A stretch of 59,240 bases of DNA, from positions 1 through 59,240 of the IMG/VR virus record IMGVR_UViG_3300036791_000126. The stretch is one strand, 5' to 3'. Origin of the DNA: a virus. The translations under genes and the position numbers were made by a program. Positions 1 to 59,240 of the stretch are shown piece after piece. Position 1 is the first letter of the stretch. The number at the start of each line of letters is the position of its first letter. The notes below the pieces were generated by a model, which saw only the letters and a program-made list of their open reading frames with translations, ran no database searches and had not been told where the DNA came from.

Positions 1-1
1 A

Positions 2-106
2 TCAAAGGGTGAAGAGGTTCCAGATGAAGTCAGAGTTATGGCAAATCTGGATTACAAACACGCTGTAACTGGCGACGAAGCACAAGCGGGTGATGCAAGT
101 GCTTGA
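2..106 (+). CDS. C-terminal fragment of a small head-region protein
   Basis: An open frame enters from the left edge of the window and ends at a TGA at 104-106. It encodes about 34 residues, acidic and ending in alanine-rich sequence (DEAQAGDASA). The next gene starts inside it, as is usual in this tightly packed block. If the genome is circular, this is probably the tail of the gene that starts at 59004. The two frames do not join exactly, however: reading on from 59240 into base 1 hits a TGA after four codons. An internal ATG at 38 would give only 22 residues, so I read this as a fragment. Confidence 0.5.
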   Translation, partial: SKGEEVPDEVRVMANLDYKHAVTGDEAQAGDASA

Positions 107-797
107 CACAGCTAACCACCAAACCACATGGATTTGTGAAAAGTGGAGTGAAGAGGCTGTAGACTTCGCGCGTAAGAAGCTTGATAGTCGCGGATTCACA
201 CATATGCCAGGCCCACTTGCTCCTGTGCCGGTTTTTCTGAAAGGGGCGCGTTTTTCACAAGTCCAACCAGTCAGGCATGTGTTGGTTCCGAAGCCTGTGC
301 CTATTAAGGAAGGAATCTCTAGCTTCGTTCTACGTGCGATTGTGGGTGAAGCTGAGATAACCAAGGAAATCGTTGGAAACCTTCTGTTGAACGAGGGTAT
401 TCAGCGGTTGCAGGATATGACCATGATTGCAACTGTTCTGACAAACCAGACAAGCACAAACCCATGGTCAAATGCCAACGCTTTCACAGGAGTTGGCGAT
501 AGTAGCACAGCAGAAGCGGCTACGCAGACTGATCTTCAAGCTGCATCGAACCATTTCTACAAAGCGATGAATGCAACTTATCCATCGCGCTCAAATCAGA
601 CGGTAAGTTTTCAATCAGACTTCATTACGTCTGAGGCTAACTACGTTTGGGCAGAGTGGACGATTGCAGCTAGTGCAACTGTAGCATCTGGTGGTGGATT
701 CACAACTGGTACAACAAACCTAAACCGTAAAGTAGCTGCCCTCGGGACGAAGGCGTCGGGAACATGGACGCTAACCGCGCAGATAACCTTCTCGTGA
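93..797 (+). CDS. Phage structural protein, probable head or fibre component
   Basis: The protein has 234 residues from the ATG at 93; a GTG at 90 is an adjacent alternative. The C-terminal half has a pattern common in small phage virion proteins: a GVGDSSTA segment, a KAMNATYP segment, and a closing region with LGTKASGTWTLTAQI. That region looks like a beta-rich domain of a fibre or head accessory protein. The gene lies between the capsid genes (end of window, if circular) and the head-tail connectors. It is followed at once by a strong terminator, so it is likely the last gene of the head transcript. The exact role is not known. Bases 219-255 carry a copy of the dispersed CCTGTGC motif. Confidence 0.6.
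   Translation: MQVLDTANHQTTWICEKWSEEAVDFARKKLDSRGFTHMPGPLAPVPVFLKGARFSQVQPVRHVLVPKPVPIKEGISSFVLRAIVGEAEITKEIVGNLLLNEGIQRLQDMTMIATVLTNQTSTNPWSNANAFTGVGDSSTAEAATQTDLQAASNHFYKAMNATYPSRSNQTVSFQSDFITSEANYVWAEWTIAASATVASGGGFTTGTTNLNRKVAALGTKASGTWTLTAQITFS
219..255 (+). repeat. Dispersed CCTGTGC motif, copy A
   Basis: CCTGTGC, then GGTTTTTC, then AGGGGCGCGTTTT. Matches copy B at 28 of 33 aligned positions. Inside the coding sequence 93-797, in sense. Confidence 0.7.
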
Positions 798-802
798 CAG
801 AC

Positions 803-850
803 GTGGGGGATTAGTCTTTCCCGCCGGAAGATTAATCCCCCACCTTTTTT
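803..850 (+). terminator. Rho-independent terminator after head block
   Basis: Bases 803-818 pair with 828-843 in a 16-bp stem with one G-U pair. The loop is 9 nt and six T residues follow. The next start codon (852) lies directly after the T-run, so the following gene is translated either from read-through RNA or from a start with almost no leader. Confidence 0.9.
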
Positions 851-851
851 A

Positions 852-1142
852 ATGCCAACAACTGAAACCGAAATTTTCACTTACGAAGATGGCATATTCA
901 TCCGTACGGGTGAATGTTGTCGTTGTGGACAATGTTGTTGGGGTGATCCATTCCAAGGTGAAATGGGTGAACCGCCGATTGTTGGTGCGTGTCCATTGTT
1001 GGCATTGCTGCCAAACAATCAATTCCAATGTACCGACCGCCAACACTCGTACTATTTGAATGGCTGTAACGTGTGGCCTACGCATCCTGGTCAAATCACT
1101 GACAAACCTGGTTGCTCTTACAAATTCGAGCGTGTGAGCTGA
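852..1142 (+). CDS. Small YkgJ-type CxxCxxCC metal-binding protein
   Basis: The protein has 96 residues. Near residue 23 it has the run CCRCGQCC, followed by ACPLL, QCTDR, NGCNVWP and PGCSY segments. This is the cysteine pattern of the YkgJ (CxxCxxCC) family, proposed to chelate zinc or iron. The family is widespread in bacteria and appears in phages without a settled role. The gene sits alone between a terminator and the large repeat protein, with no convincing ribosome site. The stop at 1140-1142 is 8 bp from the next ATG. Its metal-binding nature is well supported by sequence. Whether it is a virion component or an accessory enzyme partner is unknown. Confidence 0.75.
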   Translation: MPTTETEIFTYEDGIFIRTGECCRCGQCCWGDPFQGEMGEPPIVGACPLLALLPNNQFQCTDRQHSYYLNGCNVWPTHPGQITDKPGCSYKFERVS

Positions 1143-1149
1143 TGAATTA

Positions 1150-4100
1150 ATGGCATTTCCTAGTACAGCAGTATTCGAGAATGCCAACCGGGCAAATGCG
1201 TCGTCGCTTGGTTCTGATTGGTCTGCACCAACGTTCTCGACAGATATCAGTCCGTCCATTATTAGCAATGCAATCGGACTGACGGCGACTACTGCTTCTG
1301 GCGATGCTGTCAACACATTGCTCGGTTCACTGACTGGGCCAATCGAGGCATTTTGTACATATGCGGCTACTGGTGGTAATGCTGGTGTTGAATATTTCGT
1401 TACTGGCTATGGCACCGCTACGCCCAACGGTTATCGTCTCTATTATAACGTTAGCACTACTGAACTTCGGATCGCAAAATATACGGCGGGCGGTTCATTC
1501 ACAACCATCCTTGCGGTGACACAGGCATTAGCGGCAGGAGATGCATTTGGTGTCTCTGTTACTGCCGCAGGTGTTCATCAAATTCAGTATAAGGCTGCGG
1601 CGGCTGTCAACTTCTCGGCGGTCGGTGGAACAATTACAGATACCACTTGGACGAGTGGATATATTGGCATCTTCATTTCGAGCACAAGCACAGCAACACG
1701 GCTCGACGATGTTGGCGGTGGAATTGCATCGCCCAAGACTTATACGGTCACCACCGGGGTGATAAGTGGTGGCGGTGGCGCCGCACTCGCTGACGGCGTA
1801 GACCAGACGGCAGCGACTCGTGCAGACGGCTGGACGGTTGCAAAAGTTGCGTCTACGAACATGTCGCAATACGCAGTAGGAACCAAGCTTGGTTCGGGCA
1901 CTTTCAGTACAACGCCTGTACCTGCTACGGCTCTGGGCAACGATTCGTTTGAAATACCTGCATCTCTGAACGGCACGTTTGCGGCTGCACCGTGGGTATT
2001 CACGTTTGCTGTCAGGGCGACCACGGCATCAGCACAGGCGGGCCGAATGCGTATGCGTGTATTCAAGTCCACAAGTGCGTTTTCAGGCCCTTACACTGAA
2101 CTGACGAGTGCCATTATAGTTGGATCGACGAGTGCTGCTCTTTCAACTACGGCTGACGTGACTTCCGTTATCACCTGGAATCCCGGTACACCGATCACAC
2201 TCAACAACGAGTATCTGTTCTTTGCTCTTGCTTGGGAAATTACAACGGCGGGAGGCAGTAACAACTCAGATGTTCAGATTCGCACCGGACAAGCAGCTGG
2301 TGGTAGTCGTCTTGCAACTCCTACTTTCACGCCTACCGTTAATACACCAATTTCAGATACCGATGCCAATAGCACGACAACTGAAAGTGGAAGTATTGTA
2401 GCATCGACACTCGTTTCGGGAACGGATAGCGGATCGTCGGTTGAAAATCTGACAACCGCTATCTCCGCTATAGGTGATCCAAATGGTGCTACTACCGAAG
2501 CAACAACTAGCGTTGCTAAAGTTTCAAACACAGATGTAAATAGCACAACGACCGAGAGTGCCAGTGTCAGCGGTGCAGCTACTCCTATTTCAGCGAGCGA
2601 TACGAATGGAACAGTTACCGAGTCAGCTGCACTAATTCCGGTAACGGGGTTGGCAGTTTGGCTTGACGCTTCTCAACTTGGATTAGGTAACGGGGCAAGC
2701 GTAAGCTCATGGACGAATCTAGCGAATGCTGCTGTACCGGGAACTGTGCTTGGAACCCCGTCGCCGACATATGTGACGCCTGGATTGCAAGGAAAAGGTG
2801 TTGTGCGTTTCCTAGCTGGTCAGGGCGCTATACGATTGAATGGTACGGGTGCATCGTCTCCGTTCACGTTGTTGTACGTAGCACACATGACTTCGACGGG
2901 TGCAAATGCACAACGAATTGGCGCTGCTGTTTTCCCGGAGAACCTACTGTTTGGCTGGTGGACTGGTCAGCAGGATTGTCTGTTTGATGGTGCGTGGGCT
3001 GCTGGACAACCAACGAGTTGTCCTCCTGTAACTACTGATTGGAAACTGTATTCGTTCGATAAAACTGGCACGAATCCAGTGCGAATGTTTTCGGATGGAA
3101 CATTTCTGACAAATGGTGGTAGTGGCTCGCAGGATTTGGGTGGAACATTCGGATTGAGCGGTTACGATGTATCTCCCGGAACTGAGACGAGTGATTGCGA
3201 GGTTGCCGAAGTCCTGATCTACAATCGTGTGCTCACTGATACGGAGCGTCAACAAGCCGAAAGTTACCTGCGGAACAAATGGTTCGTAACCTCGACACCT
3301 ATTTCAGCTACAGATGTCAACGGAACAACAACTGATGTTGCAACGTCTGTCGCAAAATTGAATGGTATTGATGTCGATGGTGTTCTTACTGAATCAGCCC
3401 CGCTTACTTCTCAGATTGGTAGTAGTGATGTAGACGGTGCAACAACTGAAACGCTTTCATTAATTAATAAACCCGCTCTGATTGATGTAAATAGCACAAC
3501 AACTGAGACAGCAGCTTTCGCGTTTAACCAGTTAACGCCTGACACGAATGGTGTAACGACCGAAACAGCATCGGTAATCGTTACAAATCTAATAGCTACC
3601 GACGTATATGGAACTACAACTGAAGCCACTTCTACCGTTGGGATCGCTCAAACATCGGATGTAGGAACTATCGCAGATACCGCTTCGATTGGAACAGGTA
3701 CTCCAATTCCCGCAACTGACACAAGCGGAACTGTAACTGAAACAGCGGGAGTTCCCACATTCAATCCACAGTCGGCTGATACGAGTGGAGCAACAACCGA
3801 AGCTCCTGCGATTGTTGCAAAACCAATCAGCTCAGACACAGACGGTGTACCAGTCGAAGCTAGTGTTTTTGTAGCGTCAATCATAATTAGTGACGCCAAT
3901 GGTTTAACTGAAACTTCTACGCCCAAGACGATTGTCACGGGTACCGATGCAAACGGGACAACGACAGAAGCGGGTAGTAACGCGACATTCAATCAGGTCG
4001 CCGCTAGTGACACAAATAGCACGGTCACTGAAATATCTCTGCTTGTAGCGCCGATCACGTTTACTGATAGTAACGGCAGCACAGCAGAAACGGCGACCAA

Positions 4101-4635
4101 CACAAATGCCACAGTCACCACCACCGACGCAAACAGTGCTACAGCCGAAACAACGGCTTCGATCCTTGTTACGATTGGTGACACGAACACTAGTACAGTT
4201 GAGGCATTTGCACTTGTCGCACAGATTATCTCTGACGGTGGTAGCACGTTCATCAGTGAAATCGGTAGCATTGGCACAAGCAAGGTTGGACTCGATGCCA
4301 ATAGTACAACGACAGAAACCGTCAGCTACCAGTTTGCTCAGGCAACCATCGATCAGAATGGTGTCGTCAATGAGGCGGTTGTTTATCACATCGTACTCGG
4401 TTCACTCGATATCGTCATTACGTTCGATTCGTCTGCTGTGCGGGTTTTTGAGCGGGGGGCCGATTTCTTCACAGGTTATGATGATGGGGTTGCTAAGATC
4501 GCCGGACTCCTTACTGGTAAACCGGGTAAGATCGTACATATGACACGCGGCGACATTTATGTGGTAGGTGCGGGTAAAGCAATTCACACGACTCGTGGAC
4601 GGATAGTACCGAGGGCAACAGGGAGGATCAGATGA
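1150..4635 (+). CDS. Large repeat-bearing fibre/adhesin-like structural protein
   Basis: The protein has 1161 residues. The N-terminal ~200 residues are beta-rich and resemble a concanavalin-like sandwich. Residues ~397-500 hold about five copies of a ~20-residue repeat with core DxNGTTTETA. Residues ~500-715 look like a LamG/ConA-type lectin domain, starting near AVWLDASQ and ending near LTDTERQQAESYL. Another ~18 copies of the repeat run to ~1080. A short basic C-terminus contains two HxTRG segments. This architecture suits a surface-exposed fibre or carbohydrate-binding decoration. It is encoded before the connector genes, not among the tail fibres, so a head-attached or neck fibre is possible. 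The ATGA overlap with the next gene implies translational coupling. Repeat number may vary between relatives. Confidence 0.65.
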   Translation: MAFPSTAVFENANRANASSLGSDWSAPTFSTDISPSIISNAIGLTATTASGDAVNTLLGSLTGPIEAFCTYAATGGNAGVEYFVTGYGTATPNGYRLYYNVSTTELRIAKYTAGGSFTTILAVTQALAAGDAFGVSVTAAGVHQIQYKAAAAVNFSAVGGTITDTTWTSGYIGIFISSTSTATRLDDVGGGIASPKTYTVTTGVISGGGGAALADGVDQTAATRADGWTVAKVASTNMSQYAVGTKLGSGTFSTTPVPATALGNDSFEIPASLNGTFAAAPWVFTFAVRATTASAQAGRMRMRVFKSTSAFSGPYTELTSAIIVGSTSAALSTTADVTSVITWNPGTPITLNNEYLFFALAWEITTAGGSNNSDVQIRTGQAAGGSRLATPTFTPTVNTPISDTDANSTTTESGSIVASTLVSGTDSGSSVENLTTAISAIGDPNGATTEATTSVAKVSNTDVNSTTTESASVSGAATPISASDTNGTVTESAALIPVTGLAVWLDASQLGLGNGASVSSWTNLANAAVPGTVLGTPSPTYVTPGLQGKGVVRFLAGQGAIRLNGTGASSPFTLLYVAHMTSTGANAQRIGAAVFPENLLFGWWTGQQDCLFDGAWAAGQPTSCPPVTTDWKLYSFDKTGTNPVRMFSDGTFLTNGGSGSQDLGGTFGLSGYDVSPGTETSDCEVAEVLIYNRVLTDTERQQAESYLRNKWFVTSTPISATDVNGTTTDVATSVAKLNGIDVDGVLTESAPLTSQIGSSDVDGATTETLSLINKPALIDVNSTTTETAAFAFNQLTPDTNGVTTETASVIVTNLIATDVYGTTTEATSTVGIAQTSDVGTIADTASIGTGTPIPATDTSGTVTETAGVPTFNPQSADTSGATTEAPAIVAKPISSDTDGVPVEASVFVASIIISDANGLTETSTPKTIVTGTDANGTTTEAGSNATFNQVAASDTNSTVTEISLLVAPITFTDSNGSTAETATNTNATVTTTDANSATAETTASILVTIGDTNTSTVEAFALVAQIISDGGSTFISEIGSIGTSKVGLDANSTTTETVSYQFAQATIDQNGVVNEAVVYHIVLGSLDIVITFDSSAVRVFERGADFFTGYDDGVAKIAGLLTGKPGKIVHMTRGDIYVVGAGKAIHTTRGRIVPRATGRIR

Positions 4636-5363
4636 TCGTATCGTTTAGAAACTATGAGCTGATTCCGAGATACGATGGAAAGCACTGGAATCAGCTAAAG
4701 ATCAACGAGTCCACCTCTGATATGGGGCCGTGGAATCTGATTGATTCGCAGGCTATCGCAGTTCTTGCGATTGATCCCGCTGATCCTGAGCCTCTCTACT
4801 TTACCACTGAAAAGGCGACTCTCGATGTCGGCATCGGTTGGTATCGGGTTGATCTTGTCGATGAAGATGGAAACGTCGAGCAGACAGAGCCAGTATTCAA
4901 CGCAGCGCCTATCGAGATTATGGCGACGCTTGATGATGTTAATGCTCACCTGGACGGCGATGTTATCGAGGCTACTGCGGATAACACAGATTTGATTCAA
5001 GTCTCAGCGGCTCGCATCGTTCGAGCGTATCTCAGTCGAGTAGTCGATCAGGTAACACTGATGTCATGGCAGACTCCCACCACGACGCCTGACACTATTC
5101 GTGAGATAGCCTCGATGCTGATTGCCGCTAGTCTTTACTTTCAGCTTTCAGCTAGAACGTCGCTGATTATCGATAATCAAAACTTCGCACAGCGGTTGTA
5201 CGATCAAGCAATTGCCATGCTACAGGCTATCGTTGAAGGAACTATGGTTATCGAGGGTGGCGTGGGTACAACCCCAGGCCCCTCGGTAGATGATCTTGAA
5301 GCTGTAGACTTCTTCCCGGTGGATGACACAGATAGAGCATTCACCCTCAGTATGATTCTCTAG
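4632..5363 (+). CDS. Head-tail connector / adaptor protein
   Basis: The protein has 243 residues and its ATG overlaps the previous stop (ATGA). The N-terminal ~90 residues form a small beta domain, ending in DLVDEDGNVEQT. The C-terminal part starts at ATLDDVNAHLDG and is a helical module (IRVRAYLS-like arginine helix, IREIASMLIAASLYFQLSA, YDQAIAMLQAI). It resembles the gp6/Mu gp36 type of head-tail connector that docks under the portal. Position before a morphogenesis protein and a tail-terminator-like gene fits. The N-terminal domain is an addition to the usual ~100-140-residue connectors. Confidence 0.7.
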   Translation: MIVSFRNYELIPRYDGKHWNQLKINESTSDMGPWNLIDSQAIAVLAIDPADPEPLYFTTEKATLDVGIGWYRVDLVDEDGNVEQTEPVFNAAPIEIMATLDDVNAHLDGDVIEATADNTDLIQVSAARIVRAYLSRVVDQVTLMSWQTPTTTPDTIREIASMLIAASLYFQLSARTSLIIDNQNFAQRLYDQAIAMLQAIVEGTMVIEGGVGTTPGPSVDDLEAVDFFPVDDTDRAFTLSMIL

Positions 5364-5371
5364 GTGATTAC

Positions 5372-5881
5372 ATGGCAATGGTTCTCCACATAACGGACTA
5401 TGGGACGCCAAAGATCGTGGCTGACCGTATGGTCGATAGCGGTAAGAGGGCTGTGGATCTTGGGCCGGTCAAGTATGAAATAGCCCTAGATATGATGGAA
5501 ATTGTAAACCAAGTCTTTATCAGTGAAGGTCGTAGAGGTGGCGGATCGTGGAAACGTCTGGCTCCGAGTACAATTGAGAAAAAAGGCCATTCGGCGATTC
5601 TCATCGATACCGGACAGCTGATTGAATCTCTCACAGTTCCCGGTGCAGAGCATCAAGTTCTAACCATAGATGAGAGTCCAGTAGGATTTGAGTTTGGTAC
5701 TGATAGACCCTGGGCCTTCGTGCATCAATATGGCTCCGAGAATCTTGTGCATGAAATTCCTGCACGTCCGTTTCTCAAGTTTCGTGAGAAGGACGAACAG
5801 AATTGGCGCGATATGATTGCCACTCATATTTTGCAGCCTTTCGATAGAACAGGCTTCCACGATGAAAGCATTCCGTTCTAG
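5372..5881 (+). CDS. Virion morphogenesis / tail completion protein (gpG/gp10-like)
   Basis: The protein has 169 residues. Motifs GGSWKRLAPSTIEKKGH, LIDTGQL, a FGTDRPWAFVHQYG stretch and IPARPFL are those of the phage virion morphogenesis family (Mu gpG, P2 gpS, HK97 gp10-like). These proteins act where heads are joined to tails. Size and place between connector and terminator are typical. The start ATG at 5372 has another Met two codons later; I keep the first. Confidence 0.85.
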   Translation: MAMVLHITDYGTPKIVADRMVDSGKRAVDLGPVKYEIALDMMEIVNQVFISEGRRGGGSWKRLAPSTIEKKGHSAILIDTGQLIESLTVPGAEHQVLTIDESPVGFEFGTDRPWAFVHQYGSENLVHEIPARPFLKFREKDEQNWRDMIATHILQPFDRTGFHDESIPF

Positions 5882-5905
5882 GGCGACGTAGCGGGGCGAT
5901 TACTT

Positions 5906-6571
5906 GTGACTAACGTAGTCCCACCAGTAATACCGACAACTGGCGCAACCGGCACCATTAGTGCTGTTTTCGGGAGGATGCTGTCTGCTTCGCAAATCGA
6001 GGAAGCCGTGACAGCTACGCTACAGAAATGGTTCCCGACATATCTCGCAGAGATTGCTCGTCAGTTGGGAGTGTCAAAAAATCTTTTCCCACACCCAGAG
6101 AATTACACGACTCGCAATAGTTTCGAGGCTGAGCCGGGAGAGAAGATTCCCAAGGTTGTAGTGATATCCCCTGGTTGGATGAGTCCACCAGTAAAAACTG
6201 GTGATGGATCATATCGAGTGGTCTGGAGATTAGGAGTCGGCGTAGCCACTGGCGCAAAAGATGAACAGTCAGCAAATCTGCGTGTCAAGGGTTACGGTGC
6301 TGCGGTGAGAGCCATGCTTGCACAGCAAGCTGATCTTGGCGGAGAAATCTATGGGATTCGGGAAATCTATCCGATCGAAGAAACATACGTCAATCTGCCT
6401 ATCACGAATCAGCATCAATTGTATAAGGCCGCAAGCCTCTGGTTTAGCGTGGATATCCAAGATATCATGAATCAGTGGGCTGGCCCGGATACTCCGATTA
6501 TCACGGCCCCGCCCGATTACCCAGAGGTCGAAGAGGTTATCATCGAAATCGATCAATTGCCAGACAGCTAG
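5906..6571 (+). CDS. Tail terminator-like protein
   Basis: The protein has 221 residues from a GTG start, preceded by a GCGGGGCGAT stretch that is only a weak ribosome site. The body carries segments KVVVISPGW, YRVVWRLGVGVATGA and AAVRAMLAQQADLGG. These match the alpha-beta layout of proteins that cap the tail tube and join it to the neck (gpU/gp37-like). The C-terminal ~45 residues are proline- and acid-rich. Gene order (connector, morphogenesis, this gene, sheath) supports the call more than any single motif. Confidence 0.6.
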   Translation: MTNVVPPVIPTTGATGTISAVFGRMLSASQIEEAVTATLQKWFPTYLAEIARQLGVSKNLFPHPENYTTRNSFEAEPGEKIPKVVVISPGWMSPPVKTGDGSYRVVWRLGVGVATGAKDEQSANLRVKGYGAAVRAMLAQQADLGGEIYGIREIYPIEETYVNLPITNQHQLYKAASLWFSVDIQDIMNQWAGPDTPIITAPPDYPEVEEVIIEIDQLPDS

Positions 6572-6583
6572 GAGGTGAAATAA

Positions 6584-6862
6584 ATGGCAGACACTAAAGC
6601 AAAATCAGTGACTCCCACGAAGTACAGGTTCGTCGGTAATCACGCACACGAAATCTTCAAGGCAGATGGCACTTGTCCCTGGGTTGCGCCAGGAGACTAC
6701 ATCGACATGACTGACGAAGATTTGGCTGCTGCTGGTAACGAGGAGCTTTCTGGTAATCTCATCGATGCCACAGGTGTCGTGCTCGAAACTGAGAACGCAC
6801 CTCAACCTGAAGTTGAGCCTGCAAATACAACTAGCACGGTTGGAGAGGAGGTTAAGACCTAA
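6584..6862 (+). CDS. Small hypothetical protein before the sheath gene
   Basis: The protein has 92 residues, with AGGAGGTGA upstream of the ATG. It contains WVAPGDYIDMTDEDLAA, a pattern of small phage proteins that accompany head and tail genes. The gene starting at 59004 has a comparable YAPGELVSDDDLKAAG. The C-terminal third is acidic and low complexity. The last base of its stop is the first base of the sheath start codon. Function is unknown; a small neck or chaperone role is possible. Confidence 0.6.
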   Translation: MADTKAKSVTPTKYRFVGNHAHEIFKADGTCPWVAPGDYIDMTDEDLAAAGNEELSGNLIDATGVVLETENAPQPEVEPANTTSTVGEEVKT

Positions 6863-8298
6863 TGCCGGGTAGACCAGGTGTACTCGTAAGTCTGCTAGAT
6901 GTAGCTACACCAGTCTCAATTTCGGTTGACACTGGTACTTGGTTTGCGACAGGAACTACGGATCGTGGGCCTGCAAACGTAGCTATGCTGATGCAGAGTC
7001 TCACTCAGTTCAATACCGTGTACGGTGCAAGACAGTCTTACAGCGTACTGAGTGATGCTGTAGAAACTTTCTTCCGCGAGGGTGGACAAAATGTCTACAT
7101 CGGAAGAGTGGTTGGCCCAGGAGCTACAAGCGGATTCCTTAACTTGAATGACGCGGGTGCCGCTATCAGCTTGGTTGCTACAGCTTTCGGGCCTGGTGCA
7201 TGGTCGAACCAATACAAGGTTGGTGTGGTTGCCGGTGGTGCAAGCGGCTCATTCCAAATCCAGGTAACCGATATCAACAACGTCGTTCTTGAACAGTCTA
7301 GCGATCTGCTAACTCAGGGAGCGGCTGTTTCTTGGAGTCAGTACAGTAACTACATCAGAATCACGCTTGGCGCAAGTGCAAATAACCCGGCGAACGTCGC
7401 GCCTGCCGCGATGTCTGCTGGTAACGATCAAAGGGCGACTATCACTGATAACGAATGGGCCGTTGCACTTGCTTTGTTTTCACCAAGTCTCGGGCCGGGT
7501 CAGGTTTCTGAGCCTGGTAGGACAAGCTCGGTGGCTCACAACCAACTCAAGACTCACGCGGAAGCGAATAACAGGGTGTATCTCGCTGATCTACCTGATT
7601 CGCCCACGCAAGCAACACTTCTGTCAAGTGCTGCTGATTCAGTGAGTCGAATGGGTGCGGCGTTCTCACCATGGGTTATCATTCCAGGTGTTACAGTTGG
7701 AACGGTGAGAGCAATTCCTCCGTGTGCATACATCGCTGGCATGATTGCCGGTAATGATCCTGCTTACGGAGCTAACATGCCTGCCGCAGGTAACTTGGGT
7801 CAGGCATCATTCGTGACTGACTTGACTCAGCCTGATTTCACGGATGCGGTTAGAACCGCGCTCAACGCTGGTAGCGTGAATATCATCCGCAGACTGTATG
7901 GCGGTATCAGGAACTACGGATGGCGTTCACTCACAAATGCAGCGAGTGATCCTTCCTGGGTTGATTTCGGGAATGCGCGGCTTTTCATTGATCTGGCTGC
8001 TGAGTTGAATCTCGTGGGCGAGAACTTCATGTTCGATATGATCGACGGCCAGAACGGAAGTACGATCAACGCATTCGACGATGCTCTAGTTGGTCAGCTC
8101 ATGCTTCATTACAGTGCTGGTGAATTCTTCGGTGATACACCCGCACAGGCGTTTGCTGTCGATACAGGCCCCGATGTGAATACTCTCTCGACAATTGCAA
8201 ACAACGAGCTTCACGCAGTTTGCAGAGTCAAGATGGCACCGTTCGCCGAGGCGGTTATCATCCAGATCGTGAAGCGCCAGATCACTCAGACGCTGTAA
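6862..8298 (+). CDS. Tail sheath protein
   Basis: The protein has 478 residues. The N-terminal PGVLVSLLD segment, followed by VGTTDRGPAN-like and FFREGGQNVYIGRVVG segments, is typical of contractile tail sheaths. The C-terminal half has the conserved sheath layout: SWVDFGNARLFIDLAAELN, then MLHYSAGEFFG, then a final RVKMAPFAEAVIIQI strand. The sheath contracts on host binding to drive the tube through the envelope. Its presence fixes the morphology as myovirus-like. Tube and chaperone genes follow directly. Confidence 0.93.
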   Translation: MPGRPGVLVSLLDVATPVSISVDTGTWFATGTTDRGPANVAMLMQSLTQFNTVYGARQSYSVLSDAVETFFREGGQNVYIGRVVGPGATSGFLNLNDAGAAISLVATAFGPGAWSNQYKVGVVAGGASGSFQIQVTDINNVVLEQSSDLLTQGAAVSWSQYSNYIRITLGASANNPANVAPAAMSAGNDQRATITDNEWAVALALFSPSLGPGQVSEPGRTSSVAHNQLKTHAEANNRVYLADLPDSPTQATLLSSAADSVSRMGAAFSPWVIIPGVTVGTVRAIPPCAYIAGMIAGNDPAYGANMPAAGNLGQASFVTDLTQPDFTDAVRTALNAGSVNIIRRLYGGIRNYGWRSLTNAASDPSWVDFGNARLFIDLAAELNLVGENFMFDMIDGQNGSTINAFDDALVGQLMLHYSAGEFFGDTPAQAFAVDTGPDVNTLSTIANNELHAVCRVKMAPFAEAVIIQIVKRQITQTL

Positions 8299-8325
8299 TT
8301 CAATTTGGTGGGAGGAGGTTAATAA

Positions 8326-8775
8326 ATGGCTGCTACTCAGATTCCAAAGCGTACACACGGTCTACGCCAGGATACGTGGGTTATACGTGTAACGCTGCTG
8401 GGAAATTCACTCGGAATTTGGGACAAGAAAACCGGCGGTGAGTTGGATTCGGATGAAGTGAAGTATTACCCCGGAGGAATGAACGATCAGATTTCTCTAG
8501 GTGGTAGAGTAACTCCTGCCAACGTCGTGCTACAGAGATTGTACGATGGCGTTGACGATCACCAGGACATCAATGTCATATTGGGAGCTGTGGGTCACGG
8601 TGTTGTCACAGTCTCACAGACTCCGATGGATCAGAATGGACACCCTTACGGTGACTCGATCTTCTGGCATGGCATTCTCAAGCGAGTCCTAGTTCCCGAT
8701 GTTGACTCGGAAGCCACAGCTGCCGCAATGATCGAAATTGAAGTGTCAACCGACAGTCCTCCACACGCAGCATAA
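8326..8775 (+). CDS. Tail tube protein
   Basis: The protein has 149 residues, with a strong GGGAGGAGG site before the ATG. It directly follows the sheath gene and has the length and beta-rich character of contractile tail tubes (VRVTLLGNSLGIWDKK, DSDEVKYYPGG, SLGGRVTPANVVLQRLYDG). The segment TPMDQNGHPYGDSIFWHGILKRV is near the C-terminus. It forms the rigid inner tube surrounded by the sheath. Identification rests on gene order plus family-like pattern. Confidence 0.88.
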   Translation: MAATQIPKRTHGLRQDTWVIRVTLLGNSLGIWDKKTGGELDSDEVKYYPGGMNDQISLGGRVTPANVVLQRLYDGVDDHQDINVILGAVGHGVVTVSQTPMDQNGHPYGDSIFWHGILKRVLVPDVDSEATAAAMIEIEVSTDSPPHAA

Positions 8776-8960
8776 TGGTTCATCTAATTCTCATCGTAGG
8801 AGCGATAGTTAGCTTCGCCGTCGCGGTACTAATCTCTACAAGTGTGTTCGATTCAGGAAATGCGTTCGCCTGGTTGGCTGGCGGGCTACTGTCATTCGCT
8901 CTAAGTCTCATCGACTTCGACGCAATTATACTAGCCAGAAGGCCCCCGGTGAATCGGTAA
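8775..8960 (+). CDS. Small two-helix membrane protein
   Basis: The protein has 61 residues and its ATG overlaps the tube gene stop (TAATG). Two hydrophobic segments are visible: residues ~3-22 (LILIVGAIVSFAVAVLI) and ~29-47 (FAWLAGGLLSFALSLI). The C-terminus is short and basic (ARRPPVNR). A small membrane protein between tube and chaperone genes is unusual for a tail operon. It could be a holin-like or accessory membrane protein, but the main lysis genes are elsewhere. Confidence 0.65.
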   Translation: MVHLILIVGAIVSFAVAVLISTSVFDSGNAFAWLAGGLLSFALSLIDFDAIILARRPPVNR

Positions 8961-9000
8961 TTAGAGTCTGAATTAGCAACCGCCATGGAAAGGAGAGAGC

Positions 9001-9633
9001 ATGGCAGACGAATACACGAACAAAATCGGTGATGAAACACTTGGGGTTGAAGCTTCAGATGAAGATGTAAGCGCTCAAGGTGAACACACTGAACTAGACG
9101 ACACTATCGTCTCGGGGCCTGTGCTGTCTTTTCAACCGGGGGCCGATTTTTCGCTTATCGATGTTTTCAGGGAAGAGCTACGTGAGCTAAGCGAAACACG
9201 AGATGTATACATTCCCATAAAGGGATACGAGCGAATTGGTCTGCAAGTTCGATATCATATGCCTAACAATGGCAAGGAGCTTGCAGTAATAGCTCAAAAG
9301 GTTCAGCGTGAAGTAAAAGACGTTTGGTCGCGGAACCTCTTTACAGCGATGGACACTATGATCTATCTCTGCGATGGATTGTATGTCCAACCCGAGGACG
9401 TACCTGAACCTGTGATGCTTGATCCACAGGAAACAGGTATGCCTATGATGTTCGATCCACGGTTAGCTGAAATGATGAATCTGAATGGAGAAGTAAGAAG
9501 TGCTCGTCAAGTGGTAAGAAAGTTGTTCGGTGGAAACGACATGGCTGTCATCAATCACGCTGAACGTCTACAGCGGTGGTTGCAAAACACGAAGGCTGAT
9601 CTTGAAGCAGAATTGTGGCAACTGGGGGAATAG
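9001..9633 (+). CDS. Tail assembly chaperone, upstream part
   Basis: The protein has 210 residues, with GGAAAGGAGAG before the ATG. The acidic N-terminus leads into a helical body (FREELRELSE, NGKELAVIAQKVQREVKD, a C-terminal RLQRWLQNTKADLEAELWQLGE). Its position between tube and tape measure, plus the overlapping -1 frame that follows, identifies it as the G-type tail assembly chaperone. This protein coats the tape measure during tail building and is absent from finished virions. The last codons carry the G-run where ribosomes are expected to slip. Confidence 0.85.
   Translation: MADEYTNKIGDETLGVEASDEDVSAQGEHTELDDTIVSGPVLSFQPGADFSLIDVFREELRELSETRDVYIPIKGYERIGLQVRYHMPNNGKELAVIAQKVQREVKDVWSRNLFTAMDTMIYLCDGLYVQPEDVPEPVMLDPQETGMPMMFDPRLAEMMNLNGEVRSARQVVRKLFGGNDMAVINHAERLQRWLQNTKADLEAELWQLGE
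9116..9153 (+). repeat. Dispersed CCTGTGC motif, copy C
   Basis: CCTGTGC, TTTTCAACC, GGGGGCCGATTTTT. Sense in the chaperone gene. Confidence 0.55.
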
Positions 9634-9830
9634 ATACTGAGAGTATCAAAACTGCTGGACAGTTGGGTGCTCTCGGGTTAGATCCCATGAGATTCCTTGA
9701 AACTACTGATGGTCTGGAGCGAGCTATTATGTTGCTAGTAGCTCAAGAAGTAGTGAATGTGAGAACTAAGCTGGATCATAGTTTGGCTGTGGATATCGCT
9801 AATCAAGTCGGCAAGCTATTCAAGCGTTAG
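9615..9830 (+). CDS. Tail assembly chaperone, frameshifted T-part
   Basis: The -1 frame relative to 9001-9633 stays open for 71 codons. It reads out a helical domain with LDPMRFLETTDGLERAIMLL and ANQVGKLFKR, typical of the downstream chaperone module. The GTG at 9615 has no ribosome site. The likely product is therefore a fusion of about 276 residues, made when ribosomes slip on the GGGGG run at 9624-9628, just before the TAG at 9631. This matches the lambda G-GT and P2 E-E' arrangement. The listed start marks the open frame rather than a demonstrated initiation site. Confidence 0.85.
   Translation: MATGGIDTESIKTAGQLGALGLDPMRFLETTDGLERAIMLLVAQEVVNVRTKLDHSLAVDIANQVGKLFKR
9622..9633 (+). other. 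-1 ribosomal frameshift site
   Basis: In the upstream frame the codons read CTG GGG GAA TAG. A GGG tRNA in the P site can re-pair one base back on the five-G run, giving the next codon GGA in the downstream frame. The nearby stop codon and the complete open -1 frame make this a typical tail-chaperone slip site. It is a GGGGG slip rather than the classical X XXY YYZ heptamer. Confidence 0.75.
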
Positions 9831-9838
9831 GGTGACAA

Positions 9839-11998
9839 GTGGCATTTAGTTCACTTAGTGGTGCACAACAGATTCTAGTCAGACTCTACATGACAGGCGG
9901 GCCTGAGTACGAGGCTCAGATGATTAAAGCCGGTCTTGCTACTAGGTCTATGTCTAGAGATACTGTCGCGCTCGATAAAGCCATGAAAGGTGCTACGGCA
10001 CGTTCGTTTGCGATGAACCAAGCATTGTTCATGGCTAGACGTTTCCTGTTTTACGGTACTCTCGGTATTGTTGGTGCAACGACTGAGTTGTTCAAGATGG
10101 GCTTCGCGTTTAACAGTGTGATGCAGAATGCTCAGGTCGCATTCAAGGGATTTATCCCAACTGCCGCAGGTGTCAAGAAAGAGCTTAATGGTCTGTATAT
10201 CATAGCAGCGAAAACTCCATTCCAGTTCCCCGATATTGTGCAGGCGACTCAGCATTTGTTGCCATTCACTAAAAATCTCAAAGAAACAAATGGTGTTATA
10301 ATGGCTATTGCCAACTCTTTGTCGGCAATGGGTGTTACTTCGGGAGCGGCGTTCCAAAGAGCTTCGCTTGCTATGGCTCACATGTTTGATATCGGAAGAT
10401 TGACTGGTCAGCTTTTGTATCAGATGGGCAAAGACAACATTCCGATGGTTCAAGCGTTGGAAGCTGCATTCCACACAACGGGTATAGTAATCAGACAAGA
10501 AGTATCTGCTGGTCTGATTGACGCAAATACCGCAGCGCAAGCTTTTATTAAATTTACTAATACAAATAAGGGCTTTGCGGGCGCTGCTACGCGATTGTCT
10601 ACGAGTACGTTCTCCGGTGCATGGTCGACGTTCAAAGATATTCTGCGATTCGGTTCTGGTCATGCATCGCTTGGGCTTTTCAACAAATTGACTGACGCGC
10701 TTGGAGGAATTGATAAAGCCCTGCTGGGTGAGTTGAGCAAAACGAATGCACCTGTAACGCTTACTGCTATTGCAGAAGCGATGGATAAGCGGTTGACTCC
10801 CGCTTCACATGCTCTTCTTAACACGTTTATGTTTCTTGATGGTTTCATGAAGGGACTTATCGGATCATTTCTTTTCCTGTACAAAGTTGTCAATTATGTA
10901 TTTTGGCCAATAGATAAATTGACCAACGCATTCGGTGCTGGACGTATTGCAGCTGAAACACTCGGAATTGCTGTAGGCGTTCTCACAACTTTGTTTTTCA
11001 TCCAAAAAGGTGCGCTCCTTGCGGCAAGTGTTGCCATGGATCTATATGGACTTTCGCTAGCTCCTGTTAAGGGAGCGCTCATCTTGCTTACCGATCTTGA
11101 AAAATCGCAAATTGAAGCGATGGGAGCAAGGGGCCTTTATGGTGAGCTACGCAAATTGATTCCTGCATGGATTGCATGGGCTTTTGCGATGAAAGAAGCA
11201 GAAAAAATTGGTGGTTTGAGCGGTTGGTATAAAGCATCTAAGGATTTTGAGAGAAGTGGAATTCTTGCGAGATTATCCAGACAGTTTTTAGGTCTTTTTG
11301 GTATAGAATCAGCAGCGGCTGGTGCAGAAGGAGCGGGTGCAGCTTTGGCTCTTTGGCCTGTTGCTCTAGCAGCTGGTATAGTAATTGTGATAGGTTTGTT
11401 GGTATATTTGTATTTCCATTGGAAGAAGTTCCACGATTTGGTGCAGACTACGTGGAAATGGATTGTAAATCATTCACAACAATTGAGTCAAGCTTTGATA
11501 AACGGCTTTGGGCCGTTCGGTGTTGTACCAGGTCTGCTACTCGAAATTGTTACAAACATGAAAGCGGTAGAGAAAGAAGTTCAGGGTTTGATTGGTTGGT
11601 TTGGCAAGTTGTGGAAGAGTATTCCGCCTTGGTTGAGACATGGTATTACCAGTGTTTTAAGCGGTGGAATTGGTTCATATGCACGTACTATGATTCCGGG
11701 CAGGCAGGTTACTGCTGCTCCTCATGGAGGTGGCGGAGGCCACTTTGGACAGGTCTTGCATGATATATTTCATCTCGGAGATTTTATTCCCTTCAAATTC
11801 CAGGGTGGAGGAACTGTACCTGGGCCTACGGGATCGCCTCAACTGATTATGGCTCATGGTGGAGAAAGCGTGAATCCCATAGGCAGCTTCGCAAATATGG
11901 GAAGTGATAGACCAGTTCACGTACAAATCATGCTAGACCGCAAAGTTCTAGCCGAAGCAGTAGCGAGGGCAAACCAAGATTATGCCGCTAGACGTTAG
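9839..11998 (+). CDS. Tape measure protein
   Basis: The protein has 719 residues and starts at a GTG. It is rich in Ala, Gly and Phe, with long helical stretches and several hydrophobic segments (near residues 70-85, 340-360, 385-410 and 505-530). The Gly-rich C-terminus GGGTVPGPTGSPQLIMAHGGE is a signature of many tape measures. Position after the chaperones is diagnostic. Tape length scales with tail length; the usual ~1.5 A per residue would give a tail of roughly 100 nm. The C-terminus overlaps the next gene by 17 bp. Confidence 0.9.
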   Translation: MAFSSLSGAQQILVRLYMTGGPEYEAQMIKAGLATRSMSRDTVALDKAMKGATARSFAMNQALFMARRFLFYGTLGIVGATTELFKMGFAFNSVMQNAQVAFKGFIPTAAGVKKELNGLYIIAAKTPFQFPDIVQATQHLLPFTKNLKETNGVIMAIANSLSAMGVTSGAAFQRASLAMAHMFDIGRLTGQLLYQMGKDNIPMVQALEAAFHTTGIVIRQEVSAGLIDANTAAQAFIKFTNTNKGFAGAATRLSTSTFSGAWSTFKDILRFGSGHASLGLFNKLTDALGGIDKALLGELSKTNAPVTLTAIAEAMDKRLTPASHALLNTFMFLDGFMKGLIGSFLFLYKVVNYVFWPIDKLTNAFGAGRIAAETLGIAVGVLTTLFFIQKGALLAASVAMDLYGLSLAPVKGALILLTDLEKSQIEAMGARGLYGELRKLIPAWIAWAFAMKEAEKIGGLSGWYKASKDFERSGILARLSRQFLGLFGIESAAAGAEGAGAALALWPVALAAGIVIVIGLLVYLYFHWKKFHDLVQTTWKWIVNHSQQLSQALINGFGPFGVVPGLLLEIVTNMKAVEKEVQGLIGWFGKLWKSIPPWLRHGITSVLSGGIGSYARTMIPGRQVTAAPHGGGGGHFGQVLHDIFHLGDFIPFKFQGGGTVPGPTGSPQLIMAHGGESVNPIGSFANMGSDRPVHVQIMLDRKVLAEAVARANQDYAARR

Positions 11999-12737
11999 TA
12001 ATTATTATCTCATTCGGTGTCTGCCTAACGGGCCGAATATCATGGTTAGACGCGGAGAAGCGCCTCCTGTGATTACGGGTGGTGGAGCGCGCTACAATCT
12101 AGTTGAGCGTCCGCGTAGAACCTCAGCCGTTCAGTGGGTTGGTGTAGATCCGTGGAGAATGGATCTATCTATAATGTTCGATGGATGGGTTGATAATGTG
12201 AGTGTGGAAAGAGACATTCAAGAACTCAATCGAATGTTTCTTTCTAACGCTGATCTTACGCCTCCTAGAACAATCATGATTGATGGGCCTACTCCAGTTA
12301 AAGGAGCTAAGTGGGTTATCGAAGGAATTGATTGGGGAACGAGAACCATTTGGAGGTCTGGTAAAGGTTGGACAAAAGGCGAGCGTTTGAGGCAAGACGC
12401 AACCGTTCACCTTCTACAAATAGTTCCCGAAACCGTGTTGAAAAAATTGTCTCCGACTACAGGACTTACGATACACACCGTTAAATCGGGAGAGACTGTG
12501 CGGAAGATTGCTGCGAAACATGGTGTGTCAGTTGCAGCCATCAAGAAAGCCAACAAAATTCGTGATCCTAAAACTGTCAAAACTGGTCAAACAATCAAAG
12601 TTCCACCTAGCACTTCTGGGTCTACATATTCCAATGTACTTCCGGTGCCTAAGGGAATGGCATTCTCGAAAGAAACAGCGGATAACCGGCCCGATACAAG
12701 TGGACGTGTTCCACCAATTCACTGGAATCCTAGGTAA
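11982..12737 (+). CDS. LysM-containing tail/baseplate protein
   Basis: The protein has 251 residues. The N-terminal ~150 residues resemble the XkdP/gp53-type tail hub adaptor (VQWVGVDPWRMDLSIMFDGW). Residues ~162-207 form a LysM domain (HTVKSGETVRKIAAKHGVSV, then IKKANKI and GQTIKVP) that binds peptidoglycan or N-acetylglucosamine chains. A flexible proline-rich tail follows. It probably connects the tube end to the hub and tethers the tip to cell wall. It lies between the tape measure and the enzyme-bearing hub. Confidence 0.85.
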   Translation: MPLDVSNYYLIRCLPNGPNIMVRRGEAPPVITGGGARYNLVERPRRTSAVQWVGVDPWRMDLSIMFDGWVDNVSVERDIQELNRMFLSNADLTPPRTIMIDGPTPVKGAKWVIEGIDWGTRTIWRSGKGWTKGERLRQDATVHLLQIVPETVLKKLSPTTGLTIHTVKSGETVRKIAAKHGVSVAAIKKANKIRDPKTVKTGQTIKVPPSTSGSTYSNVLPVPKGMAFSKETADNRPDTSGRVPPIHWNPR

Positions 12738-12746
12738 CAGTTAACC

Positions 12747-15014
12747 ATGGCACAACCGTCTAAGAGCATACCAGCGATTCGTAAGCTAGAGCTTTCGCAG
12801 ATCGATCCTGCTGCCGTACAACGTGAGTTGATGGGTGAAGATGTCGGGATTCAAGCATTCATGCTGTATTTTTCTAGCAAAATACAGTTCGATGTTTCTG
12901 ATAGAATCGTGGACGCCACCATAGATCGTTCGATTGAAGCATCGTCCGCGCTTACCGTGGTCATCAATGACTACGATAGAGCTGTGCTGTCTAGTGGTCA
13001 GCTGACCAACAAGTTGGACGTACAGGTCGATGGTCTGTGGTTTAGACTCGCGGGACTCGATAAGTCGGGTGATGAGTTGACTCTCACGTTTGAGGATCGA
13101 GAGATTGCTGTGTTGAGAGAATATACCAAGTGGAAGAAGGTTAATCGCACAAACGCTACGAGAGCTGAGTTCGTTCTCAACCTGATTCGTGAGGTTAAGG
13201 AGTTTCACATTCCAGTAGTAATTCCTGAGCTTCGCACAATTCAGCCCGAAGAACGGTTCCCTGGTGATTTGATTGGCACAGACAAATTCATCAACAAGCA
13301 AATGGGAATCAACGTAGCCGCTTTCAACGCTAAGAGTGGACATCTCACTCCTGCCCAAAAATCTCAGATTCCCGCTTGGGCGCAAACTTATTATAAGAAT
13401 TTCATACCTACCGCAGGATTGACAGTCAAAGGTGTGCCTATCACCGACGATCAAAAAACTAATGCTGGTATAATAATCGGAGTCGGTAAAAGATTGGGTG
13501 CTACTCGCAAATGTATTGTAACCGCCGTGGCGACAGCAATCCAAGAAAGCACTCTGCAAAATATTGATTACGGTGATAAAGCAGGCCCAGATAGCCGTGG
13601 ACTATTCCAGCAGCGTTCGAGCTGGGGATCGCTAGTGGATCGTATGAATCCTGAAACGTCCTCAGCAATGTTTTACGGATCGCCCGGTCATGCTATACAA
13701 TATGATATAGATCATCCAGGTATTCCGGATTGGGAATTGTCTTATAACGTCCAGCACTGTGCTGCTCAAGATAAATACTTGCCTCAACAGTGGGTTCCCG
13801 AAGCGAACAATCTCGTAAATGCGTATGGCATGGTGGCGGCCGATAAGAGTGGAAACACTGAAGGTCTTGCTTCTCTCGCGAATGGAATGTTTACAGGTGT
13901 TTCAAATGCAATAAACAGTGGATTAGGAATCCAAACTCCTGGAGTAAGTACTAATGGCGGAGCATATTACTTTTTCCGCGGTAATATTGTAGGTCGTGGA
14001 AACAAGCGAGTACGCTTGGCGGAAAATAGTTGGAGTTGTATTCAACGTCTAGCGGGTGAAGTGAACTTTTCAGCTTTCTTTGTCAGTGGAACTTTCTACT
14101 GGATCAGTGAGGATCTACTTCTCAAGCAGCAGCCGCAATACAATCTCACTGAGTTCATGGATGGAATCATGGGCATAGATGGTTCCTACAAGCATCTGTC
14201 AAAAGCCGCACAGCTGACAGTTACCGCAGACGTTGGTAGATGGATGGCACCTCCGGGAACGTGTGTAGTCATTCAGAATATGGGGCCGTGGAATGGTCGC
14301 TGGATTGTGACTGAGTACAGTCGTTCTTTGTTTGATCTACAAGCCACCATCACACTCAAGAAACCGCGTCCTGTACTGCCTGAACCGCTAACGGGCAACG
14401 AAAGCGAACTAAAAACATGGTTGCCTGTATCCGGCCCTCCGGTGGTAAACCCGCACAGTGGCAAACCCATAGATCCAAACATAGGCATTGCAACAGGCGA
14501 TCTACCAGAGATTGCCAATCAGCTGTATAAAATGAATTTGCTTGGAAAATATCATGCCGATAATCCTGGTGACTTGACTGACATCACAGCAACGATGCGC
14601 GGCCAGAAAGTAAACTCACAATGTGGTGGACAAGTAACAATGGATACTCGCGTGTTCCAAATAATTCTTTGGCTAATCGGAAATGGCTACCGCATTGGAA
14701 CGTTTGCTTTCTGTTCGGATCACCATTGTGATAGCATGACTGGTCACGCGGGTGGACACGCAGTAGATATTTCATCAATTAATGGAATATCAATTAACCA
14801 AAATACACCACAGGCTAAGAACTTGGTTTTGCAGATCGACGATTTGTTGCATCATACTCCATCCGAACTCGCACCAAGACAGTTGATTACAGCAGGCTAC
14901 GGAAATCATAGAGATCCTCAATGTTTGGCTTACTGTATTCCCAACAACCCCGAAACCTACTACGGCGAAGCAACACTTAATGAACACTGTAATCACATTC
15001 ACGTAGGTTATTGA
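12747..15014 (+). CDS. Baseplate hub with lysozyme-like and M15-like peptidase domains
   Basis: The protein has 755 residues. Residues ~1-180 resemble the XkdQ/gpD hub fold ([15 protein letters not shown]). Residues ~230-325 look like a lysozyme/transglycosylase domain: [11 protein letters not shown] with a candidate catalytic Glu near 268, then [15 protein letters not shown]. Residues ~385-560 return to hub-type sequence. The C-terminal ~140 residues carry [10 protein letters not shown] and HCNHIHVGY, the two zinc-site patterns of M15 (VanY/DD-carboxypeptidase-like) peptidases. A tail-tip protein able to cut both glycan and peptide bonds would open a path for the tube. Both activities are inferred from motifs. 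Confidence 0.82.
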
Positions 15015-15028
15015 GGCGACACAACATT

Positions 15029-17848
15029 ATGCCATTTCTTTACGAAGATACCGAGTCTCAGCTTAACATCGATCGGGTGTGGGCTGCAACTATCGCCTCG
15101 GACGCGACGGATTTCCTCGATACCGTAGATGTCATTATTCCCAATCTTGATTCTAGTACGAGATGGGAAGATTGTCCGTGGCAAACGAGAGACAATTACG
15201 CTCTCCCAAAGAGAGGCGATGAATGTGTCGTTGTAATGGACAACGACATGAGAGTAACTGTCGTCGCTTGGTGGCCTCCCACACGTTCGCCAAAAATCAC
15301 GACATCACCATACTCCGGTGGTACACCGGCTAGCCCAATAGATATGGATATCTGGATTGGCGAGGATGCCGATGTTAACCACAACAGTTTCATGTTCCAG
15401 TATGATGCTGAGGATAGTCATTGGGCACAAATCGGTGCTGCTGGTAGTGGCCCTGCTGGCCCACCAGGCCCTACTGGCCCAGCTGGCCCCACAGGTGCAA
15501 CAGGTGCAACAGGCCCACAAGGCCCAACAGGTGCAACAGGTGCTAATAGTACAGTACCAGGGCCACCTGGATCAACAGGTGCTACAGGAGCAACAGGCCC
15601 ACAAGGCCCTATTGGTAATACTGGCGCTACTGGCCCACAAGGCCCCATTGGTAACACAGGCGCCACAGGCGCACAAGGCCCCATCGGTAATACAGGCCCA
15701 ACAGGAGCTACAGGCCCCGCGGGTGCTACACCAGGAGTTTCTGGTACACGTGTTTTTCGTTCAACTGCTCAGTCGATTCCTGCGAGCGCTTACACATCTC
15801 TGTCATTTGACACTGAGCGCTATGATGTTGACAATCTCTGGGTTGTCGGTTCACCAACGCGATTCACAATTGTCAAAGCTGGAACCTATGTCATAACGGG
15901 GCACATAACGTTTGCCGCGTCTACGTCGGGCACAACTCGCACAGCACGCATCTTGCAGAATGGCACTAACATTCTCGCCGAGGGTGGAATGGTTGGTGCA
16001 ACACTCGCAAGCGTCGCTGTCACAATCCCGATCAGTACAGTGGTGCAATTGGCTGTCAATGATTACGTTGAGTTACAAGCATTCCACACAGCAACTGCCG
16101 CCCTCAACGTTGGCCCCTCTACTGCGACAACCAATCGTGATGGTGCTGATTTCTCAATTGGACTCGTCGGTGTTCTAAGCGACCCACTCAAAGTTGATAA
16201 AGATGCTGTCAACACAGCTGCAACCCGTCTCGTTCAGAACATGCTCGTTGCAGGCGACGCGCAACCCGCATTCAAGATCGGTGGCGACGGAACAATCAGT
16301 TGGGGTGTAGGGGGTGCAACTGCACCCGATACGTCGCTCTATCGGAACGGCGCAAACTCGTTGTTGACAAGTAGCGAGTTTATCGTTTACAACAACGCAT
16401 TCACGTCGCTCCGCAATGACAACGGTGCCGCGCTGACCGCAGCTGCGCAGGGTGCTGGTCATTACAACTTCGTACTTGGTAACGATGGCTCGATGGAGTG
16501 GGGATCACCGACTACTGCTGCGGACGTGAACTTGTATCGCTCGGCTGCAAGCGTAATCAATATAAATGATCTTTCTGGTGGTGGCGGCCAGTTTAGTTTT
16601 GATACATCTGGTGGTGGTGGTTATCCAAGTTTTTATATCGCGGCCCCAGCGGGATCGGCGGGCCAGACCGGCGCGTGGCTTGATTTCAATGGTGGTAATG
16701 CAGCGTCTCATTGGGCACTCTTTACCGAAAACGACATTGAAGGTATCTGGTTCTGGGGACAGACTCCCGGCGTTGTCGCGGCACTGACATCAACCGAACT
16801 TGGATTCTTCAAGGCTAGCAACGACGGTGAGTATGTGTTTCAGATTGGGAAGGTAGATGGCAAGCTGAGCTGGGGGCCTGGTGGAGGAGCTGTAACAGAC
16901 ACATTCATGTACCGCAACGGGGCACGAGCACTCGGATCAAATGCGTCATTCAGTAACACGAATGCGTCTGTTAGTACCTTTGCTTTTACGTCGGTTGTTG
17001 ATGGCGATACGAACTACCGTTGGTACATGCAGGCGAACGGCAGCATGGGTTGGGGGCCAGGTAACGCAGGAGCTGATACGATCATGTATCGCTGGTACTC
17101 AAACGCGCTCTACACAAATGGTGACTTTGGTGTTGGCAAGGCGTTCCGCGCTTATCATGGCTCTCTCGATACCGCCTTCTATACGACTATAGGCGGTGAT
17201 GCATTTGGTTACCGCTTCGCAACGGACACGAATGGAAAAATGTCATGGAGTAGTGGTGCTGTTGGCGCCGACTTGAATCTCTATCGTGCAGCTGCCGGTG
17301 TACTCAAAACAGATTACTCATTTGCAACTGGCGCATATGGTACGAGTCTGCCTGCATCTCCTGTCGATGGTCAGGTTTATACGCTCGTTGACTCGACCAC
17401 CAACCCGACATACCAATGGACGTTCCGCTACAACGCAAGTTCAACCTCGGCGTACAAGTGGGAATACATTGGTGGTACTCCGGTACACGCATACGCGCTT
17501 GCGCAAGAAGGGATCGGCGCCTCGACGGGTTGGCAGGATAGCGCGACGATTCTTCATTTCATCGTGCCGCGAGCGGGCGAGTACGAGGTGATCGGGAACG
17601 CTCGCGCGTATGCCAATCCTGCATCACTCGTGCACATGGGGATCGCGATTGGGGCCGCGTCGCCCAATCCCCCCTATGCTTCGATCCTTATTAGTGGAGC
17701 GGGTGGTTACGGGCCACTCGTCCAAACAGTCGCTCTCGCCGGTCTTGCGGCAGGCAACGAGATTCGGATGCGTTACGCACAGGACGTAGGGAGTGCATTG
17801 TTGATTGACTCCCGCTCATTGATCGTTACGCCGAGAAGAGTGTCATAA
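15029..17848 (+). CDS. Baseplate spike/tail fibre with collagen-like stalk
   Basis: The protein has 939 residues from the ATG at 15029, which has GAGG upstream. The frame is open back to a TTG at 15011, which I reject. Residues ~1-125 resemble a gpV/gp45-like OB-fold spike base. Residues ~139-234 are Gly-X-Y collagen-like repeats ([13 protein letters not shown] units). Residues ~240-387 look like a C1q/TNF-like jelly roll. Five spaced copies of a short element (core DGxxxWG...D..LYR) lie between ~415 and ~745. A second jelly-roll-like domain ends the protein. This is the likely main receptor-binding fibre. Collagen-type triple helices suggest a trimer. Confidence 0.82.
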
Positions 17849-17856
17849 GGAGGAAC

Positions 17857-18090
17857 ATGCCAGTCGAAGAAACGACGAACACCAAAATTGTTTGTGACAA
17901 TCCTGACTGTCCGGGGAATGAACTTGATCCAGCTAACCGATACGGTTGGTTGTTTGTAACTCACGAAATCTACGGCGAACCGACGCAGAGCCACGTATTC
18001 TGTTCATCGGATTGCGTGAGCGCTGTAACAAGAGACGCTACCAATGCTATCAAGATGGGATTCAGTTCAATTAAGTCGAACGGAGAATAA
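17857..18090 (+). CDS. Small zinc-ribbon protein in tail operon
   Basis: The protein has 77 residues, with AAGGAGG before the ATG. Two cysteine pairs, CDNPDC and CSSDC, suggest a single zinc site. The final base of the stop is the first base of the glycosidase start, so the two are probably co-translated. No function is recognised. A similar CDNPSCPG motif occurs in the early protein at 40251-40574, on another scaffold. Confidence 0.65.
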   Translation: MPVEETTNTKIVCDNPDCPGNELDPANRYGWLFVTHEIYGEPTQSHVFCSSDCVSAVTRDATNAIKMGFSSIKSNGE

Positions 18091-19055
18091 TGACTGTTCA
18101 TGACACAATTACGTTAGCGCCAGGAGACAGCATTACTATCCAAGCACAGACTAGTGACGTGCCTATCGAACCGCCCACAGAACCGCCAACTGAACCACCG
18201 TCAGGACTACCACTACAGGGATTCAGCATCGACAGCCAGTTCAAGAATCTCTCGCCGTCTGACCAACAGTTCGTGCTCAACAGTATGAAGGATCTCTCAA
18301 ACGGTCATTCATCGTGGTCACGTGTTGATTGGTGGCCTGCCACACCTGGCTCGGATCAGGCGATCCAGGACAACAAAAATGCAGGCTTCGTCGTGATGGG
18401 ATTGTGGAATCTACCTTATAACAAGCGAGAAGATCAAGCCTTGTATGCCCAACACGCTGCACAGTTGGCTGGAATTGTTGATCTTGTGAACGTACATAAC
18501 GAGCCTGATATGAGTGGCTGGCCTGCCGCAACGGCGGCACAGTACGCACTCGCATCATACAAGGCGATCAAAGCAGCTAACTCGAAATGCGTCGTCTGTG
18601 GCCCATCATTGTGGAAAACCAGTACGCAAAAGGTGAAAGACGGTTACGACTACGCAAAAGCAATGCTTGCCGCTACAAATGGTGAGCGCTTCTATGATCT
18701 GTGGGACGAACATCTCTATGATGATCCGAATTTGGTTGATCCCAGCTGGAACAAATGGGACTGGGTGTTCCGTAACAATGGAACCAACGTCCGTGCGCTG
18801 CTCGATAGTTATCCCAACTGGAAGGGCACGCCAATTATTGCAACAGAAGCCGGTGGCAATGCTGACAGAGATGGAGACGCCTATCAGAATGATTGCGTTG
18901 CTCATGGAATGGATGCACGCGCCAGCCTTGGCCTTGCCAGCTTCGGCGTCTACACAATCCTCAACATCGGCGTTAGTGCACCAGGATTCGGGCTATTCAA
19001 CAACAATCGCAACAAGCGGGCTGCGTATGAAAGCTTCAAGTCTAGGTCGCGGTAA
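18090..19055 (+). CDS. Clan GH-A-like glycoside hydrolase, tail-associated
   Basis: The protein has 321 residues. A proline/glutamate-rich linker (PPTEPPTEPPSG) at residues ~27-41 follows a short N-terminal anchor. The rest resembles a TIM-barrel glycosidase. VNVHNEP gives the candidate acid/base Glu138 after strand 4, and IIATEAGG gives the candidate nucleophile Glu253 after strand 7, the spacing expected of clan A families such as GH5/GH39. Position between the main fibre and baseplate wedge genes suggests a virion depolymerase acting on host surface or cell-wall polysaccharide. The substrate cannot be read from the sequence. Confidence 0.75.
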   Translation: MTVHDTITLAPGDSITIQAQTSDVPIEPPTEPPTEPPSGLPLQGFSIDSQFKNLSPSDQQFVLNSMKDLSNGHSSWSRVDWWPATPGSDQAIQDNKNAGFVVMGLWNLPYNKREDQALYAQHAAQLAGIVDLVNVHNEPDMSGWPAATAAQYALASYKAIKAANSKCVVCGPSLWKTSTQKVKDGYDYAKAMLAATNGERFYDLWDEHLYDDPNLVDPSWNKWDWVFRNNGTNVRALLDSYPNWKGTPIIATEAGGNADRDGDAYQNDCVAHGMDARASLGLASFGVYTILNIGVSAPGFGLFNNNRNKRAAYESFKSRSR

Positions 19056-19057
19056 CG

Positions 19058-19303
19058 ATGATTGAACCATTCAAATACATGATCCAGCCAATCGCTATCG
19101 AACGTGACGCGGATGGCAACATCGTCAGAGAAATTCCCGCTGAGATAGTCTCAGCTTACAGCCTCGCTCAAGCAGCTGAATTGATTGGCAAGTTTGAGGA
19201 ACAACTTAAAGCCTCACAGAATGGTGGTGTGTCGTTGCCACCGTCATCGATGAGGTCTATGAGCGACATCATTATGAGTAAGAAAGAAAAGGCCGAACCA
19301 TGA
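19058..19303 (+). CDS. Small hypothetical protein in baseplate operon
   Basis: The protein has 81 residues. A beta-like start (YMIQPIAIERDADGNIVRE) is followed by one amphipathic helix (LAQAAELIGKFEEQLKAS) and a basic tail. It starts 2 bp after the glycosidase stop and its own stop overlaps the next ATG (ATGA). I do not recognise it. Context suggests a minor baseplate or assembly factor. Confidence 0.6.
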   Translation: MIEPFKYMIQPIAIERDADGNIVREIPAEIVSAYSLAQAAELIGKFEEQLKASQNGGVSLPPSSMRSMSDIIMSKKEKAEP

Positions 19304-19620
19304 GTAACATAGAAGTAGACAATCCGCACTTCGACATTCCGTTCAATTTGCAACCTGCGGGAACGCCTGTAACGGAGCAAGACACGTTCGCTGAGATTGC
19401 TAACTGTATCGAAGTAATCATTCGTACTCCATACGGATTCAGAGATGATACACCAGACTTCGGATTTGAAGATGTGCTATTCCGTAATCAGCCTGTTCTC
19501 AGTGCAGAGATTCAAGACATTGTAGACGCGCAGGAACCACGAGCCAACATCGTTCTAACAGAACAGCCTGATTTCTATGACGTTCTGCTCGATAGGATTA
19601 CGGTGGAGGTGAGCCAGTAA
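19300..19620 (+). CDS. Baseplate wedge protein, gpW/gp25-like
   Basis: The protein has 106 residues. EIANCIEVIIRTPYGFRDDTPDFG, ILxAEIQDIV-like and DVLLDRITVEV segments match the gp25/gpW baseplate family, a conserved component of contractile injection machines that helps start sheath assembly. It directly precedes the J-like wedge gene, the canonical order. Confidence 0.85.
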   Translation: MSNIEVDNPHFDIPFNLQPAGTPVTEQDTFAEIANCIEVIIRTPYGFRDDTPDFGFEDVLFRNQPVLSAEIQDIVDAQEPRANIVLTEQPDFYDVLLDRITVEVSQ

Positions 19621-19623
19621 CAA

Positions 19624-20790
19624 ATGGCATACATCAGAATTCCTCTAGTCACTGATCCAGAGTCATTAAGCCAGTCCGTCTTTCAGTATATTATAAACCT
19701 GGCTCCTAACTGGACGCCTAGTGACGGGAATCTTGATGTCTGGATCATTCGTGCTGTAGCCGCACTTGCAGCAGAGAACCGTGATATTGCTAGTGACGTG
19801 CAAGACGATATCTTCCGGTATTACGGCTCTCTGGTTGGTGTGCCGCCTTTGGATGCTATCAGCGCCACAGGCTCAACTACATGGGTTATGCGAGATTCAG
19901 CGGGTTACTTGATTCCGCAGGGAACGAACGTCGGAATCCAAGACAGCACAGGAGCAATGCAAACATTTCAAACTACTGCTGACACAATTATCCCAGCTGG
20001 TCAAACAGCCACAGCAGCGGGTGCAGTAACTATTTCCGCGCTTGTGCCCGGAGCAGCTGGTACCGGCATTGGATTGGCTAACTCGGTAATCCAGTTGATC
20101 GATGTTCTCGATTACGTACAGAGTGTTACGCTAATCAATCCTACCGTTGGTGGAGCTGATGCTGAAACTGACGACGCTTATCTCGGTAGACTATCTACGA
20201 GAATGCAGCAGCTATCTCAGCGTCCAATCCTTCCAGCAGATTTCGCAGCTATGGCATTAACCGCTGATCCTGTAATTGCTAGAACTGTCGCGATCGATGG
20301 ATACAACCCGTCAGACAGTTCCTACAATAATCAGCGAATGGTTGCAGTAGCCGCAGTTGACGCAAATGGCGCTGCTGTCAGTACAACGGTAAAGAACGAG
20401 ATTAACTCGCTATTACAGAGCAACAGGGAAGTGAACTTTATCGTGAATGTCATTGATCCACATTATACGACAATCACCGTTGTAGCAAGTGTTCACTTGG
20501 TTCCGGGTTTTGATCCTACTGCGACAAATTCCGCGATTACGACAGCACTTCAAAATTTTCTCAGTCCTGCTACGTGGGGCACAGATCCAACTGTTCAACA
20601 AGGTTCATCGTCGAATAGTTGGGTTGAAACTCCGACTCTCTTTTACAACGATGTAATCACGGTTATCACTAATGTCACTGGAGTCGATCACGTAATCAGC
20701 CTCACGGTGAACGGCGGCACAGCCAATGTCTCACTGACAACTCCAGCAGCTCTTACTCAAGCTGGAACAATCACGGTCACCAATGCCTGA
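19624..20790 (+). CDS. Baseplate J-like protein
   Basis: The protein has 388 residues. The N-terminal helix-rich region (DVWIIRAVAALAAENRDIASDV) leads to IPQGTNVGIQDSTGAMQTF and then ETDDAYLGRLSTRMQQLSQRP. The middle and C-terminal beta domains are those of Mu gp47/P2 gpJ baseplate wedges. It forms the wedge ring with the gp25-like and I-like neighbours. Its 3' end overlaps the next gene by 8 bp. Confidence 0.92.
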   Translation: MAYIRIPLVTDPESLSQSVFQYIINLAPNWTPSDGNLDVWIIRAVAALAAENRDIASDVQDDIFRYYGSLVGVPPLDAISATGSTTWVMRDSAGYLIPQGTNVGIQDSTGAMQTFQTTADTIIPAGQTATAAGAVTISALVPGAAGTGIGLANSVIQLIDVLDYVQSVTLINPTVGGADAETDDAYLGRLSTRMQQLSQRPILPADFAAMALTADPVIARTVAIDGYNPSDSSYNNQRMVAVAAVDANGAAVSTTVKNEINSLLQSNREVNFIVNVIDPHYTTITVVASVHLVPGFDPTATNSAITTALQNFLSPATWGTDPTVQQGSSSNSWVETPTLFYNDVITVITNVTGVDHVISLTVNGGTANVSLTTPAALTQAGTITVTNA

Positions 20791-21358
20791 GACATTTAAA
20801 CAATCACTGGTAGACCTGCTTGAGCCGATGTTCTATGCTGATCTACAAAACAACAACTCGCTAAACATCTATCTTAGTGGGCTAAGCGATCCGTTGTTTC
20901 AGGACGTGGAAGATTGGGCTAGCGATACCGACGATGGCAAGCCTGGTTACTCGATTCTTATTGACATCACTAGAACGCCGGATGAGGCGCTTCCGTGGCT
21001 AGCTCAGTTTGTCGGAGCTAAGCTAACAGTCGGGCTTTCGCCAGACCAACAACGTCAACAGATAATCGGGCTTGGCAACTGGAAACGTGGAACGGTGGCT
21101 GCACTACAAGCTGCGCCACTCCAGTATCTCACTGGAACTCAAACAGTCGTGGTTCACGAACGAGATACCAGTCCTTATCATTTCCTGGTTTACACATTGG
21201 CAAGTGAAACGCCTAACTCTGCCGCTGTGCTAGCTGCTCTGTTGGCTAATAAGCCTGCCGGACTTCAAATGACTTACACTGTCTATTCGGGTCAGCACGC
21301 TTGGACTGTGCGCGGATCTACAATGCGTGGAGCTGATGTTCTGAGGTTCTCGCTATAA
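20783..21358 (+). CDS. Baseplate tail protein I-like
   Basis: The protein has 191 residues. It follows gpJ and has the segments LPWLAQFVGAKL and RGTVAALQAAPLQYLTGTQTV common in P2 gpI/Mu gp48-like wedge proteins, which attach tail fibres to the baseplate. The C-terminal beta segment ends shortly before the fibre gene. Confidence 0.8.
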   Translation: MPETFKQSLVDLLEPMFYADLQNNNSLNIYLSGLSDPLFQDVEDWASDTDDGKPGYSILIDITRTPDEALPWLAQFVGAKLTVGLSPDQQRQQIIGLGNWKRGTVAALQAAPLQYLTGTQTVVVHERDTSPYHFLVYTLASETPNSAAVLAALLANKPAGLQMTYTVYSGQHAWTVRGSTMRGADVLRFSL

Positions 21359-21368
21359 AGGAGAGAGA

Positions 21369-22406
21369 ATGGCATTCAACATTCCTAATGCAGCGGATGC
21401 CGAAGATCCAAGTCAAGCGCAAGCTGACTCAAGAGACTTCGGAGACATTCTTGTCCCCGCATTCGCTGGAACAGGCGTAGTCACTGGTTGTGCTGTAACT
21501 GCACAGGCTACGCCTAACATGACTGTCGCTGTAGCCGCAGGAACCGTAGCTGTCGCAGGAACGCAGGTAGCGGTTACTGGTGGTAACGTCACTATCACAA
21601 CCGCTAATGCTACAAATCCCCGCTTTGATCTTATTTGTGTTGACAATACAGGGCTTAAATCTGCTGTTGCTGGTACTCCTGCTAGTAACCCTGTATTTCC
21701 TGCTGCGGCGGGGAAAGTAGTTCTCGCTGCTGTGCGGGTTCCCGCTGGGGCGGCGTCAATCAATGGCCCTAAGATTACCGATAAACGTGTTGCTCCTGTA
21801 GTTGTCCCACAAGCTATTCCTTCAGGAGCAATCACACAATTCGCGGGAACTGTAGCTCCGACAGGTTGGCTACTGTGCGATGGATCACCAGTTAGCAGAG
21901 CAACATACGCAACTCTATTTGCTCTAGTCGGAACGTCATTCGGAGCAGGAGATGGCTCAACGACATTCAACGTGCCAGACATGCGTGGACGTGTTCCTGT
22001 GGGTTTGGGTACTCACGCAGATGTTTCTACTATCGGTAACAACGATGGTGCTGCCCTAGCTACTCGCAGACCTAGACACGCTCACACAAATGGTATAACT
22101 GCTACTCACACTCTTACTCTACCAAACCACGGTCATGCCGTCGGTGATCCTGGACACGGACATTCCTACTATCACTGGAATGGTGGTAACCCCGGTGGTA
22201 TTGGAACAATTCGCGATGACCAGGCGACAGATGGTACGGATACGCGCAGCGTTGGTATTCTCAATGCTGCCACAGGAATCTCAGTTGGTAACCCGACTTC
22301 GTTGCCAGGTATTAGTGGTGCTGTAGCTATTGGTGGTACTATCGGACAAGCTGGTATGCTCGATTCTTCTGCGTATTTGGTGGTCAACTACCTAATCAAG
22401 ACTTAG
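21369..22406 (+). CDS. Tail fibre with tail-collar domain
   Basis: The protein has 345 residues, with AAAGGAGAGAG before the ATG. Residues ~1-150 are a beta-rich shaft of Val/Ala/Thr repeats. Residues ~157-205 form a phage tail collar domain (GWLLCDGSPVSRATYATLF, GDGSTTFNVPDMRGRVPVG). The remaining ~130 residues are rich in His (RPRHAHTN, LPNHGHAVGDPGHGHS), a pattern that coordinates metal ions along trimeric fibre tips in collar-domain fibres. This is the last gene of the plus-strand tail block and a second candidate receptor-binding protein. Confidence 0.88.
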   Translation: MAFNIPNAADAEDPSQAQADSRDFGDILVPAFAGTGVVTGCAVTAQATPNMTVAVAAGTVAVAGTQVAVTGGNVTITTANATNPRFDLICVDNTGLKSAVAGTPASNPVFPAAAGKVVLAAVRVPAGAASINGPKITDKRVAPVVVPQAIPSGAITQFAGTVAPTGWLLCDGSPVSRATYATLFALVGTSFGAGDGSTTFNVPDMRGRVPVGLGTHADVSTIGNNDGAALATRRPRHAHTNGITATHTLTLPNHGHAVGDPGHGHSYYHWNGGNPGGIGTIRDDQATDGTDTRSVGILNAATGISVGNPTSLPGISGAVAIGGTIGQAGMLDSSAYLVVNYLIKT

Positions 22407-22433
22407 GGTAATTGCGTATTTAGGCATAAAGAA

Positions 22434-22475
22434 GCCCCCCACACTTATCCTGCCGCGTTAGATAGTGTGGGGGGC
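22434..22475 (-). terminator. Convergent terminator hairpin, lysis-operon side
   Basis: There is a perfect 12-bp stem, 22434-22445 with 22464-22475, with an 18-nt loop. Reading leftward, it is followed by TTCTTTATG, a weak U-tract. It should end minus-strand transcripts coming from the lysozyme-like gene, and can also slow plus-strand transcription. Confidence 0.7.
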
Positions 22476-22480
22476 GTTAT

Positions 22481-22550
22481 GTTAGAAGGGGTGCGCTCGT
22501 GAGTGTAACTCTCTCCACACGCACAGGGCTGCGCCCCTTCTAACACTTTT
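22481..22550 (+). terminator. Convergent terminator hairpin, tail-operon side
   Basis: Bases 22481-22494 pair with 22531-22544 (14 bp, one G-U). The loop is 36 nt and ACTTTTTAG follows on the plus strand. With the adjacent hairpin it forms a double terminator where the tail and lysis transcripts meet. Confidence 0.7.
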
Positions 22551-22570
22551 TAGCGGCTGTTAATTTTTAC

Positions 22571-22942
22571 TTAATAGCCACAACCCGGTGGTTCGTAGTT
22601 CAACCACGGACCGAATCCTGCCACGCTATAGTATGCGTAGGCTGCTTTGGCTTGTGCCCAAATGTTGTTTCCATCTCCATACGTGGCTCTTTCCTGTGAT
22701 CCCATTTGAAAGATACCATGATGCTGTCCGTTGGTTGCCCAGGGAGTATTGTAAGATCCTCCCGTTTCACAATTCACGATCCTCATTGCTGTAGTACATA
22801 ATTTACCCTTGAAGTAATGGCACACCGCACGTTGCACTATCTGCTGTGCGCTTTGATCTGCTTGGGCTGCTTGTCCTACTGTGCCTCCCAGCACAGCAGA
22901 GGCTACAATAGTTGTGACAATAAGTTGCAGCTTACGCATCAT
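22571..22942 (-). CDS. Secreted lysozyme-like (SLT/Rpf-fold) protein
   Basis: The protein has 123 residues, and AAGGAG precedes a double ATG. The N-terminus is a Sec signal peptide (basic MMRKLQ, hydrophobic IVTTIVASAVLGGTV, then AQA-type cleavage near residue 28). The body carries IVNCETGGSYN with a candidate catalytic Glu, then GIFQMGSQERATYG and YYSVAGFGPWLNY. These are hallmarks of small transglycosylase/resuscitation-factor-like domains. It is likely exported to cut peptidoglycan glycan strands, as a second lysin or secreted muralytic enzyme. It is the distal gene of the lysis block and is set apart by its own upstream terminator. Confidence 0.8.
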   Translation of the reverse strand: MMRKLQLIVTTIVASAVLGGTVGQAAQADQSAQQIVQRAVCHYFKGKLCTTAMRIVNCETGGSYNTPWATNGQHHGIFQMGSQERATYGDGNNIWAQAKAAYAYYSVAGFGPWLNYEPPGCGY

Positions 22943-23035
22943 GAGGGACGGCTCCTTGATTAGTTTACTAGATGCTGCCGAGTATATGCGGCAGTATTTC
23001 TAGTTGTTCAGCTTTATCACCCCTCTCGGTTACGT

Positions 23036-23073
23036 AGTGTAACAAGTATAACCCAGTATAACACTGTATAAAA
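23036..23073. repeat. Four ~10-bp direct repeats with GTATAA core
   Basis: Units start at 23036, 23045, 23055 and 23065 (AGTGTAACA, AGTATAACCC, AGTATAACAC, TGTATAAAA). One helical turn separates the copies. They lie between the upstream minus-strand terminator and the lysozyme-like gene, so they could be an operator or a promoter region for that gene. No clear -35/-10 pair is visible. Confidence 0.5.
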
Positions 23074-23116
23074 AGGTAATGGGGGCTTAGCAGGGTCAGC
23101 TGGCTAAGCCCCCATT
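23071..23116 (-). terminator. Terminator after the HPIVLP protein gene
   Basis: A perfect 14-bp stem, 23078-23091 with 23103-23116, has an 11-nt loop. Reading leftward, CCTTTTTATA follows. It separates the main lysis operon from the secreted lysozyme-like gene. Confidence 0.88.
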
Positions 23117-23125
23117 CTTGTGGAA

Positions 23126-23653
23126 CTAGTTGATTGTGGTCGTGGCTTCGAGGTATCCATCCTTACCAACAACCTGGATGGTAACCTGACCCGTGAAGTC
23201 CTGCGGATACGTCACAGACGACGTACCATCATTCGCAACCGTGCGAACCGTGATGGGATCTGTGTCGCTATCGCCAGCCTTGATATCAACTACAGCCGAC
23301 GAATCGAACGATGAATCCCAATTGATGCCCAGCGTCTTACGCTGGTAAAATGTCGGCGCACCAACAGGCTCTGTACTTCCGCCACCATCAGGAGGATTGG
23401 GAAGCACGATAGGGTGCGTCGGCTTCAAATCATCGCCCCAGCTAGGATCACCAGGAAGCACGATCGGATGTGACACCTCAGGAGCATTCGGATCCACCGG
23501 AGTACCTGGATCAGGGATCACGATGGGATGCTCGGGAGTCAAGCCGCTATCTGGTGGTGTGTCAGGCGGCAACACAATCGGATGCTCGGGATGCGGCATT
23601 TCTTCAGCCGACGTGGGCTGGACAATCCAGACCGGGCCTACTGTCCTTGTCAT
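23126..23653 (-). CDS. Proline-rich HPIVLP-repeat protein with Ig-like C-terminus
   Basis: The protein has 175 residues from the ATG at 23653, which has GAGGAGAA upstream; the longer open frame lacks a ribosome site. The first ~100 residues hold four copies of HPIV(L/I)P in proline/aspartate/glycine linkers. The remaining ~75 residues look like a small Ig-like beta domain (TYPQDFTGQVTIQVVGKDG). It sits between holin candidate and terminator, so a lysis or virion-surface role is possible. I do not know its function. Confidence 0.65.
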   Translation of the reverse strand: MTRTVGPVWIVQPTSAEEMPHPEHPIVLPPDTPPDSGLTPEHPIVIPDPGTPVDPNAPEVSHPIVLPGDPSWGDDLKPTHPIVLPNPPDGGGSTEPVGAPTFYQRKTLGINWDSSFDSSAVVDIKAGDSDTDPITVRTVANDGTSSVTYPQDFTGQVTIQVVGKDGYLEATTTIN

Positions 23654-23702
23654 CTTATTCTCCTCTTCGCTTGGGTTGGTACATTTTGTGACCCCGGTAA
23701 AT

Positions 23703-23891
23703 TTATTTGTGATTGCCGTTGTTACCATTCTCAGGCAATGACACAACCATAACCGCGATTCCACCGATTATGGCACCTGCGGCCAGCAAATCAATATCAA
23801 GACTATGACTGGTTACCCAAACAATAATCGCAACCACGAGTAACAATACTGCGAGGATCACGAGAATTGCCTGCCGTTTGGCTCGCCTCAC
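23703..23891 (-). CDS. Holin candidate
   Basis: The protein has 62 residues from a GTG start with AAGGA upstream. Two hydrophobic segments are present: residues ~8-27 (AILVILAVLLLVVAIIVWV) and ~35-51 (LLAAGAIIGGIAVMVV). The N-terminus is basic and the tail polar. Size, topology and position 17 bp after the endolysin gene are those of a class II-type holin, which would permeabilise the membrane and time lysis. No holin family can be proved from such a short sequence. Confidence 0.7.
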   Translation of the reverse strand: MRRAKRQAILVILAVLLLVVAIIVWVTSHSLDIDLLAAGAIIGGIAVMVVSLPENGNNGNHK

Positions 23892-23907
23892 AATTCATTC
23901 CTTGATT

Positions 23908-24771
23908 TTACAATGGACGCTCAGCATCCAACTGCGCTCCAATCAACGGTGCTCCGTGCGTGTAGTTCGTGTGATGAGTCATCTGTTGGTCTGCGCCCCA
24001 AAGACGTTCAACGTTGATTCCAGTGTGAACATGCGGAGCCTCGGGATGCGGAGCGACTGTACCAACGACATCTCCTTTGGTGAAGCGTCGTCCGACTGAT
24101 GGTGGTGAAGTCAAATGTCCAAACCACCAACGTAATCCAGAATCTCCATCAGCATAGAAGGCAGTACCATGTGATGCACCACCAGTACGAGTTACAGTCA
24201 ATGACTCAGGTGCAAGAATACCTCGACCCGAATACCAGACAGAATCGAATGCTGGATAGAGTGGGATACCACTAGTTGCGTGTGTAAGATCATACTCACG
24301 CACACTTGGGCCACCTTGTTCAATTGGGCCAAGATTGATCTTCGACATTTCTTTGCCATTGAACATTTTGTATGCTTCATTAATCAGTTCAACCGCGCGA
24401 ACGTCCATCGCCATCTCGCCAGCGTGAGGTAGCCCCTCGGGAATTTTAATCGAACGTAACGTGTTGAAGGTATTTTGGCCGACGTAGCCAGTATCAGGTT
24501 TTATGTTCTGCTGGCGTTGGATTCCTGCAACACCTGAATCGATCACGTTCGACCCTTTACCATGACTAAATCCGTTCGAGAACTTCTCATCGAATACTTG
24601 CCATTGCCAGCGGCCAGCACGGCTTACGGTACGCTTGTAAGCCTCGACATCAGGGCCATCGACACTAGGCGTATGATCTGGTGCAGCATCAAGCGGATAC
24701 AATGGACGTGGAAAACCATCCACCTTAACCATTGGCCCGCCGGGATACGGTTTCTCGTACCACTCAGGCAT
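23908..24771 (-). CDS. Endolysin: peptidoglycan-binding domain plus M23-like peptidase
   Basis: The protein has 287 residues. Residues ~45-110 include VAGIQRQQNIKPDTGYVGQNT, resembling a PG_binding_1 helix bundle. The C-terminal half (from ~165) has GHLTSPPSVGRRFTKGDVVG and PHVHTGIN. The HxH pair and spacing are those of LytM/M23 metallo-endopeptidases seen in actinophage lysins. It would cleave peptide cross-links. No signal peptide is visible, consistent with release through the neighbouring holin. Two further muralytic domains are in the tail hub and one in the secreted protein at 22571-22942. Confidence 0.82.
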   Translation of the reverse strand: MPEWYEKPYPGGPMVKVDGFPRPLYPLDAAPDHTPSVDGPDVEAYKRTVSRAGRWQWQVFDEKFSNGFSHGKGSNVIDSGVAGIQRQQNIKPDTGYVGQNTFNTLRSIKIPEGLPHAGEMAMDVRAVELINEAYKMFNGKEMSKINLGPIEQGGPSVREYDLTHATSGIPLYPAFDSVWYSGRGILAPESLTVTRTGGASHGTAFYADGDSGLRWWFGHLTSPPSVGRRFTKGDVVGTVAPHPEAPHVHTGINVERLWGADQQMTHHTNYTHGAPLIGAQLDAERPL

Positions 24772-24997
24772 TATCCACCGTCTCCTTTTTAGGAAGCCAC
24801 ATTCTCATTCGCATGTTATGTTCATATTCAAAAATTGGACTTTCTGGATGGGGTCTGTCAAACTGTCGAGGACTGGAAATAAATAAATCCTCATCAGAAA
24901 TAGATTCTGGGGGCTTGTTCGGCGTACCAGGCCAAAGGATATAAATATCTCCTAACTTACACTGAACCGCCTCAACACTATCAGCATCAGCCATCAT
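24764..24997 (-). CDS. Small hypothetical protein
   Basis: The protein has 77 residues, with a start overlapping the stop of the RuvC-like gene (ATG at 24997; an alternative ATG at 25006). Its end overlaps the endolysin start by 8 bp, so all three are translationally coupled. The sequence (KLGDIYILWPGTPNKPPES, then a basic C-terminus with two MRM units) shows no recognisable domain. Confidence 0.6.
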   Translation of the reverse strand: MMADADSVEAVQCKLGDIYILWPGTPNKPPESISDEDLFISSPRQFDRPHPESPIFEYEHNMRMRMWLPKKETVDNA

Positions 24998-25458
24998 GTA
25001 TTCCATTTGTCTAGTAGAACTGCGAAGTCGTCGTCCTTTGCGATGAATCGATTGCCTGCTCCGAACGTTAGCCATTGCAACAGATGTCGGAGAGCATCCA
25101 TGCCGTGAGGCACTCCACGTTTGTAGAGTTTCTTGGCTTTCAACGTGGGGTCGGTGTAGTAGCTCTTACCGTAGGATGGTTTTTGCAGGTATACTGCAAC
25201 CTGATCCAAACTCATTATCTCGTACAGACGTGCTACTCCTATGAGTTGCACAGGAAATAGATTCAGACCAGTTGAGGCTCGACTCCTAAACTCGAAATCT
25301 TCCATGACTATGTATCGTGGTTTGAAATCAACGAGCCTGCGATACAAGTCGTCTACGTCATCCGTCATCTGAAACGGAAAGCATTGAGCTTTACCATCTT
25401 CAACATCAGCGTAGACGTATCCAGTCATCACACCTGGATCGATGGCAATTACTCTCAT
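24994..25458 (-). CDS. RuvC-like Holliday junction resolvase
   Basis: The protein has 154 residues. The start MRVIAIDPGVMTGY gives the first RNase H-fold strand with its Asp. YIVMEDFEF supplies the acidic residue after strand 4. GMDALRHLLQWL supplies the C-terminal Asp helix. This is the catalytic layout of RuvC-type resolvases in phages. It probably trims branched replication or recombination DNA before packaging. The gene overlaps both neighbours by 4 bp. Confidence 0.85.
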   Translation of the reverse strand: MRVIAIDPGVMTGYVYADVEDGKAQCFPFQMTDDVDDLYRRLVDFKPRYIVMEDFEFRSRASTGLNLFPVQLIGVARLYEIMSLDQVAVYLQKPSYGKSYYTDPTLKAKKLYKRGVPHGMDALRHLLQWLTFGAGNRFIAKDDDFAVLLDKWNT

Positions 25459-25748
25459 TTAACTGGTGGCTTGGGCGGCGCAACAGTTGGAACATCAGTT
25501 TCTTTTGGTGGGATCGGCCAAGGTGCTGTCTCTGTAACTGCGCTATACGATGCCGTGCCCTGTGCCTGCCCCTGTGCGGGTTTTTCAACCAGGGGCGCGT
25601 TTTCGATGGGAATGTTGTATTCGTAGCGAATGCGAGTTAGCTCGCGGTAGATGTATCTGGAGCTAAGCCACAAACCCCAGCAGATCACGACGGTCACACA
25701 GATGATCGCTGTCATTACAACGATGCCTGTATTGGTCATCGCAATCAT
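25455..25748 (-). CDS. Single-pass membrane protein
   Basis: The protein has 97 residues. One hydrophobic helix spans residues ~8-29 (GIVVMTAIICVTVVICWGLW). A polar linker and a proline-rich C-terminus (APWPIPPKETDVPTVAPPKPPVK) follow. Its ATG overlaps the DNA polymerase stop. No family is recognised. A spanin-like or replication-membrane anchor role is speculative. Antisense to the linker coding sequence lies a strong copy of the dispersed motif (25568-25604). Confidence 0.6.
   Translation of the reverse strand: MIAMTNTGIVVMTAIICVTVVICWGLWLSSRYIYRELTRIRYEYNIPIENAPLVEKPAQGQAQGTASYSAVTETAPWPIPPKETDVPTVAPPKPPVK
25568..25604 (+). repeat. Dispersed CCTGTGC motif, copy B
   Basis: GCCCCTG (25568-25574) pairs with CAGGGGC (25590-25596). 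Antisense to the coding sequence of 25455-25748. Closest to copy A. Confidence 0.7.
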
Positions 25749-28276
25749 GCCGCTGCTGCCTCAAGTAGATCAATCTCATGTAGCGATCCCCAATTCGGGC
25801 CGGTACTGACATCTGCTTTATAAGGAAAGTCCCACCCTATAGCTCGTTGCGGTGCCATTTCGAGGAACTCTTTCAGTTTATTCCCAAAGAACATTGCTTC
25901 GCTTTCCTCGACGTTTATAAGGATTGAGTCGTGTACTGTAATTCGTGGCTGACAGATGTCCCAAAAATCATTGACGACCAACCATTCTGTGAAGTCACAC
26001 AAAGCCCAGAGGGTAATGTTGGCTGCGATGTTCTGAGGCAGGAAGTTGATTCCCTGTTTGACTGTGTGAATACGTCCAGACTCATCAGCAGGAATGACAT
26101 AGAACCTTCGTTTGTGTCCGAACGGAGATTGAATCTCTCCGACCTCCATCACCTGTTTTTCCATCGCTTTCGTCCATTCCCACACTTTGGGAAAACGTTC
26201 CCACCAAAAGTCAATGTACCGCTGAGCTTCATCCTGTGGCATGTTATACATCTGCGCGAATGAGAACGCGCTCTGCCAGTATGCCACACCGAAGTTGATA
26301 TTCTTCGCTCTCACGTACTGCTCGTAGGTAAAGCCATCTCCGTAGAATTCAGCGGCCACTTCTTTGTGAAGCGAGCGCGAAGTGTCCCTATAGATAGATT
26401 GGAGGTTTTCATCGCCGGAAAGAACGGCAATTGTGCGTAGCTCTGCTTGCGATAAGTCGGCCGACACAAAGACGCATCCAGGATCAGGAACAAATGTAGC
26501 TCGTATGTTAGGGAGTCCTTCTTTAGTCCTGGTGATATTCTGCAAGTTAGGATTGGATGATGATACGCGTCCAGATTCCGTCCCGTGTATTTTAAAGTCA
26601 GTGTAAATTCTGCCATTTGGTTGTCTCCTGAGAACCAACCCTTCTAGGTAAGTTCCTCTCTGCTTATCCAGTTCCTTGAAATCATCGAGAATCTGGACGA
26701 ACTGATTGATTCCCTCTCGATAAGTTTCATCGGTACATGAGTACAAACCGAGCAGAATCTTTTCTCTGACCCATTGATCCGTCGAACGCTTACCAAGCCG
26801 CTCAATCTTCGGACGCATCAGATCATGCGTAACTCCCCAATCATCGTAAAGCAGTTTCTCTAGTTGCTTCGGTGAGTTTGGATTAAGATTGCGTTTGCTG
26901 ATTTGTTGCAACGTTTGGGTTTGTCTACGCAGTTTGGGCCACACTTCTCGTTCGAGAAGATCACAGGCTCTATCCACGTCATGCAGATTACCCTCTAATT
27001 CTATTCGTGTGAACGTCTCCGAAAGACGGATAAGCAGCGAACGATAAGGCTTTTCCCAAACGTTATCGTTTTGGGCACGATGCTTGAGAACCTCAAAAAG
27101 GGCCAAAGAGCCAGCAGTATCAAACCCGTTATACTGGTATAGCTCACGGCGCGCTCGATTCTGTGCAGCGATATCATCGTCTGCACCGTAGTAATCGAAC
27201 CTTCCCGTTCTCTTGAAATGCTTGACAGACGGTGGTTCGTACTTAGGCCAGCCAAGTTCATCCTTTAACAGCCATTCAAGTGAATGCCCACCTGCGCCGC
27301 TTTCAGGATCGCCCGGTCTTTCATCGAGACACCACGAAAGCAACATAGTATCTTCATCCACATGAGCATTGATTCCGTGGGTACGCAACACTTTCACGTC
27401 GTACTTGCCATTGTGCCACAAATACCTGACCCCACGCAATTCCCACAACTCACGCAAATGCTCGATTAAGAACGTCTTATCACTAACCACGGTTTCACCG
27501 AAAACTACCGCGCGTTCGCCCCTTATTGAAAAACCAGCACAGGCCAAAGTTGAACGATGGCTCAGTCCTGTGCTGCCTTTGTAATCACCAGGGCCGCGCG
27601 CCTCAATATCGCTACTCAGAATAACATCGTTGCCACCTGATGCAGCTGCAGCAATCATTTGCTTCATTTGTTCGATTGCTTCCTTGGCTTCGTCAAGATT
27701 ATCGATAGCTCTAACAATAGGCATAACAGGCTCAGGAAGAGGATCGAGAGCCAGTCTAAAGTCCCGAACCAACTCAGGATAATTAGCATCATCACGTAGC
27801 ACCACAGCCGGATTGCTCGTAACGATGATTCGCTGGATTTTATCAGTCGCAGGGTTAACCTCCTTATGAACGTAGCCGCGATTGGAAGCGATATTAGTCG
27901 CTCCAATGATTCCCCACGCGGCCTCACGACCACAGGCGATAACGGTTTCCACCGACTCAAGCTCGTTCATTAGACGTGGCTCACAGCAGGATTGTGCGGT
28001 GGCAAATCCAGCCTCGGTTCCATCCGATTGGCAGAGAACCACGTTCGTAGCGATCACGTCGTCTCGCGACGTACCATGCACTTGAAGCAAATGATCGAGT
28101 ACCTTGCCACTCGGCCCGCTAAACGACTTACCAGCGAGAGCCTCGTAATGTCCTGGACTACGAGACACCACGGCTACCCTAGCATCGGTGGGGCCAGTAG
28201 TGAGAGCCACGGATCTATTCACAAACGGACATTTGTGGCAAAGCGCAAAGGGTGCTTTAGGTTCCATTTCAGTCAT
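25745..28276 (-). CDS. DNA polymerase A with N-terminal uracil-DNA-glycosylase-like domain
   Basis: The protein has 843 residues; AAACGGGAG precedes the ATG. Residues ~10-175 follow family 4 UDG order: C13-x2-C16, PGHYEALAGKSFSGPSG at ~41-57, TNVVLC at 77-82, C98 (C82-x15-C98, as in the Fe-S ligand pattern), and SNPAVVLR at ~154-161. Residues ~215-400 are a 3'-5' exonuclease (Asp223/Glu225, NGKYD, YNGFD). The rest is family A polymerase: motif A SADLSQAELR, motif B RAKNINFGVAYWQ (Trp in the usual Gly position), motif C VHDS. The UDG catalytic positions look changed (Arg39 for acidic, Asn155 for His). It is the replicative polymerase candidate. Confidence 0.9.
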   Translation of the reverse strand: MTEMEPKAPFALCHKCPFVNRSVALTTGPTDARVAVVSRSPGHYEALAGKSFSGPSGKVLDHLLQVHGTSRDDVIATNVVLCQSDGTEAGFATAQSCCEPRLMNELESVETVIACGREAAWGIIGATNIASNRGYVHKEVNPATDKIQRIIVTSNPAVVLRDDANYPELVRDFRLALDPLPEPVMPIVRAIDNLDEAKEAIEQMKQMIAAAASGGNDVILSSDIEARGPGDYKGSTGLSHRSTLACAGFSIRGERAVVFGETVVSDKTFLIEHLRELWELRGVRYLWHNGKYDVKVLRTHGINAHVDEDTMLLSWCLDERPGDPESGAGGHSLEWLLKDELGWPKYEPPSVKHFKRTGRFDYYGADDDIAAQNRARRELYQYNGFDTAGSLALFEVLKHRAQNDNVWEKPYRSLLIRLSETFTRIELEGNLHDVDRACDLLEREVWPKLRRQTQTLQQISKRNLNPNSPKQLEKLLYDDWGVTHDLMRPKIERLGKRSTDQWVREKILLGLYSCTDETYREGINQFVQILDDFKELDKQRGTYLEGLVLRRQPNGRIYTDFKIHGTESGRVSSSNPNLQNITRTKEGLPNIRATFVPDPGCVFVSADLSQAELRTIAVLSGDENLQSIYRDTSRSLHKEVAAEFYGDGFTYEQYVRAKNINFGVAYWQSAFSFAQMYNMPQDEAQRYIDFWWERFPKVWEWTKAMEKQVMEVGEIQSPFGHKRRFYVIPADESGRIHTVKQGINFLPQNIAANITLWALCDFTEWLVVNDFWDICQPRITVHDSILINVEESEAMFFGNKLKEFLEMAPQRAIGWDFPYKADVSTGPNWGSLHEIDLLEAAAA
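27565..27600 (+). repeat. Dispersed CCTGTGC motif, copy J
   Basis: CCTGTGCTGCCTTTGT followed by CAGGGCCGCGCG. Antisense to the polymerase coding sequence. Shares its left 15 bases with the intergenic copies. Confidence 0.55.
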
Positions 28277-28289
28277 TACTTGCTCCCGT

Positions 28290-28604
28290 TTAGTAACCTA
28301 GCAAACGTAGTTGTTGTTCTTCGAGTTGGACTTGTGCCATGCGTGCTTTCTTCAACCGTTCGTGGGTTCGCTTGATACTACGATCTTCTTTGCGCCGGTG
28401 TTCAAGCGCAATCAAAATTTTAGTTGCAGTTCCCAATTGAACAGAACAATGAACTCCACTCAAAATGCGGCGAAGCGTCATATGACCGACGAACGCATAT
28501 TCAGCCGCAGCTTCAAACGAGCCACACCTATCAACCAGTTCCCTGGTATGCGGCTTGATCTTGATGCAATCGACTAGCGATTTATGATACTTCTCGTAAG
28601 CCAT
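28290..28604 (-). CDS. Small helix-turn-helix-like protein
   Basis: The protein has 104 residues. FEAAAEYAFVGHMTLRRILSG looks like a helix-turn-helix, with the segment GHMTLRRI as the recognition helix. A long basic helix (EHRRKEDRSIKRTHERLKKARMAQVQLEEQQLRLL) follows. It lies between the dNMP kinase and polymerase genes. A DNA-binding role in replication or regulation is inferred. Confidence 0.65.
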   Translation of the reverse strand: MAYEKYHKSLVDCIKIKPHTRELVDRCGSFEAAAEYAFVGHMTLRRILSGVHCSVQLGTATKILIALEHRRKEDRSIKRTHERLKKARMAQVQLEEQQLRLLGY

Positions 28605-28607
28605 TGT

Positions 28608-29192
28608 TCAGCGCAAGTTCATCGCTTGTCCGATAAAGACGAGGACTGTCTCGATGTTATCGTAAAGTTCTTCAAGATCCCCGTCGTTGTAAATCTTGAA
28701 ATCAAATTCAAAGTCCTGTTGTTCAGAGACATGATTATCCTCGCTCGAACTTGATCTGTCGCGCACGACTCTGATATTGAATCCACCTAGCTCGTTTACG
28801 CGAGCCGCTTCATTTGCAAATCTTACGTCAGTTACGACAATCGCGCGCCCCGGATAGTAACCCTGCACAGGCAAGGTCTGATCTACCCAAAAGTCTTTAC
28901 CGAAAATCTCGCGATGCGACTCGGTACCATAACGTTGAAGAAATTCACGGAATGACAAAACCTTTGTCCATGCTTCATAACTCTCCTGCGTGAAATTATA
29001 TCCCAAAGCTACTTCACACGTGTCATCGTTTTTGAACTTATCAATTTCAGAGAATGGAATATCGAACAAAGCTGCGATGGATTTTTTCATGGGATCGGCA
29101 AACGCCTTGCGCTCAAACCCGTGAGTTTTCACGAGATAAGCAGCAACAGTGTCTTTGCCTGATCCCTTCAAACCTGATAGACCCAATATCAT
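28608..29192 (-). CDS. Deoxynucleoside monophosphate kinase
   Basis: The protein has 194 residues from the ATG at 29192, with GAAAGG upstream; the longer frame would run into the primase gene. MILGLSGLKGSGKDT is a P-loop at the N-terminus. REFLQRYGTESHREIFGKDFW and IVVTDVRFANEA match the T4 gp1-type dNMP kinase layout. It would raise dNTP supply by phosphorylating dNMPs from host DNA breakdown. It lies between primase-helicase and polymerase, fitting replication. Confidence 0.85.
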   Translation of the reverse strand: MILGLSGLKGSGKDTVAAYLVKTHGFERKAFADPMKKSIAALFDIPFSEIDKFKNDDTCEVALGYNFTQESYEAWTKVLSFREFLQRYGTESHREIFGKDFWVDQTLPVQGYYPGRAIVVTDVRFANEAARVNELGGFNIRVVRDRSSSSEDNHVSEQQDFEFDFKIYNDGDLEELYDNIETVLVFIGQAMNLR

Positions 29193-29205
29193 TGGTTGCC
29201 TTTCG

Positions 29206-31353
29206 TTACCTAGTCCAGTAGGCCCAGCCATTACCACGCTTTTCTTTACGAATAAGGTCACGCTCTTCGAGTGTTTGCAAGTGATTAGCTGCTCCCTTTG
29301 CATCCAAATGGAAACGTAGCATAACTACACTCTTCAAAGCACCTGGATTGTTTTCGATGAATGTAAAAATCTTTTCGAGTGTTTTCTCGTTTGTTCCTTT
29401 GCCTGCATTGAGCATAAGATGGATTGCATTCTCTCCCCATTTCTGAGCATACCATGCAGCGTTTATGACGTTCGATTCTTTGACTGTAACTATTCCGTTC
29501 TTCGGCTTTTGTTCCAAACATGCGAGAATTGTCGCCATCTTCAAGATGCTTCGGCTAAGTCTGTCAAGTGTAGGAAGTGCTAAATCTTTGACTGAACTTT
29601 TCAAAGCTGTTTCTATTAAAATGGTTTCAAATTCGGCATTTTTAGCCCAAGCCTCGGGAGTAAGCTTAGCGATGTACCTCGGAGGCATCAAAACCTTTTG
29701 TCCACCAATTCTTGTTTCAACATCGATTCCATAAGTTTCGTAAACATCTGCAAACTTGTTGAAGATTTCAGGCCGACCACCGATACCTGCTTCTGTGGGA
29801 GGCCCAAGAGCCTTTATCAATTTTCCTTGTGATTCACCAGTTGAAATTAAGAATCTCGGTAGAAAGCCTGAAAAAACAAATGATTCACTAACTGTATTCA
29901 GAATTCTATCGGGCACACCACCCCCGAGAAATATAAACACCGGAGATTCAACGATAATATCTCTATTCGCAAGTCTTTTCTTGTAGTACGGTGGTGAATC
30001 ATACAAAGCCGTGAGAGTTTCCTGCATTCCAGCCATGTAATCTTTACGCATCATGCTATCAAACAACATGGAAACTTCGTCTTTATGGTAGACCGAACTT
30101 TTGTTGGGACGTACAGACATTGCCTGCAACAATCCTTCAGCTGTTCCATCTGTAGCTGCTACCAACTCTTTATCCATGCCTGTGAGAAACTCTACTACCA
30201 AACGCATAGCGGTAGTCTTGCGAGTAATCGTACTGTCACCTATAAGCAGGCCCCAAAGATTTGGAACCAGCGCACCTACAGAAGTTTCGATTCTCACTGA
30301 ATTGGAGACAAGAGCACTGAATGCTATAAACGCACAAAGATTATGAAAGTCTGGCGAAGCATCAGTGAGCACTTTGGCCCAATTCCTGTATGTATCGATG
30401 AATGTCTCAGAGTAAGGTTCCTCCACGAGGACAGGCATCTCAATTAATGCACTGAGTTTTGCAGACAAATAATGTTCTGCCGCTTTTAGAACATCTCGCC
30501 AAAGATGTTCTGGCGGTCTACCGTCACGTTCATATTTATTACATTTTGCATGACGTGCTACGGTAAATACTTCTTCTGCTGTCATTCCCACTCTGAAACA
30601 AATATGGAGTAATCTCCATAAAATACTAGACCAATCTTTTTCTGGTTCTTGTGTGAAGTATGCACCAAAATCAGTGTAGTCCAAAGCATTTTTGAACTTG
30701 TATAGAATCATCTCAATGTTGAGTTCAGATGATTCTACAGGCATTGGATCTATGGCTACACGATGTTCAACGTCCGGTGGAATGGCATCAAACAGTAGAG
30801 GAGGAGCCTGAGTCTCCAAGAGACGCTCAAGCTCAATGTATGCCGGAGGATCATACTTGAAATTCAACGTTAGAGGAACACGTAAAAGCTGTGTTAGATC
30901 CCAACCGGATCGATCAGCTCCCACGAGATATCCAATCTTGCGTGAGTATTCCTCCGCCTGATATGCAGGAACCGGCACAGTCAAACGCCAAATCGCCTGC
31001 CATCTACCATAAGAACTAGCCCAAAAAATGGGTGGCGGAATCTCCTCAATAAGTTCAGGCTCAACACCATCCAAATCCGCCCACACAATACTTCCAGGCA
31101 AACAGTTTTCTTTCTTACGGGATTCGTTTCTTAAAAGATTCACGCAGAAATATACGTTTCTATTTTCTTCGACCGTGAGAATGAAGTTCTCAATCTTCAA
31201 TGCCTCATTCGGCCATTCAAAGAAATATTGTGAGAAATCACTGGTGATTGAGTTCTTACCAGATGTGGCTATGCAGAGATAGCCCTGTGTAGTTCCGAAC
31301 AGAAGCTCGAAGAACTTCACACGGATATCGCTCTTAGATTCTATCGTTGCCAT
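29206..31353 (-). CDS. Primase-helicase (AEP-like primase plus DUF3987-like ATPase)
   Basis: The protein has 715 residues. Residues ~85-185 resemble an archaeo-eukaryotic-type primase: VWADLDG (metal acids), RWQAIWRL, SGWDLTQLLRVPLTLNFK. Residues ~320-580 are an ATPase with Walker A GDSTITRKTT and acidic YHKDEVS, as in DUF3987 phage/plasmid helicases. The C-terminal ~75 residues look like a winged helix (LKSVVMLRFHLDAKGAANHL). It would unwind DNA and lay down primers for the polymerase. No other replicative helicase is evident. Confidence 0.8.
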   Translation of the reverse strand: MATIESKSDIRVKFFELLFGTTQGYLCIATSGKNSITSDFSQYFFEWPNEALKIENFILTVEENRNVYFCVNLLRNESRKKENCLPGSIVWADLDGVEPELIEEIPPPIFWASSYGRWQAIWRLTVPVPAYQAEEYSRKIGYLVGADRSGWDLTQLLRVPLTLNFKYDPPAYIELERLLETQAPPLLFDAIPPDVEHRVAIDPMPVESSELNIEMILYKFKNALDYTDFGAYFTQEPEKDWSSILWRLLHICFRVGMTAEEVFTVARHAKCNKYERDGRPPEHLWRDVLKAAEHYLSAKLSALIEMPVLVEEPYSETFIDTYRNWAKVLTDASPDFHNLCAFIAFSALVSNSVRIETSVGALVPNLWGLLIGDSTITRKTTAMRLVVEFLTGMDKELVAATDGTAEGLLQAMSVRPNKSSVYHKDEVSMLFDSMMRKDYMAGMQETLTALYDSPPYYKKRLANRDIIVESPVFIFLGGGVPDRILNTVSESFVFSGFLPRFLISTGESQGKLIKALGPPTEAGIGGRPEIFNKFADVYETYGIDVETRIGGQKVLMPPRYIAKLTPEAWAKNAEFETILIETALKSSVKDLALPTLDRLSRSILKMATILACLEQKPKNGIVTVKESNVINAAWYAQKWGENAIHLMLNAGKGTNEKTLEKIFTFIENNPGALKSVVMLRFHLDAKGAANHLQTLEERDLIRKEKRGNGWAYWTR

Positions 31354-31379
31354 ATATTAGTTTACTTGCGAATCAAAAT

Positions 31380-31450
31380 GTTGGCTGAGGCCAGTGGTGC
31401 CAGGGTATGCGACACTCAACTGCTTACGTGTTGGGACAACCTCAGCCAAC
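31380..31450 (-). other. Intergenic hairpin before primase gene
   Basis: Bases 31380-31390 pair perfectly with 31440-31450 (11 bp) around a 49-nt apical region that can itself fold. On the minus strand ATTTTGATT follows; on the plus strand CTTTTTG follows. It may be an attenuator or weak terminator between the SSB-like and primase genes. Confidence 0.6.
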
Positions 31451-31476
31451 TTTTTGAGCCAGCTGCTAGTTAACCG

Positions 31477-31980
31477 TTACAGCAGCCCGCTCGATGCGCC
31501 AGTCACGATAGAACCGGCAGGCTTGATACCCTTGACAGGATTGTTCCACTCACCGTCAACGGTATTACCCTCACGATCCTTGCGAGGTTCCTTACCGAGA
31601 ACCACGACAACGGGCCGACCCTTGTAATCCTCGAAATCAGGATCGAAATGCTCACCCAGCACAACTTCCTCAGCATCGCCAGTTGCGATAAAGAAGCGAG
31701 CAAGCATTCCCTTCATCTTAGACGCCTTCGCCTTATCATACTCAGGCGGCGGAATCACGAACTGAGTAAACACTCGCCGATTCTCAAGCGACTCAATCTC
31801 GTTATTGGTGAGCTTGAACTGTACCTTCACCATCGGAGTCCCTGCGGGCATTTTACCCGTGCCCGACGTATTCTTCACAGCGTCCATCGTAATCTCGAAA
31901 ACCTCTGCGTTATACCTACCAGGCTCAAGCGGTTCAAATCCAGCAAGATCAGCGTCCGACAGATTCAGTGGGCCTGACAT
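31477..31980 (-). CDS. DUF669-like single-stranded DNA-binding candidate
   Basis: The protein has 167 residues. PGRYNAEVFEI, GTPMVKVQFKLT and a GRPVVVVLGKE segment match the beta-barrel-like DUF669 family, often encoded beside Sak4/RecA-like ATPases and believed to bind single-stranded DNA. It sits between the RecA-like ATPase and primase genes. Direct evidence of DNA binding cannot be seen. Confidence 0.7.
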   Translation of the reverse strand: MSGPLNLSDADLAGFEPLEPGRYNAEVFEITMDAVKNTSGTGKMPAGTPMVKVQFKLTNNEIESLENRRVFTQFVIPPPEYDKAKASKMKGMLARFFIATGDAEEVVLGEHFDPDFEDYKGRPVVVVLGKEPRKDREGNTVDGEWNNPVKGIKPAGSIVTGASSGLL

Positions 31981-31989
31981 CTCTCTCCT

Positions 31990-32901
31990 TTACTCGGTTG
32001 TTTGATTTTGAGTTGGGTTGTTGATGTTGTTGTCGTGTGCCTGAATCAAGTCCCAGAACTTTGTCATTGAGGGATCGATAATCAAATCACCCAAGGCAGA
32101 GGTTCTATCCTTAGCCACGACTCTACGTGTGCCCTGGAACTGCACCCTCCGTTCCAAAACACCCGTGGTTGTATCGTTTGACATGTACCCGACGATATCA
32201 CAGAAACCAGGGACTTCCTGCTTGAGCTTTCCGGCGAAACCAGGGAAAAACTTCGGAGGCATGTTCTCCTCATGTTCGGTTCCCACATGAGCTGTAAAGA
32301 TTGTGTGACAAGGAAGATCCCTGAAAGCACGTATAATCTTTCGAACATGAGAACGATTGATTCCCCATTCTCTAGGACTCGGAACGTCGATATCGACTTT
32401 ATCGGGATTCCTTGCATACGCCGCCTTCATTATGAATCGCATATCCAAGTCAGCTAGCTCGGTTACCGTGTCGATAGCAACCGTCTTGTAGTACATTCTA
32501 GGTGTACCATCATCATCCACTTTGATCGATGCGTAGAGTTTGTTGTACTTCTCTTCCAACTCAACGATCGATCTGATCGGAATAACGTCGATATTGTCCA
32601 TGTGCCTGAGAGTCGTAGTTCCGCCCTCGGCGTCAAAAAGCAGCACAGGAGCAAGTCGAGGATCATTAGCACACGTACCGATCTGATACGTCTTACCTAT
32701 GCCTGGATCAGCATAGAGAAGTACATTCAACCACTCTACAACCTCAGAGGGTGCCCTGACTTGCAAAACCTCACGTAGATTATCAGAGTGTTCCGGTATC
32801 GGTGAGGTATTCGGTACTGGTTGTTCCATCGATTCCAACGGCGTCACTTGTTCCATCGTCCCCTGTGCTGCCGTTTGATTCGGTAGTTCCGTGGTTGCCA
32901 T
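31990..32901 (-). CDS. RecA-like ATPase (Sak4/AAA_24 type)
   Basis: The protein has 303 residues. YADPGIGKT is the Walker A motif near residue 65, LLFDAEGGT a following acidic strand, TVAIDTVTEL Walker B, and TIFTAHV a sensor-type strand. This is the AAA_24/Sak4 pattern of phage recombinases that promote strand annealing or exchange with SSB partners. The first ~50 residues are low complexity and overlap the preceding small gene in another frame for ~119 bp, so a later start (Met near 32856 or 32826) is possible. Confidence 0.82.
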   Translation of the reverse strand: MATTELPNQTAAQGTMEQVTPLESMEQPVPNTSPIPEHSDNLREVLQVRAPSEVVEWLNVLLYADPGIGKTYQIGTCANDPRLAPVLLFDAEGGTTTLRHMDNIDVIPIRSIVELEEKYNKLYASIKVDDDGTPRMYYKTVAIDTVTELADLDMRFIMKAAYARNPDKVDIDVPSPREWGINRSHVRKIIRAFRDLPCHTIFTAHVGTEHEENMPPKFFPGFAGKLKQEVPGFCDIVGYMSNDTTTGVLERRVQFQGTRRVVAKDRTSALGDLIIDPSMTKFWDLIQAHDNNINNPTQNQTTE

Positions 32902-33187
32902 TTGTCAACCTCTCGCTTAGCAAGATAATCAAATGAATCTGGCAATATGGAATGCCTTTGTACTTGTAACTCGTTGGTGCTGAGCAGCCGCGAGAGGCGC
33001 AACGTAAACTCTTATTAGGAGAAAACGTGTCGTGCCATGTTACAGGGCCATTACTCGGCAGCTTAGGATATTGTGTGTTTAGTCGGATTTGTCTAGTGAA
33101 CTTTGCTTGTTCAGCGGGTTGGGTTTGTGCTTTGGGTTGAGTTTTCCTTTGGTATAAAGCTTGGATCTGTTCGTCAGTCAGTGGCAC
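32783..33187 (-). CDS. MPL-family small zinc-finger protein
   Basis: The protein has 134 residues from a GTG start. The N-terminus MPLTDEQIQALYQRK is the motif shared by six small proteins of this genome. A zinc-finger-like segment follows (CASRGCSAPTSYKYKGIPYC with a trailing histidine). The last ~40 residues are low complexity and overlap the RecA-like gene in a different frame, which is unusual for this compact genome. Function is unknown. Confidence 0.6.
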   Translation of the reverse strand: MPLTDEQIQALYQRKTQPKAQTQPAEQAKFTRQIRLNTQYPKLPSNGPVTWHDTFSPNKSLRCASRGCSAPTSYKYKGIPYCQIHLIILLSERLTNGNHGTTESNGSTGDDGTSDAVGIDGTTSTEYLTDTGTL

Positions 33188-33398
33188 AATATTCCCAAAT
33201 CGTTTCGGGATTATGACATGCGGCTGAGGTGTGATAGCGCATGGGATCTTCGCCTCTGTAAATCAAGCCGTAGGCGACTCCACCATTCCACTGATTGTTG
33301 TATCGAACGATCTTGATTACAGGGTACATATCATCGCCAGGATAGATACCGTCATTGGCGATGATTACATCAACAATTCTACGAGTAACTGTTGCCAT
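33174..33398 (-). CDS. Small hypothetical protein
   Basis: The protein has 74 residues, with AAACGGGAG before the ATG. The order IVDVIIANDGIYPGDDMYPV, then YRGEDPMRYHTSAACH, suggests a small beta-rich fold. The 3' end overlaps the next MPL-family gene by 14 bp. No family is recognised. Confidence 0.6.
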   Translation of the reverse strand: MATVTRRIVDVIIANDGIYPGDDMYPVIKIVRYNNQWNGGVAYGLIYRGEDPMRYHTSAACHNPETIWEYCATD

Positions 33399-33411
33399 TA
33401 TGTTCTCCCGT

Positions 33412-33585
33412 TTAAGCCACGTCTAACGTTACCTGAATGACGCCATCCTCAAGTATGACATCAGTCATTATAAGCTTGGTGACAGCCTCTTCCCCAACCA
33501 ACGTGAAGCTTACTGGAGTTGCGGGGGCTTCATCCAACTGAGCGATCAGCTCGTCCATCCAATCCTCTTGAGTCATTTCACTCAT
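33412..33585 (-). CDS. 57-residue acidic hypothetical protein
   Basis: A short gene starts at the ATG at 33585, directly after AAACGGGAGGAA, and ends at TAA at 33412-33414. The protein begins MSEMTQEDWMDELIAQ and ends DGVIQVTLDVA, with a helix followed by two beta strands. The shared start-associated sequence and the gap it fills make it likely real. Confidence 0.65.
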   Translation of the reverse strand: MSEMTQEDWMDELIAQLDEAPATPVSFTLVGEEAVTKLIMTDVILEDGVIQVTLDVA

Positions 33586-33597
33586 GTTTCCTCCCGT

Positions 33598-34887
33598 TTA
33601 CCTATCTTTTGCGACAACATAATTGTCACGGAGCATCTGCTTGTAATCGCTTCCATCTTCTTGAGCGAGGCAAGGTGCGCGAAACGCGCAACGCAAGCAC
33701 TGAAAATCGTTACGGAGATTAGGATAGATACGCAGGTTGGGATCGAGCATATCCATCGCTTCGAGATACATGCGGTAACCTGCGTTCCTTAGTTGGTGTC
33801 TGTTACGACGTACCAACTTTCTGATGAAGAATGCTTCATCACCGGCATCCCGCACATACGAGATGTAGTTCTGATGTTTTTCATCGAGCGATTGAACGTC
33901 GATCCCGTTCTCTTGGATGAATGCCATAAGCATTTCGTAGGTTGGGGATTCATTCTGTCGGTCAACACTGAACAATCCTCCTCTAACCATTGTTGGGGGT
34001 TTCGGATACGTCTTTCGCATGACATTATAGATTACCTCCGAGAACTTTTCATTCTTGGAAGGAAGGTCATAATACTGTGCCTCGACTTCGGCAGCGTGCA
34101 AATAAGACGTACACTGTTCATCGGATTCTAGCTTCTCAAAGAATTCCTCATCGATTCTACTGCTTGTCTTGTGATCGATGATTCCGAATCTCTCTGACGG
34201 CGTGACGTATTGAGCATCCGTTCGACCACGCGAATGGACTTCAAGAGTCTTGCCATAATTAGGAGATTGCTCGCGTAGATCGACAGCTTTGAGAATACAA
34301 TCGTTTTCAAAATCCCAAATCGGAATTGAGAACGTGTGCTCCGTTAGGAGTATCTCAAAAGCGTCGCGCGGCTTAGCATAATCTTTGTAAGCGGTCATCA
34401 TCTGTACGCCAAGCTCTCGAAGCTCGTCGTACTTATCGCCATCCGCGTCAGGCAAAATATCCTCAAGCCCGCGCACCACGTACATAGGTGGTGCGTCTGC
34501 TACTAAAGCATGTTCGCTAGGAACGGGGCGAGGATTCAAGTCATACACACGGTCGAGCCATTCTTCTGTGACCGTGCCACCTCTCCATTGTACGTTGAAC
34601 CAAGTGAGCCAAGATTCTACAGGATCACGCCTAAAGCTCGGAGAGTAGTATTGTTCCAAAGCATAGTGGATGCCCGTTCCGAACCACAAATCTGTATTGA
34701 CGCCGTGAATATCGGCGCGCACCATAAGATTGTGGCGAGCAGGACTTGACCAATCGAAAAATCTGCGACAACGTTTGAAGTTAGCGCGGTCGGAATTATG
34801 AACGGGGATCACTTCATACTTGTCAGGTATCTCAGGTACCTTATAAGCAGCTACGACGGCGCTAGAAGTTTGTTCTTGCAAACTCAC
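33598..34887 (-). CDS. PD-(D/E)XK nuclease, RecB/Cas4-like
   Basis: The protein has 429 residues from the GTG at 34887, which has AGGAGG at ideal spacing; the longer frame runs into the HNH gene. Motifs are RCRRFFDWS (first Cys), GRTDAQY and GIIDHKTSSR (D-x-K core), and CLRCAFRAPC near the C-terminus, giving a possible four-Cys iron-sulfur site as in Cas4/AddB-type nucleases. It is likely an exonuclease partner of the RecA-like ATPase in recombination-dependent replication. Confidence 0.82.
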   Translation of the reverse strand: MSLQEQTSSAVVAAYKVPEIPDKYEVIPVHNSDRANFKRCRRFFDWSSPARHNLMVRADIHGVNTDLWFGTGIHYALEQYYSPSFRRDPVESWLTWFNVQWRGGTVTEEWLDRVYDLNPRPVPSEHALVADAPPMYVVRGLEDILPDADGDKYDELRELGVQMMTAYKDYAKPRDAFEILLTEHTFSIPIWDFENDCILKAVDLREQSPNYGKTLEVHSRGRTDAQYVTPSERFGIIDHKTSSRIDEEFFEKLESDEQCTSYLHAAEVEAQYYDLPSKNEKFSEVIYNVMRKTYPKPPTMVRGGLFSVDRQNESPTYEMLMAFIQENGIDVQSLDEKHQNYISYVRDAGDEAFFIRKLVRRNRHQLRNAGYRMYLEAMDMLDPNLRIYPNLRNDFQCLRCAFRAPCLAQEDGSDYKQMLRDNYVVAKDR

Positions 34888-35386
34888 TCCAAGCCTCCTT
34901 TGCTGCCTTGTCGTAAGCTCTCGCCGCATCTTCTTCGTCAACGAATGAACCCAAATAGCGATGTTTTCCATCTACCTTAATTTGTGCCATCCACTTTTTA
35001 TTACGATTAAGCCATGTAACACCTTTGAACCGTGAGGAAGTATCGGATTGTTTCTTTTGATTAGCCATTTGTTGTGAGCGTGTGGCAAGACGCATATTAC
35101 TACGTCTGCAATCAAGACCGTTTCTATCAATATGATCTATCTCAGGATCACTGGAATTAAGATCGAGAATAAATCTATGAAGATAGGTCAGCTTACTTTG
35201 TACCACTCCTACTGCATACCATTTTCCACGCTGTAGGGAGGCTACCCATATATGTTTGAGTACGCGCTCTAAATCGTCATCATCGACGAGAGCGACTTTT
35301 CCTTGCGTCAGCGGTATTTCGGCGTAAGACGCCGTTTGAGGCTGAACCGCCGATTGCGCGGTTTGTGGCGTTCCCACCAGTTCCAT
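34862..35386 (-). CDS. HNH homing endonuclease with AP2 domain (copy 1)
   Basis: The protein has 174 residues, with AAAACGGGAG before the ATG. Residues ~65-110 carry the H-N-H core (YLHRFILDL, EIDHIDRNGLDCR, NMRLATRSQQ). Residues ~115-172 are an AP2 DNA-binding domain (FKGVTWLNRNKKW, YLGSFVDEEDAARAYDKAA). This is the mobile HNH-AP2 type that cleaves homologous intronless or insertless alleles. It lies directly after a strong promoter and overlaps the nuclease gene by 26 bp. A paralogue is at 54735-55247. Confidence 0.9.
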   Translation of the reverse strand: MELVGTPQTAQSAVQPQTASYAEIPLTQGKVALVDDDDLERVLKHIWVASLQRGKWYAVGVVQSKLTYLHRFILDLNSSDPEIDHIDRNGLDCRRSNMRLATRSQQMANQKKQSDTSSRFKGVTWLNRNKKWMAQIKVDGKHRYLGSFVDEEDAARAYDKAAKEAWSEFARTNF

Positions 35387-35427
35387 GAAGCTCCCGTTTT
35401 GTGGTGGTCGCTAGGGGCGAAGGGAGG

Positions 35428-35456
35428 AGTCTAGCATAAACCGATCCCATTGTCAA
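35428..35456 (-). promoter_or_regulatory. Extended -10 promoter for HNH/recombination genes
   Basis: On the minus strand there is TTGACA (35456-35451), a 17-bp spacer ending TGC, and TAGACT (35433-35428). Transcription would start near 35421, about 35 bases before the HNH start codon. Confidence 0.85.
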
Positions 35457-35498
35457 TACCCAGTTTTGCGACATCTGTGGTTTCCATTTGGCAACGAG

Positions 35499-35507
35499 TT
35501 ATCCACA
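35499..35507 (+). promoter_or_regulatory. Perfect DnaA-box-like sequence
   Basis: TTATCCACA, an exact match to the bacterial DnaA-box consensus, lies in the intergenic space upstream of the promoter at 35428-35456. A single box is not evidence of an origin but may bring host DnaA to the promoter. Confidence 0.4.
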
Positions 35508-35524
35508 GGCTAACGAGTTGTGTT

Positions 35525-35809
35525 TTAGTCGTTAGGAACTGGATAAATATAAAGTTCCCACTCTTCTCCTGCGCCTTCTGAACTCCACTCTATCTCGAAT
35601 GGTGCTGATGTAATCTCAAACACATCAGTCTTATAGAACAATTCCCAACCGACTTCATGGATATCTTCTTGGATACCACACATATCCTTCGTACAAATGG
35701 GTGAATCACTTTCCTCAATACCCACAAACGGACAAATGGAGACTGGTGTACAAGCCCCACTTTCCACTATAACTCTTATCCTATGACCGTCTCTGTGTTT
35801 CACACTCAT
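35525..35809 (-). CDS. Small hypothetical protein with cysteines
   Basis: The protein has 94 residues from the ATG at 35809 (ACGGGAG upstream). Four cysteines (CTPVSIC, ICTKDMC) may bind a metal. The C-terminal half is acidic and aromatic (EIEWSSEGAGEEWELYIY). No family is recognised. It lies upstream of the DnaA-box region. Confidence 0.6.
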   Translation of the reverse strand: MSVKHRDGHRIRVIVESGACTPVSICPFVGIEESDSPICTKDMCGIQEDIHEVGWELFYKTDVFEITSAPFEIEWSSEGAGEEWELYIYPVPND

Positions 35810-36006
35810 CGTTGCTCCCGTCTCCATTCCCAGATGAAACTTCCCGTTATCATCGTGCGCGACATAGCACGGCGCTCAACATGTTCAAGCCATGCCCAAT
35901 CTCCATCATTGAGATGGTGTGGTATGAATGCAAAGACACGATGCCAATAACGAAACTTACGTTCAATAGCATCACGTTCCTCTTGTGTCTGACCGCGCCA
36001 TCTCAC
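35806..36006 (-). CDS. Small Trp-rich hypothetical protein
   Basis: The protein has 66 residues with an ATGA overlap to the next gene. It is basic and rich in Trp and Arg (RYWHRVFAFIP, DWAWLEHVERRAM, FIWEWRREQR). The overlaps on both sides support a real gene. Function is unknown. Confidence 0.55.
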   Translation of the reverse strand: MRWRGQTQEERDAIERKFRYWHRVFAFIPHHLNDGDWAWLEHVERRAMSRTMITGSFIWEWRREQR

Positions 36007-36353
36007 GGCGTGCTCTTAGTTGTATTTAGAACCTCGCGAGCAGTATGAAAATACCACAGATCACGTCCTTCTTCGGCTGTTTTCTTGATTAGTTCAAGTG
36101 TATCGCGAAGCGCGTCCCGCTCACGTTCGATCTTCACCATATCTTCAATTGCCATTGCATAAGAATTATGCAGCATGGCTTTATCTTCATAAGCTGTGTT
36201 ACGTTGTCGGCGTAAGTTGGTTAGTTCGGCCTTTAAATCACTGAGCGCGGCCATCCCATAATCAACGTATTCTTGTGTATTATCGGTGCGCGACCATGAT
36301 GCGAGTACAGTAATCGTCTCGCGGATCTGTGCGATGTGTGGGTTATCATTCAT
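36003..36353 (-). CDS. Coiled-coil hypothetical protein
   Basis: The protein has 116 residues. The middle and C-terminal parts (AALSDLKAELTNLRRQRNTA, then IEDMVKIERERDALRDTLEL) form a predicted coiled coil. Similar small coiled-coil proteins sit near replication genes of many phages. The gene is directly downstream of the helicase gene with no gap. Confidence 0.6.
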   Translation of the reverse strand: MNDNPHIAQIRETITVLASWSRTDNTQEYVDYGMAALSDLKAELTNLRRQRNTAYEDKAMLHNSYAMAIEDMVKIERERDALRDTLELIKKTAEEGRDLWYFHTAREVLNTTKSTP

Positions 36354-37997
36354 TTAATCCTCTTCAACGCCAAAGATCTGCTTGAACCAACCGTGTTTCG
36401 TGTTGACGGATTCGAGGACGCGATAGTCTACCGTGCCCTGAGCACGAATGTAGATTAGCTGGCAAGCCTCGGTCTGACCAGGACGATACACACGACCAAT
36501 CGCCTGCTTATTCTTAGCGGGCGACCAGTGCTGATCGAGAAAGATTGCCCTGTGTGCGCTAGTCAAGTTGATAGACTCAGCGCCAAGATCAAGCGTAGAC
36601 AAGAACACTTGGTGTTTCTTCTGAGGCCAGATTTCATGCCAGTATTCGTAACGCTGTTTCTCATTCATCTTAGCCTGTAAGTGCAAGTAGGTGATACCCT
36701 TTTTATCAAGCCTTGCTTTGAGCAGTTCGAGCGGCTGCTTGAAGTTAGAGAATACGACGATTTGATCGTGCCTATCCTCGTCCCATTCCAGACCCTCGAT
36801 AACCTCCATCGCTGCATCAAGCTTTGAGCTAGGCTCAGTCAGCTTGACTTCTATAACACGACGCTCCAAATCTTCATTCCAAGCATCGCCGATTACCTCA
36901 GGCGTAGCTACCGCGATCTGTCTACAACGATTCAACATAGACAGAACCGTAGGACTGTGAAGCGGAACGCCCTTTGCATCCAGAGTATGCAGATACTCTA
37001 CAATCTCCGCATACATCTTTCTTTGGATCGGACTCAGCTCAACAGGAATCACAGTCTCGATAGGCTCTGCGATATCAGGGAAGCATTCGATCATTGTCCG
37101 ACGAACGCCTACCTGATTGACAAGCTCCTTAAACTGAGTTTCCGTCTCAGGCTTGATTCCCACGATCTTTCTGTATCCACCAACATCGTCCTGTTCACAG
37201 AAGTGATCGCGGAATTGCCAATAACCAGTTCCACCCACGATATTCGCGTGAGGACTACCTTGCTTGCCTGAGTACAGGAAGTCCAGCAGACTCCAAATCT
37301 CCGATGGATTATTGACGAACCCTGTACCAGTCATGATGTGCTTGTAAGCTGTCTTGATCTTCTTGATGTTGCGTGTCCACTGAGTGTCAGGATTCTTCAT
37401 CCTGTGAGCCTCATCCACGACAACCATATCCCAATGCTTAGTGAGAAGCGCCTTACACTTGGGATCAGTCATCTTATAGAGGCCCGTCTCCTCATCGAAT
37501 ACGGACATCTTGATCTTCTTACCAGTCACTTCATTCACGACAGTCTCTTTGACCTGCTGTGGAATGCAAGCCTTATTGGTGAAGCAGTTGTAATGTGCGA
37601 GCACTACAACCGGCCTCATATGCAGCGGATTAGGAAGCTGCACGTCCCAGGGAGTCACCTTACTACCGAGAACCAACTGAGTCTTCGTAGTAGAGACAGT
37701 AAAGATATCCCATTCAGGCAACGTCTCCCAGATGCTTTCGAGGTACGGCCCTTTACCAGTTTTAGTAGAAATTACCAAGACACGTGGATTCGGGATATGC
37801 TTTGTCTTTAGTTCCCAAAGCCACTCAGCAGTCGAAGTCTTAAAGCTACCCATCTCCGACCAGTTAGCCGAACCGTGAGGAATCTCGGACATATACGAAA
37901 TGTCCTCCATTTGAAAACTCCGCTTCACAAACTTGCCACTGGGCTTCGCCTTAATCAGCGGCTTACGCACCGGAATCTTGCTTGCGGTTTCAGTCAT
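36354..37997 (-). CDS. SNF2/DEAH-type helicase
   Basis: The protein has 547 residues. EMGSFKTST is a Walker A-like motif (GSFKTS in place of the usual GxGKT/S). VVVDEAHRMKN is the DEAH box, and MTGTGFVNN motif III. DQIVVFSNF, STLDLGAESINL and QAIGRVYRPGQ are the later helicase motifs. This is a compact SNF2-family ATPase of the type carried by phages, probably remodelling or repairing DNA. No nuclease domain is visible. The stop of the next upstream gene overlaps its start. Confidence 0.88.
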   Translation of the reverse strand: MTETASKIPVRKPLIKAKPSGKFVKRSFQMEDISYMSEIPHGSANWSEMGSFKTSTAEWLWELKTKHIPNPRVLVISTKTGKGPYLESIWETLPEWDIFTVSTTKTQLVLGSKVTPWDVQLPNPLHMRPVVVLAHYNCFTNKACIPQQVKETVVNEVTGKKIKMSVFDEETGLYKMTDPKCKALLTKHWDMVVVDEAHRMKNPDTQWTRNIKKIKTAYKHIMTGTGFVNNPSEIWSLLDFLYSGKQGSPHANIVGGTGYWQFRDHFCEQDDVGGYRKIVGIKPETETQFKELVNQVGVRRTMIECFPDIAEPIETVIPVELSPIQRKMYAEIVEYLHTLDAKGVPLHSPTVLSMLNRCRQIAVATPEVIGDAWNEDLERRVIEVKLTEPSSKLDAAMEVIEGLEWDEDRHDQIVVFSNFKQPLELLKARLDKKGITYLHLQAKMNEKQRYEYWHEIWPQKKHQVFLSTLDLGAESINLTSAHRAIFLDQHWSPAKNKQAIGRVYRPGQTEACQLIYIRAQGTVDYRVLESVNTKHGWFKQIFGVEED

Positions 37998-38167
37998 GTC
38001 ACCTCCCCATTTCTAGTATACAGCCGTTTGTTGGTACAATCTCTGTTCATGCAGCCAAACAATCTACGTGTTTTCAGTTCACCACGATTTTGGTTACCAA
38101 CCACAACCATGTCATGCCCGCACTGAGGGCAGGCCGGAACTGGTTTGATTGGTTTTGTCTTAAACAT
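37994..38167 (-). CDS. Zinc-ribbon protein
   Basis: The protein has 57 residues from the ATG at 38167. Motifs PACPQCG and FGCMNRDC form a compact zinc ribbon similar to those of small phage transcription or DNA-binding factors. The gene overlaps both neighbours by a few bases. Confidence 0.65.
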   Translation of the reverse strand: MFKTKPIKPVPACPQCGHDMVVVGNQNRGELKTRRLFGCMNRDCTNKRLYTRNGEVT

Positions 38168-38381
38168 CGTGTTCAGTAAGACCCAACAGTTGAGAACATT
38201 TAGCACAAAACCGAGGATCTTTCAACTTACGCATTTCTCTGCCATCAAGCAGAACCATGTTTGTAAGTGGTTGACCACATTGTGTAGTACCACTTCGTCT
38301 AGGCGCAGGAAAGCTACCAACCAAATGAATCATGCCGGTTGTGCTTTTGTAGTGACTGGGTTTCTTAGCTGTCGCACGCAT
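38160..38381 (-). CDS. Small cysteine-containing hypothetical protein
   Basis: The protein has 73 residues (TAACGGGAG upstream). One CGQPL and one CAKC motif might form a metal site. Pieces of sequence (TTGMIHLVGSFPAP, LKDPRFCAKCSQLL) are not assigned to a family. Confidence 0.55.
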   Translation of the reverse strand: MRATAKKPSHYKSTTGMIHLVGSFPAPRRSGTTQCGQPLTNMVLLDGREMRKLKDPRFCAKCSQLLGLTEHDV

Positions 38382-38382
38382 G

Positions 38383-38874
38383 TCACTCTCCCGTTAGATC
38401 AATGAAAATTTGAGCGAGAGCTTGTACCTTCGTCATGCCTCGCTCCCGATACAAATAAACATACCGACGTGAGTAACGTCGGCATTCTTTGTTACGACGG
38501 CAGAATATGGAATTGCGTGGTGAACGAGTGATTCGCTCACCACACACGATACAAACAGGTCTATCAGATTGTGCAAGCTTTAATGCTTTCCAGACATTTC
38601 CTGCAACCACCTTGCCATTCATTCTGCCATAGACCATGTAATACTCTATTGCGTCTGCATTAGCCGCAAGAGATGTTTCAAGTTTTACTTTGCTCAAAGC
38701 CCTCAGTTGTTCATCCGATGGCGAGCACGTAAAACAAAACCCCGTTACGGGGTTAATTTCATCGTAATCTACAAAGTCACCACAGTCAGGACATACCTCA
38801 ACTGCTGTGGTTGTGTTTAAAGTTTCGTGAGATGGGGTAGCGCCAGAAACCCACCGATCCGACGCATACCCCAT
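38383..38874 (-). CDS. Double zinc-finger hypothetical protein
   Basis: The protein has 163 residues. Two cysteine clusters are present, CPDCG...CFTC near residue 30 and CIVCGERI...FCRRNKEC near 105-130, separated by a helical region. The arginine-rich end (CRRYSRRYVYLYRERG) suggests nucleic-acid binding. It is the first gene after the strong promoter at 38941-38969, which suggests early expression. Confidence 0.65.
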   Translation of the reverse strand: MGYASDRWVSGATPSHETLNTTTAVEVCPDCGDFVDYDEINPVTGFCFTCSPSDEQLRALSKVKLETSLAANADAIEYYMVYGRMNGKVVAGNVWKALKLAQSDRPVCIVCGERITRSPRNSIFCRRNKECRRYSRRYVYLYRERGMTKVQALAQIFIDLTGE

Positions 38875-38940
38875 CTCACTTATGGGCGCAAGTTCCTACC
38901 ATCAAACGGGAGCAAGATGGCAGGACGCAGCCGTACCCCA

Positions 38941-38969
38941 ATACTAGCACATGCAGGGGCATTTGTCAA
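38941..38969 (-). promoter_or_regulatory. Extended -10 promoter
   Basis: On the minus strand there is TTGACA, a 17-bp spacer ending TGTGC, and TAGTAT. The -35 overlaps the stop region of the upstream gene. Transcription would start near 38934, 60 bases before the zinc-finger gene. Confidence 0.85.
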
Positions 38970-39160
38970 GCCCTTGATTCAAGTGGTCTGTGCGGCTCAA
39001 GTGAACCGTGGGTAATGCTCGGGACAACCCAGCTCCACTTTTCGCGGCCCTCACTTGAAACAACCAGCACAGGACTAAACCCGAGGTCGATCAGGTTGAA
39101 GATATAATCCTCACCCCAAGTTGCAACCTCACGATCAATGAACTGTTCAAGTGTCATCAT
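38966..39160 (-). CDS. Small hypothetical protein
   Basis: The protein has 64 residues, with a strong AGGAGG site before a double ATG. A short helix is followed by a beta hairpin (SPVLVVSSEGREKWSWVV). The hairpin coding sequence contains a copy of the dispersed motif in sense. The gene's stop codon overlaps the next promoter. No known family. Confidence 0.6.
   Translation of the reverse strand: MMTLEQFIDREVATWGEDYIFNLIDLGFSPVLVVSSEGREKWSWVVPSITHGSLEPHRPLESRA
39043..39073 (-). repeat. Dispersed CCTGTGC motif, copy N
   Basis: TCCTGTGCTGGTTGTTTCAA then GAGGGCCGCG on the minus strand. Sense in 38966-39160. Confidence 0.5.
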
Positions 39161-39175
39161 AACCTCCTAAGCTCT

Positions 39176-39294
39176 AGGCTTAGTCAGACTAGTGAGGACA
39201 CCCCCTAAGGTACTCACTAGCCTGACTAAGCCTCGTCTGATTTTCACAGACGAGGCTTAGTGTGGCTACCGTTAGCTAGGTGTGGCTAGCTAAC
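39176..39294 (-). other. Three intergenic hairpins, two mutually exclusive
   Basis: Hairpin 1 pairs 39176-39196 with 39213-39233 (21 bp, one mismatch). Hairpin 2 pairs 39226-39239 with 39247-39260 (14 bp, perfect), so the segment 39226-39233 can join either hairpin but not both. Hairpin 3 pairs 39271-39279 with 39286-39294 (9 bp). No U-run follows on the minus strand. The geometry is that of an attenuator or RNA-processing region between two genes. Confidence 0.65.
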
Positions 39295-39684
39295 CGCCGA
39301 CTCGACAGCCTGAGGAGCATTAGCCTCAGAACCATTTGCCGAATTCTCAAGCGGCTGTAGACCCTCGGTGACCATCTTGTTGATGAGATAGACCTCATCC
39401 TCATCAACGATCACATCGATATGCTCCGAACCATTCGGCGCACCCTTACGATCCTTAGCATTCTCGAAACCCTGCTTGAGAGTCGTAGCGGTCTTACCCT
39501 TGGTGGACTTACCCTCTGCATCATCTGGGGAATCTGCATTCCACGCAAACTCAGCGTTCCACTGTTCACGAACAGAGATACCAGCATCTCCACTCGTCAT
39601 AAACTCGACAAGCTTCTCGTCGTAACCACCCTTCGTCCGACGCTTTGCATAAATCGAACGAATCTTATCAGGATCAAGCGGCAT
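39286..39684 (-). CDS. MPL-family protein, paralogue of 47074-47496
   Basis: The protein has 132 residues, with AAAAGGAG upstream. The start MPLDPDKIRSIYAKRRTKG is the shared N-terminus. The rest (EQWNAEF, TTLKQGFENAKDRKGAPNGS, DEVYLINKMV) matches the protein at 47074-47496 along its length, so the two are true paralogues. Similar small proteins are common in actinophages; their function is unknown. The C-terminus is alanine-rich and disordered. Confidence 0.75.
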   Translation of the reverse strand: MPLDPDKIRSIYAKRRTKGGYDEKLVEFMTSGDAGISVREQWNAEFAWNADSPDDAEGKSTKGKTATTLKQGFENAKDRKGAPNGSEHIDVIVDEDEVYLINKMVTEGLQPLENSANGSEANAPQAVESAVS

Positions 39685-39710
39685 TTGTGAATCTCCTTTT
39701 GTTTTGTGAT

Positions 39711-40205
39711 TTACTCTACTGCCTCGGATTGCTCAGTCAACTCGACTTTGCTCTCTCCATCCGGGGCATTCTCTTGTGTTCTACTACCCATTTGATCGTC
39801 GTGTATGTCTCGTGTAAACTTCTCTAGCCGATACAACCGGCTCTCGTGCTCTCTGAGTGCCTCCGAGAGATTCGGCGGGAGACTTTGCCGCCATCCCTCT
39901 AGCGTCTCTAGGCGTCTCTCAAGCTCTTGAATCAGTGTAGCATGGCGCCGCGCGTTTGTCAAGCCCTCATCGGCGAAAGCTTCCGAGGTCGGAGCGGCCC
40001 GGAGCAGGACGATTGACGGCTGATGGGCGGTACCCCTTTGTAAAATCTCGATTGACTCGGATCGGACAAGTAATCGCTTTACTCGACTGTACAAGCTTAA
40101 TGAGATACCGAGATGATTAAACACTTCAAGCACGCTTCCCACGAATACCGTGTTACCCTCGTCATCCGTGGTAGACCGCTCTTTCATCTCGTTATAGAAA
40201 GCCAT
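39711..40205 (-). CDS. Winged-helix plus coiled-coil protein
   Basis: The protein has 164 residues from the ATG at 40205 (GAGGGTC upstream). The N-terminal half (SVLEVFNHLGISLSLYSRVKR, then IEILQRGTAHQPSIVLL) resembles a small winged-helix domain. The C-terminal half is a coiled coil (LIQELERRLETLEGW, LREHESRLYRLEKF). It could be a DNA-binding regulator. A complete promoter (39934-39962) lies inside its coding sequence, firing in the same direction. Confidence 0.65.
   Translation of the reverse strand: MAFYNEMKERSTTDDEGNTVFVGSVLEVFNHLGISLSLYSRVKRLLVRSESIEILQRGTAHQPSIVLLRAAPTSEAFADEGLTNARRHATLIQELERRLETLEGWRQSLPPNLSEALREHESRLYRLEKFTRDIHDDQMGSRTQENAPDGESKVELTEQSEAVE
39934..39962 (-). promoter_or_regulatory. 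Extended -10 promoter inside a gene
   Basis: On the minus strand there is TTGACA, a 17-bp spacer ending ATGC, and TACACT. It lies within 39711-40205, so it would drive the downstream MPL-family gene and beyond, with a leader of about 240 bases. Confidence 0.75.
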
Positions 40206-40250
40206 TGTGTGACCCTCTAACTGGCTGTTTCTCTTACCCAAAATGCAACC

Positions 40251-40574
40251 TTAGGGATTAATCGACAACTGGTTAGAGTTGCTCAACAACCAACCGCCAA
40301 TGAAACAATGACGACAAAGCTTACTCCCGTTTATCTCGACAACGATCTGACCGTACTGTTTGTCACCGGGACAACTAGGATTGTCACAATACACCATTTC
40401 ATTGGTGTCGTGATCGATCATCAGATGATTCAAAGTAAACCAAGCTTGGTAACTTCTATCATTGGGATCGATCTTCTTACCCGATGCAGTTCTCGGGCCA
40501 CCACCTCTACTCGTCCGTGCCTTTTGTTCCTTCTTAGCATAGATTTCCTTGATCTTATCAGGATCAAGTGGCAC
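40251..40574 (-). CDS. MPL-family zinc-ribbon protein
   Basis: The protein has 107 residues from a GTG start. MPLDPDKIKEIYAKK is the shared N-terminus and is nearly identical in DNA to the start of 39286-39684. The body is different: a CDNPSCPG...LCRHCF zinc ribbon in place of the paralogue body. It illustrates the same N-terminal module on unlike domains. Confidence 0.7.
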   Translation of the reverse strand: MPLDPDKIKEIYAKKEQKARTSRGGGPRTASGKKIDPNDRSYQAWFTLNHLMIDHDTNEMVYCDNPSCPGDKQYGQIVVEINGSKLCRHCFIGGWLLSNSNQLSINP

Positions 40575-40576
40575 GA

Positions 40577-40963
40577 TTAATCACCCCATACACTAGGGGA
40601 CGGTACCGGATTAACTGGTTGTGCAGGCTCAGGCTCAACTGGTTGTACAGGTACAATCGGAACAACTTGAGCAGGAACAGTTGTAAGCGCTGCACCAGGC
40701 AAATCCATGTTAACAGCCATCCGCTGTGCAACTGGTTGTTCAGTCGGAGCAGTTGGCGCGTCAACTGCACGCGGAGGAACTACTTTGTACGACTCGGCTA
40801 CAGCAGCCTCGATAAGCTCAATAGCCTTTTCGAGTGCTTCACCCACGATAGCCATTGAAGGCAACTCACGACCATCGATTGTGAGTCCCAGCTCACACTG
40901 GACTTTCGTATACTTGTTGCGAGTCTCCATATCGAAGCTCTCGCGCAATGTGATCTTAGGCAC
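40577..40963 (-). CDS. Hypothetical protein with Pro/Val/Gln-rich tail
   Basis: The protein has 128 residues from a GTG start that overlaps the upstream TAG. The N-terminal ~65 residues include KYTKVQCELGLTIDG and ALEKAIELIEAAVAES, a small alpha-beta domain often seen beside phage DNA-metabolism genes. The rest is low complexity (VPIVPVQPVEPEPAQPVNP). Function is unknown. Confidence 0.6.
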   Translation of the reverse strand: MPKITLRESFDMETRNKYTKVQCELGLTIDGRELPSMAIVGEALEKAIELIEAAVAESYKVVPPRAVDAPTAPTEQPVAQRMAVNMDLPGAALTTVPAQVVPIVPVQPVEPEPAQPVNPVPSPSVWGD

Positions 40964-41145
40964 TATGACCAGTGCTCCCTTCTGATTATTCTTGAAATCT
41001 GCATCTGAGATACATCAAACTCACGAGCCAGCTCACGTTGAGTTATTTTTTCATTCAAGTAACGCAACCTGATCTCATCAACTTGCTCTTTTGTTAGTTT
41101 GTTAGTTCCGGCTTTCCAGCTAAACATCTTCACTTGTGTTTTCAT
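40963..41145 (-). CDS. Helix-turn-helix DNA-binding protein
   Basis: The protein has 60 residues from the ATG at 41145; another ATG at 41127 would shorten it to 54. LTKEQVDEIRLRYLNEKITQ followed by RELAREFDVSQMQISRII is a resolvase/sigma-type helix-turn-helix, with SQMQISRII as recognition helix. It likely binds DNA as a small regulator of the early region. It overlaps the upstream gene. Confidence 0.75.
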   Translation of the reverse strand: MKTQVKMFSWKAGTNKLTKEQVDEIRLRYLNEKITQRELAREFDVSQMQISRIIRREHWS

Positions 41146-41365
41146 CCTCAATTGGGGCCTCAAATGGATTATCTGTGTGAGTCCACGTAAGGATTGAAAC
41201 CATTTTGTTCTCAGGCATCCATCTGACTTGAGCATGAATGCCATTGTTCTCGATGTCGATAGTTTGCTCGGGATACACAGTTACGGTATCGTGCGCTCTA
41301 ATCACCGAATCCCAGAACGTATCGACATGGCGCTTGCCACCACCAGTGCTCACGATGTGACCCAA
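41120..41365 (-). CDS. Small hypothetical protein
   Basis: The protein has 81 residues from a TTG start. The sequence RAHDTVTVYPEQTIDIENN then MPENKMVSILTWTHTDNPFE suggests a small beta domain and an acidic tail. It overlaps both neighbours. No family is recognised. Confidence 0.5.
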   Translation of the reverse strand: MGHIVSTGGGKRHVDTFWDSVIRAHDTVTVYPEQTIDIENNGIHAQVRWMPENKMVSILTWTHTDNPFEAPIEDENTSEDV

Positions 41366-41841
41366 TCATTAGCAAGGACTTTGTCGATTACGAACCAACC
41401 GGCGGGAGCGAATCCCTTTTCAGGACTCACCCAAACTTCACCACGCTTGGCACCCGTCTTATAATCCAGCTTAAACTTCTTGCCATTTCTGAGAGTCATC
41501 TCAGTTTTCCTGGCTTTGATAGTTCTCTGCCAGATCATTCGATTGAGTGGATTCAACCACTCGCCTCTATTCACAGGCGATCCCATTGGCCTCCTTAGAA
41601 AGATGAGGATTTCCTGTGCATCCTCGACACTTACAGGATCATCCCATTCATCACACATGTTATTTTGCAACTCTTCTGAGGTGGGCAGTCGCTTGTGACG
41701 ATTCCACCACAAAATGATTGCCATGCTCCAAACATGCTCGTCGTGCTTCTCTTGGGGAATCTTGTTCAGCGAGAACCCATTCTTCACAAGCTCGCTTTCG
41801 ATGGCTTGGATCTGTGACTTTGTTTGCTCAACTTCAGCCAT
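41350..41841 (-). CDS. Hypothetical protein
   Basis: The protein has 163 residues from the ATG at 41841. A helical N-terminal half (IQAIESELVKNGFSLNKIPQ, HKRLPTSEELQNNMCDEW) is followed by a beta-like C-terminal half (YKTGAKRGEVWVSPEKG, GWFVIDKVLAND). No domain is identified. Overlaps with both neighbours indicate one operon. Confidence 0.6.
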   Translation of the reverse strand: MAEVEQTKSQIQAIESELVKNGFSLNKIPQEKHDEHVWSMAIILWWNRHKRLPTSEELQNNMCDEWDDPVSVEDAQEILIFLRRPMGSPVNRGEWLNPLNRMIWQRTIKARKTEMTLRNGKKFKLDYKTGAKRGEVWVSPEKGFAPAGWFVIDKVLANDWVTS

Positions 41842-42172
41842 CGTGCTCCCAGGTTTCATCCGGTATGTTTGTGTCTACACCGTTTTTCTTGTAATCTTCC
41901 CACACTTCGCCAAGAGGAAACTCCTCAATGTTAGGCGAGCAGTTATTCATGAACAGCACAGGATCAAAGTCCTCGTTGTCTGCCAGAAATCTTGTAGCGA
42001 GACTCAGCTCAAGACCAATGAGTGTGCTTCGTGAAGTCATTACATGATTCCACATCTCTTCATCTTCATCACGATCAGGCGTGTAAGTCGGAAACGCCTC
42101 GCGAAGTTGCTTAGCGAGAATCATCCAATGTCCACGATGAAACACCTTCTTGTTGATATCAGTTTCTCTCAT
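41834..42172 (-). CDS. Hypothetical protein
   Basis: The protein has 112 residues with an ATGA-type overlap to the next gene. It is acidic and helical (WMILAKQLREAFPTYTPDRD, TLIGLELSLATRFLADNE). I do not recognise it. Confidence 0.6.
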   Translation of the reverse strand: MRETDINKKVFHRGHWMILAKQLREAFPTYTPDRDEDEEMWNHVMTSRSTLIGLELSLATRFLADNEDFDPVLFMNNCSPNIEEFPLGEVWEDYKKNGVDTNIPDETWEHDG

Positions 42173-42636
42173 GATTCACCTACTTTCCCTTTCGGTCTAA
42201 CGCCAAGCTCATCAGCGCAATGCTTGCATAGTGAGCCAAACTCACCACTGAAATGAGCCTCCCGTTTATGACAGTTGGTACAGAGAGTGGGCCTTCTTGG
42301 TAGAGGTTTAGGAGCCGTAAGACGTTGACTCTCTTTGACAATCTGCTTACCAAGCTTGTTTATCATTCGGACTAGTTCGTCCAAATCACCAGTCTCTTGC
42401 TGCAATAGATTGATATAATCAGAGAAGTCTTTGTCTATCGGACTTCCAGCCTGAGCAGACAATCTCTTTATCTTGAACAACTGAGCCACGATTAGTTTCT
42501 TAGAAACGTTGTTATCCTCGAAATGCTCAGTTACCCATTGTGCTATTCCCATTGCTTCGGCTAGACATGCTTGTCGTCTCTGAACTTGAGCTAACCTACG
42601 AGACAAATGTTGGCGATCTTTCTTGGACAGAGCCAT
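42169..42636 (-). CDS. Helical protein with C-terminal zinc finger
   Basis: The protein has 155 residues. The first ~110 residues are charged helices (LSRRLAQVQRRQACLAEAMG, ELVRMINKLGKQIVKESQRL). The C-terminus has CTNCHKREAHFSGEFGSLC then HCADE, a treble-clef-like zinc site. It may bind nucleic acid. Function is unknown. Confidence 0.6.
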   Translation of the reverse strand: MALSKKDRQHLSRRLAQVQRRQACLAEAMGIAQWVTEHFEDNNVSKKLIVAQLFKIKRLSAQAGSPIDKDFSDYINLLQQETGDLDELVRMINKLGKQIVKESQRLTAPKPLPRRPTLCTNCHKREAHFSGEFGSLCKHCADELGVRPKGKVGES

Positions 42637-42747
42637 TTAGTAACCTCTGTGATCTTCGCCCCAACGTTTCCTGATCTGACGTTTACCCCACAACAGAATC
42701 AGGAACACCCAAAAGAAAACGAGGAAAATAGCTAGTACTTCACCCAT
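42637..42747 (-). CDS. 36-residue membrane protein
   Basis: A very short gene starts at the ATG at 42747 and overlaps the previous stop (ATGGGTGA). MGEVLAIFLVFFWVFLILLW is one hydrophobic helix, followed by a basic tail (GKRQIRKRWGEDHRGY). Topology rules would place the tail inside the cell. Coupling to the upstream gene supports it. Confidence 0.6.
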   Translation of the reverse strand: MGEVLAIFLVFFWVFLILLWGKRQIRKRWGEDHRGY

Positions 42748-42907
42748 TGTCGTCACCAGTGACAACCAATGTTTGGGTCGTGTCGAAGCCGAAAGCTGAG
42801 AGATTTACGATTTTTGTGAAAGTATCAGCGAGAGCCTCGAAGTAAACATTCACATCTTCTTCATTCTCGGTGTCTTTCACTTTAATCGTGAACACCATAT
42901 ATTGCAT
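42740..42907 (-). CDS. Small acidic hypothetical protein
   Basis: The protein has 55 residues from the ATG at 42907 with CAACGGGAGAAAC upstream. The strand-helix-strand order (YMVFTIKVKDTENEEDVNVY, FEALADTFTKIVNL, TLVVTGDD) suggests a ferredoxin-like mini-fold. It is the first gene downstream of the promoter at 43073-43101, with a 160-base leader carrying two copies of the dispersed motif. Confidence 0.6.
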   Translation of the reverse strand: MQYMVFTIKVKDTENEEDVNVYFEALADTFTKIVNLSAFGFDTTQTLVVTGDDNG

Positions 42908-42971
42908 GTTTCTCCCGTTGGTCTGGCTGTGCGGCCGTTGGTTTGATCGGTACGGGGTTGCCAAAAGTCAA

Positions 42972-43007
42972 CGCGTGGGCAACTTGACGAAAGGCAGCAC
43001 AGGAGCA
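42972..43007 (-). repeat. Dispersed CCTGTGC motif, copy H
   Basis: Intergenic, in the long leader after the promoter at 43073-43101. GCTCCTGTGCTGCCTTTC on the minus strand. Confidence 0.65.
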
Positions 43008-43072
43008 GCCTGAGTAGTGGTTTGTGGGTTACGTGATTCAGCGGGGCTGTACTTCTCCCGGTCACTTGGCAC

Positions 43073-43101
43073 AGTGTAGCACAGATCCCGCGTTATGTCA
43101 A
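43073..43101 (-). promoter_or_regulatory. Extended -10 promoter
   Basis: On the minus strand there is TTGACA, a 17-bp spacer ending TGTGC, and TACACT. The start point near 43066 is followed by a long leader (to 42907). Confidence 0.85.
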
Positions 43102-43114
43102 GAGTGCTATGTGA

Positions 43115-43321
43115 TTAGTATATCAGGCTGAGTAAGCCTTCACACGCAGGACACTTGGCAACTGCGAGGATTGTGGACTTTGTATCAGCGTGGGCATTCT
43201 CCGCTTGCTCGAAAGCGTGGTCAACGTCGTCTGCCTGGTAAAACTCGATATAACAGGTTTGACCCGTGACTACCACGTCAAGCAGAGCTTCATCCTGAAT
43301 CGCGACAGCATAGGTGTCCAT
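43115..43321 (-). CDS. Small hypothetical protein with CxxC
   Basis: The protein has 68 residues from the ATG at 43321. VVTGQTCYIEFYQADDVDHA is followed by a C-terminal CPACEGLL. A single CxxC does not prove metal binding. No known family. Confidence 0.55.
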   Translation of the reverse strand: MDTYAVAIQDEALLDVVVTGQTCYIEFYQADDVDHAFEQAENAHADTKSTILAVAKCPACEGLLSLIY

Positions 43322-43343
43322 GATTATTAGTTGCCTTTTGACA

Positions 43344-43688
43344 TCATCGGTTCCATTCACCCACGACAGTTTTGAGGCTGAACCAGATGATCGGTAGACC
43401 ACGGAATACCGGCCTATCCACCCAATCCAGCAAAATACCGTGATCCATCCATTGCGTCACAAACTTGCGCTCGTTACCGTTTTTATCTACCTTCATACGC
43501 GCAATCATGATGCAATCGAAGTTAGCGGAATACTCTCGGCGTGGCATTGTCCAGCCATCAATGAAAACGGCTTTGTTAGTGCAAACCTCGAAGCTTGCAA
43601 CTTCTTTACAGTGACGCAGCAGCCATCTGAGGTTAGCCACCTCTTTATGCTTAGCGTCGCTGTTACTTGACTCAACTACGTAGCTCAT
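43344..43688 (-). CDS. Hypothetical protein
   Basis: The protein has 114 residues, aromatic and beta-rich (SFEVCTNKAVFIDGW, CIMIARMKVDKNGNERKFV, HGILLDWVDRPVF). No domain is recognised. It sits in the same minus-strand string as its neighbours. Confidence 0.6.
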   Translation of the reverse strand: MSYVVESSNSDAKHKEVANLRWLLRHCKEVASFEVCTNKAVFIDGWTMPRREYSANFDCIMIARMKVDKNGNERKFVTQWMDHGILLDWVDRPVFRGLPIIWFSLKTVVGEWNR

Positions 43689-43719
43689 GTTTCCGATTCA
43701 CTTTCTTCCGCAGTTGTTG

Positions 43720-43971
43720 TTAGATTCCCAAATCCTTAACTACACTCTTCAAAGCGGTATCCAAATGCGTGTCGTTCATGTATGGGTAGAGTGTTTCGCA
43801 CACCCACTTATTGAGTCCTGCTCGATACATGAGATCCCATCGAAATCTCTTATCAAGATCCTTTACTCTGGGATCGCTAAGGAGAGCCTTTTTGTGTTGT
43901 GAGACTTCATCGCTCGGTAGCATTGAAATCTCATTACGCAAAATCTTGTAGTGTTCTTGCGTGATCTTCAT
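43720..43971 (-). CDS. Small helical hypothetical protein
   Basis: The protein has 83 residues. MKITQEHYKILRNEISML is followed by charged helices (RVKDLDKRFRWDLMYRAGL and a C-terminal ALKSVVKDLGI). It resembles small proteins common near replication genes in many phages, with no established role. Confidence 0.6.
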   Translation of the reverse strand: MKITQEHYKILRNEISMLPSDEVSQHKKALLSDPRVKDLDKRFRWDLMYRAGLNKWVCETLYPYMNDTHLDTALKSVVKDLGI

Positions 43972-43977
43972 TTTGTG

Positions 43978-44688
43978 TTAGTTGTCCTCCTTTACGAATC
44001 CCAATCTTCTGAGCAGGCTTTCCTGATCGGGTGTGGGGCCTAGGCGGGCAGCACAGATTGGGCCGATACCACGTAGAATGGAGTGACGATCGGTTAGTGT
44101 ACGGTTACATACACCACACCTACCGAGCTTTAGACCATAGTTATTCATGGCCTGGATAGGATCTTCCATAATCTTAGCGAAGATTTTCTCACGTCGGTTG
44201 GCATCTTTGATTGGGTAGAAGTAATCCGATGCTTGCACCTTGAGAAATGCGTAACCCTCCCAACGTGTGCCTTCCTTACCGTGACTCACGTTAAAAAACT
44301 TCCCCCGCTTTAGTGGATCGGGTTCGGTAGGATCTTCAATGTAGAAGTATCCTTCACGACAGGGTGGGACATTGGGGGTTGTTGGTGTGGGTTGAGTGGG
44401 CAACTCACTTGTCTGTGTTGCACCCTGAGGCAAGCTTTGTGGGACAGTGGGTTGTGGCTTAGGCTTAGCAGGACAAGCGAGCAAAGCTTGGATGCAGTTG
44501 CTAGCTTGCTTGGTAGACATGCTATCCAGGATACTTGGCTTATCAGGATCATCAGGCTGTTCTTCATCGACTACCTTGAGAAAGTCTACTTGCTGAGCCG
44601 GTAGACCAGACCAATCCTTCTGATTCAGTAGACTTCTGATGAACTTCATCTGTGGCTCAGAAATCTGCCTAAACTGTGGTGTTGACAA
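43978..44688 (-). CDS. DUF6011-like zinc-binding protein
   Basis: The protein has 236 residues from a TTG start with a strong GGAGGTGA upstream. The N-terminal helix (PQMKFIRSLLNQKDW) is followed by a Pro/Gln/Thr-rich linker at ~75-110. The C-terminus holds CGVCNRTLTDRHSILRGIGPIC, the zinc-binding signature (C-x2-C...GIGP.C) of DUF6011-type proteins. This domain is common in actinophages with nucleic-acid-processing neighbours. Function is unproved. Confidence 0.7.
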   Translation of the reverse strand: MSTPQFRQISEPQMKFIRSLLNQKDWSGLPAQQVDFLKVVDEEQPDDPDKPSILDSMSTKQASNCIQALLACPAKPKPQPTVPQSLPQGATQTSELPTQPTPTTPNVPPCREGYFYIEDPTEPDPLKRGKFFNVSHGKEGTRWEGYAFLKVQASDYFYPIKDANRREKIFAKIMEDPIQAMNNYGLKLGRCGVCNRTLTDRHSILRGIGPICAARLGPTPDQESLLRRLGFVKEDN

Positions 44689-44741
44689 GGATTTTCACCT
44701 CCTTAGTTTTTAGTTGTGATTAGTGTTACTATGAGTAGCGA

Positions 44742-44801
44742 TGAGCCAGCGTCGGACTCGAACCGACACACCTTGATATCAGGGGTAACCTTTCCGGCTC
44801 A
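44742..44801 (-). other. tRNA-like element without a D arm
   Basis: On the minus strand a 60-nt segment starts TGAGCCG and ends TGGCTCA (7 bp including a G-U). An almost perfect T arm is inside: GTGTCGG, then loop TTCGAGT, then CCGACGC. The remaining ~23 bases can form only an imperfect anticodon-like hairpin containing TGATATC, and there is no D arm. It is too short for a normal tRNA, so it may be a decayed tRNA gene or a tRNA-mimicking structure. AACGGGAG directly precedes it. Confidence 0.5.
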
Positions 44802-44831
44802 CTCCCGTTGGGAAGTGTTAGACTTGTGTTG

Positions 44832-45122
44832 TTACTTGATACAACGAACTGCGAGAGCGATGACTCTAGAATCTTTCATGATACGTGCCGGAGTTTTATC
44901 ACTCACGACTATAGCGATCACCTGAGTAACCGTATAACGCTTCTCCGCCTGATTGACGAAACAGTTACAATAACTTATGTTATTGCTGCTGTAATCATTG
45001 CCAATACAACCCTTGACGATGGCTGCACGAACGCCATTCGGATATGAATAAGCTGACGCACTTGCAGCCATGGTTGCGGCAATGACAACAGCAGCACTTG
45101 TGGCTGCAATAGAAAGCTTCAT
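44832..45122 (-). CDS. Small secreted protein
   Basis: The protein has 96 residues, with AAAGGAGGTGTC before the ATG. The signal peptide is clear: MKLSIAATSAAVVIAATMAA, then an AxA-type cleavage site near residue 24. The mature part has four Cys (KGC, YCNC, RCI) and no known domain. A phage-encoded secreted peptide in the early region could alter the host envelope, for example in superinfection exclusion, but this is a guess. A pseudoknot-like structure precedes its ribosome site. Confidence 0.65.
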   Translation of the reverse strand: MKLSIAATSAAVVIAATMAASASAYSYPNGVRAAIVKGCIGNDYSSNNISYCNCFVNQAEKRYTVTQVIAIVVSDKTPARIMKDSRVIALAVRCIK

Positions 45123-45152
45123 GTGGTTTGTTTGACACCTCCTTTCTTTGAA

Positions 45153-45198
45153 GGATATAGTCCGCTAACGAGTCGAACGTTAGATATCCACTCGGACT
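45153..45198 (-). promoter_or_regulatory. Compact pseudoknot-like leader of the secreted-protein gene
   Basis: Five short segments lie edge to edge and one follows after a 3-nt gap. GGATAT (45153-45158) pairs with ATATCC (45184-45189). AGTCCG (45159-45164) pairs with CGGACT (45193-45198). CTAACG (45165-45170) pairs with CGTTAG (45178-45183). The first two pairings interlock, so the RNA can form a pseudoknot around the central hairpin. It lies about 20 bases before the ribosome site of the secreted-protein gene, where a switch would act. Confidence 0.6.
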
Positions 45199-45204
45199 AA
45201 CTTG

Positions 45205-45489
45205 TTACGCTACCTGAGCGGTCTGATCGGTTGTCGCGAGCTGCTTCATCAGATACGCTTCCTTAGGGAAACGCATCTTGGAAACCTCAAGCTTCATCGG
45301 ATCATACTGATACTTCTCACGTGCCCACTTGGACGTAGGCTTGCCAATGCGACAAGCCGCAATCACAATGAGCGGTGAACAGATCAGCCATCCGATAACA
45401 GCCATCGTTGTCCGACCTTTCTGGACAGCAATGACAGTACACCAGATTAGACCACCTAAGTAAGCGAGTAGAAAAATAACTGCACCCAC
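45205..45489 (-). CDS. Two-helix membrane protein
   Basis: The protein has 94 residues from a GTG start with CAACGGGAG upstream. Hydrophobic segments lie at residues ~3-22 (AVIFLLAYLGGLIWCTVIAV) and ~29-47 (MAVIGWLICSPLIVIAACR). A soluble charged C-terminus follows. It may be an early membrane modifier. No family is recognised. Confidence 0.65.
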   Translation of the reverse strand: MGAVIFLLAYLGGLIWCTVIAVQKGRTTMAVIGWLICSPLIVIAACRIGKPTSKWAREKYQYDPMKLEVSKMRFPKEAYLMKQLATTDQTAQVA

Positions 45490-45524
45490 TTAAGTTTTCT
45501 CCCGTTGTTTGTTGTTGGTTTGTG

Positions 45525-45701
45525 TTACGTTACAGCAGCGGTAATCTCTTGTCTTAGCATATCAGCTTCATCGGTAGTTACGTCCATCGACATAGCCAAA
45601 TCTTCGGCCATATCACTGATAGACATATCCGTACAACTATCGAACTCCGTTACGTACTTGTGCATGAGACGGAGTAGTGCAACACACTCTTCGTCAGTCA
45701 T
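45525..45701 (-). CDS. 58-residue acidic hypothetical protein
   Basis: A short gene starts at the ATG at 45701 and stops at TAA at 45525-45527, with CAACGGGAGCG some 12 bases upstream. MTDEECVALLRLMHKYVTEF begins a helical acidic protein, ending DEADMLRQEITAAVT. Regular codon use and the shared leader sequence support it. Confidence 0.6.
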   Translation of the reverse strand: MTDEECVALLRLMHKYVTEFDSCTDMSISDMAEDLAMSMDVTTDEADMLRQEITAAVT

Positions 45702-45734
45702 TTTAGTTGGACGCTCCCGTTGTTTGTGTGGTAG

Positions 45735-45828
45735 TTCAATAAGACAGTGACTTATTCGCTTAGGCGGGCCGCCTGGTTTAGGTGCGAACCTAGAGAGACA
45801 CTAGGACTTTGTCACTGTCTTATTCAAC
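45735..45828 (-). ncRNA. Structured element A: closing stem with three inner hairpins
   Basis: A 14-bp perfect stem (45738-45751 with 45811-45824, extendable past one mismatch) closes a 60-nt core. Inner hairpins are 45762-45766/45770-45774, 45779-45783/45788-45792 (4-nt loop) and 45789-45793/45801-45805; the last two compete for a few bases. On the minus strand the core contains AAGTCCTAG and CTAGGTTCGC, which recur in the element at 46614-46731. It lies in a ~320-base gene-free stretch. Confidence 0.55.
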
Positions 45829-45875
45829 TATTTGGTAAACAGTGGTTTGAGTGATTCGGTGTTAACTTTTGACAA

Positions 45876-45910
45876 CTCCGAGCCTCTCGTTTGAAAGGCT
45901 GCACAGGAGC
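45876..45910 (-). repeat. Dispersed CCTGTGC motif, copy I
   Basis: This intergenic copy shares an AAAGGCnGCACAGGAGCAG core (plus-strand view) with the copies at 42972 and 52847. It is hairpin-like: CTCC...GGAG outside, AGCCT...AGGCT inside. The rest of the gap to 46021 shows nothing else that I recognise. Confidence 0.6.
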
Positions 45911-46021
45911 AGAGTGGAACGATTGGTGGAAACTTAGCTATCTGGCTGGCCGCTTCACTAAGTTTTACCCCTGTCCACTTCTCTCACCGTACCAGTAGAT
46001 AACAGGGAACCACCGTGTTAC

Positions 46022-46588
46022 TTAGTCGTTGGGAGCAGGTTCACCGAGGAAGCTTACCTTCCTACAATCCCAATCATAAACTTCACGAGTGGTTGCAGGG
46101 ACAGCAGGGACTTCCTCGACACCAACGACCTTCTTTTCGCACACGACGTTACGAGAAGCAACGTAACGCGCTTTGGGACTCCGATACCAAGCATACTCGC
46201 CGGGCTTACCGGGGGTGGGAGCAGGCTTACCATCCAAGTACACGGTGACAACAAACTCATCACCCTTGTAGTCTTTGGTTACACCATGACCCAGCTTGCG
46301 AGCATGACGGACGATGCAACGGAGAATATCCTCCGTGGCCTCGACATCAACCTTGTCGTAATCAGTCGTGAGGCTTCCGTCTTCATTGACCTTCTTCGCC
46401 TGGACGGTAACGTACTCCGTCTGAGTCGAAGGATCATACGGAAGCGAGACTTCACCGTTAGTTGCGCGGTACAAGCTTTCCGCCCAAACCATGCGGATGT
46501 TAGTCTCACGATTACGCTTGGCGATGTCGTTATGCCAATCGTCCAGCTTGGAATCGAGGTCAACCGAAGTTGTGACCTCAGTTTCCAT
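46022..46588 (-). CDS. Hypothetical early protein
   Basis: The protein has 188 residues from the ATG at 46588 with GAAAGGAAC upstream. The helical N-terminus (LDDWHNDIAKRNRETNIRMV) is followed by beta-rich sequence (YVTVQAKKVNEDG, EFVVTVYLDGKPAPTPGKPG, YVASRNVVCEKKVVGVEEV). I know of no domain. It directly follows structured element B. Confidence 0.6.
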   Translation of the reverse strand: METEVTTSVDLDSKLDDWHNDIAKRNRETNIRMVWAESLYRATNGEVSLPYDPSTQTEYVTVQAKKVNEDGSLTTDYDKVDVEATEDILRCIVRHARKLGHGVTKDYKGDEFVVTVYLDGKPAPTPGKPGEYAWYRSPKARYVASRNVVCEKKVVGVEEVPAVPATTREVYDWDCRKVSFLGEPAPND

Positions 46589-46613
46589 TACTTGTGGTTC
46601 CTTTCTGTGGGTT

Positions 46614-46731
46614 GTAGGGTTAGTGAAGTGTAGTGAGGTTACTAGAGAGTCGCAGCTTGCCATTTAGGCAACCTAGCGCGTTCCGGCTAGGACTTCATCC
46701 CGTTCGGGTCACTACACTTCACTAGCCCTAC
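46614..46731 (-). ncRNA. Structured element B: 23-bp closing stem with three inner hairpins
   Basis: Bases 46614-46636 pair with 46709-46731 (23 bp, one G-U). Inner hairpins are 46657-46661/46667-46671, 46672-46677/46686-46691, and CCC/GGG at 46699-46708. On the minus strand its core reads AAGTCCTAG...CTAGGTTGC...CCTAAA, matching element A at 45735-45828. It lies between two minus-strand genes, just upstream of 46588, and is not a simple terminator since no U-run follows. Confidence 0.65.
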
Positions 46732-46752
46732 TTACCGCGTAGGGGCTAGTTG

Positions 46753-46953
46753 TTACACCAACATAACACACTTGACTTGCTCGTGGCTGTATCGAGGATC
46801 AGGCTTGGTGAGTCTTTCCTCATGAGTGAGGTATTTGCTGTACGTTGATTCATACACCATATCAACCAAGCTTGAAGTGTCGTACTCCATATGAGCGACA
46901 GGCAAGTCTTGCGGCAACTTGCTCAGTTGCTCGATAAGCTCCTTGACGGTCAT
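46753..46953 (-). CDS. Small conserved phage protein (MTVKELIEQL type)
   Basis: The protein has 66 residues with ACAAAGG upstream. MTVKELIEQLSKLPQDLPV is a start frequently seen in small actinophage and other phage proteins. The rest is beta-like and charged. Function is unknown. It is the first gene after the promoter at 47019-47047. Confidence 0.65.
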   Translation of the reverse strand: MTVKELIEQLSKLPQDLPVAHMEYDTSSLVDMVYESTYSKYLTHEERLTKPDPRYSHEQVKCVMLV

Positions 46954-47018
46954 TTGTACCTTTGTGGGTTGTGGGGGTTTGTGATTGACTTTTGTTGACG
47001 TTTGGGCCGCTGTCCCTT

Positions 47019-47047
47019 ATCTTAGCAGACAGCGACCCATTTGTCAA
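47019..47047 (-). promoter_or_regulatory. Extended -10 promoter
   Basis: On the minus strand there is TTGACA, a 17-bp spacer ending CTGC, and TAAGAT. Expected start near 47012, 59 bases before the gene at 46953. Confidence 0.85.
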
Positions 47048-47073
47048 GTTACTACGTGAGGCTTGTGAGTTTG

Positions 47074-47496
47074 TTACTCGCTATCGGTGTCCGTGGTGGA
47101 CTCGGAAACCTCCGTGGGGTGGTTTCCATTCGAGCTTGCAACCGGAGCAGCGAGGAGACAACGCGACTTGATGAGCACGAACACGGAACCCTCTCTTTGC
47201 ACGACATCAACGTCGTCTGCAATACCCATCTTTTCAGCGGCATTGCGGAAACCCTGGTAAACACTCGTCGGTGACTTGCGCGTGGTTACCTGGTCAAACT
47301 CGCCCGTGGGCTGATTTGTGTCTGGGTTCAGCTTAGGAACCATGACCGTGGGAGCAAACTCCATCGGCCAATCCTCGTAAGGATCGAAACCCAACTCATC
47401 GGAGTTATGATAGACTTCGGTGAGCTTCTCCTCAAACAGACCCTTGACGCGACGATTCGCATACAGTTGTGCGATCTTATCCTGAGTAAGCGGCAT
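47074..47496 (-). CDS. MPL-family protein, paralogue of 39286-39684
   Basis: The protein has 140 residues from the ATG at 47496. MPLTQDKIAQLYANRRVKG opens it. FEEKLTEVYHNSDE, YEDWPMEFAPTVM, TSVYQGFRNAAEKMG and SVFVLIKSR align in order with the paralogue. The C-terminus is Ser/Thr/Asp-rich. The duplication, ~7 kb apart in the same strand, suggests dosage or functional divergence. Function is unknown. Confidence 0.75.
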   Translation of the reverse strand: MPLTQDKIAQLYANRRVKGLFEEKLTEVYHNSDELGFDPYEDWPMEFAPTVMVPKLNPDTNQPTGEFDQVTTRKSPTSVYQGFRNAAEKMGIADDVDVVQREGSVFVLIKSRCLLAAPVASSNGNHPTEVSESTTDTDSE

Positions 47497-47521
47497 ATTT
47501 TTCACCCCCTCTCGGGGTGGG

Positions 47522-47839
47522 TTAGTGGTGAACTTTGTAATGACATTTCGAACACAACCACGTTACATCAAGATCGTTCGAATAGTCATTGTGGTGAATG
47601 TACAATCTTGTTTTGGAGGCACAACCTTCACATGAGCCATCAGCGGGAGGCTTGATTTCACCTCTTTTTACGGCTGCCCTCGTTCTTCTGCGTACTGCCT
47701 CTTTGTGGGTTTTCAGCGGAAGTTGCTTACTCTTTAGCTGTGAGAGAGGCGGCCTTTCATACGCTCCAGGCGGAACCTTCACTTCAGCTTTAGCCGCGAT
47801 TGCCATTATTTCAGCGATCTTATCGGGAGTAAGTGGCAT
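47522..47839 (-). CDS. MPL-family HNH-like zinc protein
   Basis: The protein has 105 residues. The start MPLTPDKIAEIMAIAAK is the shared N-terminus. The C-terminus CEGCASKTRLYIHHNDYSND then WLCSKCHYKVHH has the C-x2-C...HH...C-x2-C-H order of small HNH/zinc-finger proteins in phages. Whether it cuts DNA is not certain. The ATG lies where transcription from the -10 at 47846-47851 would begin, so the mRNA may be leaderless. Confidence 0.7.
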   Translation of the reverse strand: MPLTPDKIAEIMAIAAKAEVKVPPGAYERPPLSQLKSKQLPLKTHKEAVRRRTRAAVKRGEIKPPADGSCEGCASKTRLYIHHNDYSNDLDVTWLCSKCHYKVHH

Positions 47840-47845
47840 CCCCTG

Positions 47846-47856
47846 ATTCTAGCACA
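47846..47856 (-). promoter_or_regulatory. Possible extended -10 promoter, leaderless
   Basis: On the minus strand there is TGTGCTAGAAT, the same -10 type as the five strong promoters, but no good -35 at 17 bp. The expected start coincides with the ATG at 47839. Confidence 0.45.
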
Positions 47857-48182
47857 TGCCGGGGCGAACATGCGTTCTTACGACGCTCCGACAGGTAATC
47901 TAAGCCGGTCGGACTTAGATTACCTCTACCCGAGCTTCGTCGAACGTATGTTCGTATTCCCGAGTTTTACTAAACTACTTACTTATACTACTACTAATCT
48001 ATAATATAGAAGAATATTGACGTGTTCACAGTGAGCGAACGGTAAAGCTTACACTTTCCTTACAACTCTCTCATAATCCCTGCAAATCGGGCGATTTCAT
48101 CACGCAACTCACCCGAGGAACTTATACACGCTCATATATCCTAAGCGTCCGACACTCAAGGCATTTGTGGATTTCCACGAAC
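47857..48182. other. Gene-free region with nested inverted repeats and AT-rich tract
   Basis: Outer arms 47865-47877/47942-47954 (13 bp, one G-U) enclose a 12-bp perfect hairpin 47893-47904/47914-47925, with additional short pairings between them. To the right, 47957-48022 is AT-rich with direct ACT repeats and CTATAATATAG. Near 48171 there is GTGGATTTCCAC. No open frame of conviction is present. It could be an RNA structure, a protein-binding cruciform or part of an origin. Confidence 0.55.
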
Positions 48183-48482
48183 CTACAGTTTGTACCAGGA
48201 CACCTCATCTTTGGTGACCGTCCCGTCTGCGTGAAACCGGAGGGTTCCATCACCACCGGGGTAATACTTGCGAGTACCGTTAGGCAGACGGGTAGTTCTA
48301 CCCTTACGACTACGTCTTACAGTACCTTGCTTGCCTTCGAACTTACCCACGACATCAGCACTCGGCTTACCGAACTGGATCACTCCATCGGAGTCACAGT
48401 AGCGTTGATTACCTTGTCCTGTGCCGGTTTTTGAGCCGGAGGCCGTGAGCAGACTCATTACTTGCGAGTTACTCAATGGCAT
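48183..48482 (-). CDS. MPL-type small protein, first gene of the minus block
   Basis: The protein has 99 residues, with an AGGAGGTGA site upstream. It starts MPLSNSQVMSLLTASGSK, related to the shared N-terminus. The body is basic and beta-like (GTVRRSRKGRTTRLPNGTRK, YYPGGDGTLRFHADGTV). It is the outermost gene of the early minus-strand block, next to the divergent control region. A DNA-binding role would fit its charge but is not shown. Confidence 0.65.
   Translation of the reverse strand: MPLSNSQVMSLLTASGSKTGTGQGNQRYCDSDGVIQFGKPSADVVGKFEGKQGTVRRSRKGRTTRLPNGTRKYYPGGDGTLRFHADGTVTKDEVSWYKL
48416..48450 (+). repeat. Dispersed CCTGTGC motif, copy E
   Basis: TCCTGTGCCGGTTTTTGA then GGAGGCCG, with CCGG...CCGG self-complementarity. 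Antisense to the first early gene. Confidence 0.55.
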
Positions 48483-48690
48483 GTTTTCTCACCTCCTCTC
48501 TCACTCGATTCAGTTGCATTCACTCAATCCACTGTAGCAGCGTAGTTGTAAAGGACTTTGTCTTGGAGCGAGCAAGTTTGCCAAGTTTGGCACTTTTGTA
48601 GCTTGCCAAGTTTGCCAAGTTTGTAGCTTGCGCAACTTGCTACTGAGCACAGCGTACCCCACTAGTTGTAATGAATCCGTGAGGTCACCT

Positions 48691-48722
48691 CACCTGCTCA
48701 CCTGCTCAGCTGCTCAGCTGAC
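48691..48722 (+). repeat. 8-bp tandem repeat, four units
   Basis: CACCTGCT, CACCTGCT, CAGCTGCT, CAGCTGAC in succession. Confidence 0.8.
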
Positions 48723-48724
48723 AT

Positions 48725-48756
48725 CATCTCAGCATCTCAGCATCTCATCATCTCTG
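48725..48756 (+). repeat. 8-bp tandem repeat, four units
   Basis: CATCTCAG, CATCTCAG, CATCTCAT, CATCTCTG. The end also forms a 7-bp hairpin (48746-48752/48756-48762). Confidence 0.8.
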
Positions 48757-48837
48757 ATGATGTCTACTGAGCATACCAGTATAAGGGATTCAATCACAAC
48801 GATTGAACGTGCCAACCATTGAATCTCACACTGGTAT

Positions 48838-48866
48838 GCTACGTGCTACGTGTTACGTGCTACGTG
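48838..48866 (+). repeat. 7-bp tandem repeat, four units
   Basis: GCTACGT, GCTACGT, GTTACGT, GCTACGT, adjoining the right arm of the inverted repeat at 48830-48840. Confidence 0.8.
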
Positions 48867-49047
48867 TCGCACACTGTGCGTCACAAGTGCGGCGCCGAGT
48901 GCGGCGCGACTCACAGACGGAAAGGTACGCCTGGACGTGTAACGATAATGTGTGCCAATCATAACACTCTGATAACACCTCTCGTGTCATACTGTGCATG
49001 CGCGCACAAGGCAAGCGCGCATCACCCCCATACCGAAAGGCTCAACC

Positions 49048-50151
49048 ATGAATCCATTCGTCGCCCACAGGAACCGCCTCGCAAGTGAAGCAGCCGCACG
49101 CGATGCAATCGTCGCACGTGTCAACTGCCACGCTCAACTGAGCAGCATGCGCAGCATGCCTGCAATCGCCCCGATCAATCTGCCGGGCCGCAAGTGTGAC
49201 AGTGGCATGACGCTAGACGCACAGTGTGAGCAGGCTCGCAAGGTGAGCGAGGCACGTGCCCAGCTGCGCACACACTGGAACGAAAGCAAGCTGATGGCGC
49301 GCTGTGGTCTGCGCGTGGAACGTCAGCACAGTGGCACCGAGGATGGCCACCTCTACTGCATCGTCGGCACCGAGGATGAGAACGGCTGGTATCTGTGGCC
49401 GGAACATGCTCGCATGGATGCACTCGCAATCGCGCACGACACACTAGACGCACCGATGCCTCTGGAAAGCGCTGTGCGGGCGCCTGTGCTCTCACGTGAG
49501 CAGCGACAGTATGGGAAGCTGATGCGCGACGCAATCGTCCGTGAGCGCGTCCTGACGCACGAGGAGCGTGAGCGCATGCAGAACGAGCAGAACGAGCAGA
49601 CTCATGCAAGCAAGGCAACCAAGCAGGCCGCGCGTGCTGCTGAACTGAATGGTGGGGTGATCCCCGCAAGCAAGGCCAAGCTGTCAAGCGTCACGCGGCG
49701 CCCGCGCCTGTACGGGAGTCTGACCGATGGTCTGGAAGTACGCGCGGCTGCACGTGGCGCATACGGGGATCGCAAGGTGCGCATCGTCCCTGGTCTGAAA
49801 GTCACGCAGCGCGATCACTACGCACCGCACAGCACGCTACGCCACGTGTACACAATCGGTGTGGCAACACACCCTGACGCCGATGGAGCGAACTACGCGC
49901 AAGCCATTGACCACGTCAGGCGTCACCCCTCACTAGCAGCCGTCACAGTGATCTACGCGGACGGCACGCGCATCGTCCGGCCCGTAAGCGACTACGTGAG
50001 CGCTGAGCAGGCCGCACGTGCTGAGGCGCGTAAGGCGCGTAAGGCTACTGCCGTGAGTCAGGCGCGTGAGGTGATGAGCGCGAGCCGTGCGGTGCATACG
50101 TCAGATGAACGGTTCGGTGCGCACGCCGAACTAGCCTCCGGGGCCGCGTGA
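49048..50151 (+). CDS. GC-rich orphan protein at start of late block
   Basis: The protein has 367 residues from the ATG at 49048 with GAAAGG upstream; the frame is open back to 48994 without a ribosome site. Ala, Arg and Glu are abundant, and third positions are mostly G or C, unlike neighbouring genes. Segments include GRKCDSGMTLDAQCEQARKV, VLTHEERERMQNEQNEQ and a C-terminal AEARKARKATAVSQAREVM. I find no family. The composition suggests later acquisition or a different expression regime. It lies alone between the repeat region and a strong hairpin. Confidence 0.6.
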   Translation: MNPFVAHRNRLASEAAARDAIVARVNCHAQLSSMRSMPAIAPINLPGRKCDSGMTLDAQCEQARKVSEARAQLRTHWNESKLMARCGLRVERQHSGTEDGHLYCIVGTEDENGWYLWPEHARMDALAIAHDTLDAPMPLESAVRAPVLSREQRQYGKLMRDAIVRERVLTHEERERMQNEQNEQTHASKATKQAARAAELNGGVIPASKAKLSSVTRRPRLYGSLTDGLEVRAAARGAYGDRKVRIVPGLKVTQRDHYAPHSTLRHVYTIGVATHPDADGANYAQAIDHVRRHPSLAAVTVIYADGTRIVRPVSDYVSAEQAARAEARKARKATAVSQAREVMSASRAVHTSDERFGAHAELASGAA

Positions 50152-50177
50152 GGCTAGCGAACATCCGTCCGACCCAA

Positions 50178-50209
50178 GCGCGCCGAGGGACTGTAAACCC
50201 TCGGCGCGC
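50178..50209 (+). terminator. Strong hairpin after the GC-rich gene
   Basis: Perfect 12-bp GC-rich stem, 50178-50189 with 50198-50209, 8-nt loop. No U-run follows, so it may be a processing or partial termination structure. An extended -10-like TGCTATCCT follows at 50311-50319 before the next gene. Confidence 0.6.
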
Positions 50210-50380
50210 AGAATATGAGGCGCTATCACCGTCTGTGTACGAAATCAAATCCCACTTCAAATTATTGATTTGCTCCTAACGCATGACCTGTGAGATTGCA
50301 CTGAGTAACGTGCTATCCTTCCTGGTGGGCCGAGCCATGCCCAAATCCCTAACCTGAAGCAACTGAAAGGAATCCATCAA

Positions 50381-50584
50381 ATGGCAGACGACCCACAAGC
50401 CTCTACCGTCGTGCTAGACCCACCTGTTTCAGGGACGAGGCAAATCAACCAAGCCCAGCTAATGTTTGAATTGCCCCACACCGCTACAACCACACTTGAA
50501 ACACCAACCACAGATCCACCTCCCACTGAGCCTCCTACTGATCCTGAACCAGATGATGATGGAGATGATGAGGATGAATCCTAA
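50381..50584 (+). CDS. Small acidic proline-rich protein
   Basis: The protein has 67 residues, with GAAAGGAATC before the ATG. The C-terminal half is PPPTEPPTDPEPDDDGDDEDES, a disordered acidic tail. It overlaps the next gene. It may be a terminase-complex accessory, but nothing proves it. Confidence 0.55.
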   Translation: MADDPQASTVVLDPPVSGTRQINQAQLMFELPHTATTTLETPTTDPPPTEPPTDPEPDDDGDDEDES

Positions 50585-51041
50585 CGCAGACAACACACCC
50601 GCCGGCGACCCCACAGATCCAACTGATCCCACACCCGATAAACTCAACCTCAACGCAGACGACACCAACACATCCGACCACGAACCCGAAACCACTGGCA
50701 ATCACTCAGAATTGTTTGGCCCAAGTGACGATGCACTAGCGGCTGAATATGCTAAGTATGCAAAGTCGCTTAGAGAAGAGTTTGAGCGTAACCCCTCACC
50801 GGAAGATAGAGCTGCTGAGAACGTCGAAAGATTCACAAGAGATTTCTTCAAGAAACACATTGCAAGTGCAGCAGCTCAGATCGTGTGGCTCTCAGCCAAC
50901 TCCACTAGCGACTCGGTGCGTTTGCGCGCTTGCCAGGTAATCGTCAAGGAAGCGCTTGCTGATGCACGTGCAGATGGCGATGGTATCAAGGATCTTCTCA
51001 AAGATTTGATGATTGATCCTAATAGCCCGCAGTTCTCCTAA
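50574..51041 (+). CDS. Terminase small subunit candidate
   Basis: The protein has 155 residues from the ATG at 50574 (GGAG 9 bp upstream; ATGs at 50565 and 50568 are alternatives). An acidic low-complexity start is followed by helices (AAEYAKYAKSLREEFERN, VERFTRDFFKKHIASAAAQI, VRLRACQVIVKEALADA). The size, helical fold and position two genes before the large terminase suit the DNA-recognition subunit, but no classical helix-turn-helix is evident. Confidence 0.55.
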   Translation: MNPNADNTPAGDPTDPTDPTPDKLNLNADDTNTSDHEPETTGNHSELFGPSDDALAAEYAKYAKSLREEFERNPSPEDRAAENVERFTRDFFKKHIASAAAQIVWLSANSTSDSVRLRACQVIVKEALADARADGDGIKDLLKDLMIDPNSPQFS

Positions 51042-51064
51042 CCCCCAACACACAAGGAAAAAAG

Positions 51065-51274
51065 ATGAGTAGCTCAGAAGCCGATGACACTCAGCCCGAA
51101 GATGCAGCAGAAGAGGCTGAGGAGGCAGGCCAAATGGTTACCATCATCACGCACACTATCACCAGTACACCTGATAGCGATGGTGACTATGGTATCCCCA
51201 CCGTAGAAACCAGTGTCATTTCAGGCCCCATCGAAGATGTCGAAGAAGAGATGGAAGATAACGGCGACGACTGA
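51065..51274 (+). CDS. Small acidic protein before terminase
   Basis: The protein has 69 residues with AAGGAAAA upstream. Very acidic ends (DAAEEAEEAG, EDVEEEMEDNGDD) flank a beta-like core (MVTIITHTITSTPDSD). The TGATG overlap with the terminase gene implies coupling. Function is unknown. Confidence 0.55.
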   Translation: MSSSEADDTQPEDAAEEAEEAGQMVTIITHTITSTPDSDGDYGIPTVETSVISGPIEDVEEEMEDNGDD

Positions 51275-52821
51275 TGTCACTGTTAGTTAATCCATCAGGT
51301 GTTGAGCCTGGCATATCTGCTGAAGCCCTGTATAAGAAAATAGGGTTTAAGTCGCATTCCCCTGGTCAGCACGATTACCTCCTTTCTAAAGCGCGGTTCA
51401 ACGTGCCCTGCTGCGGTAGACGCTATGGCAAGTCTATCGTGGCAGGGCATCGTATGACGCATAAATCATTTGTGCCCGATTCATGGAACTGGATCGTTGG
51501 CCCTACGTACAAGCTTGGTGAGAAAGAGTTTAGAGTCACCTACGACGACTATCGCAAGTTGGGCTTGCTCAAATATTGTCGCAAGGGTTACAGTGCAGCC
51601 CAAGGCACCATGTATATTAAAACACCATGGGGCGCAACAATCGAAGTCGTCTCAGCAGACAAGCCCGATTCACTACTTGGTGAGGGTTTGTCACACGCAA
51701 TTATGTCTGAGGCTGCACGTCACGATCAATCCACATGGGAGCAGTATGTCGAACCAGCTCTGTCTGACTTGCTTGGCAGTTGTGACTTCCCCAGTACCCC
51801 TAAAGGATACAACTGGTATCACGGCTTGTGGCTGCTTGGACAAGAAGCCGATCTATTCAATCTTCACGCCGCTAGCAACCGCGCAGCCACCACACCCCAG
51901 TCCAATCAACCCACACCTAACCCCAACAACATTGCCAACATAACCGCCCAACAACCTGAATTAGCCGCAGGAATGTCTCAATATCGTTCATGGTCGTTTC
52001 CTACTTGGGAAAATTCCGTAAGATTCCCAGGAGGTTTGCTAAACCCAGAAATACAGCGTGTTAAGCGGCTCGCAAGCAAGCATTGGTTCGATCAAGAGTA
52101 CGGTGCGAGCTTTACAACGATGGCCGGAACCATTTATGAAGAGTTTAATGACAAAACAATGGTCATTCGCACCCCAACTGACCCACTTCAGTGCTTCAAT
52201 CCTGCATGGGCCAACTACCTAGCCTTCGACTATGGATTTAGCAACCCATTTGTCTGTTTGGACATACAAGTAGACCAAGATGACACCTTCTACGTCTGGC
52301 GTGAGTACTACAAGTCCTACATCTCAACTCACGAACATGGCCTCTACTTGCTTAACCGCCCCCAACCCCAAGGCTATCATATCGATGCAATGTGGGGTGA
52401 CCCACGTGGCGCGGATCAGGCTGCTACCCTAGCTCTCACGATTGGCTACGTCAGCCAAGAAGATACTCCTTATACACTGGCTGTTGAGGAACTAAAGCGG
52501 CTGATGAAAGCCGATAAAGTCAGAATTCACCACAGTTGCACCAATCTTATCAGGCAGCTCACGCAGCTACACGTCAAAGAGCAGCTCCGTCGTACCAGTA
52601 ATACCCAGGACTTCAATGAATACTCGAACGAGGGTAATATCCAGCATAAGATAGATGACCACGCCGCTGACGCACTACGGTACTTCATTGGCCCGTACTA
52701 CGTGAACGGCGCAGGAATCAGTCTAGCCGACGTTTATGGTCAACAGTATAAAGGCTCTGAAAGCGAACAGTTCGTGCTAGCCCATAACGACCACATCACA
52801 TTGGGCACCACGCTCTATTAG
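51274..52821 (+). CDS. terL: Terminase large subunit
   Basis: The protein has 515 residues. CCGRRYGKS near residue 47 is the Walker A-type motif. SHAIMSEAARHD is the Walker B region, with Ser where an Asp is common before the catalytic Glu. The nuclease domain shows AFDYGF (~315), WGDPRGADQ (~373) and DDHAADALRY (~461), supplying the three acids of the RNase H-like site. It would pump DNA into the prohead and cut it. Residues ~195-240 are an Asn/Pro/Gln-rich insertion between the two domains. Confidence 0.92.
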   Translation: MSLLVNPSGVEPGISAEALYKKIGFKSHSPGQHDYLLSKARFNVPCCGRRYGKSIVAGHRMTHKSFVPDSWNWIVGPTYKLGEKEFRVTYDDYRKLGLLKYCRKGYSAAQGTMYIKTPWGATIEVVSADKPDSLLGEGLSHAIMSEAARHDQSTWEQYVEPALSDLLGSCDFPSTPKGYNWYHGLWLLGQEADLFNLHAASNRAATTPQSNQPTPNPNNIANITAQQPELAAGMSQYRSWSFPTWENSVRFPGGLLNPEIQRVKRLASKHWFDQEYGASFTTMAGTIYEEFNDKTMVIRTPTDPLQCFNPAWANYLAFDYGFSNPFVCLDIQVDQDDTFYVWREYYKSYISTHEHGLYLLNRPQPQGYHIDAMWGDPRGADQAATLALTIGYVSQEDTPYTLAVEELKRLMKADKVRIHHSCTNLIRQLTQLHVKEQLRRTSNTQDFNEYSNEGNIQHKIDDHAADALRYFIGPYYVNGAGISLADVYGQQYKGSESEQFVLAHNDHITLGTTLY

Positions 52822-52846
52822 TTCACACCCAAATAACAGCCCAATC

Positions 52847-52880
52847 TGCTCCTGTGCGGCCTTTGTAAACCACGGCCCCG
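52847..52880 (+). repeat. Dispersed CCTGTGC motif, copy G
   Basis: Intergenic between terminase and portal genes. GCTCCTGTGCGGCCTTTG then GGCCCCG. The 88-base gap holds nothing else that I recognise. Confidence 0.65.
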
Positions 52881-52909
52881 CTCGTTGCAAACAGCACTAA
52901 CTCACTCAC

Positions 52910-54478
52910 ATGGCACTTATACCCCGACGCAAATCAAGCAAGTCGCCCAAGAAGCCACAAGTCGCTGGTACCGCAGCGAAGAACATTCCGACTGGAACTA
53001 GTGGGCTTAACGCTGGCAATCAAGCATTAGGACAAATTCCACGGCCTGACTTGAATAGCGAGCTAGGCTCGTCTGTCCCCGTTGTAATCAGGGAGATCGT
53101 ACCTGATCTAGCGCCTGGTTACACATCTATCCTGACTTACTGGAAGATGATGCGGGACTCGACCGTGGATATGTCTGTGCGTGTCATGAAAACTCCTATC
53201 CTCGGTGCTGACTATTACGTCGAGCCTTACAGTAATGACCCCGCGGATCTATTGGTTGCCGAGTTCATTGAGAATAATCTCTTTGAGGGCATGACGGCCC
53301 CGTTCAACAACTCGCTTGAGGACATATTGCATTTTTGTGAAGATGGTTACTCAGTCGTCGAGAAAGTCTATGAGCAGCGTGAGTGGAGTGCCTCAGCAAA
53401 AGGCGCCAACACCAAGACGTATACGATGCTCAAGAAGCTCGGTGTGCGTCCAGCGCAAACGGTGCAAGAGATTGTCTACGATAACAACGGTGGCCCAACA
53501 CAAGTCGTTCAGGGCGCTATTCAGTCGGATGGCACTAGCAAGCAAGTCACCATAGATATCGCTAAGGTGATGGTTTTCTCGTGGAACAAGTCGGGCGGTA
53601 ACCTCCAGGGCAAGTCGATCCTCAGAACTGCCTACCCGCATTGGTTCTACAAGACACATATGTATAAGATGGATGCTATCCAGAAAGAACGGCACGCCAT
53701 TGGTATCCCGCGTGGCAAGGTTCTCCCTGGAGCCAAGGAAAGCGATAAGATTATGTTGCGCACCTTGTTGCGTAACTTGAGGTCGAACGAAGAAAGTTTC
53801 GTCATTCAGACGCCCACCATTGAAATCGACTTCATCGAGCCTTCGACACAACTCGTCGATGTCATTAAATCGGCGGAACATCATAACGCGGCGATCATGG
53901 CTAACGTCATGGGTCAGTTCCTTGTCATGGGAATGCAGGTCGCCGGTGGGAGCGGTGGAAGAAACACAGCTTCCACAGGAGCTGATATGTTCATGAAGGC
54001 GATGAAACACGTCGCTAACTACATCGCCCAAACAATCAACATGTATCTCATTCCCGAGCTTGTCGTGTGGAACTTTCCCACCAAGAACTTCCCACAACTC
54101 AAGTGTCGCAATATTGGCGAGACGCGCGACCTCCAAATGCTTGGCGCTGCGCTCGCCAATCTCTTTGCTCAGGGTGCATTGACGACTGACATGGATACCG
54201 AGAACTGGATCAGGGAGACGTTTGACATGCCCGACAAGCTTCCTGATGCACAACCCACAGTTCCAGTCACTCCCAAAGATGTCACCCCACTTACTCCCGA
54301 AGCAATCCTCGCTGCTGCCGCTGGTAAAGCCGCGCCCACACAAACCAATGGTACACAAACCACACCACCTACTAATGGCAAGGGCCCCAAGGCAGCAGTA
54401 GCTAACCAAAAAGGCAATGTCACTCCAGGAGCAGTTAAGACTGGTAATGTTGGAGTCCCACCAATGGGTGCTCACTAA
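52910..54478 (+). CDS. Portal protein, DUF935/Mu gp29-like
   Basis: The protein has 522 residues. YTSILTYWKMMRDSTVDMSV, EDILHFCEDGYSVVEKVYEQ, KVMVFSWNKSGGNLQGKSIL and FYKTHMYKMDAIQKERHAIG are the ordered blocks of the DUF935 portal family. Portals form the dodecameric ring for DNA entry and tail attachment. The C-terminal ~110 residues are Pro/Thr/Ala-rich. Place after the terminase is canonical. Confidence 0.9.
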   Translation: MALIPRRKSSKSPKKPQVAGTAAKNIPTGTSGLNAGNQALGQIPRPDLNSELGSSVPVVIREIVPDLAPGYTSILTYWKMMRDSTVDMSVRVMKTPILGADYYVEPYSNDPADLLVAEFIENNLFEGMTAPFNNSLEDILHFCEDGYSVVEKVYEQREWSASAKGANTKTYTMLKKLGVRPAQTVQEIVYDNNGGPTQVVQGAIQSDGTSKQVTIDIAKVMVFSWNKSGGNLQGKSILRTAYPHWFYKTHMYKMDAIQKERHAIGIPRGKVLPGAKESDKIMLRTLLRNLRSNEESFVIQTPTIEIDFIEPSTQLVDVIKSAEHHNAAIMANVMGQFLVMGMQVAGGSGGRNTASTGADMFMKAMKHVANYIAQTINMYLIPELVVWNFPTKNFPQLKCRNIGETRDLQMLGAALANLFAQGALTTDMDTENWIRETFDMPDKLPDAQPTVPVTPKDVTPLTPEAILAAAAGKAAPTQTNGTQTTPPTNGKGPKAAVANQKGNVTPGAVKTGNVGVPPMGAH

Positions 54479-54744
54479 TGGCTCACAGTCATACCCGTGC
54501 AGTTGACGATGAAGTCACTGTTCCAATTCAGGACATGGCCTGTGCTGCTTTTGGAGCGGAGGCCGCCGCGTTGCCAAAAGTCAAACTCAACAGATACTTC
54601 GTCAAGAACGAACGGCTTTATTACATCAGAACTATTACACACGGTGTAAACTATTCGGCGTACTTCATCGAGAATTGCGAAACGGATTACACGATGTGGG
54701 TCAGTGGCTCATTTCTCACGGGAAAGGAGGTGACGTGGATCTAA
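54478..54744 (+). CDS. Hypothetical protein adjoining the portal
   Basis: The protein has 88 residues with a TAATG overlap. A beta-like body (NRYFVKNERLYYIRTITHG, YTMWVSGSFLTGKEVTWI) is seen. Its stop lies inside the HNH gene start. A copy of the dispersed motif (54537-54570) encodes part of its N-terminal region. No known family. Confidence 0.5.
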   Translation: MAHSHTRAVDDEVTVPIQDMACAAFGAEAAALPKVKLNRYFVKNERLYYIRTITHGVNYSAYFIENCETDYTMWVSGSFLTGKEVTWI

Positions 54745-55247
54745 ATCAAATGATAGTTGAAATCCCTCTTTCACAAGATAAGACTGCATACATTAGTGCT
54801 CGACAATTTGAGAAAGTGTCGAAGCATAAATGGTTTGCATTCTGGAGTGGAAAAGGATGGTATGCGATTGCGAATATACACGGAAGGACTGTCCTTCTTC
54901 ATCGTTTCATTATGGATCGAAAAACGGGAGATGGAATGCAGATAGATCATATCGATGGAGATGGTTTAAACTGTGTAGACAGTAATCTCAGACTGGCGAC
55001 TAATCAACAGAATTCATTCAATCAGAAAAAAGCTGGTGGAATGACTTCCAAATATAAAGGTGTTTCATGGGATAACTGGAAATGTAAGTGGGTAGTATAC
55101 ATCAAAATAAACGGGAGAAATAAAAATTTGGGTCGTTTTAATTCTGAAGAAGAAGCAGCCAAAGCTTATGATAAAGCTGCTGTTGAATTCTTTGGGGAGT
55201 TTGCAAGACTCAATTTTCCGAGAGAGGGGGTGATTTTAAATAGATGA
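54735..55247 (+). CDS. HNH homing endonuclease with AP2 domain (copy 2)
   Basis: The protein has 170 residues from the GTG at 54735, which has GGAAAGGAGG immediately upstream; a longer frame begins inside the previous gene. The H-N-H core is LLHRFIMD, QIDHIDGDGLNC, NLRLATNQQN. The AP2 domain is YKGVSWDNWKCKW, NLGRFNSEEEAAKAYDKAA. It is a paralogue of the gene at 34862-35386. It sits between portal and protease genes, a typical free-standing homing position. Both ends overlap neighbouring genes, so the insertion keeps translational coupling. Confidence 0.88.
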   Translation: MDLNQMIVEIPLSQDKTAYISARQFEKVSKHKWFAFWSGKGWYAIANIHGRTVLLHRFIMDRKTGDGMQIDHIDGDGLNCVDSNLRLATNQQNSFNQKKAGGMTSKYKGVSWDNWKCKWVVYIKINGRNKNLGRFNSEEEAAKAYDKAAVEFFGEFARLNFPREGVILNR

Positions 55248-57097
55248 GAGAATTCGCCCTAGTTGATACACCGCAAATCGATGGCGGAAACGAAATCTGG
55301 ATTGAGGCGCTGCCTGCCAAGATTTTCCACACACCTCAGTACGGACAAGTTTCGATCACGTATGACAAGTTGAAGCGGTTTGTACAGAACTTCAACAGTC
55401 GTGTTCGTGGTCAAGACATCGCTACCGACTTCAATCACGGTATGGATCGTGCGAAGGGTAATCAGGCAAGCGGGTGGTTCAAGGAACTGGCTATTAAGCC
55501 GCATTCGCAAGATCCTACGCTTCCCAGCTTGTTTGCACGCATCGAGCTAACTGACGACGCACGTAAGGAGTTGGGTGAGAAGAAGTGGCGATACTTCTCA
55601 CTCGAATGGGAGGATTTGTGGACTGACAACAACGGAAAAGAATGGCAAGATGTCATTACTGGCGGAGGTTTCACGAATCGGCCGGTTGCCAAGAACATGA
55701 TGCCCATCAACTTCTCCGAGGCTATGTGGCAGGAGTTGGATTACGAGACAAAGAAACAGTTCGCTGTCTGGACGACTAAGACAGTAAACGATCTTCCCGA
55801 TAGTGCCTTCTTGTACGTGCAACCCGGTGGATCGAAAGACAGCGAGGGTAAAACTGTCCCCCGAAGCCTAAGGCACTTCCCGTATAAAGGCTCCGATGGC
55901 AAGATCGATTTGCCACACCTAAGAAATGCTATTGCTCGTATTCCTCAGGCTGGTAGTTGGCTGAGTGCCAGCATGAAGAATAGTCTGCAATCTCGTGCAC
56001 GAAAGATGTTGTCGAACGCGGGAGGTTCTCCCAGCATGGGTGAAACGTTAGAAGAAAATCTCAACATTATCGACCCCAATGCAATTAACCCCGAGATGCA
56101 GCAAGCGATTATCTCGGCTGCCAATCTGCTTGAACAGGCTGGTTATACCTTCAAAGAATCGAAGGAGTGGGAGCATTCTGAGCCTGGAACAGGTACACCG
56201 CCTGCGCCTAACTTGGGGCCTGAGTCAGGTATCACTGATCCCGCTATTGTGAATCAGTGGAGACGTGAGACGCCTCCTGGTGCATACGACGATCCCGTAA
56301 CTGGATTGCCTCAAGGCGGAACAACTCCCCCGATTCCAGCCAGCGCAACACCATCAACAACAATCAACATTGTACCTCCACAAGCCGGAAGTGCAACAGG
56401 TATACCACCGCTTACACCTACAACGCCCCCGACACCACCTACAACACCGCCGAGAGGAGGGAAGAAATTGTCTGAGGGAATGAGTGTAGAACAGGAGTAT
56501 GAACTGCGCAACATTCTGGGTATTACCTCGGATGGAGATGTTATCGAGGCTGCTCGACTTCAGCTTGGTGAACTGACTGAGTTGAAGCGTACCGTGGATG
56601 CTGCTTCTCAGGAGCGCAAGTTCGCTGAGGACTATCCCGCATTTTGGGGTGAGCACAACAAGCTCATGAATCGTGATCGTGAGAATAGCGCACGTCAGTT
56701 CAGTGAGTCTGTGTCTCGCGTGCGTAAGGCTGAGGGCTTTGGACTCAAGGAAACTGCAAAGGGTCTTAGCTCGATGTCGCTCAGCAAGGTTACGGAGCTT
56801 CACAAGCATTTCGCGGAAGGTACTGCTACTATCGAAGAGTTCGAGGATTGCATGAGAACCATCGTCAATGGTGGTATCGTGGAATTCGGCGAAATCGGTA
56901 GCAGCGCAACCGACGATATGCCTATCGTTGATACCAGCTCCGCGCCTGGTATCGCAACTGCCCGCAAGTTGTTCGCGGAAGTCGTTAGCAAGATCCAGAA
57001 GGACAATCCTGAAATGGATTACATGGCGGCAATCACTGAGGCTGGTAAGAGGCATCCCGATCTTGCCGAGGCTTACTCAGTTGCTCTGCCTGCCTAA
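55244..57097 (+). CDS. Prohead protease with C-terminal scaffold (Mu I-like)
   Basis: The protein has 617 residues. Residues ~10-160 match Mu I-type proteases (FVQNFNSRVRGQDIATDFNH, GNQASGWFKELAIKP, KWRYFSLEW, GGGFTNRPVAKNM). Residues ~185-260 form a small domain with AFLYVQPGG and PRSLRHFPYK. A Pro/Thr-rich linker at ~330-405 leads to a helical region (VEQEYELRNILG, ELTELKRTVDAASQERKF) typical of scaffolds. A strong internal start (56468) would make that region separately. The protease would mature the capsid and remove the scaffold. Confidence 0.85.
   Translation: MREFALVDTPQIDGGNEIWIEALPAKIFHTPQYGQVSITYDKLKRFVQNFNSRVRGQDIATDFNHGMDRAKGNQASGWFKELAIKPHSQDPTLPSLFARIELTDDARKELGEKKWRYFSLEWEDLWTDNNGKEWQDVITGGGFTNRPVAKNMMPINFSEAMWQELDYETKKQFAVWTTKTVNDLPDSAFLYVQPGGSKDSEGKTVPRSLRHFPYKGSDGKIDLPHLRNAIARIPQAGSWLSASMKNSLQSRARKMLSNAGGSPSMGETLEENLNIIDPNAINPEMQQAIISAANLLEQAGYTFKESKEWEHSEPGTGTPPAPNLGPESGITDPAIVNQWRRETPPGAYDDPVTGLPQGGTTPPIPASATPSTTINIVPPQAGSATGIPPLTPTTPPTPPTTPPRGGKKLSEGMSVEQEYELRNILGITSDGDVIEAARLQLGELTELKRTVDAASQERKFAEDYPAFWGEHNKLMNRDRENSARQFSESVSRVRKAEGFGLKETAKGLSSMSLSKVTELHKHFAEGTATIEEFEDCMRTIVNGGIVEFGEIGSSATDDMPIVDTSSAPGIATARKLFAEVVSKIQKDNPEMDYMAAITEAGKRHPDLAEAYSVALPA
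56468..57097 (+). CDS. Nested in-frame scaffold protein
   Basis: The internal start TTG at 56468 is in frame with the protease gene and is preceded by GAGAGGAGGG at ~7-bp spacing, far better than most sites in this genome. It would make a 209-residue product, the helical scaffold alone; an ATG at 56480 is a second option. Nested scaffold genes of this kind are established in lambda (C/Nu3) and Mu (I/Z). The site here is inferred from sequence. Confidence 0.75.
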   Translation: MSEGMSVEQEYELRNILGITSDGDVIEAARLQLGELTELKRTVDAASQERKFAEDYPAFWGEHNKLMNRDRENSARQFSESVSRVRKAEGFGLKETAKGLSSMSLSKVTELHKHFAEGTATIEEFEDCMRTIVNGGIVEFGEIGSSATDDMPIVDTSSAPGIATARKLFAEVVSKIQKDNPEMDYMAAITEAGKRHPDLAEAYSVALPA

Positions 57098-57128
57098 TCT
57101 AATTGCCCGAAAGGCGGTGAATTAATCA

Positions 57129-57530
57129 ATGGCTGGTGCACACGGTAACTTTGTTCTCGATAAGGGTTATCGCGCTGGTGCTGTTCTTACGAAGTATCGC
57201 GCTGTAAAGTTCCTGCCTGGTCAGACTGAAACGTCGGTGGTTCCAGTTGCTGCAATCACTGATGTTATCGCTGGTGTTGTACAGTTCGGAGTATCTGCCA
57301 CAGAGCTTCCGCGTGGTAAGGGTGCCTCTTGTCGCACGATGGGCGAGACGATCATGGAAGCTGCTGCCGCAATTCCACTTGGTTCGATCGTAGCTATCAA
57401 TGCGTCTGGTCAGGCTGTCGTTGCTACGACTGGCGCACGTGTTATCGGTACCTGCACGGGCGCCCCTGCTCTGAATCCTCTCGATCAGATCACTGTTCGT
57501 CTTGAGCCTTACGCAGGTTTGGCGCCGTAA
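57129..57530 (+). CDS. Capsid decoration / stabilisation protein
   Basis: The protein has 133 residues. The order KYRAVKFLPGQTETSVVPV, AAITDVIAGVVQFGVSA, LGSIVAINASGQAV and GARVIGTCTGA is that of DUF2190-like small decoration proteins encoded before the capsid gene in Mu-like head modules. It would trimerise on capsid surfaces. Identification by position and pattern. Confidence 0.75.
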   Translation: MAGAHGNFVLDKGYRAGAVLTKYRAVKFLPGQTETSVVPVAAITDVIAGVVQFGVSATELPRGKGASCRTMGETIMEAAAAIPLGSIVAINASGQAVVATTGARVIGTCTGAPALNPLDQITVRLEPYAGLAP

Positions 57531-57565
57531 ACCCACAATTATTCGGAAGGTGGTGAGACTACTCA

Positions 57566-58573
57566 ATGTACGATCCAGGTACCCTTTACGTAGATCCTAT
57601 CCTGACCAACTTCTCTGTTGGTTTTAAGGATCAGGCTCTCTACGGAGATAGAATCTTCCCCCCTACTCCCGTAATGACTCAGTCGGGAAGGTACCGCGTA
57701 TTCGACAGAAGCAACTGGCTAGTGTTCGAGTCGGGACGCGAACCGGGAACGGTCGCAAATGAAATCTTGGGTGCGAAGTGGAGTGAGGATACATTCTACA
57801 CTCGCGAGCGTTCCCTACAAGTCCCGATTTACGATGAAGAGCGTCAGCAGCTCACGTCTCAGGGTGGTTATGCTAACCCCGTGTTCGGTGGCCCTATGCA
57901 GATCAACCCTGAGTTGGATGCTACTAACCTCGCTACGCGCTCACTGATGCTCGATCACGAATTGAAGGTCAGCACTCTCGTTCGTGATCCGTCTCAGTAT
58001 GGTACGAACAACAAGACAGTGTTGTCGGGTGCATCTCAGTGGGATAACTACACTGGTGGCACGACTTCTACGTCGAACCCGGTTAACGATATCCTCGTGG
58101 GTATGCGTGCTATTTATGCTGCCACGTACAGATATCCCAACACGCTTGTCATTCCTGCGCTGGGAATGTCGTACATCGAGAACCATCCTCGTGTGGTTGA
58201 TCGCTTCAAGACGTTCAGCCTGACGATGGCTAATGCGTTCCAGCTTCTGACTGGATTCGAGGGTCAGATTCTTACTGTGGACTCGGTGTATAACACGGCT
58301 AACAATATCGATGCCGCTAACGTTATTTCATCGTTCTGGGGTAAAGATGTGTGGCTCGGTATTGTCGATCCTAACCCTGGACTCCAGCAGATGACGTTCG
58401 GCAAGACGTTCAATCAGATCTATCCTGACGGCTCTATCCGGCCTACGGATCGTTGGCGTGAAGAGCCTCGCAAGGCTGACATCGTTCGTGTGTCAACCAA
58501 GTACGATCTTAAGATCGTGACTCCCGGTGCCGGTTATCTCATTCAGACGGCATTCTCGGCCACAGCATTCTAA
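57566..58573 (+). CDS. Major capsid protein
   Basis: The protein has 335 residues with GGAAGGTGG upstream. The place after protease/scaffold and decoration, length, and order of segments (FSVGFKDQALYGDRIFPP, LDHELKVSTLVRDPSQY, LGMSYIENHPRVVDRFKTF, KADIVRVSTKYDLKIVTPG) fit the HK97-fold major capsid proteins of Mu-like and many actinophages. No N-terminal delta domain is evident, agreeing with a separate scaffold. Confidence 0.88.
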   Translation: MYDPGTLYVDPILTNFSVGFKDQALYGDRIFPPTPVMTQSGRYRVFDRSNWLVFESGREPGTVANEILGAKWSEDTFYTRERSLQVPIYDEERQQLTSQGGYANPVFGGPMQINPELDATNLATRSLMLDHELKVSTLVRDPSQYGTNNKTVLSGASQWDNYTGGTTSTSNPVNDILVGMRAIYAATYRYPNTLVIPALGMSYIENHPRVVDRFKTFSLTMANAFQLLTGFEGQILTVDSVYNTANNIDAANVISSFWGKDVWLGIVDPNPGLQQMTFGKTFNQIYPDGSIRPTDRWREEPRKADIVRVSTKYDLKIVTPGAGYLIQTAFSATAF

Positions 58574-58603
58574 TCATTGCCATTCATTAGGAGGTGGAAA
58601 AAC

Positions 58604-58990
58604 ATGGCGACGTTTTATGCGTGGAATAACTTCGATGTAGAAAGAGATGAGTGGGGTCGGTCTGTCAACAGAATCAATGTTGGCGAGGAGATTTCACAGA
58701 GCAAGCTCAAGATCAGTGATGAAGAGTGGCAGGAGCTTGTCGATATCGGTGCAGTTCGCGAGGACAAGTATCCTGAGGATCTTCCACCTGATAAGGCTCC
58801 CGCTGAATATGAGCGTGAGAAGTATGGCGAGGCAATGGCATCTGGTCAGGTTGTCGAAGCCATGAAGTACATGGAAGAGAATCCGCCCGATGAAAGTGAA
58901 ATCACTGGTGGCGAAAAGCAAATTGCACCCAAGACACCTGCACAGACACCACCATCGCAATCAACCACCACGACGACAACAACTAAGTAA
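58604..58990 (+). CDS. Small head protein with acidic tail
   Basis: The protein has 128 residues from the ATG at 58604, with AGGAGGTGG upstream; a longer frame starts at 58577 without a ribosome site. The core (FYAWNNFDVERDEWGRS, NVGEEISQSKLKISDEEWQE) resembles small phage proteins near capsid genes. The last ~25 residues are Pro/Thr/Ser-rich, ending in a run of threonines. Function is unknown. Confidence 0.6.
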   Translation: MATFYAWNNFDVERDEWGRSVNRINVGEEISQSKLKISDEEWQELVDIGAVREDKYPEDLPPDKAPAEYEREKYGEAMASGQVVEAMKYMEENPPDESEITGGEKQIAPKTPAQTPPSQSTTTTTTTK

Positions 58991-59003
58991 GTGGGCGTGA
59001 GCC

Positions 59004-59240
59004 ATGTCGTATAAGGCATTGACACGTCTACATCTCCCGGTGATTGAGAAGGATTACGCTCCGGGTGAGTTGGTGTCCGACGATGATTTGAAGGCTGCTG
59101 GACAGGGTAAAGAGCAAATCGAGCAGTTGAAGGAAAACGGTGCTCTCGGTGGAGAGAATGCTGACTTGCATCCATCGAGTATCGTGCCTCGCCCTGATAT
59201 GCCTACCATCGAACGGGTAGTCATGGAAGCCAAGCAAATC
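59004..59240 (+). CDS. Head accessory protein, cut by window edge
   Basis: There are 79 residues to the end of the window. LTRLHLPVIEKDYAPGELVSDDDLKAAGQG resembles small phage proteins of this position. If the genome is circular, it would continue to base 1. The direct join gives a stop after four codons, whereas the frame offset by one base is open to 106. It may be a full gene of ~82 residues or a longer one broken at the junction. Confidence 0.55.
   Translation, partial: MSYKALTRLHLPVIEKDYAPGELVSDDDLKAAGQGKEQIEQLKENGALGGENADLHPSSIVPRPDMPTIERVVMEAKQI

Follow-up and report, generated by a model that had tools for sequence, protein, structure and literature searches.

Several described systems resemble parts of the locus presented here. 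In phage T7, the RNase III sites of the R1.1 type are imperfectly paired stems between early genes; a stem of 12 bp can be enough for RNase III, and in R1.1 mismatches determine whether the cut is single- or double-stranded (PMC8708148). RNase III stems around bacterial rRNA precursors are long terminal stems enclosing structured RNA, and the PeSL cassettes of T4-like phages are stem-loops that recur where small early genes adjoin and show signs of shuffling; work cited in PMC4503421 describes their repeated arms as mediating early gene shuffling. Moreover, tRNA-like RNase P substrates combine an acceptor/T-arm helix of 12-14 bp with a canonical T-loop, and GOLLD, ROOL and other Rfam RNAs of phages and metagenomes are conserved structured phage RNAs whose role is not known. 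Finally, the LexA-controlled promoter of Bacillus phage GIL01 is an example of a phage control region with SOS boxes (CGAACN4GTTCG).

The window analysed here is the whole IMG/VR record IMGVR_UViG_3300036791_000126 (59,240 nt), from an uncultured phage. The original prediction was that five intergenic structures in its early region, none followed by a U-run, mark early mRNAs as processed or regulated by RNA structure, or that small RNAs arise there. The sequence contains all five on the minus (coding) strand at the predicted places, a U-run is absent 3' of each, and the terminator scan lists none at these sites. The idea of an RNA-structured early region was partly supported: compensatory changes uphold it for elements A and B and form upholds it for elements 1 and 2, whereas element 5 is better read as operators. 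The features are as follows.

31373-31457, minus strand: intergenic long-stem element, 18 bp, A.A mismatch, 49-nt loop
39176-39268, minus strand: intergenic element, two mutually exclusive long stems with the common arm 39218-39233
44741-44802, minus strand: element 1, T-loop mini-helix resembling a tRNA, upstream of the DUF6011 gene
45136-45145, minus strand: Shine-Dalgarno sequence AAAGGAGGTG of a 96-aa gene, directly downstream of element 2
45153-45199, minus strand: element 2, T-loop mini-helix (interlocked pseudoknot), 7+6 bp, T-loop TTCGACT, 9-nt insert
45732-45830, minus strand: element A, 20-bp terminal stem, arms 45732-45751 and 45811-45830
46614-46731, minus strand: element B, 23-bp terminal stem, arms 46614-46636 and 46709-46731
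46645-46699, minus strand: interior domain of B (family II), GAUGAAGUC, hairpin loop CGGAACGC, hairpin loop UAARU, GCUGCGACUCUC
46721-46750, minus strand: H1, alternative hairpin ACTAGCCC..GGGCTAGT, competing with the outer helix of B
about 46995-47047, minus strand: hairpin over the promoter-like site TTGACA-17-TAAGAT (47047-47019), z=-7.2
47865-47878, no strand: SOS (LexA/DinR-type) box, one mismatch to CGAACN4GTTCG
47893-47925, no strand: hairpin flanked by the two SOS boxes, perfect arms of 12 bp around a 9-nt loop
47941-47954, no strand: SOS (LexA/DinR-type) box, perfect match to CGAACN4GTTCG

The hairpin at about 46995-47047 and the elements at 31373-31457 and 39176-39268 were not among the structures predicted originally.

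Fold stability was compared with 200 dinucleotide shuffles per element. No shuffle was as stable as A (z=-6.9), B (z=-8.0) or the nested repeat of element 5 (z=-7.4), and the folding energy alone was ordinary for the tRNA-like element 1 (z=-1.1) and the pseudoknot of element 2 (z=-1.4). Long stems with a loop of at least 25 nt occur five times in the window and were absent from three shuffles, the strongest two being A and B. A fixed-window fold scan, with windows too short for B and a step too coarse to centre on A, did not single out the stretch 44742-47954 as uniquely dense.

Judged by compensatory changes in relatives, A and B are genuine RNA elements. The stem of A has a G.G mismatch at 45825/45737 and an inner helix of 14 bp; across its stem family double changes are found at 9 of 19 pairs, and the G.G mismatch is constant. 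In B the mismatch is C.A (46725/46620), 16 bp from the loop, and the stem family shows double changes at 16 of 22 pairs; one entry of this table (L107:6800) is in the wrong register, and inspection showed the 16 pairs to be independent of it. A distant relative (L045:5104-5218) also has the interior domain of B, in which a closing helix carries two hairpins. Between the two copies, six pairs are identical and seven show compensatory double changes, none is changed on one side only or broken, and the unpaired bases agree at 26 of 28 positions. These two are the known members of family II, so that the covariation comes from a single pair, aligned by hand instead of automatically, where the loop had been put in the wrong place. 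For the structured interior of A (45752-45810) a homologue was searched for and none was found. An interior motif common to A and B (AAGTCCTAG) was considered and dropped, as matches of nine bases are frequent between unrelated interiors.

Dozens of such intergenic elements were found in related phages, with a stem of about 20-24 bp around structured, interchangeable interiors and often one mismatch 14-16 bp from the loop. This position of the mismatch was counted in 14 of 29 stems against 6.5 expected (P=0.0016), the stems being partly related by descent. Of 43 strong stems, 35 lie outside long ORFs, in 17% of the sequence. Isolated G.U pairs exceed A.C on the transcribed strand (45 vs 26, P=0.016) by a stricter count chosen after the first had been seen; the raw count over whole arms was even (29 vs 34) because frayed ends and conserved mismatches were included. 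In addition, a tmRNA (L022) and a tRNA-like gene (L032) adjoin such elements in relatives.

Elements 1 and 2 are of another form. Element 1 has an acceptor/T-arm helix of about 13-14 bp with a 26-nt insert and the T-loop TTCGAGT, and in element 2 the bases GGATA of the 9-nt insert pair with UAUCC (45153-45157) to give the pseudoknot. A scan for mini-helices of this kind with a T-loop returned elements 1 and 2 and no others in the window; 200 shuffles gave 0.005 on average. The form of both elements thus supports them as candidates far from chance. They are not recognised as tRNA or tmRNA genes: ARAGORN finds no tRNA in the window, and the tRNA-Sec model scores element 1 at only 17.5 bits, where the gathering score is 47. 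They share with RNase P substrates a helix of about 12 bp and the T-loop, but differ from the tRNA-like ones in that the sequence has no 3' CCA (the RCCA of such substrates) and no normal D or anticodon arm. Searches for homologues of the two elements found none.

Element 5 (47865-47954) is probably, on its sequence, mainly a pair of putative LexA-type operators in an early control region. It had been taken for an RNA structure, a nested inverted repeat; this explanation is the poorer one because both outer arms are SOS boxes and boxes are also present in relatives, where perfect ones stand at the position of element 5 in L008, L009, L010 and L013. That element 5 belongs with A and B as an RNA structure is decidedly unlikely, despite its very stable fold and the perfect 12-bp hairpin between the boxes, since in L009 the two boxes, both perfect, are separated by 100 bp in which no long inverted repeat occurs. 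The putative operators share the box sequence with GIL01 but have a wider spacing than the boxes there.

For the remaining elements we give close to an even chance to the reading that RNA processing signals punctuate the early operon, RNase III cleaving the long stems and RNase P the mini-helices so that structured small RNAs are released; transcription, the enzymes, the released RNAs and their roles are what we infer. The host RNase III would cut the stems of A and B (about 20-23 bp, mismatch at the preferred place) in the transcript, separating the flanking small mRNAs and freeing the structured interior, in B the conserved two-hairpin domain, as a small RNA. Elements 1 and 2, mimicking one half of a tRNA (acceptor and T-arm), would be cleaved by the RNase P of the host, and element 5 would stand outside this scheme. 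Stems of 20 and 23 bp do lie between genes of the same strand, as at RNase III sites. RNase III and Nop families were absent from the phage records searched, and for phages without an RNase III gene the host enzyme has to be assumed. The stems are longer than that of T7 R1.1 and almost fully paired, the single mismatch having a preferred position, and they enclose a conserved structured domain; the cleavage here is predicted. Such interiors are not predicted by the enzyme model, because RNase III sites need no inner conserved domain. Compared with the rRNA precursor stems, from which release is likewise the prediction here, the interiors are small, have no function assigned and are many per genome.

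Other readings account for part of this. The interiors might act in the leader of the next gene as regulatory domains that bind a ligand or a protein, riboswitch-like or autoregulatory, with a folding switch between the long stem and H1 controlling translation or transcription. The unpaired bases are highly conserved in families I and II, elements directly precede ribosome-binding sites in several genomes, and 16 of 46 elements have a significant competing hairpin on the 5' side; calculated energies nevertheless favour the long stem in 10 of 11 cases, so a bistable switch via H1 was set aside. Moreover, interiors vary widely, and family II in the window is replaced by family I at the same position in L009, which fits poorly with one sensor per gene. 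We place this reading on the unlikely side. PeSL-like cassettes, in which small early genes are shuffled among phages by way of the repeated arms of promoter/terminator stem-loops, would agree with the same arms recurring in repeated copies with different interiors and at different gene borders, and with the tandem arms, also common to neighbouring stems, in L045 and L022. However, A and B have no U-run, and consensus scans, which are weak where the host is not identified, find in them neither a terminator nor an embedded early promoter. To our knowledge PeSLs have no large structured interior, so the large interiors here do not fit them, and selection on unpaired interior bases would be left unexplained; we regard this origin as unlikely.

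Imperfect long inverted repeats with variable apical parts, adjoining small genes, can also suggest recombination or transposition sites acting as DNA (attC-like or IS200/605-type ends). Tyrosine recombinase (integrase, PF00589), serine recombinase (resolvase, PF00239) and Y1 transposase (PF01797) were absent from the records searched, some of them fragments, the wobble pairs favour the transcribed strand, and the multi-hairpin interior of B is conserved. This reading is disfavoured and appears highly improbable.

Database searches gave no known relative. Rfam, at gathering and relaxed thresholds, returned nothing or chance-level matches (plant miRNA and snoRNA models); unlike GOLLD and ROOL, the elements are much smaller and lie between early genes. 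When compared with isolated phages, the 143-aa protein, family I, element B and the 10-kb region all went unmatched; bacterial genomes contained no relative of the terminase, so that no host was assigned. Exact-pattern searches of viral contigs for families I and II recovered only the copies already known, and a covariance model of family I matched only its four source members.

Returning to processing as the preferred reading, we propose tentatively, somewhat below an even chance, that these elements form a new class of phage RNA cassette in which a fixed stem geometry (outer helix about 5-9 bp, one mismatch, inner helix 14-16 bp) carries interchangeable structured RNAs, some tRNA-like and others in conserved families. 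Present in many copies along the early operons of an uncultured phage group, the cassettes would serve to make phage small RNAs. One element read earlier as RNA is now a likely LexA operator. Two interior families without a known relative are conserved enough for direct testing. If the cassettes are cut out, these phages would make small structured RNAs early in infection by means of host maturation enzymes, and, if this is true, phages may be able to transfer structured RNAs as modules, set in a standard frame for processing.

Five intergenic structures had been predicted in the early region, and three of them fold far beyond shuffled sequence: on the minus (coding) strand, against 200 shuffles, element A (45732-45830) gave z -6.9, element B (46614-46731) z -8.0 and the nested inverted repeat (47865-47954) z -7.4, whereas the tRNA-like element (z -1.1) and the pseudoknot (z -1.4) were ordinary by this measure. 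The absence of a U-run after any of the five was confirmed from the sequence and by a terminator scan. Comparably strong stems with a loop of at least 25 nt occur five times in the window and not once in three shuffles, and the two strongest are A and B. Moreover, a 96-aa coding gene contains, at 44984-45096, a strong inverted repeat of 19 bp with 89% complementarity (z=-5.7), and at 39176-39268, between two early genes, three alternating inverted arms allow two long stems that exclude each other.

The whole record (59,240 bases, one IMG/VR virus entry) derives from an uncultured tailed phage. Its terminase is only about 30% identical to those of isolated phages, a 10-kb region had no DNA-level match among these, and its closer relatives, gathered by the terminase, two early proteins and a 94-aa early protein, are metagenome contigs only; the bacterial genomes searched yielded no relative and hence no host. 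Relatives with at least about 40% terminase identity carry many intergenic elements built like A and B, in which a stem of about 17-31 bp encloses some 30-200 nt, and A and B are members of this class. Strong stems lie mostly outside long ORFs (35/43, in 17% of the sequence), and some of the remaining eight, including B, were scored as coding only through ORF extension to an upstream start codon. Both a mismatch and an outer helix are present in 29 stems; of these, 14 have 14-16 bp between loop and mismatch against 6.5 expected (P=0.0016, only a guide as the stems are partly kin by descent); G.G is commonest at this place, followed by C.A, A.C or G.A. In addition, contig L107 has a dense row of such elements (3897-7233), and ahead of several of them a recurring small hairpin, TAACCC-GNAA-GGGTTA, overlaps the outer arm. 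More distant relatives (L076:202-2115 and L098:8532-9258) show repeated long stems with similar arms and inserts of near-constant length (31-34 nt) but different sequence.

The A stem family (the window, L031 and three copies in L022) has two-sided changes in 9 of 19 pairs, its outer UAGUUGAAU/AUUGARCUA with the G.G mismatch being nearly constant, and the B stem family in 16 of 22. A 55-nt domain within B was found again in L045:5104-5218, where the 13 comparable pairs comprise six unchanged and seven changed on both sides, with none one-sided or broken, and 26 of the 28 unpaired bases agree. This comparison is our clearest evidence for a functional RNA; judged from these alignments, the pairing of the stems and of the B interior is under selection. 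The compensatory changes anticipated by the original prediction were found there, but not for the tRNA-like element and the pseudoknot, for which no homologue was found. A second interior family, family I, has strongly conserved ends, with two blocks (CTAACTCAGCCGGATAA.. and ..GCTGTAACMAATGWCGGTGATG) around a variable middle, and in L009 it takes the place of B ahead of the gene for a 190-aa protein.

Members of interior family I
L009:7072-7222, RNA-like
L017:1697-1806, RNA-like
L032:6460-6649, RNA-like
L039:43-171, RNA-like

On the transcribed strand there are more isolated G.U pairs than isolated A.C mismatches (45 vs 26, P=0.016), and the searched records yielded no tyrosine recombinase, serine recombinase, Y1 transposase or Nop-domain protein. 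The elements thus probably act as RNA rather than DNA. A repetitive GATGATGAG/CTGAG stretch at 48704-48773 shows a weak resemblance to C/D-box guide RNAs; the genome yielded no Nop-domain protein to accompany it. A folding switch is possible, as the outer part of the 5' arm could pair significantly well with sequence just upstream in 16 of 46 elements (the equivalent 3' pairing is available in 11 of 46). In B this gives the following hairpin.

Alternative hairpin competing with the outer helix of B
46721-46750, upstream-pairing hairpin H1

However, the long stem has the lower calculated energy in 10 of 11 cases, by 0.5-10 kcal/mol, which makes H1 a likelier candidate for a folding intermediate than for a stable alternative.

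One kind of structure accounts for both the tRNA-like element and the pseudoknot: in these mini-helices about 13-14 bp are stacked coaxially and capped by a canonical T-loop (TTCGAGT and TTCGACT, respectively), and the 5' side carries an insert. A search of the window returned exactly these two, each lying on the coding strand, whereas 200 shuffles gave 0.005 on average. Across 2.3 million bases of phage DNA, read on both strands, there were five matches in all, the other three being a mini-helix in L102 and a pair of tRNA-sized genes in L049. In the pseudoknot GGATA pairs with TATCC, immediately before a Shine-Dalgarno sequence. Neither was recognised as a tRNA by ARAGORN or Rfam, and the window held no tRNA genes and no Rfam families above threshold.

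The nested repeat was predicted as an RNA structure, which its fold strength favours, but its outer arms fit the CGAACN4GTTCG consensus of SOS boxes, at 47865-47878 with one mismatch and at 47941-47954 perfectly. The outer inverted repeat arises because two near-palindromic boxes are complementary to each other. In the same region L008 and L009 have a pair of perfect boxes at a distance of 100 bp, and L010 and L013 have a single one. The LexA site of Bacillus subtilis has the identical 14-bp consensus, which a promoter site of phage GIL01 resembles (PMC4551915). The element therefore appears to be mostly an operator, putatively of LexA type; this reading does not account for a 12-bp hairpin between the boxes. 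Several perfect boxes also occur in L017 (136-149, 1433-1446, 7749-7762 and 14159-14172), which may mean that links to the host SOS response are widespread among these phages.

We propose that the long stems and mini-helices serve as processing punctuation of the early mRNA, everything from transcription onward being inferred. Host RNase III would act on the long stems, and the host's RNase P on the mini-helices, dividing the early mRNA at gene borders and releasing structured RNAs; no RNase III of the phages' own was detectable. The nearness of stable RNAs to the elements is consistent with this proposal.

Stable RNAs near long-stem elements
L022:15383-15679 (IMGVR_UViG_3300037119_000871), phage tmRNA followed directly by two A-type long-stem elements (Rfam 79 bits, ARAGORN agrees)
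L032:6852-6929, tRNA-like gene between early genes (Rfam tRNA model 40.7 bits, not seen by ARAGORN)

Phage RNase III sites and tRNA-like RNase P substrates are precedents for parts of the scheme. Stem length and position agree with known facts on R1.1 of T7 (PMC8708148), and further precedents are the PeSL cassettes of T4-like phages, as cited in PMC4503421, and LexA-controlled phage promoters such as that of GIL01 (PMC4551915). No description of their combination was found in a literature search restricted to open-access papers, and it is this combination that appears to be new: stems that share a preferred geometry, enclose structured interiors that are interchangeable, and recur along the early operons of a group of phages.
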